Below are positions 1 to 64,000 of a DNA stretch of 64,000 bases, in pieces. Origin of the DNA: Golubevia sp. BC0850. Lineage: Eukaryota > Basidiomycota > Exobasidiomycetes > Golubeviales > Golubeviaceae. The DNA lies in the NCBI GenBank assembly GCA_012976225.1, contig JAAVVG010000006.1:124001-188000 (forward strand), read 5' to 3'. The first letter of the stretch is position 1. Each line of letters opens with the position of its first letter. The translations under genes and the position numbers were made by a program. The notes beneath the pieces were generated by a model. That model made no database searches. It had not been told where the DNA came from and was given only the letters and a program-made list of their open reading frames with translations.

Positions 1-933
1 AGCAAGCCAAACGGTCATCCATCCAGAGGTTTCAAGTGACCTGATAATTTGAATTCAAAGAAAGATCAGCAATCCCAGAGGATTCCGGCCTTTCAGTCTA
101 GTAAGATGCTCCAACCACTGCTGAAGTCCTATCTTCACGTCCCATTCTGCTCTCGCTCTCTCTTTTTCCAGCGTTATGGATTCCTCGAATATGAAGCATT
201 CTCACCTCTCCATGGATCAGATCCAATGATCCAGCCTTTCCCAATCAAGACGACAATCCTCTCGGCCTGATCTTCTGCTCCAGCCATCTTCAATTGTTCC
301 GCTTTCCGATGTCGGCTAGTAGGAATTCAGACCTTGAAAGTTCTTTTTGAATAGCTTATTGAATCCCTTTATTGTGGCATAAGTTGTGGTGGAAATAGGG
401 TGAATGCGAGTGCTGCTGATTGCCACTTTGACAGCAGATTCGGATGCTGCCTGATTCACCTTCTTGCTGTTGTGTCGTTGAAGGTGAGGAGTTGAATTGA
501 TCCTTGGATAAGTAAACACTTATCTGTTAGATCGAATGGTTGAAGGCTGATGGAGATCATTCCGAAAGAGTGGTGAGGGTGGGACGCAAACTGCAAATCA
601 GTCTTCGTTCTCTCTACATCCATCCCATCGCTGCTTCTCCTCCCTTTCTTTCTCGCGGACCATGTACATCAACTAGTTTGATCCAAGGTAAGCTGCCGAA
701 GACGCATCCTCTCTCTCCGCGCCCATCTCAGACTTTCTCTCGATCCTTGCAACTTCTTATCCTTCTCATCTTCTCACCCTCCCAATCCCTCTTTCTCACT
801 CCTCTTGATACTCAATCGCAGGGCAAAGCTATTCTCACTCCTTCCAATGCCGCAGAAGGTATAGCTCTCATCAAGTTTCAAGGTCAAGAACAGCTTAACA
901 GAAACTTCCTTCTTCCTTCCTCCTTCACGAACC
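1..933. other. Upstream region of NPR2; no gene recognised
   Basis: Short reading frames on both strands here show no recognisable protein and no consistent exon signals. The last 350 bases are pyrimidine-rich and fit a promoter and 5' leader for the NPR2 start at 934. An open frame at 540-956 overlaps that start in another frame and looks like leader sequence. Confidence 0.5.
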
Positions 934-3900
934 ATGACAACTCCTGTCTACGATGAACAGTTTCTTCCAAGACTCGTCGCCATCTTCTTTGCAACTTTCC
1001 ATCCAACTGAAGGTCCTAAGGTAGTCTACCAAGTACCGGAAGGCAGCATAGCTCAGGAAGGAGACCCAAATCCCAGCGAAGCGGATTCGAACGAAGCTTT
1101 CGACTCAGACGATGAAGGAGAGGACTTCAAAGGAACCGTCGAGAGGCGAGGGTCTGGCATCGAGGAGCAACTCTCAAATCAAGAGAAAGAAAGGTCAGCA
1201 AGTAGGAATCAGCTACCAAGTCAGCAGCCGAGTCTTGCACCAGTAGAAGAAGCAACCACTCCGAGTGCTGCGAGCTCCTTCCAAACTAGCTTTACTGAGT
1301 CGAAACCTTCCACCTGCGACGCAGACTTCAGCTCTACGGATACTGAAATTGGAGCTGGAGCAAGTCAATTCACGGTTCTAAGAGACCAAGGTGTCAGTAA
1401 TTTCACGATCAGAGACCAACCTACCTCGGAGTTCTCTTCTTTGGACACTCTCTCCATCCCGGTCGTATCTTCTTCTTCCTCGGGTGGTTCCGAATCAGAC
1501 GACTCAGATGACGGAGTCTCAGCTCTAGCAAGACGGAGGAGACTCTCAAGAGACAGTCAAGGGAGACCTCAGGTGAAAGCTCCCTCCGAAGCTTCGAAAG
1601 CAGCTTCAGCTTACTCTGCTGCTGCCTCTCAATCTCGGATCAACCCCGCTGCCAGCGGACTGAAACCTCCAGAGCCTCTCTTCGACTTCTCTCCCCTAGC
1701 CGAGTACGTCATTCCCAAGGCTCCTCTCTGTGGAAGGCTCGTGACCTGCACCACCAAAGCTAGAGCTGCAGCCATCCCCCCGGAGGACGCCTTCTCCAAA
1801 AGCGCAAGATCCAAAGCGAGAAGCGGGAAATCATTCTCTCAATCTGGATCTAGAGCTTCTTCCGTTGCTCCATCTTCGAATGCAGCTCCCTCAATTCCTG
1901 ATTCGCCCAAGTCCACCTCCAACGAGCTTCCTCGAATTCCTCGGCCATCAAACGATCCGTCCTCTTCTAGACTAGTCTCCTCAACCTACAAGGTCCTCTC
2001 TCATCCAGTCCTTATCAACGATACTCAAAAGTATTCGCGTAACACTTATATCTTCAACATCGGATTCGTCTTTGATGGAAGGGCAGACACTCGTGCTTAC
2101 GAACCTATCGTTCGGAAGTGTGCTCGTGTCGTTCGTGGTCTAGAAGTAAGTATCCTCGGCTTTAGAACACCTTCTGATCCATTTCGGTCATACTGACCAG
2201 CCCTCCTCTCGCTTTCTCAGGAAGCATCTTCTTTCCTTTCCAATCCGGCCTCAACGCCTAGGATGTACGGCATCATCGAGCAGCTATTCGAAGACCTCAA
2301 CTCCTATTGCGAGAGTTTTGTAGCTCTACCCGAAACACCTCATACCAATTGGATCCAGAAGCAGCTAGACAAGAACAAGGCGGTGGCGACTCGATCAGAG
2401 AGCAATTCCAACAGACACAACTCAAACACAAGTGGAGGGTCTTTGAAAAGACCAGCTTTCGTCTCTAGAGCTGGGTCCAACTCTAGTTCAGGCTCCGAGA
2501 TCCCAATCGCTCAGCTTGAAGAGGACGCAGAGATCGAAGCTAGATCGAGAGGCTTCTCCCACAGCAGCAGCACTTCCGGAGGAACTAGAGGCAGCAACGC
2601 AGCTCTGATTGCACTTCTAAGTCAGACTCCTCTTGCTCTGAGTCGGAGAGCTAGTACGGAGAAACTTCCGACTACATCAACAGGACCTCATGAAGCCTCT
2701 ACCTCCACCGACTCGGCTTTGGACCTCGCTTCGCCTATCTCTCCCACGTCTGGTAACCACGTCAGCTCAAGTAGCACTTCGTCTTCCAATTCTCAAGGAA
2801 CGGTCTGTCTTTCAATTTCAAGACCACCAATCGGAAGAAGCACAACTATCACAGCCATCACGAACGCCACCGTTTCGACAGGGACGGCGCTGTCTGGAGA
2901 TGACGAGCTGAGCGGGAAGTCAACGCTTAGCAGCACCGTCGGTCAAGATTCTTCGAATCTCAGTGGAGCTTCTCAATCTACGTCCCAGATGATGGAGCGA
3001 GGGAAGAGCGCTGATGGTGTTTCAACCCACATCTCTTCGAACCCTCTTCCTCGGAATGCTAATGTTACTCCATCGTTAGCCAGCTCAATAGCAACCGCTC
3101 ATCCGACCCGAGCGACAAGCGGAGGATCTAATTCTACCGGTGGTTCCGATTCTGGGACCAACAACCTGAGCGAAAGCATCCTTTCGCTCCGAACAATCGG
3201 AGCCGCTTCGACGTTGGCCACTTCAGAAATTCGAGCTCTTCCTCAGTCTGGAGCTGAAAACGGCAACAAGAGCACCAACACGGTCAAATCTTCTAGTAAT
3301 ACTTCTGCCGCTCCCAAGCCCGCCCACACTGCAGACGAGATGCTCCATGCTCAAGGTCCAGGCGCCAACTCTCTTCCAGCACGAAGAGAAGCCCCTCACG
3401 GTCTTGGGCGAACAGTGAGAGATGCCATCAACCTCAAGCTGTTTCCAACGTATGCCAATCCGCCTCCTATCAACGATTGGGATGTTCCGGTTGCTTTGCT
3501 GAGACTTGATCGGATGATCGACGCAAATTGGGATCTTACAATGACTAGGGTGAGTGGAAAGAGTGGGGTACCTTTAAATCACACTTTGTTTTCTGACTTG
3601 GACTCCTTTCGCCCCTCCCAGGTATGTCCATTCATTGATGGCATCAACCACGTCAAGCGAATAGCTCAAATGGCTGACGCCGATCTCGAGCTGACTCGAC
3701 AGTGCATGGAGCATCTTATGTGAGTTGGTCTTTTTTTTTTCTTGGCCTTCATTTATACAGAATTGATCTTGAACTGCTTTTCCTTTCTCTTGCAGATACT
3801 ATGGATGTATCATCCTCACGGACTTGTTCCAATTCTTCAACATGTACACTGTTCGACCTCTCATCTCTCGACTCGCCGCCGATCCAGTCGTTCGACTGGA

Positions 3901-5497
3901 ATGTCCTACCTACGTCACTCGTCCAGGATACACTCCTCCTTCTTACCCTACTCTCCTTAGACTCTACAGTCTTCTAAGACAAGGTTTAACTCTACATGAG
4001 TGGATCGAAGAGAACGAAGCTGAGATCGATCTCGACGCCTTAGGGATCGACGTCAGAAGATTCGTTAGTTTCGGAGTGATCAAAGGATTCTTGAGGAGAG
4101 TGCATCGGTATCCTATTCTTCTTACTGAAGAGGTCGATCTGGAAAATGAAGAAAACCGCGGTAGAGAAGTCTCTGAAGTCACTGGAGCTGGAGGAGGAGC
4201 CGGAACGACGACTTCTAGGAGAGGCTCTGCTCTGGAAAGAGTGAAAGGTGGAGGAAGTGGGAGTAGAGAGAGGGAATACAAGCCTTTTGGACCTCCGAAG
4301 CACAGAGACAGCGACACTCCAGCTATGAGCGGATTCGATGCCAGAACTCAGGACAACTCAAGGTCTAGAGAAAGGAACTCCAACGTCAACGCTACTCCTC
4401 CACCTCCTCGAATCCGTAGAGAAGCTTCGGAAGCCGATTCATTTTCTACTGTGCATGATCATCCTCAACGAGAACGGCTGCCGAGCAACAAGACGGCCTC
4501 ATGGGGTCGGAGTGACTCTGCTCACACTCAGATGAGCACTTCACCAACCAAACGGCAACAGCTCCCCAGACCTTCGAACCGCTCTAAGAGATCCAATCGA
4601 CATCCAACCGCAACAGTGGTAGATGTGGCAACGATATCTCTGGAGCAGCTCCAGGAGAATCAGGAGTCTCGTCAATCTCAATCAGGATTCGGTGATGGAA
4701 GTGGAATTCCTCTTCAAGCTCAAGGAAGAGCTTCAAGCTTCAAGCGAGCCAATTCATCAGCTTATCCTCCTTCTCCTCACAAGAGAGCCAGCTTCAAGAA
4801 CTTGCCAACTTCCTCCACGGGAGAACCAGATCAAGGAAAAGGGTCAAGAAGGGGAGCTGAATTCCGTAATGGCGGAGAGAATGGTAGCAACTTCCAACGC
4901 ACTTCTAGCTATGGTCCAGAGACCCTTCAGAGCTCAACTGGAGGATTCGAGTCATCCAGGTCTTTTGCCTCTCTCCCAATTCCGACAGAGCTTCCTGAAC
5001 TCCTAGATGGTACTCATTCAGACGATGAGCTTTGCGTAAGATTTGGTCTTAGCTGGTCTGAACTTCAGAGAATGCTCATTACGATCGGAACGAGCCCAAG
5101 CCGTCGTGCTGGAGACGGAAGATCTGGAAGTGGAGATCGAGAAGGAAGCTATTCGGATGATGAGAGGGACAATGGGGTTGGAGCAGCAGAGAACGGCTCA
5201 ACTTTTGCTTCTGGCTATGGAAATGTCTCTTCTGCTTCAGGCTTCATCAGACGTTCTTTCCCAAAAGCTAAGCGCTCGAGTACCGCTTTGAGAGGAACGA
5301 GTGGAAATGCTACTGCTGGTGGAAATTCGACTTCAGGATGGGCTGGAGCGAGTGGGAGTAGAATGAATTCTTCAGGTTGGAACGCTGAGTCTGAAGGTGC
5401 GATGAATTCTGGTTGGGCTTCTTCGGGAGGTTCGAATGTGGATCAGAAAGCTTTGGAAAGAGGAGATTATGGGAGGATCAAGATCATTCTGAGATGA
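934..5497 (+). CDS. NPR2: Nitrogen permease regulator 2 (GATOR1/SEACIT subunit)
   Basis: Npr2/NPRL2 belongs to the GATOR1 (SEACIT) complex, which acts on vacuolar Rag GTPases to switch off TORC1 when amino acids are scarce. Exons: 934-2145, 2221-3549, 3622-3719, 3796-5497, giving 1446 residues. The opening region carries the family signature FFATFHPTEGPKVVYQVPEG. Conserved blocks around KYSRNTYIFNIGFVFD, the WDVPVALLRLD segment, the PFIDGINHVKRIAQMADADL segment and YYGCIILTDLFQFFNMY follow in the NPRL2 order. The product is much longer than human NPRL2 (about 380 residues) because Ser/Thr/Gly-rich, probably disordered segments separate the conserved blocks and form a long C-terminal tail. The start is the first ATG before the signature. 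The gene is convergent with ORC3, 119 bp away. Confidence 0.93.
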
Positions 5498-5616
5498 GAC
5501 AATTGTTGGGAGAGAATGTTTACAAAATTCCTTTACCTGAACCAACTTCGAATCATAAAGCAGAAGGGAAGATGTGCCTGAATTCCGAGCTACTACATAC
5601 AAACATTCGACTTCCA

Positions 5617-8600
5617 CTACCTCCTCGCCTTACCTCCTTCTTTAGCTATCTTCGGAGGCAATTCCCAATTGATTCTGGCCGTATGCTCAGCTTTCCTTCC
5701 AGTCCTCTTGAGCAAACCCATCAAAGCCAAATGATTAACAGCTATAGCAAACCTAGCTTGTAAGTCATCCAGAACTCTCTTCTGACTAGTTTGCGGACCA
5801 GTCTTGATAGCTCTAGCCTCGATACGTTGAGATCTTGAAGAAGAAGGAGTGGCAGGATCTCCTGACTGAGAAATTGGGGTTGTTGGATCTTGATCATCTA
5901 GACGAGCTCTTTTTGAAGGAGTAGTAGGAGCGTTAGGAGACCTGGACCTTTTCCCATTTGAGGTTGCACGAATAGTTGTATCCGCTTCTTCCAATTCCAA
6001 TCCCACTTCTTCGTCATCATCATCTTCTTCAGGTTTCCATCTTTTCTTCCATCTCTCCTCTGAATCTTCAACTCCTTGTTTCCACATTTCCCACCAATCT
6101 CCCAGATTAATTAGAGTTCCAGCTTCTCTGTAAGCTGAGAAAGCTCTGACTACGTCAGGTAGAAGTCCGATTGTCTCAGCTTCGTTCAACAAAGACATCA
6201 ACTCTTTCGAATTGTCTGCTAGTTCGATGGATGAGCTAGTTGAAGAGAAGATGTCCCTCAGTACGTGTTGAGGATTGTCAAGAGCCAGAGCTAAGGTAGA
6301 TCTATCTTGAGAATCGAGAGTGTGCGACAAGGTTCTTGAGAATTGAGTGAGATGCATCTCTTCGAAGGGAAGATGTTCGGGCATCATGAAGTCCCTGTAG
6401 CGGATAGAACAGTTGAAAGAGTTGAGGAAAGGGAAGGTCAGAACGACGACATCTTCTTTCACCAACCGTATCATCTTCGACATGTCGATTACTCACTCTA
6501 TAGTCCCTCTAACAAGTTTAGCTAAACTCTTCCTAACTTCTTTCACTCTCTCTTGAGTCTTCACTTGTAGCTCTACTTGTTCATGGGTTCTTGCCTCTGG
6601 AGAGCCTTCATCCGATCGGTTGAGAGTTCTCAACTCGTCGACCAAAACCTTCAAAAGATCTTGATTCCTCTTCAATTCCTCCAAAAAATAAGTGATCCAG
6701 AACAGATTTGCGTCTTCGATTCTCTTTCTCTCTTTCTCCTTTCTACTTTGCCTTCCTGAGGTCTCTGGATCTTGAAAATCCTCTTCAATTTCTTCGTCCT
6801 CAGAATCGAATTCCAATTCATCTGATTCTGAATCTTCAGGAGAGCGAAGTCTAAGTCCTTTTCTCAATGTTTCCACTAAATTCTTGACGAAATCCACTAA
6901 GTCAATCAGGAGTTTGAAAGACCATTCAGAATCATCCAAAGCTTGTTGAGCGCTTTCTGATTGCGCTTTAGCAATCACATTGTCGACAGTTCCTAACCAT
7001 TGTTTAATTATCTTGATTCCAGCGTTCTGGATATTCAAATCTTCGCTCCTGAATCTGGAGACCTCGGTGAAGATTCTAGTCTCACTTGGAACTTTTGAAA
7101 CCGAAGATGTTAGACCAGAAGCAATAGCTGATTCTTTAGAATTGAAATTGAGGATTTGATGAAGGATCTTAGTTCCAGAAATACGTTTTAGCGAGCGAGT
7201 AAGGGAAATTTTTTCTTTCGAACTCATAGCCAAAAGGAGAGGGATTGGTGATTGGTCTTGAAGGATCTGAGAAATTGAAGCGAAAGCTGTTTTGGAAGTC
7301 TGTTCCATTGATGCGTTTTCTTCTTTTTCTTTCGAGACTCGCGAAGAATTAGGATTCAATAGAGGATTAACAGCCTTCAACATTTCTAGAGGTGGGTCCA
7401 ATTCGGCTGAATCCTTGCTTTCTAGTGTGATGGCATTCAGGAACCTTTTGCGTAAAGACCAGATGTAGTCTTGAGTGAAAGATGAAGAGAGTTGAGAAAT
7501 TGAGGATGGATCGGGAGAGAAAGTGAATGTTGACATTGGTCGAGTGGTGAAATGATGAAGATATGTGAGCTGGTGGAAAGGAAAGTAGGGAAGGAAACAA
7601 TGCTGTCAATCTCTAGGATCTGAATTAATAGAAAAGAAAATGAAGGACTTACCTGCAAAGCTTTCATAACAGCATCAGCATCGCCATCCATTTCAAAAAA
7701 TTTCATTCTCATAAATTCCAGAGTCTGAGAATCAACTTGCAAGGATAAAGGAAATTTCGGATTCAAAAAGAGCTGTCAAGATTGAAAGCAAAAAGGCATC
7801 AGTTCAATAACCTCTCCCAAGATTTCTATTCTTTTGAAAATTGAGGTTCTAACTCACCTCTTCCATCAACCTCCCCCAAACCTCCTCCGATCTAGGGAGA
7901 ACAACATTCCCAACTTCCAATTTCCCCATCGTCTCCCAAGGTAGAGTAGAATTCAAAGCTCTCCTAGAAGTGGACATCCCTAAGATCAGAGTCAAGGGCG
8001 AAGCTGATGATTGTTGATTGTTCAAAGCATGAAGTGAGAGAATGAGATCTGAAAGTGGGAATGGATCGAAAGATTCTAGAGATGGTAGATGAAGGACCAG
8101 AGATGGACGTGGAGCTGCATTTTGCAGAGAGTGGACATTTGAGGGTTAGCGAAAGAAGGGATTCAGAGGGAGAAGGAGGGATGGGAAGGGAAAAGCAGAA
8201 GGAGAAATTCAGACTCGTAACCTACAAGGAAGACTTTCCCACCAACTCTTTAAATCTCTTCCATCTAAATCTTTCCCTTTTTCGATCCCTTCGACTCTAC
8301 CACTCGAAAAAGTTGTAGGTTTCTTCTTCGAAGGTTTTTTTCCTGAATCGATTTCATCTTCTTCTGAATCTTCTTCTTCTTCTTCTCGATATGTTTCCAT
8401 TCCACCTGAGGTGTCTGATGAGATCGAAGTCCAAGCCGATCTGAAACGTAAGTTGATAGTCTTTAGAGCTGTTGAAAGAGTGGTGCAACTTGTAGAAGGT
8501 AGTGTGACTAAAAGAGCTTTGGGATGATTACTCGATTTTGAAGGAGTTGAAAGGGACGTAGATAGCTTTGAGAAGAGGAGTTGAGGGAAAGGAGTTGAGC

Positions 8601-9392
8601 CTGAGGTTTGGGGAAGAAGGAGGGTGGGAAAAGTAAGAGAAGGGGAGAGGACGAGAGGGGAGGGTGACCGGAGAGACATTTCTTACCTGCTAAGACTGCA
8701 GCTCCTATTCTACTTCCTTCCCCACTGGGAAAATCTTGGCTCAACTCTTCACGGTCGTTGCTACTATCTCGATTGTCTTCTTCTCCTGGTAGGAAGAAGG
8801 TCTCCTGAGTGGAATAGAAACTGGAACGTTTTGAAGTGGAAAGAGAGTTATGTTGGTGATAAGAGAGAATCGTGTCTTGAAGCTCCGAGAGAACTGGAGA
8901 GTAAAGGGTTTCTAAAGCTCTCTGATGAACAATTAGAAAAGGAAAGGATCGAGGTGTCAGGGTTTCGATGAAGACTAAAGGGTTCTTATTGACCCGACGT
9001 TTGAACAAACCTGGATTGCATTCTCTACTTGATGACAAGATTTGAGATAACCTTCTGTTCTAAATAATGATGACACATCATCAGTTTCACAGTCTTGTAT
9101 TCGAGGGAAGGCAGAAGATAGATTCGATGAATCAACGTCACGATGAGATTCTGAGGCTTCATTGAATCGATTTGGCTTGGAAGGAGGGATCCGATTGGTT
9201 TGAGAAGCAGAATAAGATCTTGATCTTGAGCCACATGGAACGATGAAGGCAGCCTGAAGAAAGAAGAGAAGAGAAGAGAAGAGATAGATGGAGGGTCAGC
9301 GATTAGAATCAACGAAGCGAGTAGAGGAACGAGACAGGCTGTAGTGTCACTGTACTTACTTCCGTCAGCTCTTTCAATCCCAGTTCATCCAT
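5617..9392 (-). CDS. ORC3: Origin recognition complex subunit 3
   Basis: Orc3 is part of the six-subunit complex that marks replication origins and loads MCM with Cdc6. Modelled minus-strand exons: 9392-9360, 9253-9011, 8921-8687, 8600-8226, 8114-7858, 7772-7653, 7569-6497, 6394-5617, giving 1037 residues; all junction phases agree. Family landmarks are the short start MDELGLKELTE, the AAA-like region with LVLHLPSLESFDPF and LTLILGMSTS, and the C-terminal winged-helix part: LALDNPQHVLRDIF, then INLGDWWEMW, an acidic Ser-rich insert, RFAIAVNHLALMGLLK and ARINWELP. It is longer than human ORC3 (711 residues) because of acidic and Ser-rich linkers. The first exon is only 33 nt, so the N-terminus is the least certain part. 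The start lies 169 bp from LYS1 on the other strand. Confidence 0.88.
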
Positions 9393-11429
<2,037 letters not shown>

Positions 11430-12478
11430 TTCACCTTCTATAGAAAGTCAGAAAAAGAATAGAGAAAACGTGTTGTTGGGAATTCCCCCTTTTAATTTAA
11501 GAATCGAATTTTGAAAGTAATAGAATGAGTTTTTTGTTCTGTTTTTTAGAGGTGTTCGGGCTTCCCTGAGGAGTAGGAAGTGTAGTTGCGCTTCTTTGCG
11601 GCGACTCACCTTTGGATCCACGACTTCTTCTTTCTTGTCTGAAATCATCTTCAGGTCTTGATAGGACAACATCATCGGATCTTGGAGGGTGAGACTACAG
11701 GGGTCAAGAGTTAGCTCCAGAGATACGAGGCAAGAAAAGATGACATGCGCGGAAGAAGTTCTTCTCTAATCTGTAGACGCCACTCACTTTGATCTTTTGA
11801 CATGTGAGCGTGCTTAAAGAACTAGAAGAGAACAAGCCTGTTCTTTGGAGAGATGCGGTCAGATAGAAGAGCTACGGCCCAGCTCTGAAATGAAAGCTGA
11901 TCTCGAACAACATCTCCCCCATCTTCCCTCTACCTTTCGAACATCTTCTTCTGTTCTTCCTCTTCATCCTCTTTCTCTAAATCTCAACAACTTTTCTTCG
12001 ACCTCTTCTGCGATCTCTGTTTTGTCCTCACCCCTCTTCTCGCCCCCACAGTTCCTGCTCTACGCCCAAATCAAGCAAGCCCTTGCTGCTCCTCCTGGAA
12101 TCGAAATCGCCAAGGATGTTGAAAAGAAGGATTGAGAGGTTCATCTCTTCTCACTCTCAAGAGTCAATCAGGTCGCGTCTCAAAAGGGTACCTCTCTTCC
12201 TGTAAATACAAAAACACATAGAAGTGGCGGGTCACTGGTGATTGCTTATTTTCTTTTGCTTTGGCACGAATTGCACTGTCTCCTTCTTGATTATTGCTTT
12301 CAATGGTCGTTGTCTAAGAGTGAAGCTTGCAGTCTAGAGATGGCAGGCAGAGGGAGGGGAGGGACGAGCTCGAACCGTTTCAAACAAGTGATTGATGCAT
12401 CGACCCTCTTCCTTCGTTCCGAACTGGAGCTCAGCTTTCTCTTTCTTAACATTCACCCGCATCCATCAAAGCTTCAGT
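11430..12478. other. Interval with one doubtful small ORF
   Basis: This holds the LYS1 3' end and about 1 kb without a confident gene. The minus strand at 11810-11530 contains splice-like signals with charged reading frames, but no frame joins cleanly. The plus-strand end (12051-12135) is the most coding-like piece and is listed separately. Confidence 0.4.
11890..12135 (+). CDS. Possible small protein or terminal exon, unrecognised
   Basis: An open frame from ATG 11890 to TGA 12135 would give 81 residues. The last 85 bases follow a good acceptor (CCCCACAG, ending at 12050) and read LLYAQIKQALAAPPGIEIAK plus a short charged tail, with GCC, ATC and AAG codons of the kind used by well-expressed genes here. 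The first two thirds are pyrimidine-rich and may be an intron, so 12051-12135 could be the terminal exon of a gene whose start I cannot place. Confidence 0.3.
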   Translation: MKADLEQHLPHLPSTFRTSSSVLPLHPLSLNLNNFSSTSSAISVLSSPLFSPPQFLLYAQIKQALAAPPGIEIAKDVEKKD

Positions 12479-13880
12479 ATGACTCGCGGATCTTTAGGAT
12501 CCACTTCACGCAAAGGCAGAAGCACAGTAGGAATGTCTTCTAACAGAAAAGGTCAGTGGCGTTAAACAGAGACCAGGGAAGGTCGTTGCATCAGCTCATT
12601 TTCAAGACTCTACCTTGCCTCCCCCTTAAATGCCTCCTGTCGTTCTCTTTTTGATTTCGAGCTACATTCTTTCGTATCCAACCACACCCGCCATCCCAAC
12701 TACCGACTCAGTTCACTTCAGCTCAGCTTTCAACGTCGCAAATCGCTCATCCGCGGCTTTGTCTGGACTTTTCAAGACTTCATCCTCAAACAAGTCCCAA
12801 CCTTTCAGATTTGACAGAAAGGGATCCGACCCTAGTTCTGATTCAGATTCAGATGGTCAAGATGGAGAGGGAGATGAATCTGACGAGGAGAGCCAGGTCT
12901 CCAAAGATGATGGAGCCAAGTGAGTTTGAGTTCGAGACTGCGCTCTTTGAGCAGCTGCAATCTTCGTCTTCTGACATTTTCATTTCTCTTGTCCCATTTC
13001 TTCAAGTGACACTATGGTGGACCACGAAGAGAATCACAGAAGAATGGCAAAGATCGACAAAGATCTCAAGGAACTCGAAGGTGAGTTCGACGATGGACGA
13101 CGTCCGTGTAAGATCCAAGTTTCAGCAGCATATCAAACTATCCAACCTCTACCCTTCTCCTTAATTTCCAACTACAGTCTCTTCTGGTGAACTTGACGGA
13201 AAGAGTGCCTTTGGATTGAAGTTGAACAAAGAAGTCTACTCTCAAGTCAAAGCTCTGATCAATTCTACCGTTACTCTCGCTCAACCTTGCGGGTACGTTT
13301 TCGCTTGAGTACTTTTCTTTGCCATCTCTAGTAAGGCCTCTTGAACTTCTTGCCTCTCCAATCTCTTCTCGCCCAACAGAGTCGAAGTCGACAAAGCAAT
13401 TTCTGGCTATTCCACTGCCGGAAGTCAAACCATCAAGGACATAGATGTGATCCTCAACTTTTCAACTGAAGTAGTAGAAGATATCAAGAACGATTTGAAA
13501 CAATTGGAGCGAGTGTAAATGGCAGAACTTGGATTTCGACCTCCTTGTCTGACTTTTGTTGGATCTTTTCTCTTGCCTCCCTCTAGAGCTCTTCAAGAAA
13601 GACAAGTTCAAAATCGCCAGAGATTTGAAGCTAGAGTCGGGAAAACTCGTGAGTCTAATTGATCTTCGATTTGACTCTTTCAGGTAACAATGTATTGATG
13701 TCTTGCCTACTCTCAAACCCTACCTCAGTGAAAGCTTCTGCTGAGACAAAGAAGGAACTTCTCAAGACTTTCCAAGCCGAACAAGAAAAAATCGAACCAG
13801 AAATTCAAAGCGGTCTAGATTATCGTTCTGGAGTTGAGAAAGTCCGTGCCAGTTGGAAAGATCAATTGGACAGTTTGTGA
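12479..13880 (+). CDS. Unrecognised acidic coiled-coil protein
   Basis: A seven-exon model keeps frame throughout: 12479-12551, 12712-12919, 13007-13080, 13178-13292, 13380-13514, 13587-13648, 13729-13880, about 272 residues. The N-terminus is basic and Ser-rich. An Asp/Ser/Glu-rich acidic stretch follows (SDSDSDGQDGEGDESDEE). From about residue 95 on, the protein is mostly charged helix with heptad-like spacing (MAKIDKDLKEL, VVEDIKNDLKQLERV, ALQERQVQNRQRFEARVGKT), ending VRASWKDQLDSL. No transmembrane segment or signal peptide is seen. The acceptor of exon 2 (12712 or slightly later) and of exon 7 (13684 or 13729) are ambiguous. I do not recognise the family; a coiled-coil scaffold, kinetochore or vesicle-complex subunit is possible. 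Confidence 0.6.
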
Positions 13881-14480
13881 TCGACTCGAAGGATGCAGGA
13901 GGAGATACAAACAATAAGTGGATCACACAAGATTCTCTTGTAAAAAAATGAAGAACCAACGAGTTCCGACTTAGTTTGACTGAAGAGATCGAGTCCAAGC
14001 AGAGGACCGGAGAGTGTGAGCGCTATGAGGGTGATTCTTCACATACTTTCTCTTGCAACTTTGTCAAATGATCTTAATTTTCAAAGTGAAGTCTTTGAGA
14101 GTAGATGCGAACCTCTTCTTGGTCTCAAGCTTTAGGAGAGACTTATTTCTCCTTGACTTTCACAGGGGTTCTCCAACCCTTTTAGACTTCAACTCAGCAG
14201 TCGCATTCATTTACACACAAACGTGCTATTTCTACGACTGCGCAAAGGACAGTAAGGCCCTTCGAATTTCGATGAGAAGTGGAGAGTCGCGCCTCGCGAG
14301 GAACCAAATGCAAGTCAGGATGTACCGCCTTTCACGGCTACCGAAGAGATGACCGAAAAAAGGATTGCGAGTCTCCACTCTCCCCGCGAAATCACTTAAA
14401 AAGGATCCTCACATTGGACTTGATTCTTTCTCTTTCCTACAATATCTAATCCTTTCTACTCGACTAGCAAGACATCAGAC

Positions 14481-16090
14481 ATGTCGACCATTCAAACTCA
14501 AACCGAGTCTGCGCCAGTGGGGGCATCCACAGCGTCACACGAAGTCGAAGCCATCAATTCTAAGAACCCAATGAGATCGACCTGGTACACCAAGCCAGCA
14601 GGAGAGCTAGATTGGGCTCAGAAGTTCATCAGGCGCCTAGGAGTATTGCCTGACGAAGAAAAATTAAAGGCAGCTCCGGTGGCAAAGAAAGGAGGTGAGT
14701 CTCGTCGAGTTTCAAGGTCTCTTGAGCCTATCGAACTCATTCTGGTTATTCTATTTCACACCTCTGATTCTCTCAGACAAAGTGCCAGTGGTGAGTGAAT
14801 GGTTGTGTTTCTCGAGAGAGGGTCGTTTCATTTTCCTCGCCACCGCCACCGTCAGCTTCCCTCACTACTCTGACACTGCTTCTTCTCATTCTGCCTTTCA
14901 GTATCCGGTACTGAATCAACACTTGTTTGTGTTTCCTAGAGCTATTGCCCCTCTGGTACTACATCGAATCTTCAAGGAAATATTTCCAGGTTGGGACGTC
15001 CATCCTCTCGTCGCCTTCCCTCTCTACTTCCTCGCTGCGAGACTCTTTATGATGTCTTCCATGGGGAAGTTTAATGCTTTATCTTACAAGTATGGGTTCC
15101 TCGACGGGGAATCTCCCAGAGATAAGATTCCAGACATCCACTCTAAGAAGGTTCTGTGAGTAAATCGTCGAGCTTTACCCTCTCTCACTCTCCGCCTCAC
15201 TGACTCTTTATCCCCTATTCAGCATCTCTATGCTAGGTACGATGACTCTGCGACCACTGATCGCTATCTTTGCCTTCTACGATCGTACAGAGAAGCCTAT
15301 GCTCTCTCTCTGGTTTCCTCTCCAGCTATGTCTCTACTCGGTCGTGTTGGACTTCTTCTTCTACGTCTACCATCGCAGTATGCACGAGTACGACTCTCTG
15401 TGGAAGCTCCATAAGACCCACCATCGAACAAAAAAACCTAATGCTTTCTTGAGTGCCTTTGCGGACGAGATTCAAGAATTGGGGGACATTGTTATGATTC
15501 CTGTTCTCACTTGGCTTGTGTTGAGGTACGACTTCTCTACATGGTTCATTTGTAATATGTACAGCTTATGGACTGAAGCTCTGGGTGAGTTTAGCGGTCC
15601 AAAGATGAAACAGTCGCTTAATCTTCGAAAAGTGTTGACGCCAACTCTCCCATCTGACGCCAATAGGTCACACTGGCATCAGACTCTACTGGCAAACACC
15701 AGCCTCTGGGCCTTTCTTGAGACCGTTCGGTGCTGAACTCATTCTGGAAGACCATGATTTGCATCATAGGAAGGGTTGGAAAAGTGAGTACACGTCAATC
15801 TTTTCAACCCCTCCCCCTCTTTAGGCCCATGCCTGATTCTCCCATTCCCTCCTTCCGACAAGAATCGCATGCCTACGGAAAGCAGACTGCTCTTTGGGAC
15901 ACAGTGAGTATAGCGAGAGGGAAACAGACAGATCCAAGGCAGTTGAAGCGGAAAAAGGTTGAGCCAAACAGTCCTGAACTGACCTCCCCCCTTTTCTTTT
16001 CTTTTTTAACCTCTCCAGATGTTTGGTACTCGTCCAGTGAGGCTCGAGTGTACCGAAGCATTGATTGATTGGAATAACCGGGTGAATTAG
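14481..16090 (+). CDS. Fatty acid hydroxylase / sterol desaturase superfamily protein
   Basis: This is a membrane di-iron enzyme of the SUR2/ERG3/ERG25 superfamily, which hydroxylates or desaturates lipids in the ER. Exons: 14481-14694, 14777-14790, 14902-15155, 15223-15584, 15667-15783, 15863-15903, 16019-16090, giving 357 residues. The histidine clusters are present in order: HRSMH (211-215), HKTHH (224-228), a single His in GHTG (283) and HDLHHR (311-316). Hydrophobic segments around 80-130 and 165-210 would span the membrane. The ending KKSHAYGKQTALWDTMFGT matches the family's usual terminal motif (YGKQ..LWD.LFGT). The second exon is only 14 nt, yet phase is restored exactly. The substrate cannot be read from sequence; it resembles uncharacterised fungal members more than ERG3 or ERG25. 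Confidence 0.85.
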
Positions 16091-16536
16091 TGGGCGTATT
16101 ACTCGTTGCTTGCTATATAGCTTGTTCAGAGCTACGAAAGGGATGGCTCGTTTCTCATTTCTTTGTCTTTGTCACTTTATTTAATCGTTTCCCAAAAATC
16201 CAATGGCCCTTTGATTCATCAATCTTTCATTCCAGACCTTTCAACAGGACCTACATCGAGTCAAGGAAAGTTGGGATTTGCTGGAGTGACAAGAGGGGTC
16301 TTGGATCGGGTCGAATTCCTCTCCCTCTCTTTAACAGTATTGACTAGAATCACTTTCCCTCTGAACAGATTAAACAGAACAGGAAGAAAAGGAAAGAAAG
16401 ATGATAGAAGGAGGGAAGAAACGAGGCTGTGTTACGGCCTCGCGCTTGGCTCACGAAGTCGAAGACTCGACACTATCGCTCTGGTCTGTTCCCTACCCAA
16501 CACTCCTCCCTTTCAACAACCACCTCTAAACCAACC
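16091..16536. other. Intergenic region upstream of NCS1
   Basis: This is the 3' flank of the hydroxylase gene and the promoter/leader of NCS1. It is pyrimidine-rich near the NCS1 start. I see no further gene. Confidence 0.5.
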
Positions 16537-17979
16537 ATGGGAAAGAATCAGAGTAAATTAACGCCAGAACAGTTGGTTGACCTTCAGAAGAGCACTTATT
16601 GTGAGTTACAGTGACTTTTCTGTCTCCTCCTCTCCTCCCTCGGTCCTCCACTCCCCTGGTCAACCCCCTTCCATATCTCACCCTCCGCCTCTCTCTAATC
16701 TATCCTACAGTCGATCGCAAAGAACTTCAGCAGTGGTACAAAGGATTCCTGAAAGATTGTCCTTCAGGAGTTTTAGACAAAGCTGAATTCTCAAGGATCT
16801 ACAAACAATTCTTTCCCTTTGGAGATCCATCCACTTTCGCTGAATTCGTCTTCAACGTTTTCGATGAGAACAAGAATGGAACCATCGACTTCAAGGAATT
16901 CATTTGCGCTCTAAGTGTGACAAGTAGAGGTAGATTGGATGAGAAACTCAGATGGGCATTCCAACTTTATGATATCGATGGAGATGGTACTATCACTTAT
17001 GATGAGATGCTTAGTGAGTAACTTTCGGAAGGTGGAATGGATCAACATATAGAGGGCTTTAAGGAAACCCATTAGAAGAACTTTGGAGGGAGGTGAGGAG
17101 AGCTCATCCCGAAAGGGTGTTTGTCCTAGCCTCTTGCCCAGGGAGCACTCTAGGACTTGGCGAAGGGCACTGCTATCATGCCAATTTTCCTCCCCAATCC
17201 TACTTCTAATTCCTTTCTCTGGGAGGTTATCTTTTTCTACCTTTCGAATCACCATTGATTTCAGCGTTGACTGTGCCTCCTTGCTGACTTTTCCAATCTT
17301 TGAATCCTCCTCCTTATTTCGTATTTTTAGCCATCGTGAGAAGTATCTACAAGATGACAGGACAGATGGTCAAGCTGCCCGACGACGAAGATACTCCCGA
17401 GAAAGTGAGTTCTGGCCGACTAGCTGCAAAGGGGAGAACGAAGGAAAGCTGAGAAGGATGGAACAGGTGGGGTCAGCCAGTAGAGAGGAGATAGAGAGCG
17501 AAGGGGTGAGGCTACGCCTCAACGACAAAAAATTAAAGCAAGATGATAGAATGTCGTGAAATAGGATGAGCTCTTTGAACATCGACAGCGGGGGTGGTGC
17601 CAATCCAAGCTCTGTTGGAGGAGTTGCCTAGGACACAGCTTGAAGCTCCACTCAGAGAGCCAGCACGCTCAAAGGAAGGGAAGCCTCTCTCGCTAGCTGT
17701 TCTAGGAATTCGAAACAAACCGTGTAGTAAAAGGGCATGTGTTCGGAGTGAGAGATTATCCGAAAGTCTGGCATATACTCAATCTTCATGTCCCCCCTTC
17801 TCTCTTTCCCACCTTCTCCTCCCTTTCCTCCCTTCTTTCTCCCACAGAGAGTGGACAAGATCTTCCGCATGATGGATCGTGACAAAAATGCTCAACTTTC
17901 CTTCGAAGAATTCCAAGAAGGATCGAAACAGGATCCAACGATTGTTCAAGCTTTGAGTTTGTACGATGGTTTGGTCTAG
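16537..17979 (+). CDS. NCS1: Neuronal calcium sensor 1 / frequenin
   Basis: Ncs1 is an N-myristoylated EF-hand protein that in fungi binds and activates phosphatidylinositol 4-kinase Pik1 at the Golgi. Exons: 16537-16600, 16711-17013, 17331-17404, 17848-17979, giving 190 residues, exactly the family length. MGKNQSKL is a myristoylation signal. Functional EF-hand loops are [24 protein letters not shown] and [12 protein letters not shown]; the first hand, near KDCPSG, is degenerate as in all family members. The last two introns are long for this window (317 and 443 nt). Confidence 0.95.
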
Positions 17980-18700
17980 GAAAGCTTGCTTTCTTCCGAC
18001 AGACGTTCCCTTCTTTGCCTCTTCTCGGAATCGATCTAGGACCTTTCAGCCAGTCATGTCAGTCTTGGAGAACTCTTGGAAATGCAAGAGCATTCTCTCG
18101 ATTAATTAAATCAAGATTCAAACAGATCGATTTCCTCTCTACTCCACATTCAACGCTCATCGTCTCTACCCTAGCGGTAATCAGCTTCTCATGTCTCTTC
18201 CTCAAGTCACTCTTCATTTTTGATCTCCACCTTCGCTTCTTTTTTCAACAAACAAAAACGTCAAATTTTGCAAATCCAACCTGTTCCCTCCCACCTGTTC
18301 ATTATCTCCTCTGCTCTTGATCAGGAAACGAGATCTGCGTTCAGCTTTCTACGTTTCCTTGATTTTTGTAAATAGATTGTCCTTTCGTTCTCATGTCACA
18401 TTATTAATAAACCCGATTGGTTGGACCCGCTGCTTGGTCTTTTTTGCACGACTCCGATCCTCTTGCGCAAATCGGTGTCTATCACTGGATCGGGTCCTTC
18501 AGAGAATCAAGTTGACTTCAATCTGTTCAATCGAATGTCGAATGTAAGGTCAATTGATCGTAAGGGAAGGGGAGAGAGACGCCACAACTCATCTAGAAAG
18601 GCCGGAGCATTAGATTGCAACGAGTGGATACGAGCTAAAAGGACAAGTAGGAAGAAAACAAATTGTCCATACGAAAGATAAAACATCGACTCTAGATTGT
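17980..18700. other. 3' flanks of NCS1 and a convergent secreted-protein gene
   Basis: No coding frame here resembles a known protein. The interval lies between two gene ends facing each other, so it should hold both 3' UTRs. Confidence 0.5.
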
Positions 18701-19229
18701 TTAAGCCTTTAGAGTAGCGTTGGTAGCGGCTGCAGTGTGCTTGAAAATGGATTGAGGAGACCCATCGCTGTGTTGCCAGGTGCAGAACACTCTAGCGGTA
18801 TCGTCGGTGTTCTTTCCTCTGAAGTCGCCAGCTGTTTAGGCACAGAGAGAGAGACAGAAAACGAGAGAGACTCAAGGTCAGTTTGTCTGGTCGTGGTCGG
18901 TCGCGCAAGGTAACGGGTAAGAACTGACGTTGACAGTAAGCAGATTGGAAGTTGGTCAAATCAGCAGACTTTGGAACATAGTTGATGCTGAAGAGGTTGT
19001 GAGAGAGAGGAGGCAGGAGAGCCGTTAGATGAGATCCAGCCCGGAAACATGTCCGCATTCGAACAAAAGCAACTCACCAAGCGCATCTCCAAGAGTTACA
19101 GAACGCAGTGGCATCTTGAGAAGATGAATCGAAGTTGACCAATTGTCTGTTGTCAGCTGCTTGAGCTGGAGAGGCGACGAAAGCAAGGAGGGCGACAAGT
19201 GGAGCAGCGAGCGTGATGAAGGATCTCAT
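18701..19229 (-). CDS. Small secreted cysteine-containing protein
   Basis: Three exons, 19229-19078, 18987-18929 and 18831-18701, give 113 residues. The N-terminus MRSFITLAAPLVALLAFVAS with ASPAQA just after is a clear secretion signal, cleaved near residue 26. The mature part (about 87 residues) has five cysteines, at FCNSWRCAC, AYCQ and VFCTW, and ends in an Ala/Thr-rich tail with a possible N-glycosylation site (NAT). All junction phases agree. I do not recognise a family, and it lacks the DLLG tail of the other small secreted proteins in the window. Confidence 0.75.
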
Positions 19230-20035
19230 TATTGTGGAGGACTTGAAGGATGAAAGGTGGCTGGAGGGTGGGAGAGAACGATATGCAAAGGATGAAGTAT
19301 GTGAATTTACGAACCAACAAAGCCTTTAAATGTCCCATCATCCCTCCCGAGTCCCGAATCAGCCAGGCCAGACTCTGGACTTCCGGCGGCCATACTCTGC
19401 ACCTCATCCAAAGATTCTCATCTCAAGAAGAAGGCAGATCTTCGTAGAAATTTGAACATGTCCTTCCCAGGTTCATGCGGTACCCGTGCGGTCTTTGAAA
19501 GGGGACGAGCGATGCATTGGGTTGTGGAGAGTCGGAATCTCTGATTTCTCTCCCCTCACACTTTGGGCTCTCTCATCTCAGGCCTCAGGTTCCTCTCCTC
19601 ACTTTCTCCTTTCCTGCGTCGCAATGCCTCAAGACTTGTAAGGTGGGCTTGACTCGTGACTCCGACTCGCAATGAGAAGAAGGGATGTCCCGCTCGGTGA
19701 GCCCGACTGCCCGACGAAGAATTGAGGGGCAGAAACTGTGACTGAGAATTGTCTGTGGTACATAGATCATCAGGCATCAGGACCGAGGATAGAAATGTGA
19801 AGGAAAGGATCAAGATAAAACAAGGCAGTTTGAATTTGTTTGGACTCTCGAAAACCTGCGAGAATTTTTTATCTGCTCCACCAGCAAGACCAAGTTCACA
19901 ACATCAATCTCATTTTTGAACCAGAATTCTCAGCTACAAAGGAGGGAAACTAGATGCATGTATGATCATTGTCAGGCGGATCGAGGAGACGAAGAGACCA
20001 AGAAATCAGATCGAGAAAGGACAAAGTGGATCGCT
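19230..20035. other. Intergenic between two minus-strand secreted-protein genes
   Basis: This is the promoter of the 18.7-19.2 kb gene and the 3' flank of the next. Open frames here lack introns, motifs or consistent codon use. I see nothing else. Confidence 0.5.
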
Positions 20036-21141
20036 CTAACCCAAAAGATCAAAAAGGTCGTTGTGCTCAGAGAGCTCTGATCTTATGGAAAAGACCTGAT
20101 TTATGAAAGGAGAAGGTGAGAGTAATCAAGATCAGAGAGGGCTCATCTCCAATCTCTTCCCATCTCGTGTCGACTCACCTCAGATAAGAAGTCAGACTCT
20201 TCGCTTCTTTTTGTTTTTGGAGATTTGAACGCAGCTTCATAAATTTTGGCTAGTCCAAACCAAGTGCCACCGATTGCTGCTGTACTGAGAGCAGCAGCGG
20301 CAGCCCCTCCCACAATGTCTCCCTTGAGGCTCCGAGCGCTGGGGCTCTTCACGAGAGATTCGTCAAAAGACCTTTCTGAGAGATACTGTGTGGGGGATGC
20401 GGAAGGAAATCGAAGAGAGGGGATGTGAATTTCAATCTTTCAGGTTCTATTCCTTGTCCACTCGCTGACGCAGCTACTCTTCTGCCATCTTTGAATCGAA
20501 AGCCTTGCCTTCATCAGAGCCCCAGAAGTCTTGAGCTTCTTTCCATTGGGTTCAGTAGATTGCTGATGCTGTGGCACCAAGGGCACCGAAAGCTCCTAGT
20601 CCCATCGCAGCTTCAGCGCAAGGATGGATTCTCTTTTCAAGAGATGGAGAGACATCAACGGTGGTAGAGGATCTTTCGAAAACGGATTGAATCAGAGCAA
20701 TAGAATTAACACATTATAATCGAGCCTCTCTCCATTGACAAGCTGGCTTCCGTTAATCTGTTGACTCACCTCCTCTTCTGCCATCTTGGAAAGAAAGGCG
20801 CCTCCTTCTTCAGAGGATAGGAAGTTTTGACCTTCCTTTGTAGCCCACCAGCCATAGACACCGGCCATTCCTAGAATACCAGTGGTACCCAGCGTTCCAA
20901 GCAGCACTGGTATCTTCTGCCTGAAAGATCTTCCTTCGAGAGATACAGGAGCTTCAGGGATGTCGACGGCTCTTGCGTGCTGAGAAGAGGGAGACGATAG
21001 GGATGTTAGGGTCAGGAAAACTTCGCTAATTGCTGAAAGAAAAATCAAAAACTTTCTTCAACTCACCTCAGGAACAGGCGCAGCATTAGCAATGGAGGCT
21101 ACCAAGACCATGGAAAGTGGAAGAGATCTTAAGACGAGCAT
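20036..21141 (-). CDS. Small secreted repeat protein, DLLG-tail family, with one dead exon copy
   Basis: Proposed exons: 21141-21067, 20979-20770, 20346-20179, 20095-20036, giving 170 residues. The first 20 or so residues are a signal peptide (start MLVLRSLPLSMVLVA). Exon 2 carries SLEGRSF, a Gly-rich hydrophobic helix and NFLSSEEGGAFLSKMA. Exon 3 is a diverged copy of the same unit (ARSLKGD, then an Ala-rich helix and SEESDFLSE). The last exon ends NDLFDLLG, the tail seen in the 45.4 and 54.4 kb genes. The intron between exons 2 and 3 contains a third, broken copy (about 20690-20440). The acceptor at 20347 (GAAG) is weak but is the only one I found that keeps the frame open, so the gene may itself be decaying. 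Confidence 0.55.
20440..20690 (-). pseudogene. Decayed repeat exon inside an intron of the DLLG-family gene
   Basis: Read on the minus strand, this stretch gives SLEKR, a Gly/Ala-rich helix, then a TGA after AIY, TQWKEAQ and DFWGSDEGKAFDSKMA, with TAG where the neighbouring exon has its splice donor. It aligns with the flanking exons over about 55 residues, so it is most likely a duplicated exon that has lost its frame and donor site. Confidence 0.6.
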
Positions 21142-21964
21142 TCTGGTATGAAATTGGATGAGTTGAAGGTTTTAAATCTTACAGGAATAGATAAAAAAGA
21201 AAGAAGAAAAATTGAGGAATCAAAAGATAGACCAGCTATCAAAAGAAGAAGAAAAGAATGAAGAAGTATGAAGAAGCAGGAAATGTCATCTGACTGTGGC
21301 TTCTTATAGGATTTTGGAAGGGATGAGAAGGCGTCTCTTGGCTTATTTCGAGCATAGTACAGATCCTTTTGGACTTCTCCCTTTGAAGAACATTGGTGGA
21401 CTTGGGCAATTAGCAAGCGAGACTCATCCCTCAGTCTATGCCTTGAGTCGGCGAGCATGCGAAGGAAGGCCTGAATCAGCCGTATCTCCATTCATACAAT
21501 TGATCCGCTTATCTCGATTCTTGGATCGAAATAGTATCAAGGATTTGCCGAATAGATCTTTTGAAGGAGGCAGCTCAATAAAAGCTTGATTTCGTAGTGG
21601 GTGGGACCTGTAATTTACCCCTGGATCGGAATGCATTTGTGCAGTGATTCTACCGATGCCACCCACCTACCATATGAGAGGTTATGTACAAGATTTACCC
21701 TTTCAAAATTCAGAAGAGACCCTCCTAGACTGTATAACCTTGACGAGAGGTGGGGTCAGCAAGACTCTTCTCTTCCCTCTGCCCTGTAAGTTCTTGCCTA
21801 GTTGATTTTAACTGGATGTTCAAGGTGAGGCTGAAATGAACTTGGAAGTCGCTGGCTCCTGACCCTGATCCAGACTGCAGCACTGCAATTGCTGCAGAAA
21901 GCGGAGAGAGGTTCCTAATCTTCTACCCTCTCCTCTCCCACTCCCATCTCTTCGAAAAACAAAG
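21142..21964. other. Divergent interval between a secreted-protein gene and CAP
   Basis: The upstream regions of the minus-strand secreted protein and of the CAP gene lie here. Open frames overlap on both strands without recognisable protein content. Confidence 0.45.
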
Positions 21965-24140
21965 ATGGCGTCGGCAAGTGGAATTGGTAATCTCAGTACT
22001 CTGATTAAAAGGTAAGTTTGCCTTAACGTCAAACTCCAATCCCTTTTTTGTCTGCCTGCCAACTTGCTCTATCGTCGTTCTGACCCTTCACACAACACTT
22101 CCCTCTCACATAGATTGGAAGCAGCCACTTCTAGATTGGAGGACCTCACAATTTCTCAATCTCTCAATGCATCTACTCCGTCCTCGAGTTCAATCACTGC
22201 ACCAGCGATCGCGGCTGGAGCTGGGGGAGTTGCAGCTGGAGGTGCTGTGGCTGCTGTGACTTCCGCTTCGCCAGCTCAAGAGGATGCTCCAGCAATCGTA
22301 GCTTGGGATGAATCGATAGTGGAAGCTTTGAAGGCTTATCGGGATCTGAGTGCAAAGCTAGGAGGCGTGATTCAGGAACAGGTGAGTTGAGGAGGCTGCG
22401 AGGGCGAGGTCAGCAACAGATTGAGGACGAGGGAGAAGAGAGTTGATGGCAGCAGAGCGGGCGGGACAGCGAGAGATTGGGACGAAATGGTATCAAAGTC
22501 AATAACTTTTACGTGTGGTGGTCTTGGGGGCCGAAGCAAGCCCTGGCAAAACTGAAGAGGAGCCATCTCGCTGCCTTCCCCTAATCAGCTCTTCCAAGCC
22601 ACCCTCTAATTCTTTCTCTTCTATCCTCGCCGTCCTGTGACGTAGGCCGCCCAAGTCACCAATGCATTCAAGGCGCAAAGGGATCTCATTGAGACAGCTT
22701 CTCGCTGCATCAAGCCTTCAGGAGGAGCTTCTTCTCCAGTCTTTGCCTCTTTTCTCAAGCCACTCCAAGCCGCTCTTACTGCAACTTCCGAATTGAGAGA
22801 CAAGAACCGTGGAGACAAGACTTTCTTCAATCATCTCAGTACTGTTTCAGAGGGTATCCCAGCAGTCGGTTGGGTAGCTGTCGAACCCAAACCTGGTCCC
22901 TTCGTCGGCGAGATGAAAGATAGCGCTCAGTTCTACAGCAACAGAGTCATCAAAGATTACAAGGATTCCGACAAATCTCACGTGGAATGGTGTCGCTCTT
23001 TCATCAAGCTTCTAGATACTCTCAAAGAGTATGTCATGAAGAATCATACGACAGGTCTGGCTTGGAATCCAAAGGGAGTCGATGCTTCTAGCTACAGTCC
23101 CAGCTCTAGCAGTGGTGCCTCTGCAGCTCCTCCTGCCCCTCCAGGGCCTCTTGGACCTCCTCCTCCTCCGCCACCGCCAGCTATGGAAGCAGCTGCTGGA
23201 GGCGCCGCTGGTGCTGGAGGAATCGATGCTGTTTTCGCCCAGCTGAATCAAGGAGAGGGAATCACAAAGAGTTTGAAGAAAGTGGACAAGAACGAGATGA
23301 CTCACAAGAATCCAAATTTGAGAGGAAATGGTGAGTTTTAGGGAATCTGGAAGCAGTTCGACTTCCTTATCCTTGATCCGATTCTTACTGACTCCTCTTT
23401 GATTTCACAGTCGCCGTGTCTGCCTCTTCAAGCAAACCGACACCACCTAAACCTGGCTCTAAACCTGGAAGTCTCAAGTCAAAGAAACCTGCAAGAACTG
23501 AGCTGGAAGGAAACAAGTGGGCTGTAGTGAGTTCTGTCTCAAGTCGAAATCAGAATCTATGCTTCCCTCTGACCTCTTTCAAATCTGCGTTCCCTATCGA
23601 ACCGTTCAGGAATATCATGAAGATAACAAGGAGATCATCATTGACAACACAGAGCTCAGTCACACAGTCACCATCTTCGGTTGCAAGAACTCAGTCATCC
23701 AGGTTCGAGGCAAAGTGAATGCCGTCTCTATGGGTAAGCCATTCTCTTCGATTGTAAATCTTTTTCTTGCCACTCTGACTGATTCTTTTTCTTCTTTCGC
23801 TTCCATCAACATCCTCACAGTCAATTGTGTGAAGACTTCACTCTTGATCGACACTTTGGTCTCTTCTTTGGAGATCACTTCCTCCCCTTCATTCACAGTC
23901 CAGGTTACTGGAAGGACCCCTACTGTGCTTTTGGATGCTACGGACTCGGGTCAACTTTATCTTTCCAAAGAGAGTCTCGACGCCGAGATCATCACAGCCA
24001 AATGCAGTGCTATCAACGTCAGCGTGCCTGTGGAGGGAGGAGACGAAGGAGAGTTCAGAGAAATGGCTCTGCCTGAGCAACTTCTTCACAAGGTGATGGG
24101 CGGAAAAGTTAAGACTGAAGTGGTGGCTCATTCTGGTTAG
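21965..24140 (+). CDS. SRV2: Adenylyl cyclase-associated protein (CAP/Srv2)
   Basis: CAP recycles actin monomers (with cofilin and profilin) and in yeasts ties Ras to adenylyl cyclase. Exons: 21965-22011, 22114-22381, 22646-23330, 23411-23526, 23610-23733, 23821-24140, giving 519 residues (yeast Srv2 has 526). An N-terminal helix contains the cyclase-binding-type segment LEAATSRLEDLT. The helical folded domain follows (ASRCIKPSGG, then EGIPAVGWVAVEPKPGPFV), then a polyproline stretch (GPPPPPPPPAMEAA) and a WH2-like region around LKKVDKNEMTHKNP. The C-terminal beta-helix CARP domain contains IDNTELSHTVTIFGCKNSVI and KCSAINVSVP. Order and length match the family. Confidence 0.95.
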
Positions 24141-24415
24141 GAAAGGAAAGTGTAGGAGGAAATAGATGAGGGACAGAGAGGAGAATAAGGTCGCCTCTCA
24201 ACTATCCTCTCACTGATGATGCATGTCTTCGATACAACCTCATACATAATTCCAGAACGAAAGTGAACTGAACACATTTGAGGTGATCTTAAGCGCTTTC
24301 TGCTTTCTTCCCTTGGCGGAGTTGATCTAGTTCAGGCGCAGACAGATCTTCAAACCAAACTATCTTCTACCGAAAGCTTTTCAACCTGAACCTCAAGCCC
24401 AAACTTTCCTCTCCA

Positions 24416-27305
24416 ATGACTTTGACTACCCATGAAAGGTTAATGAATCGAAGGAAAGAGATTCCGAGGCTGGAAGAACTGCCAGCTGAGGTATTAGAGC
24501 AGGTAGCCTACTTCACCGCTATCTCTCCAACTAGCAGCGACTTGGAATCGATTGCAATCCTCAAGGCTGCTACTGAACAAGATCAAAATCAGAATCAAGA
24601 AGATTTCAATCAATCTGAGCCTCATCAACCTCAATCTCTACCGCTACCGCCTCCCATCAATCAGCTACCACCAGCGGGCTCTGCTCTGGCAGTCCCTCCA
24701 TCCAATCTACTCTCACTCCTCTTACTCTCTCATCACTTCTACTCTCTGCTATCTTTGTCTTCAAATCCTAGAGTATATGCAAAGATCTTCAAGCACAAGT
24801 TTGACACGGCAGCCATAGAGAGAAGGTACGGTAAAGATGCTGTCAATTCCTTCAATCTAGCAGAGGAACTGGTGAGACGGTGCGTCAGGTTCAAGAGGAT
24901 GAGACTGGCTGTCAGTCTCGATACTCTGGGATGGGAGGAGAACGAAGAGGATAGATTGACTCATTTGAACGAGAACCTTTGGACTGCTTACATGTGTCTG
25001 GTGGAGAATGGTGAGTTCATTCAATCAAGGAAAGAGTGGAGCTGGCGCTGAGGAAAGGGATTGAACTAATCGGGAGTTCAGAGAGCGCACGCGGAGGACA
25101 GAATGACTCGCACTATCCTCTACAGCTGTTATCTAGGCATCTCTGACGAATAGAGAGTGGACCTTCGCTGGCGTCGAGTTGTTCTTAACCTGGCTCTCCC
25201 TCTCTTCCGTGACCTCCTTCTCTCGCAGATGGAAAGAATCTCGCCCCACTCGCGTGGGCTCACATCGAGGAATACCTTCGCCTTCATCACACTCAAGAGA
25301 TGCTGGAATCAGCAGTTCAGCCTGGTTACCCGCCCGACACTCCGGATCGAGCGTTAGCTCTCCATCTGAGCTATCTACTCACTGATCCAGTGAAGCTAGC
25401 CAACGAGTCCAAGGAAGAGAGTGACGAAAAGCTCTTCGTTCTAAGACCTTTTGTCTTCGCTGCTCATAAGGTGAGATTTACTCGACTTCGTTTACGAGAT
25501 GCTCTCTCCGCTCTTCGCTGACCCCTCTTCCTTATTCTCGACAGTTCGATGGCTTCCATGCTCCTTGGACAATGCGAAACCTTCCCCTAGAGGGACCATC
25601 CAGTGCTGTGTCAGGACAACCGAAGGAGGATCTCCCAGCTCTCGAATCGGAAGGAGAAGGTGAAAAGCGAAGGCTCTCAATGGAATCAGCTACTCACGAA
25701 GGAGGTACCGCTCCCAATCCTTTCCTCGCCGATCTCACTCCTCGTCCAAGGACTTGTGTAGTGAGACAGTGCGGTCAGACGTTCGAGCTGGTCCCGCCGA
25801 TCCTAGCTCACGCGGCTTGCTTCTCATTCTTCGCCAAGGTGGAAACGGATCCAGCCGTCATTGGACTGACAGCTATCCTCGATGGAGCCGAAGGAAACGC
25901 TGAGACAGGCCCTACAAGAGGAGAAGCTCCAATCGAACCTCGACAAGCTACCAAAGCAGGCGAAGGAAGTCAAAGTCAGACTGGTCCTCTCCCTCTCGCT
26001 CTACCAGCTCACAAGTCTCCTCTTTCGTTGACCTCTGTTGATCACGATCGAGATTTGGCTAGACTTTTCGCCTGCGCCAACCCTAGGTCTTCTCCCGGAT
26101 TGAGACCTCTCTTCTTTGCCGGTCAATTCTCTGGAAGTTGGGAGGGTAGATTCTGTTTCTTCGACTTCGACTCTTATAGAGAGATGTTGGCTGGAAGAAT
26201 GAGATCCCTCTATGAAGGACCTTTCGGAGAACAACCTCAAGTTTGGAAATTAGAGGAAAGAATTGTCAGAATTCCCTATGGTCACAAAGAAGGAGGTAGA
26301 GGTCCAACTCTCTCTGCCGGCTATCTCAGTTCTGAGGAGGAAGAAGCTCTGGAGCAAGAGAGAATCCAGGAGCAGATGAACAAAGTTGAGAGGATGAAGG
26401 AACATCTTAGAAAAAGAGAAGAAGAAGAAGAGAACAAGGATGGTGAAGGTTGGGCTGATTCGACTTCAAAAGGCAAAGGAAAGGAAGTAAAGGTGAGGTT
26501 GGTCTTGTGACTTCCGTTCATTAAGATCAAAGCTTCTTGTAGAAAGGAATACGAAGCTGACTTCTTGGTCTTCACGGTCTCCACCTTCTTGATCCTTCGC
26601 CAGACCGACCCTTACGAATCGCTTCCTTCTGGTCCCACCATCGGGAATATCAGAGAAGGAGAGCACCCTCCACCGAATTTGTTCCCTTACATGCGTGCTC
26701 CACAAGCTCCTGCTTCGTTCGGTATGCCTTCATCTTTGGGGAAATTAGGAGATGGGTTGGACAACGAGAAGTACGAGATGATGTCGACTAGTGGTCAGTT
26801 GCCTCATGACTGGGACCTGTATCCTAATTTCGGAGAAGACGAACCTCATGACGAGAGGGACGAAGGAGATTATGAGATCCTTATCACTGGAAGCGTGAGT
26901 ACTTCGCTAGCGGGTAAATTGACTCAACCCGGCGCTGTTCCTTGATCTCTGACCTCAATCTCACCTTTCCATTCTCCCTCCTTTCGTTTCTTGAAATCTC
27001 AGGGTCATTCTGCCTGGGGTCGCTTTGTTCTTAGAGGTCGTGTCAGAAGTTGGGATGGAATGTGTATCGTTGCGAAGGAATATCGACCAGACGGTAGGGG
27101 TAGATGGCTTTATAGAGGATACGCCATGGCTGGAGGTAAATTGATTGGGAGATGGAGAGATACTTTTACGCCCGACAATATGAGCGGCTACGAAGGGTGA
27201 GTGGATCTGATCCCAAGAGAGAGAGAGCGCGAAAAGATGACTGACCTAACCTATCTTGATATCCCTCGCTCCAGATGTTTCCTCCTTCACAAAAGAGACA
27301 CTTAA
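24416..27305 (+). CDS. F-box domain protein
   Basis: F-box proteins link substrates to the SCF ubiquitin ligase through Skp1. Exons: 24416-25010, 25229-25470, 25545-26492, 26547-26894, 27003-27196, 27275-27305, giving 785 residues. The F-box-like start is at about 17-45 (IPRLEELPAEVLEQVAYF) and resumes after an insert (NLLSLLLLSHHFYSLLS). The C-terminal third has a conserved-looking beta-rich block: GHSAWGRFVLRGRVRSWDGM, KEYRPDGRGRWLYRGY, then GRWRDTFTP. Between lie a Glu-rich coiled stretch (about 590-625) and Pro/Glu-rich linkers. The architecture fits large basidiomycete F-box proteins of unknown substrate. The acceptor at 26547 is the only one that keeps frame with the downstream exon. 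Confidence 0.8.
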
Positions 27306-27970
27306 GACTTTTTGATGCCCTTTAAAACCTCCGCTTTTCTTCCATTTCTCTGTTCTCACTTGTACATAATCTCGAACTCTCAAGTCCTCTCTTCTCCAAC
27401 ATTCTCCCTGGATCTCATCATCTCATCGGTTTCTTTGAATCTGAACTTACTGCTTTCCTTTCTCTCTCTCGATTGAAGTTCTGAGAGCTTGAACTTGAAT
27501 TTTGTCCTGAAAATACCAATCAATGTTCTTTTCGTTCTGCTTCTCCAAAGTTCAGCTCACGGTAGTGCCGGTGGCTTTCCCAGGCTCTTCTTCACTATCT
27601 CATTGAACTTGAAACAAGAACTTGAGAATAATAGCTTCATTCGGATTTCAAATATACAGGGCCAAGTCGAAGCATCCGTAGCTTCTCCCGTTCTCACTGT
27701 TCACCATTGAGTACAATCTGGATGGAGTATGTACTGCTACTCGTGCTTTCAAACTCCGCGGGTACTTGAGATTTTCATCCCTCTCCGACTTTTACCTTTG
27801 AGATCTGATCTAATCAAGCCTGCATGTTATGGTAGATACCCACTAGGGAAAGTTGGAAGGTGTTCGGAGCTGAATCCTGCGGAGGTAGTGAAAAGAGATT
27901 ATATAAAGTGCAACAACTTCTTCCCCGAAAGTCTCTCCTCTCTCCAACGCTCTCTCTAGCAAAAGCAAAC
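27306..27970. promoter_or_regulatory. Lipase upstream region with TATA box
   Basis: A TATATAAA element at 27900-27907 lies 63 bp before the lipase ATG and is a good TATA candidate. The rest is the F-box gene 3' flank and pyrimidine-rich sequence with no gene. Confidence 0.5.
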
Positions 27971-30077
27971 ATGAGGCTCATTTATTTATTAGTGGGCTTA
28001 CTTCCATTAGCTCTAGCCTCGCCTCTCATTTCACGTGAAACGGACCTACCAAATGTGAGTTTCTTTGAACGCTCAATATTCAAAGTCAAATTCGCTGATT
28101 TCTCCAATCCCACACTTCTCTTACAAAAGCCCGGTAATGATTCCTTCTACCAAGCCCCAGCAAATTTAAACACGTTTCAATTGGGAGACATCATTCGTCA
28201 ACGTCAAGTGGAAACCAACGTGAAGTCATCTCATCTAGAGTCAGCTCATCAGGTCTTATATGCCACTCAAAACACTCAGATGGAAGGTGAGCATACATTT
28301 CACCTCTCTCTTCACTTTCCTCGACCTAGCCAGATTCCTTCCGTTCATCTCCATTCCCATCCGTCTCTTCTATCTCCTCCAGATGATGCCACGGTAGCCA
28401 CCATCTTTCTGCCGAAGGAACCATCCTCTCCTCCAAAAGTCTTAAGCCTTCAAACTTACCAAGACTCAGCATCGTTTGAATGTACTGCATCCTACAGTTT
28501 CCTCAAGGATACGCCATCGGCTGGAGTTGCTACCACGGTTTTGGACACTGCTGTTTACATCAATTGGGCTCTCAGCAAGGGCTTTTATGTCGTCGTTCCT
28601 GACAACGAAGGTAGGCGCGCGATTTGGCTTGCCGGATTCGAGAACGGAATCACGACTCTCGACGGGGTTAGGGCTATCAACAATTTTGCGAACCTTTCCA
28701 ATCCACAAATCGCTTTCTATGGATATTGTGAGTAAGCTGAGAAGATGGCCCCGAGAAGGGAGAAAGGGAGAAGACGCGAGACACGAGACACTGATCAAGC
28801 TTCGTCCTGATTCCGATCTTCTTCTTCTTCTTTACTTCAAAGCTGGAGGAGCCCATGCAACTATTTGGGCCACAGATCTGTCTTCTACCTATGCACCCGA
28901 ATTGAATGTAGTAGGAAGCGCTTCTGGAGGTCTGTAACATGCCACGAACCCTGGACTACCTCCAACCTCTCTCACATGCGACTCACTCTCAAAACCTTTC
29001 CCTTTCCTCGATCAATCTTACACTTTCGTCTCTCAGGTACTCCACTGGATTCAAGGTTAGTTTCGGAACCAGAGAGACAATCCCAGTCTTGGAGAATCGC
29101 GATTTTGACTGACTTCAGAGACTGACCCTCGTTTCTTTTAACTCTACTATACCCCCTCTCTGGCTGCTTCCATCTCCAAGGGGCACACTCGAATTCTTTG
29201 ATGGTGGTCCAAGCGCCGGATTCGCTGGAGGTAAGTATGCACCAACGAAGAACTTAAGTCTATCGACATCTCTAGTTGACTCTTCTCTCGTTTCCCTCCC
29301 TCAAAGTTCAACTTCTCGGTTTGTCCCGAGCCTACCCTGAGCTCGGAAGCTTTTTCGACCAACACGTTACTGAAAAGGGTCAAGCTGCATTCGATAAGCT
29401 GAGTCAACCCGGTTTCTGTATTGGGACAGCGTTTTTAAGGTAGGTTTCCGATTGAACAAGCTTTCATTTCTTTCCAACTCAAGTTCTTCTTCTCTTCTTT
29501 CCATCCAGCTTTCCTTTCAAAAAATTCAGCTCCCTCTTCAACGTTTCGAAGCCATACGATGAGCCTGTTTTTCAAAAGGTCCTGAAGAGAGAGACTCTTT
29601 TGAAATCCGTATCTTCGGACCCAACTTCAATTTCGGTACCGACGTTCCCAAGATACATGTTTCACGGTACAATCGACGAGCTGGTTCCTTTCAAAGATTC
29701 AAAACGTTACGTTGTGGAGCAATGTGCTGAGGGAGCGAACATTGTAAGTCTTTCTTCCTTCAGCTTCAGCTTCGAGAGCTTCATCTGTTGACTTGTTACT
29801 CCGATCGACCTCTCCTCTCTCCTGTCTTTAGCTTTTCCAACCTTACCCACTCGTAGAACATATCGGTGGTCTACTTCTAGGAATCGTTCCAGTCATCTCT
29901 TTCTTGAACTCTGCTTTCGAGGGCAAGGCCCCTTCTGTCAAGTGTGGTCACAGTCTTCCCACCTTACCTTCTTTGTTCGATCCAGAAGCCAAGGAATTGA
30001 TCGGAGAAGATACCGTCAAGATGCTGATCAGTCTCAACAACACCAAGTCACCTTTCGGTGGTACCATTCACTTCTAA
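27971..30077 (+). CDS. Secretory lipase (LIP family)
   Basis: Secreted fungal triacylglycerol lipases of this family have an alpha/beta-hydrolase fold. Exons: 27971-28054, 28130-28286, 28383-28727, 28843-28929, 29037-29055, 29181-29230, 29307-29439, 29509-29743, 29832-30077, giving 451 residues. MRLIYLLVGLLPLALA is the signal peptide. The nucleophile elbow is YGYSGGAHAT, with Ser196 created by splicing across the 28727/28843 junction. Family blocks include FYVVVPDNEG, LDGVRAINNF, ARYMFHGTIDELVPF-like FPRYMFHGTIDELVPF (Asp region) and a C-terminal PLVEHIGGLLLG (His region). A 19-nt microexon lies at 29037-29055. The donor after 28929 (GTCTGT) is unusual. All phases agree. Confidence 0.88.
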
Positions 30078-30921
30078 GAGTTCTTCATTCACTCGTCTTG
30101 CTACACTCATTATGCTTTTCACCTTTTCTATCGACTCTTTCCTTCTGTCCTTTCTGATTCGCCTACTGTTGGATTCTGTATCCTCATCTACCTATTCGAA
30201 TATCTATTTCATTCCTTTTTGACCGAAGAATTTAATACCTTTTGCCTTTCAAAGCTCTGTCTACTGAAATCTGAAAAACAGGGGCAAAGGGGTTTTGATG
30301 GACATGTTTCGAACGAACGTATATGAGGACAGATCGTCTGTCTCTTCCAATTTGCTTTGGTTTCGAAATGATTCAAAGAACTTCTGAAATTGTGAGAACA
30401 TCGCTGGACGTCACGCCTGATTCTTACCTTCTTTTCTCTTCAGTGGCAAAAGTTTCAAAGTAACGTAACTTAGCTAGCTCTACAGGAATCAAAAAGGTGG
30501 GAATCAAAAAGAAAAATATCCAAGAAATGAGTTCAAAAAAGAAGAGCCGGAAAGAGGTCTCAAGAGAAATAGAAAAGTAGATGCATGGATATATCGAGGA
30601 CCGTTCAAATCAGGGGTTTGATGAGAGACGAGTCCAGCCTTGACAAAAGGAGATTTAGACAAGAGGCAAATCAAAAATTAGAGAGAGAAGACCGAGCACA
30701 GAAAGACAAAGAAAAAAGAGAAAGGCAAAAAAGAAAGAAGGAAGGTTGTAGAGAGGGACACAAAAAAGGAAAGGAGAAAAGAAAAAGGAAGGGGGGCGAA
30801 TACAACATCAAGAAAGGCAAAAGATTTGGAGTAGGTCAAAGCGATCATAAGAAAGGAAAGAAGAAACAAAACAAAGAAAGAGACCGGGAAGAAAATCTTG
30901 ATGAGAGAAACAGAAGTGGAT
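30078..30921. other. Convergent 3' flanks with a long polypurine tract
   Basis: Between the lipase and DUF4203 gene ends, about 30480-30915 is strongly purine-rich on the plus strand (GAAAG/AAAGA runs). It would be a pyrimidine-rich 3' UTR for the minus-strand gene. An open frame at 30585-31007 is Lys/Glu/Arg-only low complexity and not a convincing gene. Confidence 0.5.
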
Positions 30922-33499
30922 TCATTTTGACGAGTCTTTCTCTTTCTCCTCATCTTTATTCTGAGAGCCATAAGGAGAATTCTGTTGTTGAGCTTGCCAA
31001 GCTCTAGCCTGAGCTTGAGCTTGTTGAATTCTAGAAATGGCATTAATGAGAGAAGGAGTAGCAGCAACGATTTTCTGACCATTGGAATCTACTTGAGAAG
31101 TTGAAGTTACATCTTTATCTCGATAAACGTCTAAAGGCTTATGAACTTCAGATCCACCACCATTAGTTATAGAACCTTGTTTAGTAGAACCAGATAAAGT
31201 TGAACTAGTATTTGTAAGAGATTCAGTTCCAGAAGTTCTATAACTTGGAGAAGGACTTTCTAATAAACCAGGAGGTTTCAATCCACCACCACTTATAACC
31301 GGTAAAGAATAACCACCATAATTTTGTAGAGAATTTCCATCTTTGTCTTTAGCTTTTGAATTGGACAAATCATCATCGGAATCAAATTCAGTAGCGTCAG
31401 AATCTTCTTCATCAGATTCTTGACAAGCTTCTAAATCCAAATCTCTTTTACCTAAAGCTTCAAATCTAGCTGGAGTACCTCTTTTAGTTTTAGCACTTCT
31501 AGTGGTTGTAGCTTTAGATCTGCTAGATCTAGCTCTAGATCTTTTAGAAGATGATCTTTCAGTTAAAGGAGAAGTATTCTGACCACCAGGTAAATTTCCA
31601 TAAGAAGCAGGTTCAGATTTTGAATTTCCAGCAAAGAAATCTCCAATTCTAGCGAAAACATTTGGAGAAGGTTCGAATAAGCCAGCTCTACTTCCATCGA
31701 AAGCTCCAGGCATTCCACTTCCACCATGTCTTAAGTCGCTTCCATTCTTTTCAAATCTAGATGTATAAGTTCCTAAATAATCATTCCATTCTTCATCTGC
31801 ATTTTCGGCTGCATGTTTATGGAAAAAGAATTCGAAAAGGAAACCAATGATTGAACCTAAAACAGCACCTGCAATATAACCTTTAAAAGAACCAGTACCC
31901 CATGCTTGAATGATAGAATCCTTACTAGCAGATTCATCACCTGAGAAAAGAAGAACCCATAAATTCAACCAACTATCAGAAGATTCTTTAGGTGGTGCGA
32001 ATAACGAGACTCCATCCAATAGGATCAACATTCCAAAAATCGAGGTGGATGCATTTAATAAATGTTTTTGAATCATGGTAGTTCTAGGAAGTAATAAAGG
32101 CGAAGTTAAAATTGGACATAAGACTGCAATTAGAACGATTCTAATCAATAAGGTATGAATACCAAACATAGCAGTTAAAATCAAAGTTGAACTTGCACCT
32201 GCTGCTAATCCCGCCATAAGTCTTCCAACAATTCTCAAATGTCCACCTAAAGCTGCTCCTAATAAACCTGGAACCAACCAAATTACGAAAAAAGCAGTTG
32301 AAGAAGGTGAAGGTCTTTCTCCAGATGAACATACCGCGCAGACTATCAAGGTGGACAGCATTGACATGAATAAGAATCCAACCACCGTTCCTCCAATTCC
32401 GCCTCCTAGAATGGCTCGAGATGAAATATCTTTGGATCCAATCTTCTTTCCGGTTTGAGATCGTGGTCGTGTTGTCCAGTTGTAGGAAGCCCAACCGAAG
32501 AAGACTAGGAAGAGTCCTAGACTGATCCAGACAATTCCGTAGATGATACGAGCCCATTGCATGGAGGAGGCGAGAGTGGCCACTGTGAGATGCAGGGCAG
32601 TAAGAAGGAAGGGTGAGATTCTTCTGTTGAGATTACGAGGTTGGAGGGGTGGGGTGGTCTCTCCCTCCTTCTGGATCGCTCCTCCCGACAGCCCCCCCCC
32701 CTCTCCTTCAGAGCACCGCGATGCAAATTTAGACTCGATTTCTCAGGATCTGAATACATTCAGAAGGCGAAGAGCTTGAAACTAATCACGCATCCAGGTC
32801 CTGCGAACCTCTTGCACCTCACCCCCTATTCACCAGATACTCACAAGAAAACACGGAAGATCCAACCACGCTCCCACTCAAAGTGGCAGATTCCTTCCCA
32901 ACCGAATTCCCACTGGTAGCCAAATTGAAATGATCATCACCGACATTAGCCGCAGCCTTTGAACTCGCTTGGTTTGAATCAGTCAAAGATTTTAGGAAAT
33001 CCTGAGGTAAAGCATCATGAGTCTTAGCATATTCAATGAAAGCTTTTGTCAATTCTTCTGAATCTTGACCATGAAAACTTGAACCTGATGAAACCGTCTT
33101 TCCATCTGAATCCTTGAAGTTCTTGTTTAGATTGAATTGATCTTCAATCTTTGACATTTGAGATGCATGATCAGTTAAGGCTGAAAGGATTTCTAGCGAA
33201 TTGTGTCCGTTGAAAGTGGGTGGAACTGAAGATGAAAGTAATTGAGGTCTGGAATGTAGAATTTTGTAGTTCTCAGTTTGGACGATTGAAGTTGGATCGT
33301 AGAGTAAATCTTTGGATTCTTTGGAGGAATCGAGGGCTGCGATCTTGTTGGAGAGATGAGATGAAGATGATGAGGATGAGGTTGATTCATCTTGGAAAGA
33401 ATAAGAATTGTTATGATTGTGATAAGATTGAAAAGCTTTGAACAATCTATCTCCCGCTTCTTGCATCGCTGAATCCATATCAGCTTGACTTTGAGGCAT
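30922..33499 (-). CDS. DUF4203 / TMEM198-like multi-pass membrane protein
   Basis: Two exons, 33499-32845 and 32582-30922, give 771 residues. The first about 218 residues are hydrophilic and rich in Ser, His and Asn. They are followed by about seven hydrophobic segments (IIYGIVWISLGLFLVFFGWA, then GGIGGTVVGFLFMSMLSTLI, GLLGAALGG, GLAAGASSTLILTAMFGIH, IVLIAVLCPILTSPLLL, IFGMLILLDG and GAVLGSIIGFLFEFFF). Gly-rich helices and this spacing resemble DUF4203 (TMEM198-like) proteins. The C-terminal about 270 residues are a soluble Ser/Arg-rich tail (RSRARSSRSK) ending in a Gln-rich stretch. Molecular function is unknown in fungi. It is divergent from MSP1, 318 bp apart. Confidence 0.72.
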
Positions 33500-33817
33500 C
33501 CTGGATGGAGCGGAGGGTGTGTTTGAGATTGAGGGAAGTTTGGATGTCGTTGAGGGGTTGATCGTTACAGAGTTGGTCGTGAAATTGAAATCGTTAAAGA
33601 GTAAAGGGAAGGAAAGAATTGAATCAAAGAAGTCGTTAAAGTGAAAAGGTCGTTAGAAGTCGGTGGTTGGGAAAGAGAGGACAGAGGAAAGGGGTCAGTC
33701 ATGGAAGCGCTTGGTTGCTCTTCGCTGCGTCACTCTATTTCAAATTTGATTCAAATTCTCGCTATACAACTGCTTTGTTTAGGTCAAGGATAGCTTCTAG
33801 TAATTTCAGCGCTCAAG
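33500..33817. promoter_or_regulatory. Divergent promoter between the DUF4203 gene and MSP1
   Basis: The 318 bp between the two start codons include AG-rich repeats with GTCGTTAAAG-like motifs (CGTTAAAG at about 33593, GTCGTTAAAGTG at about 33632, GTCGTTAGAAG at about 33650). These may be shared promoter elements. Confidence 0.4.
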
Positions 33818-35921
33818 ATGAAGCAAGTCACAAGAAAGATGGTGGCAGATGGTGAGAATCGAATCTCATTCACAGAGCAGCACAGCAGGCCTCCGAAGCA
33901 AGTCTAATCTAATCTACTTCCTTTCTCTCTTCCTTCTTAACTTTCTCAGTTGCCGTCTTTGCAGTCTCTCAAGTGGTCTTCTTCTACGCCTTCAAAGTGA
34001 GATTCCTATCCGGGTTCATCCCTAATCCTCAGCCTCAGTCTTTCGGCGGATCAAATCTGATCTCCACCTTTTCTCCTTTCTCCATCCTCAGTATGTCATT
34101 GGAAACCTAGATCCGAATAAACAGAAAAGACTAGATTCAAAGAAACAGTCACAGGAGAAATTAGGGAAACTTGGAAAGTTGGGAGTCGGATTACAATTAA
34201 ATGAACATGAAGGTTAGTGGGCTTGAAATCTGAAGGAGCCTCGATCTTGAATGATCGATTCCAAAGGAGTTGGATCAACTTCTTTTCGATTCTGGAGTCG
34301 ACGAGGATACTTGCTGTCAGGCCTTTGGGGGGGGGGGATACCAAACTCAGCTTACCTTCCACCCACTCTCTTCCTCCTTCATCATCTCTGAATTTCTCCT
34401 TTGACCGAATTTCAATTCCTTTAGAACAAATTGCTTCGGAATTGATTCTCCCATCTCAAATCACAGTGAATTTCCAATCCATAGGAGGATTAGATGGTAT
34501 CATTTCTTCTTTACAAGAGAGTGTCATTGCTCCTCTTTGTCTACCTCATTTGTTTGGGGATGCGGGAAAGAGTGGGCTGTTGGGAGCTCCAAAGGGAGTT
34601 TTGCTTTATGGTCCCCCTGGGACTGGTGAGTTATGGAGGTCGGTGGAAAGGCGGAGTAGGTGAGGGGAGTAGATAGGAGCAGAGGCTGAGAGGTGGGAAA
34701 TCGGGGAGAGAAAGAGATGAGCTGTGGAACATGTCAGATGTGCAGAAATAACAGAGAGGAGAGGGAGAGAGGCGGGCTTGAACTTGGAAGCGTGGATCTT
34801 GTTGCTCACCTTCCATTCTACTTTCGTCTTTCTCCACCTTCCCCCCCCCTTCCCTTTCAACTTCCTTTCCACTGCTTTCATCAGGTAAAACCATGTTAGC
34901 AAAAGCTTTAGCCAAAGAAAGTGGTGCTACTTTCATTAACATGCATGTTTCGACTTTGACTAATAAGGTGAGTGAAACAGCTCTCCAAAATCAAGTCCCT
35001 CTACCTCTCTCTCTCTCTCTCTCTCTCTTAAACACTTAAGAAAATAAAAACCTTCTTACACAATCTAACCCCTCTTTTCTCTTTCGTTTCTCGGAAACTC
35101 TCAATCCTTCTTTTAGTGGTTCGGAGAATCGAACAAATTGGTTTCAGCTCTATTCTCACTTGCAAGGAAACTTCAACCTTCGATTATTTTCATCGATGAG
35201 ATTGATTCCTTCCTCAGGGAAAGAGCTAGTGGAGATCATGAAGTGACAAGTATGATGAAAGCCGAGTTCATGACGTGAGTTCTATTTCCTTTAAGTGTTT
35301 CAATCCCTGCCTCTCGATCGACTAATCTTTAATCCTTTCTCACCCCATTTCCTTCTCCTTTCAAGCCTTTGGGATGGATTAACGTCCTCGACAGACAGAA
35401 TCATGGTTTTAGGAGCAACCAATAGACCCAATGACATTGATTCAGCAATTCTTCGTCGATTACCAAAACGTTATGCCGTCAGATTACCAGATTCACTTCA
35501 AAGGGCCAAAATTCTTCGAATTATGTTATCTGGTGTACCTCTAGAGAAAAGTTTTTCATTAGATGAAGTAGTTAAAAGAAGTGATGGATTTTCAGGTTCA
35601 GATTTAAAAGAACTTTGTAGGAACGCTGCTATGATTCCTGTGAGAGAATATTTGAGAAGCGCAAAAGGTTTAGAAAGAGTCAAGAGGGAAAGGATGAGAG
35701 GCATTGAAAGCGAAAATCAATTGCCCCCGCATCCCAATGGGAAAAAATCTGGGAATGGATTTGGTGAAGATTCAGAAAAAGTTGGTGATGGTGGTGAAAG
35801 TATTGAAACTAGACCTTTGAGAAATTCTGATTTCTTTCAAGTTGATAATGCTGCTAGTAATCCTCAAGCTAATGGAAATTCTTTGGTTAGAGGTTTACCC
35901 GTTGAAGAAGGATTGGATTAG
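33818..35921 (+). CDS. MSP1: Msp1/ATAD1 AAA-ATPase of the mitochondrial outer membrane
   Basis: Msp1 pulls mislocalised tail-anchored proteins and stalled precursors out of the mitochondrial outer membrane. Exons: 33818-33851, 33950-33996, 34092-34212, 34425-34625, 34885-34967, 35117-35274, 35366-35921, giving 399 residues. The N-terminal membrane anchor, residues about 11-32, includes [15 protein letters not shown]. Walker A is GPPGTGKT, split by an intron within GTG/K. Walker B is [19 protein letters not shown] and [12 protein letters not shown] match the Msp1 arginine-finger region. The usual family length is about 360; the excess is a C-terminal Asn/Gly/Ser-rich tail. The fourth intron region holds an 11-base G run, and another intron a CT repeat. 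Confidence 0.93.
34327..34337 (+). repeat. G11 homopolymer in an MSP1 intron
   Basis: Eleven consecutive G within the intron 34213-34424. It lies outside the coding exons. Confidence 0.9.
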
Positions 35922-36086
35922 AGTGACCTCTGTGAAATTCTCAAGAATCCAAACAGTTCAAAATTCTCTTATCTACTCATTTTCCTTTTGACATACTCTT
36001 ATAGAAAACCCTCTTCATTTCTCTTCTTTCCTGTTTTTTGCTATCTGCCATTCCTAAATTCTGGACATCACCCCATGGGTCACCTC

Positions 36087-36449
36087 TCAAAAACCAAGAT
36101 CCAATAATCCGACAACGACCAAGATCAACAGACCCAATCCTACTTTGGAATTCACTTTGGAGTCAGCGAAAGACCCATTGTCTTGATCTTGAATCTGCTC
36201 CAATTCATTAGTACATGCCACTCCACTATTCCCTCCTCCAACTCTGCTATCAGAAATGGCCTGAAGGCATCCTTGTACTCCTTGAGGTCTATTGAGAATG
36301 CAGTAATAACGGCGGTCGTCTACGTCTAGAGTTGCATTGTTACAGCAGGTGGCCATGGTCTTATGATCGGAAGAGCAATAGGCATTACCGATTGCTGGAC
36401 CGGTGCCGTAGATTCCTGAACCTGTGTTGTTTGAGATGGAAGTGCTCAT
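36087..36449 (-). CDS. Small Cys-rich protein with hydrophobic C-terminal tail
   Basis: A single open frame of 120 residues starts MSTSISNNTGSGIYG. Six cysteines lie between about 24 and 84 (YCSS, TCCNN, YYCI, GCLQ and ACTN). The C-terminus is a hydrophobic stretch, VGLGLLILVVVGLLDLGF, which would suit a tail anchor or GPI signal. No signal peptide is visible, so an upstream exon could be missing. The gene is convergent with MSP1. No family recognised. Confidence 0.5.
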   Translation of the reverse strand: MSTSISNNTGSGIYGTGPAIGNAYCSSDHKTMATCCNNATLDVDDRRYYCILNRPQGVQGCLQAISDSRVGGGNSGVACTNELEQIQDQDNGSFADSKVNSKVGLGLLILVVVGLLDLGF

Positions 36450-36898
36450 GGCTTTCTTCAAAGAGGGAAGAGAAGAGCGAGAAGAAGGGTTAGAAAGAAC
36501 TAAGGGGAGGTGTGGAGGGAAAAGTCGGAGGCGGTTGTCTAGGGGTCAAGAGAAGTCAAAGGAGTACCCACTTGTCGCTAGAATCAAGTTTCAATGGATA
36601 TGAGTTACTTTCTTACACTTTCGAAACTTCAAATTCAGAAGAGGTAGTCATGATAAGAAAGTAAAGAGAGAGCGAGTAGAGAAGTTGGCTTCATCAAATC
36701 GACCTTGTCTTGTTGTGCCACGAGGTCGATTTGCGTTAGACTGAAGCCTGAAGAACGAGAGGTCTTCGATCTCTCTTTCCGTTGGTTCTTTGACTTGTTT
36801 CAAGAGAAAGAGATAAGAATAAAGGTCTATCACTCTATTGGATGTGGACATTGGATCCCGAGTGACCTCTAGGATCGCTCTGGAAGCCCTAGGAGGGA
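36450..36898. other. Interval between two minus-strand genes
   Basis: Upstream sequence of the small Cys-rich gene and probable 3' flank of the next gene. A minus-strand open frame continues to 36648 but its codons look non-coding. Confidence 0.4.
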
Positions 36899-37517
36899 TC
36901 AAAGGAAGGAATACGGTTGTCGCAGGTCGGATGATGCCATCGGTGTGGACGAAGTACATAATGAGTTAGACAGCAGAAGTTCACCCGTTGTAAATTTCTT
37001 GATATTCTTGATTATGTAGTACGTGGAGATTCCTGGTCGACTGATCCTCACAGCCCATTCAAGCCTGACGAGTCTTTTTTGCCACCTGATGTGAGAAGGT
37101 CTTTTCTCTTCACCCAGCTCATGCACCTCTGGTAAAAGAGAATCGTGCCAGGGAGAGAAGATCAGGGCCCTTCGCCGACGATCTGGCCAGAGTTTTGTAT
37201 GTACAGTAGAAGAAAAATTCGAGTTGGGTGGGAGGAAAGCTTGACCGTTGTCTCGACCCAAGCCATTCGCTTCTCTGACTTTTTTCCAACTCTTGAATCT
37301 ACCAAGCCTAAGTCTAACTTACCATCCTTATTACTGGGAGGTTGAACCGAATCCTCCGGGGCTGGAAGTTGCCTCTTCTGAGCTCTGATTTATCTGTGGA
37401 AGTGGAAATGATCCCATCTTCTGCTTCTTCTGACTCTATTTCTCTTTCGCTTCCACCTTCCCTTTCCCTTCCTATTCTTAGATTCAGATCTATAGTTTTA
37501 TTTCTCAACCTTTTCAT
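36899..37517 (-). CDS. Unrecognised basic protein, two or three exons
   Basis: Exon 1 runs 37517-37323 (starting MKRLRNKTIDLNLRIG; Glu/Arg-rich, then GNFQPRRIRFNLP). It is joined in phase by a short intron to an exon starting at 37291. That exon reads SWKKVREANGLGRDNGQAFL, then WPDRRRRALIFSPWHDSLLP, GEEKRPSHIRWQKRLVRLEW and ISRPGISTYYIIKNIKKF. The codons look coding. The end is uncertain: either the frame continues to a stop at 36899, or a donor at 36984 leads to a short last exon. It is basic, with no signal peptide or TM segment. It could be mitochondrial or ribosome-associated, but that is a guess. Confidence 0.42.
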
Positions 37518-37697
37518 ACTCTTCTTCAAAGAAAGAATAAACTGATCACACTTTCTTCTTGCTGATTCGAGCAACTCGGCATTTTGTATTTACCCCGACG
37601 AAATTTGCTTTTGGCTGACAACTCTCTTCTCTCTCTTCTCTCTTCTCTCTTCTCTGAGTACACCCATCATCCTTTCCCTTCTGTCTGAGAATTGAAG

Positions 37698-40571
37698 ATG
37701 AATTATCTTAGAGCGAGTCAATTGGTTAGGACATCAAGTTCAAGTTTCTCAACTTTAAGTAAAGCAGCAGCAGCCAATCCTTCTGCTTGCAGTTCTTTCA
37801 GATTTCTTCCTTCCATTTCTTCGAGTTCAACAGGTAGTAGTCGGTCTTCCATTCTCGCACCTTCAACTGCCTCTTCCACCAAATTCAAATCCAATCCTTT
37901 CTCTACAAGGTCTTTTTCTCTATCACCAGCTCTAGCAGAACAGCAGCCACAGCGGGATTACCATCATCAAGATGAATCTTCATCTTCCATTCCATCTTCT
38001 TCTGCCACCCCAACTGTACCTCAATTTTCTTCTCTTTCAGGTTCAATCTCTCCCTCAGTTTACAAAGCTTTAACCTCTTCACCTTTCAATTATTCTTCAA
38101 TGTCTGAAGTACAAGCAAGAGTTCTAACTCTACTACCAGAATTATCTCAACCAATCACTCAAGTTTCAGCTCCAGGAAGGAATCAATTAGATTCAGAATC
38201 CCTTTCTGGTGAAAAGGATCCAATCACAACCTGTATTGGAACAAAGACTTCAGATGGAAAGGGTAAAGATTTGTTGGTCAAGGCCAGAACGGGAACTGGA
38301 AAAACTTTAGCTTTGTGAGTCCTTTGGTTTCTTGAGGTTGGGTCAGCAAGGATTGAAAGGTCTGGTTTTAGGATCGACTAAGCCTTCAAGGAGCTTGAAA
38401 ACTGCTTCGTTGGAGTGTGGAGAAAAGGGTTTGTGTATCCTTCCAAGTCGGAGACTGGAAGAATTCAAGTGTGAGAAGTGGGAGAGTGGATTCTTCCTGC
38501 CTCGAGCCTCTCACATACTCTTGGAGACAGATTTCAAGAGATCCTCTGATAATCTGCTTTTGTTTAGATTGAGGAACAGATTCATAGAAGAAGGTTAGGG
38601 CTCAAACTTTGGCTCACATTTGTGATCCTGGCAGTGGCTGCTTACTCTTCTCTCTACTTTCCACTGACCCTTCCTTTTCTTCTTTCCCCATTTCTCAGCC
38701 TAGTCCCAGCCATAGAAGCCAGAATTCGAGCCTTAAAAGCAGTAGAAAAAGGTTTATTCTCCTCATCTTTTCAAAAGCTGGTCGAAAAAAACCGACCCGA
38801 CCTAGATTTCTCGAAATTAGATTCCAAAGGAATTCGAACTCTAGTTAGACAATATTCTCAAAACTCGGTTGGAACTTTGATCTTAAGTCCTACAAGAGAA
38901 TTAGCCACTCAAATCGCAACTGAAGCTACAAAATTACATACTCATCATGGAGAATTGAATGTTCAACTGTTAGTTGGAGGAGCTCCAAAACATCATCAAA
39001 TCAATGATTGGAGAAGATCTAGACCTGACGTTGTAGTTGCAACCCCTGGAAGACTTTTGGATTTAGCTAGAGATGTTGGAATGATTAAAGAAGCTTTGGC
39101 TGCTACTGAAAGGTTGGTTTTAGATGAAGCTGATACTCTCTTGGAAATGGGTTTCAGAGATGAAATCAATCAAATTTTAGAATTCTTACCTTCAAAGGAA
39201 GAAAGGATTACCAGTTTGTTTAGTGCTACTGTCAGTAAGGAGATCAAATCTATTGCAAGTAATACTCTTAATAAGGAATTTAGATATATTGATTGTGTTC
39301 CAAAAGGTGAAGACAATGTTCACAAACATATTCCACAATTCTACTCGATTTTGAAAGCTAAAGATCATTTACCTCATTTATTAAGAACTGTAGCTCATGA
39401 TCAACTTTTAAATCCTGGAACTTCAAAAATCATCATCTTCTGTCCTACCACTAAACAAACTGAACTCATCTCTGATATTCTTAGAAGTATTAGGAATGAA
39501 GTTCTACCAAACGGTGGTGGAAGCTTCAACAAGAATGGAGGAGAGATTTATGAAATCCACTCTAAAAAAGATCAATCTCAAAGATTTAAAGTTTCAGATA
39601 GGTTCAGAAAAGATCAAAGAGGTGGTGCTATTTTGGTGACTTCAGATGTCTCTGCTAGAGGAGTCGATTATCCTGGAACCACAAGAGTCATTCAATTAGG
39701 TATTCCAAGTAGTAAAGATCAATACATTCATAGAATTGGTAGAACTGGTAGAGCTGGAAAGAAAGGTAGATGTGATATCCTTTTGAATGAATTCGAAGGT
39801 TCTTTTGTTGATTATCATTTAAGAGATCTTCCAATTCAAGAGATTTCAACTTCTGAAATTCAAAAGGAAGTTGAAGAAATGGCTTCTAGATTTGATGAAA
39901 ATGGTGAAGAATTCGTTGGAGAAGAAATGTGGTCTATCATGGAATCTTCCTCTCAAAACTCTGGTTCCAGGTTTGGAGGAGCCAGAGATTTCAAATCCAA
40001 GTCGAGGTTTGGTGGAAGAGACAGTTCAGGTGGATATCAATCTTCTGCACCTTCAACTTCAACTCCTTTACCTCTCACTGGTCCTATCTCTCCTAGAATC
40101 TCTGAAGAAAACCTAACTGAGGTTTTAGAGAAAACCATCCAGAATTTACCTGAATATCAAGATCAATTGAGAGAAACTTTTGGTTCAATGTTAGGTTATT
40201 ACATGGGTAGGACTGGTGAATTGAGAGGTGTTAATAAAGGTCAGATTTTGATTGGTTTGAAAGAACTTGCTACTGAAGGTTTGGGTGCTGAAAGAGAACC
40301 TCATGTTAGTCCCGGAATGATGGCCAAGTTAGGAATCAGTATGGGTGGTTCAGGAGGCGGAAGGAATTCAGGTGGGAGAGGTGGACACGGAGGAAGGGGT
40401 GGAGGATCTGGAGGATATGGTGGCAGAGACGGCGGGTCCGGATTTAGGGATAGAGGTGAAAGAGGCTCAAGCAGAGGTGGAAGAGGTGGTTACTCGGGTG
40501 GAAGAGAAAGAGGAGGTTCACGATTTGGTGATAGAGAGGGAAGGAATGAAAGTAGGTTCGGAGATTATTAA
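37698..40571 (+). CDS. DEAD-box RNA helicase, mitochondrial Mss116-like
   Basis: An ATP-dependent RNA helicase, probably acting on mitochondrial RNA. Exons 37698-38314 and 38699-40571 give 829 residues. The first about 90 residues are rich in Ser, Arg and Ala with few acids (MNYLRASQLVRTSSSSFSTL), as in a mitochondrial presequence. Core motifs: Walker A ARTGTGKT (196-203), PTRELA, GG, TPGR, DEAD (in VLDEADTLLEMGF), SAT, ARGVDYP and HRIGRTGRAGK. After the core comes an Mss116-type helical extension, then a Gly/Arg-rich (RGG) tail from about 720. The 384-nt intron falls directly after motif I and contains an unrelated open frame. Codons are AT-rich. Confidence 0.9.
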
Positions 40572-41043
40572 AGTTGACTCCTCTAGGATGTTTCAATCAT
40601 ATGTTTCTTCAGATCTACTTCAAACACTCCAAAAAAACATGATTCTATATCATTATTTCCATCATTCAAAATCGTATAGTTAGACTTTCACATGTTCTCC
40701 CCTTGTATAAAAGCTCTCTGCTCACCAAAAATTTTCATTTGTTCTCTTATTGACGCTGTTGCTTTCGTTCTGCATTAATTTTCTTTTGCCTCTATGTTCT
40801 TTAACACGTTTGTTCCTATCCTTTCTGTGTGCCCCTTTCTGTCTTTGCCCCCTTTTTGCATTCGCCGTTCTCTCCTCCCAAACCTTTTCACCACTCATAA
40901 GACTTCCGGCGTTCATAATTCACAAAAGTTCAGCTCTTGTATCCACAAAAATTGGTGACTAAAAGAAACAACACCGGCATCAGACTGGAGACAAGAAGAC
41001 AAGAGAGGTATAATTGTCGATCTATGATCTCACGCTCCTACAT
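40572..41043. other. Convergent 3' flanks, helicase and glyoxal oxidase
   Basis: Gene ends face each other here. The sequence is T/C-rich near 40745-40870. No gene seen. Confidence 0.5.
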
Positions 41044-44000
41044 TCATCTCGCAAGAAACCCACTCTCTTCTGAGCCTCCTTCCTCATAATACATGTCTCC
41101 AGCACCGCGTCCACCTGCATAGTATTGTCCAGCGTCTCCTTCCGCTTGATATTCATTCCAACCAGGCGAAGGAGCTCCTTGATGAGAAGGTGGCTGGCGA
41201 CCATTGAGCGGGCTCCTTCCTAGATCAGATGGATGATTGGATTGAAATTCTTGCTCTTGAGAATGAAGAGCAGGGGAGCCTCTGAGATTTTCCATTCCAT
41301 AAGACGATCCTAGGTTGTGAACAGACCAAGCTGGGGTGTCGACTCGATCATACTTCCCACTTTCGTCTCCTCGAGCCCATCCTGTCATCCCAGCCATTCC
41401 AGCTCCAAGCAAAGAAGCTCTGTTGAGTTGACCACCATCTGGAGAAGAATGATCTCCAGCTTTTCTTGACGGTTTCCTTCTCCAAAGACAGATTCCGAGT
41501 AGAAGCAGAAGAACAAGGACAACTCCACCAGCGATGATTCCTATGAGCTTACCTAGTCCGATTCTCTTGATGAAGGATGTGGAATCGTCTTTGAAAGAGC
41601 TGGACGTCGAAGTGAACTTTTGACTGTCAACAGGAGCAGGCAAAGGACTCGGTGTTGCTCCAACTGTTGGCGATCCAGGCATTTGACCTTTGAGATCTCC
41701 AATCTGTAAGAACTTTCCTGGAGATGGAACTCCATCAATGACGCAGAATAGAAGAGCTGGACCTGGCGCAAATAGATTCACGTTTGTTGGCATGGGATTG
41801 ACAATGAAATCGACGGTACCGTCTGAGTCGTGAACTACGTAAGAGTTCTCCAGCTGGAGCGATCTCTGACCCATATTGTGAGCATGAGTAGAGAAGCCGG
41901 GTTTGATAACCATGAATTTGGTGTTCTTGGCCTTGAAGTTTGCGCTTTCTCCCATATAAGTTGCATCCATGGTAACGTTGAAAGCGTCGCCACCATAAGA
42001 GATTCGATCTGGCATTCCCTGAGGTTGAGGTCTCTTTTCGAAGAAATAGGAAGGGTACCATTTCTCTAGCTCATAAGTCGTGTTGAAAGCTTGAGGGGTT
42101 GTTCCTAGCGGCATCTCCAGAGCTACGTCTTGATGAGGATTCGAACCACCTACCAGAACCGATCCGTCTGGGAGTAGCAGAGCGGAAGAATGGTAGAGGC
42201 GTGCGATTGGAGAACTTCCAAATCCTTCAGAAGTCAGTCGCTGTCCTACCGGCTTGGAAGGATCATACAGGATTGGTTGGTAGGTTGGATCTTGAGCAAG
42301 ACCCTCCGTTGTGGTACCACTGAGATAGAGGGAAAGAAAGCAGATAGATAAGTGAGAAACTTTTCACTCTCAAACGGCAGGCAATTGGTATCAGCCCAAA
42401 TCTCGCTCCTCTAATCCTTAACTCACTCTTCTAAAGTGTTGAAGGTAGCATTGGTGTATCCCGCTGTCCCCTTAGCAGCACCATTCACAATCACCATCTG
42501 ACCTGAAGGCAGGTGGATGAAATTTCCCATCGACCTTCCTGTTGACATTTTCTCTTCTCTAGCGTAGGCTGCATCGGTCTTGATACTTCCGTCCGCATTC
42601 TCAGGTTGAATGGAAGAGCAATCGTCGGAAGCTGCAACGTCGAGAATGTTCTTTCCGGGTCCCCCTTAGGAATAGAAACAAGGGGTAAAGATTTAGATCG
42701 TTTCATCGCGCCCTCGACAGCGCGGTAGCGACTCACCATACCCTCCCCAGTCAGCCTCAGACAGATAAGTACCCCCACAGAAGATTATGGTGGGAGTGTA
42801 GTTATTGGCGGGAGTTAGAGGGAGCATGGCAGTGGCTCCCGAAGCGGGGTAGACTCGAACACTGGGAGTAGAACAGAAGCTGAATCAGCGAGATTGAAGT
42901 GATCTACTTGGAGATATGGGGTAAGAGTTTGATTGACATACATTTGATCCGGAATATCAGGCAAACCTTCTTCTGTGTTCTGCTGATAGTCCCAAAGAGT
43001 AGTGGAGTAGTTGGCTTGCATGAAGATCTTCCCACTGGGCATCAGAAACATGTGCGGGTACATGTTCAGCCTACAGAAGAGATAGAAAAGTGCAGAAATT
43101 TGAAGAAAAAGAAAAGATAGAGGAAAAGAAATTGAAAGAGAGAGAGAAAGAGAAAAGGCAGAGAATGTAAAGAAGGTGAGTGAAACGGGAGAGACCAACA
43201 CTGGATCCCTAAGATTGAATCTGGGACCAATTCAACACTCACCCGGAAGTATTCACCATAAAAATAGATTGCTGAGGTGGACCAGTAGCTGGAAAAGTCT
43301 CGTAAGTAGGATTAGAGCCGCCACTGATAGCGTTGCTCTCAGTATTTCTATTGATGTAACCCCCATCGGTGGCTCCTCCGATCAGCATGATTGATCCATC
43401 TGGAAGAGTCTCTGCTCCTGGGTACCAACGAGCTGATTGCATCTTACTTGTTCCATCGTCAGCCCAGGCAAGCTGGGAAGAATCGGATTGTGGCTCCATG
43501 AGTCTGATGGCAGTTCTTCCATCGTAATCTGAATATGGGTTGGCGTTGCTCGTTTGGTCTAATCCTTCCGAACTGAATGATAAGAGAGCGAGAGAGAGAG
43601 AGATACTGAAGCTATGAGACAGAGCAGAGCCCGGGTTAGTGGACGAGAACGAACTCGTTCACTCACCGCCCTCCATAGCCAACGGCCTGATTTCCACCAA
43701 AGATAGCGTAAGAACCGTTTCCTAAAGCCCCGCCTGCAGCACAGAAAGTGTTGGTCTGAACATCTATACCTCGCACTGTGTTGTCAGTCAATGTCAAAAT
43801 AGAGCCCCAAACCGGTTTATCAGATCCATCTAACCTGGCTCGGTTATTTTCCACCTTGTCTAGAATGATGACTGAGTCTACAGCGATTAAAAAGGTAGCG
43901 AGGGCGTTAGAAAGCGTTTTTTAAGATCGAAAATCGAAAAGAGGTCTTACATACCTTGATTCACAAGTCCCATCATCATAGCTGAAGCTAAAGAGTCGTC

Positions 44001-44108
44001 TGCTATCACTTCATACTCTCCGGAATTTGGACCAGCATTGACCGAGTTGGAGATACTGAGTATCACAGAGGGAAAGAGGAGAGGAAGAATCGAGATTGAA
44101 GGCAGCAT
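41044..44108 (-). CDS. Glyoxal oxidase, membrane-anchored copper radical oxidase
   Basis: A copper radical oxidase that converts simple aldehydes to acids with H2O2 production. Exons: 44108-43955, 43877-43667, 43572-43243, 43070-42942, 42861-42737, 42664-42427, 42319-41044, giving 820 residues. A signal peptide (about 1-25) precedes the kelch-like propeller. Expected active-site residues are all visible: Cys97 (FCAAGG) and Tyr172 (RWYP) for the cross-linked radical, Tyr438-His439 (RLYHSSALLLPDG) and His541 (GFSTHAHNMGQR) as copper ligands. A C-terminal DUF1929-type domain follows. Near residues 650-680 there is a transmembrane helix (GIIAGGVVLVLLLLLGICLW) and then a 140-residue cytosolic tail, as in Ustilago Glo1-type enzymes. 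It likely sits at the plasma membrane with its active site outside. Confidence 0.9.
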
Positions 44109-45441
44109 GTTTTGGGGAGTCGAATCTAGCCAGCGCTCTGTCCTTTGTTCAGTAGAAACCCTGGAGGTTTGGTTTGAATTCTCTCAGGGTTGAGTGGTTG
44201 GGGAAAGATCGCTCGTCATTGAATGTTTCTCTTCCTTTTAAGAGATAGATCGTGGAACGAGAGAAATCACGAGGTCGCACGCGGAAGTCCTTCGACACTC
44301 TATCCTTTCTGGAGTAAGCGTGGACTCCCTTGAATCCCTACTCCCTTCGCGGTTTCTCTACAACAATATGCACAACCGAAGTTCCTGTTCCCCCTCCACG
44401 CGCCCAGTACTAGCGACTAATCTCCTTGACTGAGCGTGCTTGTGTCGTCGCGGGAGGCTGGATTTCAAAACACTCTTCGACAGCTCGACGGGATCCAGCT
44501 CCAAATGTCTTATCCTTGGACGTTTTGGCGTTCTTCGTCCTTCCGGCAAGCCAAGGGAGCCTCAAATAGGATTCCCTTTACTTTTCAAAGTTCATTCCTT
44601 GCTTACTTGATTATTGCTCCTTCAGAGAAAAAACAATGAAGGGAATCTCGCAGCAGCTTAATCTTGTCGCTGAACGTTCCGGTACACAACTCTATCTATG
44701 CTTAAATCAACTTCATTGATTGAGCATGGCGGAGGGTATTTTGATTGGATTAGAGCTGAAAGACTTGGGGCTGGATCTCTCTCATTCTGCCCGAAGGGCC
44801 GGAGTGAGGGAGGGGATCAAACCAGGGATAAGGATTTAGTGATTTGTCACGTGGGTGACCATCCCCACTTTTCTGATCGAAGGACCGAATTCCTCTCCAT
44901 CGGTTCAAGCAGAACTTTGAATGTGTCAAATCCTTGGGGTACTTCTGTAAATGCGCCTTGGAATCAAGAACTATCCCGTATGCTTGCCTTGAAGATCAGT
45001 TTATGCTTATACTTCATGCTTCATGTCTCTTATCTTCCCTCTCAAAATCTGAATTGAAGGAAGGATCACGTGTCAAGAGACCTAATCTAATTTTCAGGGG
45101 AAATGTTTGAGGGATCGAGAGTGAGACGCCTGCGGAGAATTATTCCATCTTATAAGAAGAGAGCCCCCAAAAGACATTCGTTTCATTTCCCCCTTTAAGG
45201 TTCTTTCTTCCACTTCTTCTTCTTCAACTTCTTTCTTCCAGTAGGCCGGTTCCTACTGCATTTTTTCACAACTCCTTCTTTCAAATCTTTTCCAATCTTC
45301 TTTTCTTTTTCAACCTTCTTTTCTTTCTTTTCTTCTACCCATTGTTAAACGTTTCAACTTTCAAGAAGTCTATTCTGTTTTAATCCCCTCTTATTTTCGT
45401 CTCAAATCTTCAAACACCCTTCCTCCCAAATCTTCTTTAGG
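44109..45441. promoter_or_regulatory. Divergent promoter region with TATA-like element
   Basis: This 1.3-kb region separates glyoxal oxidase (-) and a small secreted protein gene (+). TATAAG at 45151 followed by about 250 nt of pyrimidine-rich sequence suits the promoter and long leader of the plus-strand gene. An open frame at 44698-45057 shows no protein-like features. Confidence 0.45.
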
Positions 45442-46744
45442 ATGAAATTCACCAATGTCGCCATCTCTCTAGCCCTGACCTCGACTTTGATTTCTGCTGC
45501 TCCGGTCCAGTTGGTGAGTCGACGAAGCCAAAGCCTTTGCCTCTCTCATTTTTCCAAATCACCTCTGACAGTATCAAAGTGATCTGGCTTTCATGAACAG
45601 GAAAGGCGCCAAGAGGTTGTCGAGAGAGCAACAAACTACGTAGCTGGTTAGTTTGCAAATGTGCTTGTCAGGCAGAAGACAAAAGGTTCTCTATTCTCAT
45701 GTGATCTATACGTCCTGTTTTCTCTTGGAAAAGGTATCGGAGCTGGGATCTTTGCTCTATCAGCCCTCTTCTCTGGACTCAAATCAAATGGATACGTCAA
45801 GGAGGCTGAGGAGCTCAGGGAACACTACGGTGACATGGTGAGTCTTCGCATTTGATCGTATTCTGGAGCCTTTCAGAGTCAATCCTGGCCCCTTCTCTGG
45901 TCTGAAGGAGCCCCCCCCCTTTTTTGCCCCTTTTCTCCCTCCTTTCTCTCTGACCAGGCTATCAAGGATACCCTCGGATCCAAGGAGGCTGCTGACGAGT
46001 TCTTAGCTTCTCCAGAAGGTCAAGAGTTCGCTTCAACGATGGCAGTGAGTCTTTGTTTTCTATCCGTCGTCGTTCTGGCGAGCTTCCAGAGACCGATCCG
46101 ACTCCTGTTATCTTCCCCTTCAAACGGCAGTCTCTCGAAGCTCGCGACATTGAAGCTCGTGGCAAAGGCGACTACGGATTTTTGACCGGTGAGTTAATGT
46201 GATGGAAGTCCCTTTTTTGTCCCCTATTTGGATGCCCTACTTACTTCGAAGCTCCCTTCCTTCTTTTCTCCTTCCCTCTGCAGCTGCTATCATCTCTGGT
46301 TTCAACCTCATCCGTAGCAGGGACCTCCACGAAGGCGACTTAGAGGCTCGTGGGAAGATTGATTATGCCTTCTTGGGTTGTAAGTCTGTTCCAAAACGTT
46401 GCCTGCTGGCTATGGTCGACGCCTCTTGGGAGTGAGCACCCGCTGACATTGACTGCCTATTCTCTTTGGACTCATGGCTCTATCTTTCATTTACAGATGG
46501 TATCATGGCCGCTTTCAATGCTGTTCGAGCCCGATCTTTGGACGAAGACAACTTCGAGAAGAGACTCAACACTCCAAATTCAATCAAGTGGGGGCTCGGA
46601 ATTATTGCGTCTGCCTTTGCTGGTGGTTCAGTGGCTAAGAATATTGCCACTCGGGATGTAGAGGACCTAGACTTGATGGACTTGATCAGAGAGGAAGTCA
46701 GAGCCGAAGCTCGTGATATTGACAACTTCGATCTTCTTGGATGA
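45442..46744 (+). CDS. Small secreted repeat protein, DLLG-tail family
   Basis: Seven exons, 45442-45513, 45601-45646, 45734-45837, 45958-46044, 46131-46188, 46284-46379, 46497-46744, give 236 residues with all phases consistent. MKFTNVAISLALTSTLISAA is the signal peptide. Modules then follow: a Gly-rich hydrophobic helix (GIGAGIFALSALFSG), EFLASPEGQEFASTMA, and two 32-residue repeats starting EARGKGDYGFLT and EARGKIDYAFLG, each with an intron after FLT/FLG and a hydrophobic helix beyond it. A degenerate unit (EKRLNTPNSIKWGLG) leads into an acidic segment (ATRDVEDLDLMDLIREE) and the tail ARDIDNFDLLG. Arg/Lys-containing motifs before each unit could be protease sites, but this is not shown. 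Family and function unknown. Confidence 0.75.
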
Positions 46745-47044
46745 ATGAAGCTACTTCTTTCTCCACTACTCCCTTGTATTAATTGTAGTTCATTTTCCTT
46801 TGAAATCTCGACGTTCTGAGAAGTTTCTGGGATGCCTTTCATGAGATGACTTTCATCCCTGAAAAGAGGTCATCCCCACCTCAGCATCCCGGGGATGACG
46901 TAACAACATCGCTTAATTAACAAGAGCTAAACTAGTCCGGTGGTGGTGGCTCTCCTCTCTTTTTTCTTCAAGATCTTCCATCTCTTCTGAACGTTACCAC
47001 CTAAACCTTCTAACCTAACTCTCACAAATCTATTCACTAATCAG

Positions 47045-47840
47045 ATGCCTTCGATTCTTTCTAGCAACATGATCAGATCGACGCTGGACGTTGTAGATCT
47101 CAAGTTCGGAAAGAGGCAGGCGCTGGGTGGAATTACCCAGGCGGCCGCAGATGGAGGTCAGGCTGCTGCGTGAGTAACTCTTAGAACATGGGGAATTGCG
47201 ATTGGGGAGAATGTCAAGAAGAAGAGCGGATCAGAAGTTGGGAAGGTCGAGATGGATGCGGGGCAGGCGTGGAGAGGACAGTGTGACATCTTCCGACCTG
47301 GATGAGAGGATTGATCCTTCTTGAGATTGAATCTTCACGATTCAAATCGTTCATAAAGACGTTTTCAGACGGAGAAATCAAGAATTTGGCGCTCCTGGAG
47401 GAACGGGTTACAGACCACCTTCTTCCAGACACCTTTCAATCGGCTGCTAACCTCTCCACCCCTCCCATCTTCTTCCACCTTCTCCCTTACATCCCTGTTT
47501 CGATTTTCTCAGAGGTCACGTCAAACATGCCACTAAAGGTCTTTCACAGATGCAGCTCTTAGGAATCGCCATAGCAGGTACGTCCTCATCAATAGTCTGG
47601 GCTGGCTTCATCTCCTCAGTTTCCCTAACTCCCTCTTCTTCTCATTTCCTCTTTTCCCTTCACTCTTAAACAGTTGCCGTCATAGTAGTTCTACTAGGAT
47701 TTGGAAGTTGGTGGGCATGCTCCTACAGAAGAAACAAGCGCAAAGCTCAACAACAAGGCAGAAACTTAGAAGAAAGTGAAAGGTTAAAAAGTGAAAGTGC
47801 TTCTTTCAGATCTAATGATAGTAATTGGCAACGATACTAG
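47045..47840 (+). CDS. Small single-pass membrane protein, unrecognised
   Basis: Three exons, 47045-47169, 47513-47577, 47674-47840, give 118 residues. The N-terminal half is hydrophilic (DVVDLKFGKRQALGGITQAA). One transmembrane helix, LLGIAIAVAVIVVLLGFGSW, is assembled across the last junction, followed by CSYRRNKRKAQQQ and a Ser/Glu-rich tail ending SNDSNWQRY. The positive residues just after the helix suggest a cytosolic C-terminus and an outside N-terminus, although no cleavable signal is present. The 343-nt first intron is long. No family recognised. Confidence 0.6.
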
Positions 47841-48806
47841 ATTGATCTTTCAACCTTGGAAGCTCATTCAAATCTTTTGGAAACGTTTCATGTTTTACCA
47901 AAAAACAGGCCTCCACTTCTTTTCTCGGTTCTTCAAAAAATGGACTCTGATCTCCTAGTAACTTGAATGTTTCTGGAACTTTATATCATATCAAATCATC
48001 GGGAGGTATATAAAACTCAAAGCATACAATCTAACTATTACCTTCAGAACCGAATAGTCTCTTCTAGTCTTCTATCTTCTATCCTTATACCCCTCAACCC
48101 CTCAACATCTCTTTCTATAGTCTCCCCTATTCTCTGCCCCTTTCTACAGCTTCCTCAACTTTCCCTCCAATTGCAATCTCTTCAACTCCAACAAGTTAAA
48201 ATTCTACTTCAGTCGGAGGACTCTGTTTTTCTACCTCTCTCAAAAAGGAAGAGTCTCAAGCACGGTCTTCTTCACCTTCTTTTGGATTATTTCTGTGTCT
48301 ATCTATTCCGCTATTCTTGCATTTCTTGTTGTCTCCAATATCTCGGAACTCTTCTGTCCTTGCACTTTCCCTTATCATTTTTCGGACGCAGGTCTTCTTC
48401 TCGAAAGTGTTTTTTCTCCCCCTTTCGTAGTCTTTCCCCAGATGTATCAATTTATCTCTCTTTTCCTTTCTCTGTCTCTTTGATTGTTGTTGTTTATATC
48501 CCAAACATACCTCGCCTTTCTCTTGAATTCAGAATCTTTTTTGCCTTGGACTCGCTTTGGCTTGATGAGCTTTCTGATTCTATGTTACGTCTCTACTCTC
48601 TTTCTCTCTCGCGTATCTCGATGGAAAGGTCGGATTGACAATGGTGAAAATTGTCGGTGCTAGAAGTCTCCGAAAGTTCCAGGAACATTTCTTGGCTTTG
48701 GCAGGAGATTGTCCTTCCTTGCTTCCTTGCTTCCTTGCTTCCTTGCTTCCTTCCATCCTTCTTCTCTCTTTCACCTCCTTCCCTACTCTTATTCTACTAA
48801 TCCGCG
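47841..48806. promoter_or_regulatory. Pyrimidine-rich leader region with TATA box
   Basis: TATATAAAA at 48007-48015 is followed by nearly 800 nt of strongly C/T-rich plus-strand sequence up to the next start codon. This looks like a promoter with a very long pyrimidine-rich leader, as basidiomycete genes often have. The open frame 47967-48638 in it is Ser/Leu/Phe low complexity and is not taken as a gene. Confidence 0.45.
48713..48754 (+). repeat. Microsatellite of 8-mer CCTTGCTT
   Basis: About four and a half tandem copies of CCTTGCTT lie in the leader, 50-90 nt before the ATG at 48807. Confidence 0.85.
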
Positions 48807-50955
48807 ATGAAACCATCTAAACAGAAGCAGAAAGAAAGGATTTCATTAGAAGAAGTTGATGATTCCATTCCAATGCTTAGTGAAGCATCCTCCTCAACCT
48901 CTTCTAATCATCAAAATCATAAGCGGAATCAGTTAGATCACACTTACTCTCCAGTTTCCCAATCCAAGAAGAAATCTTTAATTTCAAAGTATTGTTCAAA
49001 TCTCACATCATCATCTTCAAGTTCATCAAAATTGAATTGTATTAAAGCTAAACATTCAGATGATTCAAGTTGGGATCCATCAATTTTGAATCCAGCTTCA
49101 GCCAGAAGATCAAAATCTTTTAATCAATTAGGTTTGCAGAAAGTTAAATCTTCTTTTCATTCTGATGTTGGAAAATCAGGAAAATCTCATTTAAGCTTAG
49201 GTGTAATTCAACCTTCAAGACAATCCTTACAGAAAGAAAGAATCAATCATAATTTCAAGTTAACTGGTTTAGAGAAACCTCTGGCTTCAACTGATTCAGA
49301 TGGAATCGATTCAATGACTGAAAGAGGTAAAAGATGGTATGATGCTCAATTAGGTGAAGGTAGACCTTCAAACAATTACATTTCAAATGATAATGACAAT
49401 TCAGATCTACCTTACTCTTCTGCTTATCCTTCTTCTCAAAGAGGTCTTCATTTACCTTCAACTTATCAACACCCTTTATCCAAAGTCAAACCTCTAAAAT
49501 CAGATTCGGGTTATTCAAAGACGATATTGGATGATGATCCTTTATTGAGCGTTCCTTCTTGGAATCGAAGACCTAGAACTGAGGCTTCCTTGTTGAGGGA
49601 AAGAGCAAGAGATCTGACTGGAAGGTGGACTTGGAGATGGACTCCTGGTGAAGGCTGGAAAGTTGGCAGATCTAAAGATTGGGGGATTTATAATAGTGAG
49701 GAGGGAATTGGGACTGCTATGGCGGCTTTGTTACCCCCTAGTCAACCTGCTGGCTTGTCGTGAGTAGATCCTTCACAAAGCGGGTCGGGACAAGGTAGTC
49801 GGACACAGATAGATCATTTCTTTGAATCTACATATGTTGCTTTGAATGCGTGGACTTCTTGTCGGGGCCTCTTCGAATATTCCTGCCAACTGATCTCCTC
49901 TCCTCTACCCTCTACCCTCCAGTTTCCCACCCATCATCCCACATCAATCCAATTCAATCTTTCTTTTCCTTTTATTCTCAGCTTTACTAGTCATGTTAAT
50001 CCTCATGATTATCCTAGAAGACGTCCTAGGATACTCAATTCCATCTCCAATCCCAATCCGACTCCTTTCAAGATTAACTCGAAGGCTTCCCTTACCGATC
50101 TCAGTTCAAAGAAGAGCCATGGCGATAGGTCAATGGGCTGAAGAAATGAAGAAAGTAGGAGCTGAAGATGATTGGAGAAGTTTTTTAGGAAGAGGGTCTA
50201 ATTCTTCAGGAAAGGGGATTACTAGATCCGGAGTTGAGAGAGAATTAACAAGAGGTAGTTTGAGAAATAGAAACGCTGTTAACAAATCTACGAGAGGATC
50301 TGAAGAAATCGCTTTGTTAGGAAGGAATGAAATGAATGGACGTTTCGACGGATCCGATTCAGGAGAAGGCAGTTCTTCAAAAGCTTACTCAAATGCTTTG
50401 AGAGATTTATATTCAAAAGCGATTTCTCCAATCACTTTAACTTCAACTTCTCAAGACGATCCGAATGAACTTTCCTCTTCTTCAACCTCTAAAGGAAAGA
50501 AAAAAGCGAAATCAAGTTTAGATGAAACTTTACCCTCTACGATTTCAAGATCTTCAACTCCACCTACTAGACCTATAAGTCCTTCGACTGCTTCTCTACT
50601 TAGAGCTCATGCTCATTCTCCTCCTATCAGAAGTCCTCTTGGTTTAGGTAGATCTATGCCAAATGGTGAAGTTTTTAATGGAGAATCTGGAAGTCTAAGC
50701 GTAGATATGAAAGAGATGGATCCTTTTGATTCTTATGCTTCGGCTAGTTCTAGTAATTCTAGAAGACCAAGTCATCCTCCTTCTACTTTAGCAACTTCTT
50801 GGATACCAAATCATGGTACTAGTCCTTCAACTTCTAAAAGAACGGTTTATGAGGTCAATCAAACTCCAGGGGCATCTCCTCCTCAAAGTCCTAAGAGTAA
50901 TGACGAGGATAATAGAGCGAGAACGGTTGGATCGGTTTTAGTTCCTGTTGGATGA
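48807..50955 (+). CDS. Unrecognised single-TM protein with Trp-rich motif
   Basis: Two exons, 48807-49759 and 49923-50955, give 661 residues. The acceptor at 49922 is the one that keeps the second frame open and completes a membrane helix. The N-terminal 250 residues are Ser/Asn/Lys-rich and probably disordered. A tight motif follows (LTGRWTWRWTPGEGWKVGRS, then KDWGIYNSEEG). Next comes one long hydrophobic helix (SIFLFLLFSALLVMLILMII) and RLLSRLTRRLPLP, then IGQWAEEMKKVGAEDDWRSF and another long Ser/Pro-rich disordered tail. Codons are AT-rich, like the DEAD-box gene. No signal peptide. Localisation and function unknown. Confidence 0.65.
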
Positions 50956-52225
50956 GAAAGGAAGTTAAATTGCTTTCGAACCGAGCAAATTCCATCTAGT
51001 CGAAAATTCCAGCAACTTCCACTCTTCTTTCATACCCAGGTCCCATCTAGTCTTACTTCTTCCACCATCTATCTTCCATCTTCAAAGCTATCATCATTTC
51101 AAGATTCTTTCGATCTCATCTAAACCTCTACTTCATTCGTCTTCAAGCCCATTACTCCATTCTTACTTCCCTATTTTCTTCACAAGTCCCGTTTCATCGC
51201 GCATCTCAACATCATCCAGTATACATCACGATCTAGCTCAAAATCATCAGAACAACTTTATTTTCACCGGCTATGAAAACCAAGCCCTATTTGATCTCTT
51301 TCTTCTCGTCAAAAAGTCTTGCCTTGCTTCAGGTTTCTCTGTCTTTTCGTTTTGCCCTTCGGTTTCATTCATTCATTCTTCACTCTTTGACCTTTCTTTT
51401 ATCACTTCTTTGAAAGTTGGGACCAAACAATCTAATGAACTCCATTCTATCTGTGTTTCATAAACCTCGATCTGAAAGTTGTTGAGGCAGATTCTGCAAA
51501 GGGGTCGAGAAGAGGAGACTAGCTAAGAAGCTTTGCTTGAATCAGAGTCAAAGCGTTTGAAAAAGAGGGCTGGTGATTCTAACTTAGCCAAATACTTTGT
51601 TGGGACTCATTCAGATCCCCACACTCTGTGAATTTACAGTTCTAGCAAAAAGTCGAGAGAACGCAATGAAGTCTGCTGTAGAAAGAATTGAGAAAGCCTT
51701 TCCTATTTCACTAGATCAGTTTATATTTCGAAAGCTCCCTTCTATTGCTTAGTCCTTCGTCCTATAATTTCAAGGCGTTTGTGTTACACGAAATTGATCG
51801 TCTTCTTTTCTGCTGATGTTCGTGCGAATTGAGTAAGACAATCAATCCGTCCCCCCCCCCCTTGACTTTGACTCTCATCTAAGAAAGGGGTCAAGTCACG
51901 ATCACGAAAAATAGTCTCCTCTCTCTAGATCATTCACTTCAGATCAAAACTTCCTCTGACATCTCTTCCTACTCGAAGCTAGCAACTTTGCAGAGACTGT
52001 TGACAGTCTGAGTCTAGAATGTCTTCCACTTCAAAAGTTCCTCTTTGTTAGGCAGGCACTACTTTCTCAGGAAAACGAACAGATTTCAGCGATCAAAAGT
52101 CTTTCTATTGCAAAGTCCCCTTTGATGAAAAGGTTGAAAATACACATGTGAAGTGAAAAGAGGAGAGGTTCGACTAGTCATGAAAGGATAGACCAAAGAC
52201 GTCGGTGGATATGCGGTGAATACCT
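50956..52225. other. Gene-poor interval
   Basis: 1.27 kb of AT-leaning, T/C-rich sequence with an 11-base C run at 51851-51861. No coding frame with splice support on either strand. It would hold the 3' flanks of the two convergent genes. Confidence 0.5.
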
Positions 52226-52547
52226 CTACTCTTCTCTGTTCTCGAAAACAGGGGCGAATAAGTCGCGAGACTCTAGCAAGGAGGCGATGAACGAGTCCTC
52301 TTCATCGTCAGAGACATCTCTTCTGCCGTTCTGGATTCAAGAAGCGGAAAAAAGGGGAGAGTCAGTGAGGCTGTCAGAGCTGCGTTGTTCGATGCGCGAC
52401 GAACTACAAAGCTCACCTTCTTGTTGTATCCGCTGAGAAGCCACTTGATAACAGCAGCGGCAGGCTTACTGATAGGCTTGTCAACACGAGACTTGCCGTT
52501 GATGATGATGCGACGATCCAATTCAGAAGCCTGAACACGGGAAGCGG
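52226..52547 (-). repeat. Downstream copy of the tandem exon-intron duplication
   Basis: Copy B of the unit described at 52617-52950. Its second exon is about 9 nt shorter inside and carries the stop codon, where copy A has a splice donor. Confidence 0.85.
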
Positions 52548-53137
52548 GTAGCAAAAAGAACCGGTCAGATGAGAGCTTGGGTACTAAATTGCCATGCCTT
52601 CTCGATCTCTACTCACCTCGTCGTCTCTCTCTTCGAACAAAGAAGCGAACAGATCATCGTCGACATCGCGAGATTCGAGCAAAGAGGCGATGAACGCGTC
52701 CTCTTCAACGTCAGAGACATCTCTTCTGCCGTTCTGGATTCAAGAAGTGGAAAAAAGGGGAGAGTCAGTGAGGCTGTCAGAGCTGCGTTGTTCGATGCGC
52801 GACGAACTGCAAAGCTCACCTTCTTGTTGTATCCGCTGAGAAGCCACTTAATAACAGCAGCGGCAGGCTTACTGATAGGCTTGTCAACACGAGATTTGCC
52901 GTTGATGATGATGCGACGATCCAATTCAGAAGCCTGAACACGGGAAGCGGGAAGCAAAGGAGGATAAGGATAAGCAAGGGTAGATGCAGCATTCCATATT
53001 CTCCATTTATTGCTCACTTCCAATGGTGCGTCTCTTGTTTGAGATTCCAAGGAAAGACCTCTGGAATCTGGCAAAGGTTGGGCCATTAAAGCAGCCACGA
53101 AGGCCAGAGGAAGGGCTAGTTTGATGATGACTTGCAT
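52226..53137 (-). CDS. Small secreted protein built by a recent exon-pair duplication
   Basis: Five exons, 53137-53018, 52933-52820, 52733-52617, 52530-52417, 52330-52226, give 189 residues. Every exon is a multiple of three and all junctions are phase 0. Exon 1 is a signal peptide plus short linker (MQVIIKLALPLAFVAALMAQ). Exons 2 and 4 are near-identical (ASELDRRIIINGKSRV, then a helix AAAVIKWLLSGYNKK). Exons 3 and 5 are diverging copies starting NGRRDVSD, acidic and rich in RD (ESRDVDDDLFASLFEERDDE in exon 3; ESRDLFAPVFENREE in exon 5). It lacks the DLLG ending but has the same style of hydrophobic helix and acidic RD tail as the neighbouring small secreted proteins. Function unknown. Confidence 0.8.
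52617..52950 (-). repeat. Upstream copy of a tandem exon-intron duplication
   Basis: Copy A contains the end of an intron, a 114-nt exon, an 86-nt intron and a 117-nt exon. It matches copy B (52226-52547) at a constant offset of 403 nt, with only a few base differences from the shared intron end through the second intron; divergence and a short deletion appear in the last 60 nt. Confidence 0.85.
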
Positions 53138-53723
53138 TGTAATTTTAAAACTTTGAAGCTGAAGCTGGGTTAGAAAGAAATAAGTTAAAAGTGAAGTAAA
53201 TGTGGATAGTCCGGCTATCTGAAGAAGTAGAAGTAGTAAAAAAAGGAAGAAGAAAAGAAAGTGGCGAGGTGCTGAGAAGAAAGAAGTTTCAACAATCGAG
53301 CTCAACTTAAATACCTTTTGGCTCTTAGTGAGAGAAAGGAACAAGACTGTGGTCTGTAAGAAAAATCTAATCAGACAAATCAACGTACAAGGATCCAGAA
53401 GCCCAAGACTCCGAACTTGGGAGCATGGTGTGTATGAGAAGGGACGAGCGAGCGACAATTATAGTGAAGCTCTGAATGGAGAAAAGGAGTCCTTGAGTTC
53501 TATCCAAAGAGATAAGCAAAGGTAATTGCAGAAAAGGATTCTTCATAGAGCTTTGGGAGACAGTGTCACGCCGCCCACCCCTTTCTCGAGTTGCAGCCTT
53601 TCTCTCTTTTTCACCTTTTGAAGTAGAATAGAAGCATACACAACGTTCTCATTTAGGTGCGCTTCTTGAGATTTGAGACCGGAGGCCGAGGCCGGAGATA
53701 TCAGAGATGTCAGAGACATCATA

Positions 53724-53746
53724 CCCCCGGGGGGGGGGGGGGGGGG
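53724..53746 (+). repeat. C5G18 homopolymer tract
   Basis: Five C followed directly by eighteen G, the longest homopolymer in the window, in a promoter-side intergenic region. Confidence 0.9.
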
Positions 53747-53765
53747 TTGAGCAAGACTGAAATCA

Positions 53766-53789
53766 GATGTGAGATGTGAGATGTGAGAC
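53766..53789 (+). repeat. GATGTGA heptamer repeat
   Basis: Three tandem copies of the 7-mer GATGTGA/AGATGTG next to the poly-G tract. Confidence 0.8.
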
Positions 53790-54360
53790 GGAGTATAGAG
53801 CAATTGATCTCTCTCCGATCTGAAATGATATAAAATTCTAGAGAGACAAAATGGGGTATAGAGCAACTGAGGGCGCCCTTTGTCAAAATTTTGAAGGGAC
53901 GGTCTATCTAGGATATCCAGGGTTGCGCCGCAGTCGAAGATGTCCTATAAAACCTTCTTTAAACATGTGCGTATGCCACAGTGCAAAAGTAGTTGATTGC
54001 TATGGCGATCTTAAGGCTTGAGTGCGGACGCTTCAGTTGAAATTCTAAAGTCGCAGTACTCACTCGCAGGTCCCCCTCGATGGGCATTTCCCAATTCCAG
54101 TGCGCCGACAGCTGACGGAGCTTCGGAATCTTCTCGAGGACCTTCAAGCTTCCAGTCATAAAGGAGAACATTCGAAGCCCCCAAAATCTTACAAATAGCG
54201 CCTTCTTCGTGACGTTCTTCTCCTCCCCCAACAACCTTTCGTTCACTTTCGTTTCTCACAACCTCTTCTTTCTTCTTCTTCTTCGTAGCTGGCCTTCGAA
54301 CCTTTCAACGTCACTTTCATTTGTTTCAAACCTTCTCAAGAGTAGAATTCTTTAAGCACA

Positions 54361-54847
54361 ATGCAATTGACTCATTTCGTTCTACCTTTGGCTTTAGCTG
54401 CAACTCTTGCAAGCGCCGCTATTATTCCAACTCGAGCAACTTCAGAATTATCTGGAAGATCTCAATCTTTACACCAAGAAATTGTCAAATTTGACGATCT
54501 CGTTAGTCTTCTAGTTAGAGATGATGTAGATCTCGCCGCAAGAGGACCAGGAGCTCAATACGAGGGCGTCACTCCCAAAGTTGCGGTCGGCATAGCTTTG
54601 GGCATGGTGCGGACCTTTGGACATATTTTGAAGAAAAAGAGTGAGTGAAAGACTGAGAGTAAGCTTGGTTTGTCTGGTTCGACTTTCGCTTTTTCTGACA
54701 TCGACTCTCGACTCTCTCTTTACCCTCCTAGTCAAGGGGAGAAACTTCGACGAGCTTGAAGAGCAATTTCAATTGTTTGTCAGAGAGCTGGAGGACGAAG
54801 TCTCAACTCCTCCTATCGCTCGTGACTTCGATTTGTTAGGATTCTAG
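54361..54847 (+). CDS. Small secreted protein, DLLG-tail family
   Basis: Two exons, 54361-54640 and 54732-54847, give 131 residues. The first 20 residues are a signal peptide (MQLTHFVLPLALAATLASAA). SGRSQSLHQE and RDDVDLAARG follow, then a hydrophobic helix (KVAVGIALGMVRTFGHIL) next to KKK, then an acidic helix (NFDELEEQFQLFVRELEDE) and the terminal ARDFDLLGF. The RD plus DLLG ending and the Gly-containing helix match the 45.4 kb and 20 kb proteins. There is only one copy of the unit and no internal repeat. Function unknown. Confidence 0.78.
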
Positions 54848-56714
54848 ACGACAGTTCAGTCAAACGGGAATCTTAGTGCGACCTTGCCATAAATTCTTTC
54901 TATTTCGCTTTGTATTGACACTATCTTCGCTACCTTTATCAACACGCATTTTGCTTGAAGTCACCATGTTCTCGAGTCTGGAGGTTTTTTGATCTGATAA
55001 TAGGCTGGCTCGATAGCAGCTTGATTTTTGCTGCGTGGAGAGAAGAGAAGGTGTTTCGTCAGAAACGAGCCTCAAAAGTTGAATCCCAAAACCAAGAGAC
55101 TCACAGATCCAATCGTAAGACAGTATTAGCCCCACTGTCCAGCTGTCATGGACAGATTTAATGATTCCAGGTAAAGTCGGAATTCTTCATTTCTAGTTCT
55201 ACCTCGTTCATCTCTTAAACTCAACCCATCCATGAAATCAGTATAATTCTTCTCCTTGACTTTGGATTATGTACTTCTCCAGAAAATGGATTGGAAGCAG
55301 ATTTGTTGTTCATCATTTCTCCGACATTAGTTTTCTTCCAAGACCGTGAAGCATTGGTAGTTGTCCATCCAAAGAGAGATGCATGTCAGTTTCTGTGCAT
55401 TCGATTCCATTTTGCGAAGCTCTGAAATAAGAATCGAAAGAGGCTCGGTTTTTCCATTCTAACGAAGTCCAGGATGAGCACAGAGGACACCAAGACCTGT
55501 TCAAGGGGTTCTGAAGGCGGAAATGATCTGAAGAAACAGAGGGAAGAGAGTCAGCTACCCTACCTTTTTGAGCAACTATGTCTCGAAACTTGCTTTTCTA
55601 AGGTAATTTGAGCAACTATGTCTCAAAACCTACTTTTACAAGGTAATAATCAAATTTGAGCTCCTTGACCCAAAGAGACAAGAATAGCCAAGGGTAGGAG
55701 ATGAGAGATTCGCATTTTCATCTGTTGTTGCTTGAGCTCGAGCGGTACAGGACAAAAGGAAGAATTCATAGGAGACCGCTCAATTGATACCCTTCTCAAG
55801 AGCCCAAGAGCTTAAATCTATTCGGACCGAACGAATTCTACTCTTAGCGGTGAGAAGAGCCAAAGGGAGAAGGGCAGGTTCTGGCGCCGTACCTCTTGAG
55901 TGGAACGGTCGATGAACATGAGAAACGAAGTCTCAAGATCTGAAAAAGGGACTTTTCCTCCTATTCTGGTGAATTAAAGAGTCTCTCTTGTCTCTTTAGA
56001 AGGTTGGAAGTTTCGAATGTCATTTAATCTCAAACCGCCACCGCGTCGCAGAGGTGGAGACAGAAGAACAAATGAGAAGCAGCAAAGACTTGATCTTAGG
56101 TTCTGAAACTGCACTTTGAACGATATTTCCTTTGCAGTCGAGCTGTTTCTTCATGATTGTTCGTTAGGCGGAGTCTTTGACATCTGATTCAAAATTCGGA
56201 AGAAAGTGGTTGAGCTTTTTGTCACCAAGTGGCAGTTGCGCGACTATGGTGAGGTTGGGCTGGAAAAGGATGGACCGAGAAGGAGTAGAATTACACTTTA
56301 TAAGATTCTGAGATCCAAAGACAGTTACATATCTAAAAGAAGGAAGAGCAAGGTTTGCTCGAAGAAGAATCGACGAGTCGGGATTTCGGATCAAAGGGTA
56401 TCAAAGGCTGAAGGACTTTTGGGACTTGGACAACTCAGAAAGCGTAAGGTTGATCATTCTGAAAGTTCAATGCTTCTCGAAAGGAGATGTCGCTGATCAA
56501 CACTTCTGTATGAGCCATTCTGGAGCTCTTCCGGCTGCAAAGTGAAAAGGGAGGTGAGACAAAGGTGAGAGGTGAAAACTACACGGAGATCCCTGAATAT
56601 GAGGGCATCCGTATCGTTCTTTCCCTTTGTTTCGATGTTTGAGTTCTAAAGGGAACAGCACGTTGTCGCCGACTCTTCATCCAAGGCCTTTCCTCATACA
56701 ACGCCCCCTCACCT
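54848..56714. other. Gene-poor interval
   Basis: Nearly 1.9 kb without a supported gene on either strand. Short open frames are not joined by plausible splice sites. A 40-nt direct repeat lies at 55568-55647. I see no transposon-like termini or coding remains. Confidence 0.5.
55568..55647 (+). repeat. Two tandem copies of a 40-nt unit
   Basis: Unit 55568-55607 and unit 55608-55647 both start TTGAGCAACTATGTCTC and end AAGGTAAT, with about six differences between them. Confidence 0.9.
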
Positions 56715-56960
56715 CTAGTACTCACCGTGTGACTGCAAGGCAAAAATCATTACCAGCACCAGACTGGTAGTGATACAAAGAGAGACGGCAAAGATACAGC
56801 ATACAGCTGCTAACGTCTTTGAGAATGGTTCCTTATTTTGAAATGATCGGTCGAGTCGATTTTTGTAAGATAGTAGATAACCAACAGGAGGACCTCTCTC
56901 AGGTCTGGAGTTTCCTTTCAAAGATTTGCGGAGACTTGCAGAACTCATTCGAGAGTTCAA
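56715..56960 (-). pseudogene. Isolated N-terminal exon resembling the DUF3712-type gene
   Basis: A minus-strand frame reads GPPVGYLLSYKN and then PFSKTLAAVCCIFAVSLCIT with a membrane helix ending VLVMIFALQSHG, followed by a good donor (GTGAGT at about 56727). Pattern and spacing resemble the N-terminus of the plus-strand gene at 57.6 kb (MPIGYFAARE, then FSKKIGNCCLFVAPLIIIPA). No further exons follow on the minus strand, so this looks like a truncated, inverted paralogue fragment rather than a working gene. Confidence 0.4.
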
Positions 56961-57428
56961 AAGAAAGTAGAAGAAGATGGGCTTGCTTTAGCCAGTCAGA
57001 AAATTGGGATGAGTTCCTTGAGAAGAAAGTGAGTGGCAATGTCTTGAATTTCTCCAGCTGGAAAAACACCCAGGTAGAACGAGAAAGATGGAGCAGGGAG
57101 AGTATCAGAATGAGGGTAGAGAGGAGAGAGAGAAAGATGGGAAGAGAAAAAAGAAAAGAGGAGAGAAGGAAGGAAGGTCAGGAGCCGCAGAGGAAGTCTC
57201 CAAGTCTCCCCTAGCTCCGACGACCTTTTCAAAATGATATGAGAGAGGTATTTATGCTTCACGAGATCGCCTGAAAGAAGAGGGGCGGACGTAAAGTAAG
57301 GGATGTCAATCTTCACTCTGTACGGGGATAAAGTAATTCTCCATATCTGATCACATTTTCTCTCACTTTAGATTGCTATTGGATTCTCGGGGCGCAGATC
57401 GGCGGATCTGTGGATCTGGGTTCTATAG

Positions 57429-60400
57429 ATGATCAACTTTCCTTTGACCTACCTCAAATTTCCTTTGCCTCCACCTTCGTTCCCTTCCCTCCTCGCAGTC
57501 AATTTCTTCTTCCGCTTTCTGGGTTCTATTCTTCAACGCTCGTACGGCTCCCGAGAACACCTCACACAAAGAGGGAGATCAAGCGAAGCTAGTGCATCAA
57601 TTACAAGCAACTACAGACCTGGAATGCCAATTGGATACTTCGCCGCTAGAGAAACTCCTTACGAGAAAAAATGATTTTCGAAGAAAATTGGGAACTGCTG
57701 CTTGTTCGTGGCTCCATTGATCATCATCCCAGCTTTGGTGATTACCCTTGTTCCGGTTCTCCTAGCTGTCGCGAGTGAGTTCCATTAGAGCAAAGATGTA
57801 ACTTCTGAGTGGAGAGGTGAGAAGAAGGTTAGCAGAGATGAGCGAGTCCTGACTTCTAACATGAGAATCCCCTTCCCCTTTTTCTTTGTTCCAACAGATC
57901 ACGCTTTGCATACCGCAGGTACGTGAAAGTGAATCGTCACTCTCCCTTGGGGTGAGGGGCGTTGAGTTTTCGTTCTCGTGATACCTATCTATCTCTGACC
58001 TACCTTTCAATGCCCTCAGTTCTTCATGTCCATTCCTCCAACATCGCTTCTGTCACCAACAGTTCATTCCCTATCAGCATTGAAGGGCAGGTGAGTTCGA
58101 CCCTGAGGAGAGAGAGGAGAGGGCAAGGACAGGAGAGCAACTCCAACCGCACAACTTTGAGCCTCACATTCCTCGCTTTTGAAGCTTTCTTGTACCACTA
58201 ACCATTTATTGTAGCCTCTTGATGTCAAGTTAGCTAAGGTCTTTTTCGTGGGGCTTTCGGATCCTGACTTCTTTCCTCGTCTTTTCTCCATTCTCGACTT
58301 TTCGTTTCAACTCTATTTCCCAGACACTCCTCTTGGAAGAATCTTGTTAAATGGAATCAAGTTCGACGTGGGAACTGGATTGAAGGGACTTCAAGGATTG
58401 AATCACTACGCAACCATTATTAATGATGTAGATGCTCTAGGAGGAACTAGTGATGCAATCTCGTTAGTAGTAGCTACTACTGTCATTAACCCGTCTAACA
58501 TCAACATCACAACCGGTGATGCCTTCTTCCTTCTTTAGGTGAGTCGAGCATCGAGCCTCTTCGATGGTCCATCGGTCATCTACTTCCACACTCACCCTCC
58601 CCCTCTCTCTCTCAGAATGAAGTTGTCCTTGGAAATATTACTCTTCCAAATCTGAACCTGGTGATTGGTCGTAACGATATCAATGCTACATCTTTCTTCG
58701 ACCCTAACAGAGACCCCAAAGGTTTGGTGACTCTCAACAGATTCATCTCGGGACAAGACACTAAGGTCAACATCTCTGGATTCGCCGGCTCTTCCAGAAC
58801 CGAGTCATTAGTAGGAACTTTCGAGAACGTGAGATTGTGAGTTGCTTTGCTTTCCCTTTTGTTCGTATCGACCCTCTTTCCTGTGCTGACTTCTCTCTTC
58901 TACCTCTTTTCAATTCACAGAAACGCTACTTTGCCTGGTCTGCAGTCTCGTATTGCTCAATTCGCAAACTTGACCATCTAAGATTCAACAGCAATTGCAG
59001 ACAACATCGCTGGATCGAACGTAGCTGTCAACAACCCCTTCACTTCAGATCTTCAACTCCTTAGAATCGCTTCCAAAGTCTCTGCAGCCGGAGTCTTAAT
59101 CGCAGACATTCACACACCTCTTAACTTCATGGCTAACGGAAACGCAGTGACAACTACTCCAAACATTCCTCTGGCTCTCAACCTCTTCCCACCCGACCTC
59201 TTTGCCATCGTAAGAGCCTTCGTGATCAAGTCAGGTCAAGATCTAGCTCAATTGGACGGAGTAGTTCAACTCGGAGGATACACCTACACTCCAATCACTA
59301 GCGCTGACGGAGCAATCGCTGTCAAGCGTGAAGAATCCTTCGACTTCGAGGAGGGAAACGAAGGAGCTCAGCTCTTGATGGGAGTCGGATCTAGCCCAGG
59401 AGCTCTAGCTGCTGCAGCTGACGAACATCACTCCAACGTAGCTCTCAGAAACGTGGTCCAAAAGGGGAACCTATACACCGGATTCGATCTACCTTCTTAC
59501 GTCGCTAGTGCCTTCTCCGTAGCAGAAGCAGATTTGGTCATCACTGCCGACGCTGTCATCGGAGAATCCGGAACTACTCTCACTTTCTCTCAAACCAACG
59601 TTCCCTTGGGAACTGACGAGACTCTCTTCAAGTTGCTTCCACCTCTGGCTGCTCTGATCGTCCAGAAGGTGGTCGATCAATCGATCCTCAACATCGACAG
59701 AGTAACTCTTCTAGATCTTAAACCAAGTTCCTTCAAGGCAGCACTGCAGGGAACACTCACAAATGCAGGTGAGTTTCTGGCATTCAGTCGGAAAGGACGG
59801 AGCAGGTGGGGCCTTCGATAGATATCGGCTCTGACGAACTGCTTCTTTTCCCTTGTTTCTTTCCTATCTTTTTCTCAGGTCCTTTCGATGGAGTAGTATC
59901 CTTCCTCAAGGGTCTCACCATCTTCTGGGAAGGAGAAGAACTCGCCCAGGCTGCTTTCCCAAATATCACTCTAGTCGGAGACGCCGGAGCTGCCATCAAC
60001 GTCGAGCTCGAGGCTCAAGTCAGCGATGTCGACTATCTGACCGAATTCACCAAGTACCTTCTCAACAATCCTCCTTTCGTCTGGAACATCAGAGGCGAAG
60101 ATATCGAAGTCGCAGCTCTAGGAATCGTCGTACCAGGGGTCAGTCTCTCCAAGGACGTGCAGCTAACTGGATTCGACGGTCTCAAGGGAATGGTCATCAT
60201 CAACTCTTTCGACATTCCATCCAACGAACCGGCCGGAGGCCTCGCTTTGACTGCAGTCTCTACCATCAATAATCCTTCTCAAGTCGGTGTCCAACTCTCA
60301 TCCTTCGTTACCTCGATCGAAAAGGATGGAACTGTGATCGGTCCAGCAGCTGCCAGTGAGCAATTCATCCTTCAAGCTCTTTCCACTACTACTCTACCTC

Positions 60401-63400
60401 TAGCCGGTCGCATTCAAGAACAATCTGGAGCCGGACTAGACGTTCTCTCTGAGATCTTCGCCAACTTCGTCCACAACAAGAAGACCGACGTAACCGTGAA
60501 TGGTGCCTACGCTGGACCTTCAGATGTTACGTGGTTGAACGAAGGAATCAAGATCCTTTCGATTCTAGTTTCTCTCCCTAGCCAGGACTTCCAGGTCATC
60601 TGTCTCGTCTCTATCAACCAGCTTTCTCTCTTCTTCACCGAGGACACTGCTTACAACCCTCCAGCATCCAGTAATTCGACCACTGCAAATTTCTTTTTGC
60701 CCTTCGGATTCCCTCTAGATATCACTCAGACTGGTGGAGACTTCATTGCGAACTACCAAGGAGAGGGTGAGTGTCTGGATGCAATTTTGAAGGCTGCGTT
60801 TTCAGCTGCGTCGATTCCAGCCGTTTCCCAATTCTACTTTCTATCCCCTTTGCCTCTCTCTCAGACACCGCTCTTCTAGCTATTCCTCAAGGTGCATCTC
60901 AGACAGACGTTCAGAATCGTGTCTTAACTCTGATGTTCAACAACGTTCCGTTCGCTGTCAATGACGGAGCTCACTTCAAGTTCAGTCAATTCTTAGATGA
61001 TACCGCTGCCTCAGATCAAGTCACCTTCCATCTTCACGGAACTGCTAGTGCACTTGCCAAGACCTCCGCTGGAGCTGTCACAATCTCAGATAGTGAGTTT
61101 TCAGCGATTTCAGCTCGACCGTTTCATTCCATCTTTTTCTGGTCTTTGACTGACCTCTGACCTCTGATTTTCCACCTTCTCTCAGTCCCTTTCGATCTCG
61201 ATACCAACCTACTTGGTCTGGTCTCCAGAATATGAACGCCAAGCCAGCAATCGTTAGCGATCTCGATGTAGTTCACGGATACCCTGATTACTTGGAAATC
61301 ACTATCAACGTAGCGCTCTTCAACCCTTCAGACTTGACCATTGGTACTAGTACCGTCAACTTCGATGTCTTGTTTGAGGACAACCTCATCGGAGAAGCTG
61401 TCATTACGGACTTGGTCTTTGTGAGCTACGCTGAAGATCCATCAAGCTGTCTCGCTCCTTCTTTCGCATTCGACTGACTTCTTGCCTCTCTTTCCCTTCG
61501 AAAACCCGCTTTCAAGGTGCCTGGAGAGAACATCGTTCCAACTGCTCTCCAATATATGCCTAAAGGATCAGCCAATGTGGCTTCTGGACAGCGGTCGTTA
61601 GAGAATTACGTTCAAAACTTCACGTCAACGGCAGTAGTTCATGGAACAGGAGATACCACTCCAATCGCATCTCTCAAGCAAGCTCTTAGCGGTATCACTC
61701 TAGAGACAGAAATTCCAGCTCTCGGAGAGCTGATAATCACTCGTGCTAGCTTGGTTCTTCCTACCGATATCGCTCAGAGAGGTGTAGGTCTAGTAACGTG
61801 AGTACACCACTTCTCTCCATTCGAAACATTCTTTTCTGACGTCTTTCCCGCCTCTCTATTCTCTTTCATCTCTCTCTCCCCCTCTCTTCCTCTCCTACTC
61901 TGGCCAATATCCAATCAGCGTCGACGTTGCCAATCCTTCCACCGCTTCTCTCAACATCATCAACATCGAGGATACGACCGCTACCTATGCTGGAATCGTG
62001 CTAGCTACGATCAACGCTGACTTCTCAGACGATCCAATCCGTGCCCCTGGACATCAAACTACGACTTCTCAACAGATCGAAGCTCAGATCAATTCGATCC
62101 GAAGCAGCTCATTCAGTTCATCTTCGCAGCAGCTCAGAACACAGGAACCGACCTCGGACCGCTTCCTCCATCCTTCCAGCAAATCTTGGATCTAGACTCT
62201 ACTGAGACCACTGTTGTTCCAATTCCAGATCCTGTCTCACCTCCTTGCAACAGTGGAAGAACCTTCGATAGCGAGTTTTCGAAATCCTCTTCGTATTCGA
62301 CTTTTTCCTCCCTTTTTCCCGTTCGTCGAATCTGACTCTCAATTCCCAATTTCTCCTCTTACAGCTCTCGGTGCTATCTTGAACTTGCTCAAGGGTCTTG
62401 CCACGAGACTAGACGTCCAACCTACAGTTCTCATCGACGATTATCAGACTGATCTAGACTTCCTACAGAACCCAGTTCCAACAGACACTGATGAGACTGC
62501 ACTGTATCTGATCGGACCTGCTGGAGCTCCTCTCATTCAACTCATCGTAGACAACGCTGTTCTTAAGGTTGAAATCGCCAACGCCACTAGCTTGACCGAT
62601 GAAGGCTTCGACGTTGCTCTTTCAGGGGCTCTTCCTACCGACGCTCCAGCAGACCAGCAGACGCTTACATCGAATTCCCGTGAGTGAGATCTCCCCTCTC
62701 TCCTCTGGAACTATCCATCACTCCATTTTCTTTCGAAAGAATTTCATCTTTTGGAGAGAACGAGCCAAGCATGCTTGCCAGCTCTGTCGTCTCTCCCTTC
62801 CTGACCCTTCTCTCTTCCTCGCTCCTCTCTCCTCGCCAGATCGGGACTGAAGGTCACCTGGATCGATAATGGAAACGAAAGGGACATCGCCACAGTGCTC
62901 CTCCCACCAAATTGCTCGGCTGCTGGAATCGGAGTGCCTGATTTGGTCACTTCTGGTCATTTGACGATTGTGAGCATCCCTTCTTTCTCATTTCGAGCGG
63001 ACACTTGTTTCTCTTTCCCTTTACCCTCTTTTAACTCACGATAGTTTCTCTCCTTCCTTTGGTTCTCACTCTCCACAGACTCACTTGGGAGCCTTCACAG
63101 ACTTTGCCGAGTACCTTCTCCACAACCCATCCTTTCGATTGGAGGCTTCACTCTGACGACGTAACTGTCCGTGCTCTCGGGATTAGCTTCGGAAATGCCA
63201 TTCTCTCTAAACGGACTACTCTCGACGCTTTCAACAACTTTCCAGGTGAGTGGAAAGCACTATGGTATCCGACTTCTCCCAATCGACTGACTCTGTCTCT
63301 GTTTTCTGTCTTCCTCTGTTTCTCTTCGCCACTGCTCCAAATCGTTTCTTTTTCTGTTAACAATCTATTTTTCTTCTTTCTAGGTGTTACCATTGCCAGC

Positions 63401-64000
63401 TTCGACATTCCAAGTCAAGATACTGAAGCCGTAGACTTGAACTTCGTCGCCGACGTTTCGATTCCATCTCCAGCTTCTCTTGGAATTCAGCTCGACACTG
63501 CCAACTTCAAGATCTACTGCGAAGGGACTTACATCGGACCTGCTCAAGCTACCAACTTGTTCATAGCAGCAAAGGCTCTTAACACTCCTGTTTTCAACGG
63601 ACAAGTCACTCACAAGTCAGGAAAGGACTTAGAAATGGCTGGGGTCCTTTTCTCGAACTATCTCGCCGGATAAAACTCAAGTCTGCAGGTCATTGGAGAC
63701 TCAGTCATCACCGAAGCCAATGGAAACCGGCCAGTTGGATGGCTGACGACAGCTTTCAGGACGCTCACTTTGGACGTTATTCAGCCAGGTAAGAGGCATT
63801 TGCCAGAAAGTTGTTTGCAGTTCTCTTCTTCTCTTTTTGATAGACTTTCTTTCAGAACGGTGCTGATAGTTTCCTTTCTTGTTGAACCTCCTTACGCCTT
63901 CTCTTTTCATTTCTAGGTCGCATCTACCAGATCATCTACTCTATCACTCTTTCAGATCTCACCGTCACCATCTTGGATCCAGATAGCTCGTATGACTTAA
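57429..64000 (+). pseudogene. Decayed DUF3712-type tandem-domain gene, runs off the window
   Basis: A large multi-exon gene with a cytosolic N-terminus, one membrane anchor (LIIIPALVITLVPVLLAVA) and then long beta-rich repeated modules. These read like DUF3712/LEA-like domains (FDGLKGMVIINSFDIPSNEP, PLGRILLNGIKFDVG, VTIASFDIPSQD). Typical extracellular or vacuolar-surface proteins of this kind have unknown function. In-frame stops interrupt otherwise good coding sequence at 57672 (TGA), 58536 (TAG), 58979 (TAA) and 63671 (TAA). Frame breaks include a 5-nt duplication at 61215-61224, a one-base loss near 62096, an 8-nt duplication at 62647-62662 and a one-base gain near 63138. One intron may use a GC donor (about 62268). 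Long stretches between lesions remain clean, so loss looks fairly recent. The true start is uncertain. Confidence 0.75.

Follow-up and report, generated by a model that had tools for sequence, protein, structure and literature searches.

What is encoded by the four small genes dispersed along a 64,000-nucleotide stretch of the Golubevia sp. BC0850 genome (hereafter the window), and what unites them? The host is an Ustilaginomycotina fungus, and we consider it probable that the genes belong to a secreted peptide-precursor family that is cut by kexin and carries a Vts1-type hairpin in its leaders. On this reading, the genes at 45, 54 and 20 kb (W45, W54 and W20) would be family members and the gene at 52 kb (W52) a member or a close ally.

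Window genes and their paralogs

DNA was read for 35 family loci, and about nine more are present as search matches only. The initial annotation missed how large the family is, the Lys-Arg sites that the paralogs carry and the upstream hairpins. The 28 gene models analyzed here come from our own gene finder, whose earlier in-frame-intron and exon errors were partly cured by retraining; those of L062, L063, L074, L079 and L080 are uncertain. L066 was excluded because an ATG start was not found, and C17:107k lies inside the fetched DNA (L075) and outside the 28 models. In most models, the hydrophobic N terminus ends in A-A-P or a similar sequence, as judged by eye.

The 45 kb gene (45442–46744, plus strand) is modeled with seven exons at 45442–45513, 45601–45646, 45734–45837, 45958–46044, 46131–46188, 46284–46379 and 46497–46744. 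As the initial annotation had proposed, a single frame runs from a signal-peptide-like start through hydrophobic modules to the FDLLG tail (...RDIDNFDLLG), and the last exon has matches of 52–69% elsewhere in the genome. A hand-spliced version, used for example in the Pfam scan, differs from the gene-finder model by one extra Gly at the exon 2/3 junction. The 54 kb gene (54361–54847, plus strand; exons 54361–54640 and 54732–54847) encodes a basic amphipathic stretch, then an acidic stretch, and its two-exon model terminates in the predicted FDLLGF tail (...ARDFDLLGF). Paralogs of this gene lie on C3 and C1.

The five-exon, minus-strand model of the 52 kb gene (52226–53137; exons 53018–53137, 52820–52933, 52617–52733, 52417–52530 and 52226–52330) agrees with the earlier description of a protein of the same plan that lacks the FDLLG tail. 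One exon pair is duplicated in tandem as a near-exact copy, and basic and acidic pieces are bounded by RR, with no KR present. The gene, of which L071 is a paralog, is tied to the family through its putative signal peptide, plan and hairpin and not through the SKLA module.

The 20 kb gene (20036–21141, minus strand) begins at 21067–21141 and continues through a module at 20770–20979, a third segment broken as a module by an in-frame TGA at 20552, and a further module at 20179–20385; the FDLLG-coding tail ends at 20036. In the gene finder, the later module is accessible only when the TGA-bearing exon is skipped, and even then the splice site for the tail is not chosen. Because of the in-frame stop, the tail is insecurely attached, and the claim that this gene ends in FDLLG is not confirmed: the tail DNA is present, and its splicing onto the gene is unsupported. 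Either the gene has decayed or its TGA-bearing exon is skipped.

The other shared features pointed out earlier extend beyond the window. The module common to the 45 and 20 kb genes (EFLASPEGQEFASTMA and NFLSSEEGGAFLSKMA, respectively) aligns with modules of the form F-x-SK-L/M-A in the paralogs, and the 28 models contain 95 RD motifs as compared with 25.4 in shuffles (maximum 40 in 300 shuffles). The tail, too, recurs beyond chance, with 22 genome matches to a DNA pattern for FDLLG plus TRR versus eight for the reversed pattern. Fifteen of these 22 encode FDLLG followed by a stop, the remaining seven having an FDF or TGG ending, and 13 of the 15 lie within loci read as family members. The other two are C7:671.7k, which has a leader hairpin upstream, and C61:447.7k.

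None of five members scanned against Pfam scored above the cut-off (best E 0.067), and a comparison of one member with PDB sequences gave no match at E 1. Protein searches, each scoring approximately 8000 word-sharing candidates, returned four homologs, all metagenomic, three of them ~98% identical to genes of this genome. No named smut protein appeared at E 0.01 in a database that includes such proteins, in a search that needs shared five-residue words. The initial remark that no described family has this plan thus stands for the sequence family within these searches and falls for the plan itself, which is known from KEX2-processed repeat proteins (KEPs) and from Rep1 and Hum3. Its view of the family as fast-evolving is likewise half right, in that modules have been duplicated, converted and lost between genes, whereas dN/dS is mostly low across six paralog pairs: 0.13 for L059/L060 (spliced CDS), 0.23–0.36 for four pairs and 0.77 for one pair of 125 codons.

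Lys-Arg sites and predicted peptide processing

Lys-Arg (KR) pairs are in strong excess in the 28 models, with 64 observed versus 18.9 expected (s.d. 4.0, maximum 33 in 500 shuffles), and the excess persists without four near-duplicate models (50 versus 15.3, maximum 27). The other dibasic pairs show no such excess (RR, 23 versus 18.4; KK, 13 versus 21.7; RK, 6 versus 18.7). Glu precedes KR at 46 of the 64 sites and Leu follows it at 35, and 11 of the 28 models contain three to nine KR. The genome also encodes a kexin, whose P_proprotein domain lies on C5 (E 2.3e-16). The KR excess and the kexin gene together support the earlier suggestion of a secreted, processed-peptide family, the processing itself being what we infer from them.

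Cuts after KR and RR would yield at least four fragments from 13 of the 28 models, W52 alone among the window genes, and fewer from the other 15. At least three similar fragments, the formal repeat rule, are found in seven of the 28 (L059, L060, L071, L072, L077, L078 and L081) and in none of the four window genes, by a similarity test that is our own and differs from the published KEP pipeline. The four window genes combined are also without an excess of KR (1 versus 2.5 expected), which together with the repeat result makes them the least classical of the family.

Might the proteins instead stay uncut, as structural proteins or effectors of the ordinary secreted kind, with the KR sites as remnants of pro-regions? 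Six of the 28 models lack KR, both KR and RR are absent from L080, L083, W54 and the truncated model W20, and W45 has a single KR, placed before its last module, and a single RR. We nevertheless consider uncut proteins rather unlikely, as the excess of KR is strong, specific to the order of the two residues and located at module borders of the other members, with up to nine KR per precursor.

In a kexin-processed family, the signal peptide would be removed first, and kexin would then cut the multi-KR precursors after (Glu-)Lys-Arg. The products would be differing peptides, mostly of 30–65 residues, each predicted to combine a hydrophobic stretch rich in Gly/Ala with an acidic RD spacer and, in many cases, an amphipathic segment of the form SKEAxDFLxxxEGQxFVSKLA. 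Together with the DDFDLLG tail, which is likewise acidic, this spacer probably holds the oily peptides soluble and dormant before cleavage. The freed peptides would most likely act at surfaces or membranes, in the manner of the Rep1 repellents. By analogy with the Candida Ece1 peptide, they could be membrane-permeabilizing agents directed at competitors rather than surface coats, a real possibility although not the one we favor. Basic amphipathic pieces are followed by acidic ones in the 52 and 54 kb types (W52, L068, L070 and L071), and the hydrophobic stretches show small-xxx-small spacing (478 motifs in fragments versus 385 expected, s.d. 14.5). Many other fragments, however, are net acidic, with a mean charge of −0.3 in the N half and −3.2 in the C half; the N half is the less acidic in 52 of 73 fragments, the C half in 15, and the two are equal in six.

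For one exon with eight alignment rows, AlphaFold predicts helices, with low confidence (mean pLDDT 48.9). Two other candidates were weighed and set aside. Transmembrane proteins do not fit, as just eight of the 73 fragments reach our own limit for TM-like hydrophobicity. For UstYa-dependent cyclization, as in dikaritin RiPPs of the ustiloxin type, PF11807 (UstYa/DUF3328) was unmatched in the genome; the control genomes were equally silent.

A hairpin in the 5′ leaders

In 22 of 31 leaders, against an expectation of 1.45, there is a short hairpin whose loop reads CNGG. The loops of these 22 follow the Smaug recognition element rule CNGGN(0–3), one of them (L074, which differs in sequence) probably by chance. 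At 45 kb, the hairpin (45239–45258, plus strand) has a 7-bp stem and a CCGGTT loop ~0.2 kb 5′ of the ATG, with a predicted pairing probability of 0.98. GATAG/CTATC stems enclose the loops CCGGA at 52 kb (53205–53219, minus strand) and CTGGT at 20 kb (21226–21240, minus strand). The 54 kb element (54285–54297, plus strand) has the loop CTGGC, a U-U mismatch that breaks the stem and a predicted pairing probability of 0.22.

Three of the 31 leaders (L062, L065 and L081) lack a candidate element. Among the other 28, the loop is five bases long in 20 and ranges from four to six, and the first base 3′ of it is C in 27. The stem is weak or missing in about one-third of leaders, with at most 2 bp in six of the 28 elements (W54, L066, L068, L074, L075 and L079) and 3 bp in one more. 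Predicted pairing is modest, with a median of 0.28 and values of at least 0.5 in 11 of 28; of 120 AGCNGG sites in the window, two reach 0.5, one being the 52 kb leader. No RNA in Rfam matched at gathering scores within the window.

Genome-wide, perfect copies of the hairpin occur at 48 unique sites as compared with one for a reversed control. Among 34 sites that were assessed, the hairpin is followed in 29 by a family locus or by a signal-peptide-like ORF, as read directly at the gene start in 23 cases. Hairpins also stand upstream of unrelated secreted genes, for example L096, L104 and L105. At five of 14 sampled sites (L090, L093, L100, L102 and L103), no signal-peptide-like ORF was present.

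The hairpin in its commonest form is close to a palindrome, and a perfect palindrome is present at eight of the 48 sites, as would suit a promoter DNA element bound by a transcription factor and unrelated to Vts1. The position of the hairpin relative to the transcription start is, moreover, predicted only. Several observations nonetheless make such a promoter palindrome unlikely. Pentaloops, which are incapable of being palindromic, occur on the sense strand only (14 versus 0 antisense), and loop length varies, yet the base 3′ of the loop is nearly constant. A TATA-like match lies 77–129 nt upstream of the element in 20 of 31 leaders (150 nt in L078 with its second element). The optimum for Smaug reported in PMC4053848, a five-base loop preceded by G and the sequence CUGG, also speaks against a palindrome; in our 28 elements, the G is fixed by their selection by the 5′ side.

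Stem covariation and a candidate role for Vts1

An alignment of 19 of the 28 elements, all pentaloops, with the four- and six-base loops omitted and L066 left out because its stretch is identical to that of W54, gave a covariation score of 0.213 versus 0.100 in shuffles, with none of 500 shuffles as high. Its compensatory changes comprise U-A to C-G twice, G-C to A-U three times and G-C to U-A once, all confined to two stem positions. Two of five covariation measures were no better than shuffles, with 70 of 500 for pairs altered on both sides and 388 of 500 for additional pair types. In a permutation, 110 bases were paired versus a mean of 91.2 (0 of 2000) after the automatic picks for L063 and L078 had been swapped by hand for better-pairing sites; the unedited picks gave 108 versus 90.8 (0 of 2000).

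Shared ancestry of the leaders may imitate such constraint, and the hairpin could be functionless, inherited with a copied promoter and signal-peptide cassette. Many members do have similar signal peptides and leaders, and their exons have been duplicated and converted. The compensatory stem changes and the hairpins ahead of the unrelated secreted genes oppose such a passenger, which we judge improbable.

The leader hairpin fits the recognition element of Smaug/Vts1, and a Vts1 SAM domain is encoded in the genome (E 1.7e-16 to yeast Vts1). All seven residues that PMC9893680 lists as RNA contacts are identical in that ungapped alignment, by our mapping. The mRNAs of most members would thus carry one short CNGG-loop hairpin in the 5′ leader; since the same hairpin seems to stand at the start of most family messages, we suggest a common switch for the entire set. 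A Vts1 (Smaug-type) SAM protein would probably bind the hairpins, so that the messages are held back or degraded jointly until needed. Our confidence is evenly divided on whether a Vts1-read 5′-leader hairpin is the common switch that unites the ~40 precursors of the family with secreted genes unrelated to them in one post-transcriptional regulon. If so, the hairpin alone could locate peptide genes that lack mutual sequence homology, and altering the hairpin or removing the one protein that controls the set would reveal a joint function beyond the reach of single knockouts. Smaug/Vts1 elements would then sit in 5′ leaders of secreted genes, for which we found no report in the literature searched.

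Comparison with known systems

The comparisons below rest on the portions of the cited reports that were available. The leader hairpin resembles the Smaug/Vts1 element in its CNGG(N) loop, short stem and prevalence of five-base loops (PMC2573929, PMC4053848, PMC9893680), and the SAM domain has the contact residues (PMC9893680). The elements described there lie mainly in coding sequence or the 3′ UTR, whereas here one element occurs per 5′ leader across a set of secreted-peptide genes.

Ece1 of Candida albicans, the source of candidalysin, is likewise a precursor that kexin cuts into non-identical peptides, of which one is membrane-active (PMC7329392). Many fragments of the present family are, in contrast, acidic, and Ece1 is set beside it by description and not by homology. 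With the KEPs the family shares an apparent secretion signal and several KR-bounded cores; most published KEP types are restricted to a single genus, with a mean of 5.3 KEPs per basidiomycete strain (PMC6339444, PMC7329392, PMC9769878). Unlike in KEPs, the cores inside one precursor are mostly dissimilar here, and only seven of 28 models fall under the repeat rule.

Arrays of Kex2-cut amphipathic peptides are known from KEPs and from Rep1 and Hum3 of Ustilago maydis. In Rep1, Kex2 sites separate imperfect amphipathic repeats of 34–55 residues, and the released peptides have 35–53 (PMC4617103). The present family shares with Rep1 the subphylum and the Kex2-type sites between amphipathic units but differs in its ~40 dispersed loci, its mixture of module types within a precursor, its many small exons and its FDLLG tail. 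We would class it with the KEX2-processed repeat proteins, as a heterogeneous and lineage-restricted variant whose mode of action is probably closest to that of Ustilago Rep1.

Family size and evolution

Pieces of the window genes, followed by pieces of their paralogs, were searched against the 25.8 Mb genome (64 contigs), in which the window spans C61:124001–188000; family matches were spread over many contigs. The family of secreted-looking precursors now comprises 35 loci whose DNA was read (28 gene models together with L066, L086–L089, L101 and C12:371k) and about nine more known from search matches alone. The loci differ in closeness, and some first surfaced at weak E-values, among them L083 at 1.9 and L071 at 0.29. 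A DNA pattern for the FDLLG tail and stop has 22 matches in the genome, versus 8 for the reversed control, and 15 of the 22 actually encode FDLLG followed by a stop.

For the genes at 45442–46744 and 54361–54847 (both plus strand), the coordinates and tails proposed in the initial annotation are correct. Its 52 kb gene (52226–53137) lies on the minus strand with a duplicated exon pair in our gene model; this gene and L071 are tied to the family by signal peptide, plan and leader hairpin, and not by the SKLA module. The 20 kb gene (20036–21141, minus strand), listed there as a further tailed member, has a reading frame interrupted by a TGA at 20552. The RD motif of the initial annotation is real, occurring 95 times in the 28 models against 25.4 expected, and in many modules it opens an acidic spacer ahead of the next KR. 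Adjoining long reading frames at 58982–63670 (plus strand) of the window look as if they encode related extracellular proteins.

The spliced coding sequences of L059 and L060 give a dN of 0.066 and a dS of 0.508, and the dN/dS ratios of the other five of six paralog pairs are 0.23–0.36 in four and 0.77 in one; these ratios support most of the gene models. Between L064 (C55:1055k) and L065 (C55:1082k), identity is 100% in exons 5–6 and introns 4–6 and 96% in exon 7, but 61–87% in the remaining exons. Such an identical stretch amid diverged neighbours is likely to reflect recent gene conversion. In L059, the gene end is tandemly duplicated inside one precursor gene (C61:722.7k and 723.1k, two matches 378 bases apart), and L066 (C3:548k), closely paralogous to the 54 kb gene, has TTG at the start-codon position. 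L087 (C44:659k) and L089 (C61:386k) end in a DDFDLLG tail but have modules that do not resemble SKLA, such as EFMAALEAISARDFD of L087; these two loci form a further branch of the family.

Distribution in protein databases

One single-protein search and one seven-member profile search against 5.8 billion proteins (ncbi, nr, uniref and eukprot entries included) returned four homologs at E 0.01, all metagenomic, with about 8000 word-sharing candidates scored per search. Three of them (P0001, P0002 and P0123) share about 98% identity with genes of this genome, and P0124, a further family member, reaches 57% with its closest counterpart here, across 67 residues. Given the number of candidates scored and the broken exons of metagenome predictions, these searches give only a rough indication of lineage restriction. 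When a DEAD-box helicase encoded in the window was compared with the same proteins, every named entry in the top 24 (P0003–P0026) came from Ustilaginomycotina, at 48–55% identity, and the top match, at 56%, carries no name. This places the host in the smut subphylum, with no near relative among the named entries of that database. P0034, a helicase attributed to the fern Adiantum nelumboides, sits at 45% amid basidiomycete matches and is possibly fungal contamination in a plant assembly.

A hairpin in the leaders of family genes

Upstream of family genes we observed a recurrent sequence, GTAGC(C/T)GG..CTAC. With a hairpin defined as four or more Watson–Crick pairs closing a CNGG loop of 4–7 bases, 22 of 31 leaders contain one, compared with 1.45 expected from the window density and 3 in reversed leaders; one of the 22, in L074, differs in sequence from the rest. 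When only the 5′ side served to pick candidates (AG preceding CNGG; 28 of 31 leaders) and the 3′ sides were re-paired among genes, the true partners formed 110 paired bases, whereas 2000 permutations averaged 91.2 and did not exceed 103. Without the two sites chosen by hand, the values are 108 and 90.8, and 0 of 2000 permutations reach the former. In an alignment of 19 pentaloop rows, none of 500 shuffles reached the observed covariation score (0.213 vs 0.100), paired cells (89.5% vs 83.1%) or both-side-changed cells (6 vs 1.3); both-side-changed pairs were reached in 70 of 500 shuffles and further pair types in 388, neither standing out. Sliding the partner along the sequence lowers pairing to 47.4% at most, and the pentaloops are oriented 14 sense to 0 antisense.

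Both strands of the window hold 20 such hairpins, three of them being the leader hairpins of the genes at 45, 52 and 20 kb; among the other 17, only one (2455, minus strand) has AG before the loop. The stem in the 54 kb gene leader is mismatched. The leaders of L068, L069 and L070 carry a second AGCTGG right after a TATA-like box (ATAAATAGCTGG), about 70–90 nt before the leader element.

Genome-wide, GTAGCYGGN(0-1)CTAC occurs 56 times, versus once for the reversed pattern, and corresponds to 48 unique sites because eight palindromes are counted twice. Our survey covers 34 of these: 20 at family loci and 14 others sampled. The family sites comprise 14 in leaders of genes read directly, two upstream of L087 and L089, where just the later gene part was read, and four placed by search-match position alone (C7:672k, C8:51k, C8:65k and C12:538k). 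Nine of the 14 others lie ahead of an ATG whose reading frame begins like a signal peptide, at 54–106 nt in L091, L092, L094, L095, L096, L097, L101 and L105 and at 233 nt in L104, in every case with no intervening ATG; the remaining five have no such start downstream. L096 (C51:10345 onward) encodes another sort of KEX2-processed repeat protein (KEP), whose KRS-bounded repeats follow the pattern DLLDLDVxLxKLLNLN, and L105 (C55:274k) an ORF that looks secreted and repeats a YIPV motif. With an unrelated repeat in L096 and another motif in L105, the hairpin that both share extends beyond a single coding family.

Vts1 as a candidate reader

The hairpin agrees with the Smaug recognition element (SRE) in its loop and loop preferences, given as CNGGN(0-1) in PMC2573929 and as CNGGN(0-3), with five-base loops and a G just ahead of the loop being best, in PMC4053848. 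The SAM_2 domain has four matches in the genome. That on contig C2 (L107) is Vts1-like, matching yeast Vts1 chains at E 1.7e-16 to 4.1e-16 and Smaug at 4.2e-6. All seven SRE-binding residues listed in PMC9893680 are identical in L107, with positions mapped by us in an ungapped alignment with Vts1. Cryptococcus neoformans Vts1 is described in PMC5017699 as a candidate calcineurin target that goes to P-bodies upon heat shift; that a similar signal might act here is speculation. Among the papers listed on Vts1 or Smaug in fungi, pathogens and smuts, few of them from subscription journals, no title or abstract opening points to elements of this kind in the leaders of secreted fungal genes.

Putative processing at KR sites and comparison with known repeat precursors

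The 28 models contain 64 KR dipeptides, compared with 18.9 in shuffles, and RR, KK and RK show no excess. The KR sites are located at module borders, with Glu before 46 and Leu after 35 of the 64, and are unevenly spread: 11 models have three to nine, 22 have at least one and six have none. The four window genes combined show no excess (one KR vs 2.5 expected), and we grade our best explanation slightly lower for this reason. A kexin P domain is encoded on contig C5. Predicted cutting at KR and RR, keeping pieces of 20 residues or more, gives 73 fragments with a median length of 54, of which 52 have the less acidic half at the N terminus and 15 at the C terminus, the two halves being equal in 6.

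We propose that family genes are transcribed and that Vts1, via the leader hairpin, would hold back or degrade their mRNAs. Upon a signal, the mRNAs would be translated and the precursors enter the secretory path, where kexin would cut them at KR; the resulting cocktail of different oily peptides may coat surfaces or enter membranes. The acidic, conserved tail would fit a sorting or solubility role. Rep1 peptides of U. maydis coat surfaces, according to PMC4617103. Under repeat rules patterned on the published KEP pipeline of PMC6339444, at least four fragments arise in 13 of the 28 models, and at least three of the fragments are similar in 7 of those 13. By these counts the family is KEP-like, with unusually mixed cores, and many members, the window genes among them, fall outside the formal KEP rule.
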